Shown here: positions 1-5,300 of the stretch, one piece after another
Layout: each line of letters starts with the position of its first letter
How positions within the stretch are numbered: position 1 is the first letter of the stretch
Assembly (NCBI GenBank): GCA_003696125.1
Contig: RFHZ01000213.1
Span: 1-5,300 of the forward strand
DNA from: Nitrospinota bacterium
Lineage (GTDB): Bacteria; Tectomicrobia; Entotheonellia; J063
Reading direction: 5' to 3'
DNA: 5,300 bases
Notes under the pieces: generated by a model
The model's database searches: none
Told to the model about the DNA's origin: nothing
What the model saw: the letters and a program-made list of their open reading frames with translations, nothing else
Translations under genes and position numbers: made by a program

Positions 1-1149
1 GAGTATGCCAAGGGGTGGAGCATGGGGGAAGCCACTCCAGAGGAGTTGACGGCCATGTGTCGGTTGACGGCAGAGGCCATGGAAGACGGGGCATTTGGGG
101 TGGCCACCGCGCTGATCTATCCCCCGAACTCTTACTCCACCGATACAGAACTGGTCGAGATCGCACGAGTCGTTGCCCGCTACGGTGGGGTCTATATCAC
201 CCACATGCGCTCTGAGGGGGACCGGCTTTTGGAAAGCCTGGCCGATACCATTGCGCTGGGGCGGCAGACCGGTGTGGCGGTAGAGGTCTATCACCTGAAA
301 GCCACCGGCCAGCGTAACTGGTCCAAGATGCCGGAAGCCATTGCCATGATCGATGCCGCCCGGGCAGAAGGGGTGGATGTCGGGGCCAACATGTATCCCT
401 ATGTGGCCAGCGGTACCGGGCTGGGAGCGATTTTACCAGACTGGGCGGCGGCCGAGGGGAAGCTGGAGGAGCGCTTACACGATCCAGAGATGCGCCGTCG
501 TATACGGGAGGAGGTGCTTGCTCCAGGCAACCGGGTCCAGTTGGCCGGGGGACCGGAAGGGGTGCTGGTGGTAGGATTGCAGCATCCTGAGCATCAACCG
601 TATGTGGGGAAAACCCTGGCAGAGATCGCCACGCTGCGGGGACAGGATTGGGTCGATACGGTCTTCGATCTGGTCTGTGCCGAGGGACCCTGGGTGCATA
701 CGATGTACTTTTTGATGTCAGAAGAGAATCTCCGGCTGCAGATGCGTCAGCCCTGGATCAAGTTCGGTACCGATGCGCCTGGACTCGATCCGGCCCATCC
801 GCATCTCCTGCTCACCCATCATCCCCGGGCCTATGGGACGTATCCCCGTATCCTGGGGAAATATGTTCGGGAAGAGGGGGTGCTCACCTGGGAAGAGGCG
901 ATTCGCAAGATGACCTCGGCCGTGGCGAATCGACTACACATACGCGATCGCGGCTTACTGCGCGAGGGGTACTACGCGGATGTGGTCCTTTTTGATCCCG
1001 ATACGGTGGAGGATCGTGCCACCTTTTCCCATCCCCATCAGCTCTCTAGCGGTATCCGTGAGGTATGGGTCAACGGCCAACGGGTGCTGGCGCATGGCCA
1101 GCATACCGGGGCCCTGCCAGGCCGACCGGTCTACGGGCCGGGGAGATAA
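1..1149 (+). CDS. N-acyl-D-amino-acid deacylase (D-aminoacylase family), 5'-truncated by window edge
   Basis: This amidohydrolase-superfamily enzyme most likely hydrolyses N-acyl-D-amino acids to a carboxylate and the free D-amino acid. The frame is open from base 1, so the ATG at 22 is probably internal; 382 codons are visible, while family members usually have about 480-550. The missing N-terminus would carry the metal-binding HxH. Visible family landmarks, numbered from the first window codon, are the YITHMRSEGD block (His68), the VYHLKATG block (His98 and Lys100), NMYPYVASGTG (about 131-139), and FGTDAPG with Asp258, the usual superfamily aspartate. Then come the HPRAYGTYPRILG block and the C-terminal GLLREGYYADVVLFDP and VWVNGQRV beta-sandwich segment. 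These motifs fit D-aminoacylase better than dihydroorotase or hydantoinase, though that separation is from family knowledge. Substrate specificity (D-Asp, D-Glu or neutral) cannot be read here. The TAA stop lies 24 nt before a small ORF that may have been its operon partner. Confidence 0.9.
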   Translation, partial: EYAKGWSMGEATPEELTAMCRLTAEAMEDGAFGVATALIYPPNSYSTDTELVEIARVVARYGGVYITHMRSEGDRLLESLADTIALGRQTGVAVEVYHLKATGQRNWSKMPEAIAMIDAARAEGVDVGANMYPYVASGTGLGAILPDWAAAEGKLEERLHDPEMRRRIREEVLAPGNRVQLAGGPEGVLVVGLQHPEHQPYVGKTLAEIATLRGQDWVDTVFDLVCAEGPWVHTMYFLMSEENLRLQMRQPWIKFGTDAPGLDPAHPHLLLTHHPRAYGTYPRILGKYVREEGVLTWEEAIRKMTSAVANRLHIRDRGLLREGYYADVVLFDPDTVEDRATFSHPHQLSSGIREVWVNGQRVLAHGQHTGALPGRPVYGPGR

Positions 1150-1160
1150 AACCGAAGAAA

Positions 1161-1170
1161 AGGAGGGAGG
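1161..1170 (+). promoter_or_regulatory. Strong Shine-Dalgarno site for the 27-codon ORF
   Basis: AGGAGGGAGG contains an AGGAGG core ending 7 nt before the GTG at 1174. It lies just after the deacylase stop codon at 1149, where a ribosome binding site for a second operon gene would be expected. A site this good is the main reason to take the very short ORF behind it seriously. Confidence 0.5.
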
Positions 1171-1173
1171 GTC

Positions 1174-1257
1174 GTGCAAAAAAAGTGGCTTTTTGGGGAT
1201 TTTTTTGTTATAGTATTAGTGAACTTTTGCCGATATGCACTCCATGAGACCACCTAA
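1174..1257 (+). pseudogene. 27-codon membrane-segment ORF, possible transporter stump or small membrane peptide
   Basis: A GTG start behind a near-perfect Shine-Dalgarno site opens a 27-codon frame ending in TAA. The product starts with a basic stretch (QKK) followed by the hydrophobic run WLFGDFFVIVLVNFC and then RYALHETT. A positively charged cytoplasmic start, an FxxD/FF-type entry and one membrane helix with Asn/Phe near its end resemble the first helix of major facilitator superfamily transporters; this is a pattern impression, not a search result. The ORF follows the deacylase stop by 24 nt, as a co-transcribed transporter gene would. If it is a transporter, everything after helix 1 is missing, consistent with a deletion or truncation around base 1250. 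It could instead be an intact single-pass small protein, or chance. Homopolymer runs A7 (1178-1184) and T7 (1200-1206) make frameshift or slippage conceivable. Confidence 0.35.
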
Positions 1258-1449
1258 GCTGTCTGTGTACAGGATTTTGCGCTATTCACCAAGAGTAAGT
1301 GTCCCGCATGTGGTTCCCTTTCCCTGAGGCTACAATCCCGACCGTAGAATCGGGTGAAGATGGAGCCAGGTCAAGCCAGAAGACGTCAAATGAGGAAACA
1401 TCCTTAATCCAAGCGGTTCAATAGAGGTAAGGTGTCCGTATTTTTTCAC

Positions 1450-1469
1450 AAAGGAGGTAGAGTCACCTC
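1450..1469 (+). promoter_or_regulatory. rho ribosome binding site with potential self-occluding hairpin
   Basis: AAAGGAGGT (1450-1458) is a near-complete anti-SD match, separated by 11 nt from the ATG at 1470, and it fixes this start for rho. Within it, GAGGT (1454-1458) is the perfect inverted complement of ACCTC (1465-1469), which abuts the start codon, with the 6-nt loop AGAGTC. Folding would pair most of the Shine-Dalgarno core. The stem is only 5 bp, so any effect would be weak or conditional. Confidence 0.65.
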
Positions 1470-2807
1470 ATGGCCAAGAAACTTTCCTCAAACAGTGGTA
1501 ATCACACCGCAACCGAACAGGAAAAGCAGAGTAAGGCGAGCATCCCGGATCATAATACCATGAACCTGGTTTCTCTGCAGGAAAAGACGGTTGCCGAACT
1601 GCATCAGATTGCCAAAGCCTTGCAGATTCCGGGCATCAGTCATCTGCGCAAGCATGAACTCATCTTCAAGATCCTCGATGCGCAAACCCAGGAAGAGGGG
1701 CTGCTCTTTGGAGAAGGGGTCCTCGAAATCCATAGTGAGGGATTTGGCTTCCTGCGTTCTCCCAAGGCCAACTATCTCCCCTGCCCGGAAGACATCTACG
1801 TCTCTCCCAGCCAGCTACGCCGCTTCGATTTGCGCACCGGGGATACGGTGACCGGCCAGATCCGTCCCCCCAAGGATGGGGAGCGGTATTTTGCCCTCCT
1901 CAAGATCCAGGCGATCAACTTCACCAATCCGGAGCAGGCCAAAGAGCGGATCCTCTTTGATAATCTCACCCCCGTCTATCCGCATAAACGGCTGCGTCTG
2001 GAACGCAGTGATGGAGACATGTCCACCCGCATCCTGGATCTGTTTACGCCGATCGGGAAGGGGCAGCGTGGATTGATCGTTGCGCCACCACGCACCGGAA
2101 AGACCATGCTGTTGCAGACCATCGCCCACAGCATCACGGCTAATCACCCGGAAGTCTTCCTGATTGTGCTCTTGATCGATGAGCGGCCGGAAGAGGTCAC
2201 GGACATGGAGCGGTCGGTCAAGGCGGAGGTCATCAGCTCCACCTTTGACGAGCCGGCAGAGCGACACGTGCAGGTGGCCGAGATGGTACTGGAAAAGGCC
2301 AAGCGGCTGGTGGAATACGGGTACGATGTGGTGATCCTGCTCGATAGCATCACCCGGCTGGCACGGGCCTATAACACCATTGTGCCCCCCAGCGGCAAGG
2401 TCCTCTCCGGGGGAGTCGATTCCAATGCCCTGCAACGGCCCAAGCGGTTCTTTGGAGCTGCCCGCCAGACGGAAGAGCGGGGAAGCCTCACCATTTTGGC
2501 CACGGCCCTGATCGAGACCGGCAGCCGGATGGATGAGGTGATCTTCGAGGAGTTTAAGGGGACGGGAAACATGGAGCTGGTGCTCGACCGTAAGCTCGCC
2601 GATCGCCGTGTCTTCCCTGCCATCGACCTGCAGAAGTCTGGGACCCGTAAAGAGGAGCTGCTCCTCAGCGAAAAAGAGCTCAACCGGGTCTGGATATTGC
2701 GTAAGGCCTTGCAGAGCCTTAATCCGCAAGAGATGCTCGAATTCCTGCTGGATAAGATGAGCCGCACCAAAACCAACGAGGAGTTCCTCAACAGCATGAA
2801 CCAGTAA
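1470..2807 (+). CDS. rho: Transcription termination factor Rho
   Basis: Rho is the hexameric RNA-dependent ATPase/helicase that loads on C-rich nascent RNA and ends transcription. The 445-residue product has the expected order. A polar Ser/Thr/Asn/Lys/Gln extension (1-30) precedes a Rho_N helical domain (about 33-70, with [12 protein letters not shown]). The cold-shock-like RNA-binding domain (about 77-150) has GFGFLRSP at 91-98 and [12 protein letters not shown] at 108-119. The ATPase core carries Walker A APPRTGKT (205-212), the catalytic-Glu block [13 protein letters not shown] (Glu238), Walker [11 protein letters not shown] (Asp292), the Q-loop PSGKVLSGG (307-315), the R-loop region FKGTGNME (362-369) and SGTRKEELL (390-398). 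Length is close to the 420-residue family norm. The start is set by the strong site at 1450-1458; the next ATG at 1560 has no such site. Walker A has RT where E. coli has KA. No rpmE or prfA neighbour is present, and no defect is seen. Confidence 0.98.
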
Positions 2808-2845
2808 GCCTGCAGTTGGTTGGGGACTCGCCTTGAAGCGCTGTA

Positions 2846-2863
2846 GGGGCCAGCCATTGCCCC
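2846..2863. terminator. GC-rich hairpin between convergent genes
   Basis: GGGGC (2846-2850) and GCCCC (2859-2863) form a perfect 5-bp GC stem around an 8-nt loop, about 40 nt after the rho stop. There is no following T-tract on either strand, so it is at best a weak or factor-assisted terminator. It could act for both converging transcripts. Confidence 0.3.
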
Positions 2864-2867
2864 GAGC

Positions 2868-2895
2868 AGAGGGGAGAGTTCTTTCGCCTCCCTCT
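2868..2895. terminator. Second hairpin close to the fusion-gene stop
   Basis: AGAGGGGAG (2868-2876) can pair with CTCCCTCT (2888-2895) with one bulged G, leaving an 11-nt loop. It begins 8 nt beyond the stop codon of the leftward fusion gene, where a terminator or mRNA 3'-end stabilising structure would be expected. No T-run follows on either strand, so classical intrinsic termination is not clearly supported. Confidence 0.3.
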
Positions 2896-2903
2896 CGTCT
2901 CGA

Positions 2904-4763
2904 CTACTGGTAGCGGCGAGGGCGAATCATCTGTTCTGGAGAGAGGATCTCTTCCAGCTTTTCCTTGCTGAGTATCCCTTTTTCTAGCACCAGTTCATAG
3001 ACCGAACGGCCGGTAGCCAAAGCCTCCTTGGCCAGTGCAGTCGATTGCTCATACCCCAGATAGGGGTTCAGAGCGGTTGCAAGACCGATACTCTTCTCTA
3101 CCAATGTCCGGCAATGCTTTTTATTCGCCGTGATCCCCTCAATACAACGGGTGCGGAGGGTAATACAGGCATTACGAAGCATGCTGATCGATTGGAAGAG
3201 GTTGAACGCGATGACCGGCTCCATCGCGTTTAGCTCCAACTGCCCCGCCTCTGCCGCCATCGTTACCGTCAAGTCATTCCCGATGACCTGGTACGCAACC
3301 TGGTTTACGACTTCTGGAATAACCGGATTAACTTTTCCCGGCATGATACTCGATCCGGGTTGCATGGGGGGGAGATTGATCTCATGGAATCCCCCTTGCG
3401 GACCGGAGGAGAGGAGGCGGAGATCGTTACAGATCTTTGAGAGCTTGACCGCAATGCGTTTGAGAACTCCGGAGATGAGGACAAATACCCCGGTGTCTTG
3501 GGTGGCCTCGACCAGATTAGGGGCCGTAATCAGGGGAATACCGGTGATCTCACGCAGCTTCTTACAGACCAGACGCGCGTACCGTGGATCGGTATTGATG
3601 CCGGTTCCGATTGCTGTTGCCCCCAGATTGATCTCTTTGGCCAGATCAACGGCCTCACGGAGTCGAGCCAGATCCTCTCCAATGGTGGTGCTGTAAGCAC
3701 TAAACTCCTGACCCAGCGTCATCGGCACCGCATCCTGAAGCTGAGTTCTTCCCAGCTTCAGGACATCGGCAAATTCGTCCGCCTTGGTTCGAAAGGCCAT
3801 CTGCAGTTCTGTCATCGCCTTCAGCAGGTCGTCTGCGTAACGCCGCAGGGCAATCTTGATGGCGGTTGGATAGACATCATTTGTCGATTGGGAGAGATTC
3901 ACATGGGTATTGGGATGGATGATGTGATAAGCTCCTTTGGCATGGCCGAGAATTTCCAGGGCCCGGTTCGCAATGACCTCATTGGCATTCATGTTGGTCG
4001 AAGTTCCCGCTCCTCCCTGAATGACATCGACCACAAAATATTGGTGATGCTGGCCGGCCATGATTTCATCGCAAGCCTGTACAATCGCCCTCTGAATTTC
4101 GGGAAGGAGGAGGCCGAGTTCAAAGTTGGTGAGGGCGGCCGCTTTTTTGATGGCGGCAAGAGCATAAATTAAATGGGGAAATTCTCGCAAGGGAATGCTG
4201 GTAATGGGGAAATTCTCCAAGGCCCGCATCGTCTGTATCCCATAGTAGGCTTCAATCGGGATATCTCGTGTGCCGAGGAGGTCATGCTCCTGTCGGAACC
4301 GTCCTGACAGAAAGCGGGGCTCATCGGTTTCCCATTTCGCACTTAACTCCCGCAGTTGGGCCCGTAACAACTGGCCTATCCGGAGCACAATCCTGGCAAA
4401 GGTTTCCGGTCGTTCTGTCCGGATTTCCTGGTACCGTGCTAGTGAGAGCTGGATGGTCAGCGTATCTTGGCGGGCGCGGGCAGAAGTGAAGTGCGTCGGT
4501 TCATCAAGCCAGAGTCCTTCACTCACCGTTCCTCCGGCCCGGACCACTCCAAACGACTTTACCCTTCCCCGATACCCTTTAAAGAGTTCTACTTCCCCTG
4601 CTTCAATGACATAGAAAGCTTGCCGGGGTGTGCTTTCATAAAAGAGGTATTCACCGGTCCGGTATGCCTTGCGCCTCATCTTCTGGGCGAGGTAGGCGAT
4701 CTCCTCTGGAGTCAAATGGGTAAAGAGGATACTTTCCTGCAGACGGGTAGCAATCTTCTCCAT
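2904..4763 (-). CDS. Cyclic-nucleotide-binding-domain / aspartate ammonia-lyase fusion
   Basis: The enzyme half deaminates L-aspartate to fumarate and ammonia. Of 619 residues, about 10-130 form a CRP/cNMP-binding-like unit ([10 protein letters not shown] helix, [23 protein letters not shown], then [21 protein letters not shown] at the pocket, and a C-terminal helix 117-140). A short linker leads to a complete class II fumarase/aspartase lyase from about 155 ([17 protein letters not shown]) to the end. Lyase motifs are [14 protein letters not shown] (249-262), QSTNDVYPT (292-300), [12 protein letters not shown] (338-349), AIGTGINT (384-391) and the SS-loop signature [11 protein letters not shown] (470-480). 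Gln341 in GRTQLQD, where fumarase has His, marks it as aspartase; 155-619 is nearly the usual 470-residue length. No DNA-binding helix-turn-helix is present. ATG start with GAGAGGAAAGG (4784-4774) upstream on the minus strand. It follows the M20 gene by 23 nt in a likely operon. Phosphate-binding Arg is not evident in the pocket. Confidence 0.95.
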
Positions 4764-4786
4764 ACCGACCCTGCCTTTCCTCTCGT

Positions 4787-5300
4787 TTACTTAGTGGATA
4801 AATACCGCTCTGCCAGGGCACAGTAAAATGGTATGGCCTGGAGATAGTCACTCACCACAATATACTCATCCGGCTGGTGGGCCAGCTCCGGGTGTCCCGG
4901 CCCACAGATGACAAAGGGCAGATCGCGGTTGTAACTGAAGACACTGGCGTCGGTGGCATAGCCGGGCGTGGCCTTTGCCCTCTGCTCGCGTCCCAACATC
5001 TCGGCACAGAGTTGGAGAACCGTCTGGACGATAGGGGTATCTGGTGAGGTTTCCACAGAGGGGCGGCCTGTCCGGAAGGTGATGGTGGCTTCCAGATCCT
5101 CTATGCGCTGTTTGGTTCGCGCAATAGCCTGTTCAAAGGCGTTCAGAATCGCATCGGCCGGCATGTCGGGCAGGGTACGGATATCGATACTGACCTTGCA
5201 CTGATCCGGAACGACGTTGGTCTTCACCCCTCCCTCAATCGTACCGATGTTCATCGTCGGGGTACCGAGTAAGGGGTGTGGGGTGTGGGGGAGTTGAATC
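4787..5300 (-). CDS. M20-family metallopeptidase/deacylase (ArgE/DapE/ACY1 type), 5'-truncated by window edge
   Basis: This is the C-terminal part of a zinc amidohydrolase of the M20 family, which contains acetylornithine deacetylase, succinyl-diaminopimelate desuccinylase, aminoacylase-1 and dipeptidases. The frame is open to the right edge: codons before the ATG at 5254 read HPLLGTPT, a typical family segment, so that ATG is internal. About 170 residues are visible. Numbered from the first full codon, the end of the dimerisation domain (GTIEGGVKTNVVPDQCKVSI, 19-38, then DIRTLP) is followed by the second part of the catalytic domain, with YATDAS (about 114-119) and CGPGHPELAHQPDEY (132-146). 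His141 of AHQPDE matches the conserved C-terminal zinc ligand. The N-terminal metal ligands lie outside the window, so the exact substrate cannot be assigned. The gene ends in TAA and is followed after 23 nt by the aspartase fusion, implying co-transcription and perhaps supply of aspartate from an acyl-aspartate or Asp-containing peptide. Confidence 0.92.
   Translation of the reverse strand, partial: IQLPHTPHPLLGTPTMNIGTIEGGVKTNVVPDQCKVSIDIRTLPDMPADAILNAFEQAIARTKQRIEDLEATITFRTGRPSVETSPDTPIVQTVLQLCAEMLGREQRAKATPGYATDASVFSYNRDLPFVICGPGHPELAHQPDEYIVVSDYLQAIPFYCALAERYLSTK

Follow-up and report, generated by a model that had tools for sequence, protein, structure and literature searches.

The window, that is, the whole 5,300-nucleotide stretch of DNA analysed, is one entire contig of a 990-contig assembly (95% complete, 8% contamination), with a G+C content of 0.56 compared with 0.56–0.61 in other contigs of the same genome. 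On its minus strand, a single open frame of 619 codons plus a stop runs from position 4763 to 2904, and the plus-strand reading of the same interval contains several stops. Upstream of the ATG lies a ribosome-site-like stretch (AGAGGAAAGG, 4774–4784, minus strand). The encoded protein begins with a CRP-type cyclic-nucleotide-binding-like domain (CNBD) with its C-helix (residues 1–143, 4335–4763; beta-roll approximately 30–107, C-helix 119–143), continues through a flexible linker (residues 144–154, 4302–4334) and ends in an aspartate ammonia-lyase domain (residues 155–619, 2907–4301). Pfam searches matched cNMP_binding (PF00027) at residues 32–114 (E 1.2e-9, 38.5 bits against a cut-off of 27.5), Lyase_1 (PF00206) at residues 166–495 (E 1.2e-99) and FumaraseC_C (PF10415) at residues 561–613 (E 1.9e-22). 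In NCBIfam, the aspA equivalog TIGR00839 scored 720 bits against a cut-off of 681, and fumarase and related models stayed below their own cut-offs on the fusion protein. No helix-turn-helix domain was matched in the protein by Pfam or NCBIfam, and its C-terminus is that of the lyase. The sequence-only reading had proposed, in one frame, a CRP-type beta-roll followed by a complete aspartase, without a helix-turn-helix, and had named the same three Pfam families; all of this was borne out, both halves exceeding their Pfam cut-offs and the cNMP-binding match falling within residues 1–135. An aspartase model used alone would annotate such CNBD-aspartases as plain aspartases. A separate start for the lyase was ruled out: no in-frame ATG, GTG or TTG occurs between codons 132 and 179, and thus not around residue 150, which leaves no simple way of producing the lyase by itself from its usual N-terminus.

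Directly upstream of the fusion gene, on the same strand, the C-terminal part of an M20 peptidase of the ArgE/DapE deacylase type (4787–5299, minus strand; Pfam, NCBIfam) is cut by the contig end. Its gene ends 23 bp before the fusion gene, and the two are likely co-transcribed. Convergent with the fusion gene is a complete rho (1470–2807, plus strand; 707 bits against a cut-off of 315), beyond which an amidohydrolase of the PRK09061, D-aminoacylase-like type (1–1149, plus strand) is truncated at the contig start. Aspartase connects the nitrogen of amino acids with fumarate, and several carriers of the fusion have neighbours related to aspartate supply. The divergent neighbour is a Tat-signal Asparaginase_2 in 18 of the 24 loci studied in family f181 (Pfam confirmation on one representative), a different M20 peptidase followed by Asparaginase_2 lies directly upstream of the fusion in G206, and a DcuA/DcuB transporter lies upstream in G359; other carriers have neighbours without an obvious aspartate link. 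Asparaginase PF01112 gave no match in the source genome as assembled, and the asparaginase association is therefore not available to the source organism as assembled. Taken together, the neighbours are suggestive of a role in the breakdown of aspartate derived from asparagine or peptides.

How widespread the architecture is had been left as a question by the sequence-only reading. Of 290 genomes sampled across the domain, six besides the source encode end-to-end homologues with 52–57% identity. Deeper searches detected the fusion in three of five genomes of one class, 6/80 of another class, 52/200 of one sampled phylum and 3/5 of another phylum, giving by our count 65 genomes and eight families, source included. 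The 64 other genomes, which represent seven further families and at least four other lineages, carry full-length homologues with 51–62% identity, the nearest relatives sharing 59–62% across the full length. The fusion is thus present in no fewer than five separate bacterial lineages and is common in one. All 39 aligned full-length homologues matched PF00027 (at E ≤0.001), PF00206 and PF10415, so that the fusion cannot stem from a frame error or from a chimeric contig, and a frame break between the halves is disposed of as well; a contaminant was likewise ruled out, since 64 other genomes carry the fusion, and the G+C content of the window also agrees with that of the other contigs. In the plasmid collection, no CNBD joined to a lyase was present among the matches listed; two further records, outside those matches, contain a region that spans at least 80% of the query, and one query was the G029 protein with altered first residues.

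Related lyases without a CNBD occur in Bacteroidales, in Streptomyces and in a sub-branch of family f181, and the CNBD is therefore dispensable. A Bacteroidales match (L016) beginning at residue 124 was considered as a fusion and rejected as an ordinary stand-alone aspartase with its start at 3852. The f181 sub-branch (G384, G462, G495 and others) has lyase similarities of 828–843 bits and no CNBD, an apparent secondary loss of the sensor. In a lyase-domain tree of 94 rows, all 43 fused rows fall inside one supported clade of 68 rows, mixed with unfused ones; the fused and unfused labels require six changes, four of which are forced by supported branches. Among representatives, identity is 29% in the CNBD and 61% in the lyase, so the sensor evolves fast. 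The two halves co-evolve, their distances being correlated (r 0.69, 13 representatives, Mantel p 2e-4). Because of this correlation and of the shared R47/H91 pair described below, we favour a single ancient fusion with later losses and some transfer as the simplest history. The six label changes also allow several gains, and repeated independent fusions are disfavoured, without proof, by the same two observations.

The active-site stretches of the lyase align identically with those of E. coli AspA except at the PGK/PAK position, and the superfamily catalytic (SS) loop (residues 469–480, 3324–3359, minus strand) was located by alignment to the E. coli and Bacillus aspartases. In structural alignment the lyase domain shares 53–61% identity with solved aspartases, and fold searches, which cover the lyase part only, returned aspartases for residues 154–617 with Z scores of about 51–52. 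We infer from these alignments that the lyase half would be a catalytically complete, tetrameric-type aspartase. Among the 60 solved chains listed, none holds both domains, and the lyase matches begin at residue 144 or later. An AF2 model built from a 39-row alignment (mean pLDDT 84.8) shows the beta-roll, a helix of the phosphate-binding cassette at 82–86, the C-helix at 119–143 and a low-confidence linker (140–152, pLDDT <50) before the lyase; residues 1–138 mostly have pLDDT values of 70–95. The CNBD modelled alone from one sequence reached a pLDDT of 42, and that model was discarded.

In cAMP pockets, a phosphate-binding arginine (PKA Arg209) is coupled to a glycine of the beta2–beta3 loop (PKA Gly169) (Kannan et al., PMC2246266). 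The pocket register of the fused protein was set by ungapped spacing, Tyr51/Gly56 here against Tyr173/Gly178 in PKA (PMC2246266). Within the phosphate-binding cassette (residues 79–97, 4473–4529, minus strand), the pocket glutamate is retained as Glu82 in 41/43 fused proteins, and the position of the arginine (PKA Arg209, CRP Arg82) is occupied by His91, with His in 41 of the 43 and Tyr in two near-identical proteins of family f129. By the same spacing, the loop glycine position is Arg47 (4623–4625, minus strand) in 43/43. As a control we took 28 other CNBDs from eight carrier genomes and one related genome (G004), placed in the same model alignment: neither Arg47 nor His91 occurs in any of the 28, and the canonical arginine is kept in 17/28, in these usually together with Gly at position 47. 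This difference between fused and other CNBDs indicates that the R47/H91 pair is a hallmark of the fused family and that the pocket appears to be under selection rather than decaying. Among the control CNBDs (L124–L153), a Tyr at the phosphate-arginine position is in all five cases accompanied by Cys in the coupled loop, a second linked substitution pair. Judged by residue conservation, the CNBD of the fusion is specialised and conserved, non-canonical as a cAMP pocket, and would probably respond to a small molecule other than cAMP or cGMP. The source genome (G000, 4.2 Mb) has a rich set of 14 class III cyclase matches; in searches for class III alone, no match was found in the carriers G029, G373, G511, G400 and G353 (82–100% complete).

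Since the fusion of a CNBD to an aspartase without a helix-turn-helix is widely conserved, a regulatory role for the CNBD is likely, and on balance we lean towards direct gating of the aspartase by a ligand other than cAMP. Each subunit of the tetrameric-type enzyme, which converts L-aspartate to fumarate and ammonia, would bear an N-terminal CRP-fold sensor on a short flexible linker. The sensor would have kept its fold and pocket glutamate and exchanged the Arg/Gly of the cAMP pocket for the family-specific His/Arg pair; it would most likely be occupied by a small ligand distinct from cAMP and cGMP, whose binding would directly switch the activity of the aspartase in organisms that may obtain aspartate from asparagine, aspartyl-peptides or a transporter. 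We infer gating and ligand binding from architecture and conservation, and catalysis, tetramer assembly and the sign and size of the gating are put forward as predictions of the same kind. Disorder is predicted for the linker, so mechanical coupling of the halves is not evident.

CRP-fold C-helices often dimerise, and the long C-helix of the AF2 model (119–143), together with the rapid drift of the CNBD sequence, would also suit a structural, oligomerisation or localisation module without a ligand, which may cross-link lyase tetramers or dock a partner. In NCBIfam the CNBD part most closely matches the family 2B encapsulin CBD (E 2e-6), for which a lack of cyclic-nucleotide binding is reported (PMC12407261), consistent with such a module. 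Conservation is, however, centred on the pocket-linked R47 and H91 and on Glu82, residues for which a pure scaffold would have no use, and we regard this explanation as rather unlikely. Classical gating by cAMP or cGMP would agree with the retained Glu82, the cyclases of the source genome and the precedents of cAMP-gated enzymes (PMC8556138, PMC6717892), but the phosphate-binding arginine and its coupled loop glycine are missing throughout the 43 fused proteins (PMC2246266). Together with the five carriers lacking a class III cyclase match, these replacements speak against the cAMP or cGMP sensing considered in the sequence-only reading, and we hold it to be improbable.

Aspartase is tied to fumarate respiration, and in one carrier the enzyme is accompanied by an anaerobic Dcu transporter, as might be expected if the CNBD were a heme- or metal-based redox or gas sensor through which oxygen, CO or NO controls the aspartase. 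Heme in CooA is coordinated by a histidine equivalent to PKA Arg209 (PMC2246266), the place that His91 takes here, and CooA and DNR are weakly matched by the CNBD sequence. Matches to cAMP/cGMP domains are, however, at least as good, a second axial ligand was not identified and Tyr replaces His in two members, making such a sensor very unlikely. Returning to gating by a non-cAMP ligand, a more specific version, in which Arg47/Glu82/His91 form a new pocket type that gates the aspartase in cis through a ligand newly recognised for the fold, possibly heme or a nitrogen or carbon metabolite, is offered tentatively. If true, such gating would tie amino-acid breakdown to a ligand signal in several bacterial lineages.

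Stand-alone aspartases of known structure, E. coli AspA (1JSW), Bacillus AspB (1J3U) and the Elizabethkingia enzyme (6WNG), share the whole lyase domain and the active-site motifs with the fusion, but all are without an N-terminal CNBD, in agreement with the earlier statement that the E. coli and Bacillus aspartases consist of the lyase alone. No paper on the CNBD-aspartase architecture was found in the open-access literature, and the 2007 survey of CNB families describes none of its 30 as joined to a lyase (PMC2246266). In that survey, CooA/FixK, FNR, ArcR and CBS likewise have a residue other than Arg at the PKA Arg209 position and an altered ligand, but these are transcription factors or CBS proteins, unlike the CNBD-aspartase. 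The family 2B encapsulin CBD shares with it divergent binding residues, is inserted in the E-loop of a shell protein and has no known ligand (PMC12407261).

Closer in design is mycobacterial Pat (MSMEG_5458), which likewise joins an N-terminal CNBD to a metabolic-control enzyme without a helix-turn-helix; Pat is a different enzyme and is activated by cAMP (PMC8556138), whereas the CNBD-aspartase lacks the phosphate-binding arginine. In the Bdellovibrio CNBD-EAL phosphodiesterase Bd1971, the CNBD also gates the fused enzyme (PMC6717892), but that different enzyme has a canonical P-loop, FGEMALIDNQNRSA, with the arginine, unlike the CNBD-aspartase. The CNBD-aspartase resembles Pat and Bd1971 in architecture and may resemble them in gating. 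For a sensor domain re-purposed to bind something else, the invariant replacement of the Gly and Arg of cAMP pockets is a clean and testable example, and the conserved family of about 65 genomes is a resource for finding the new ligand. Regulation of aspartase at the protein level has a precedent in E. coli, where AspA is reported to interact directly with GlnB (PII) (Schubert et al., 2021). In that case GlnB acts in trans, whereas the sensor of the CNBD-aspartase is in cis, and control of an aspartase in cis by a CRP-fold sensor would, as far as we have found, be new.
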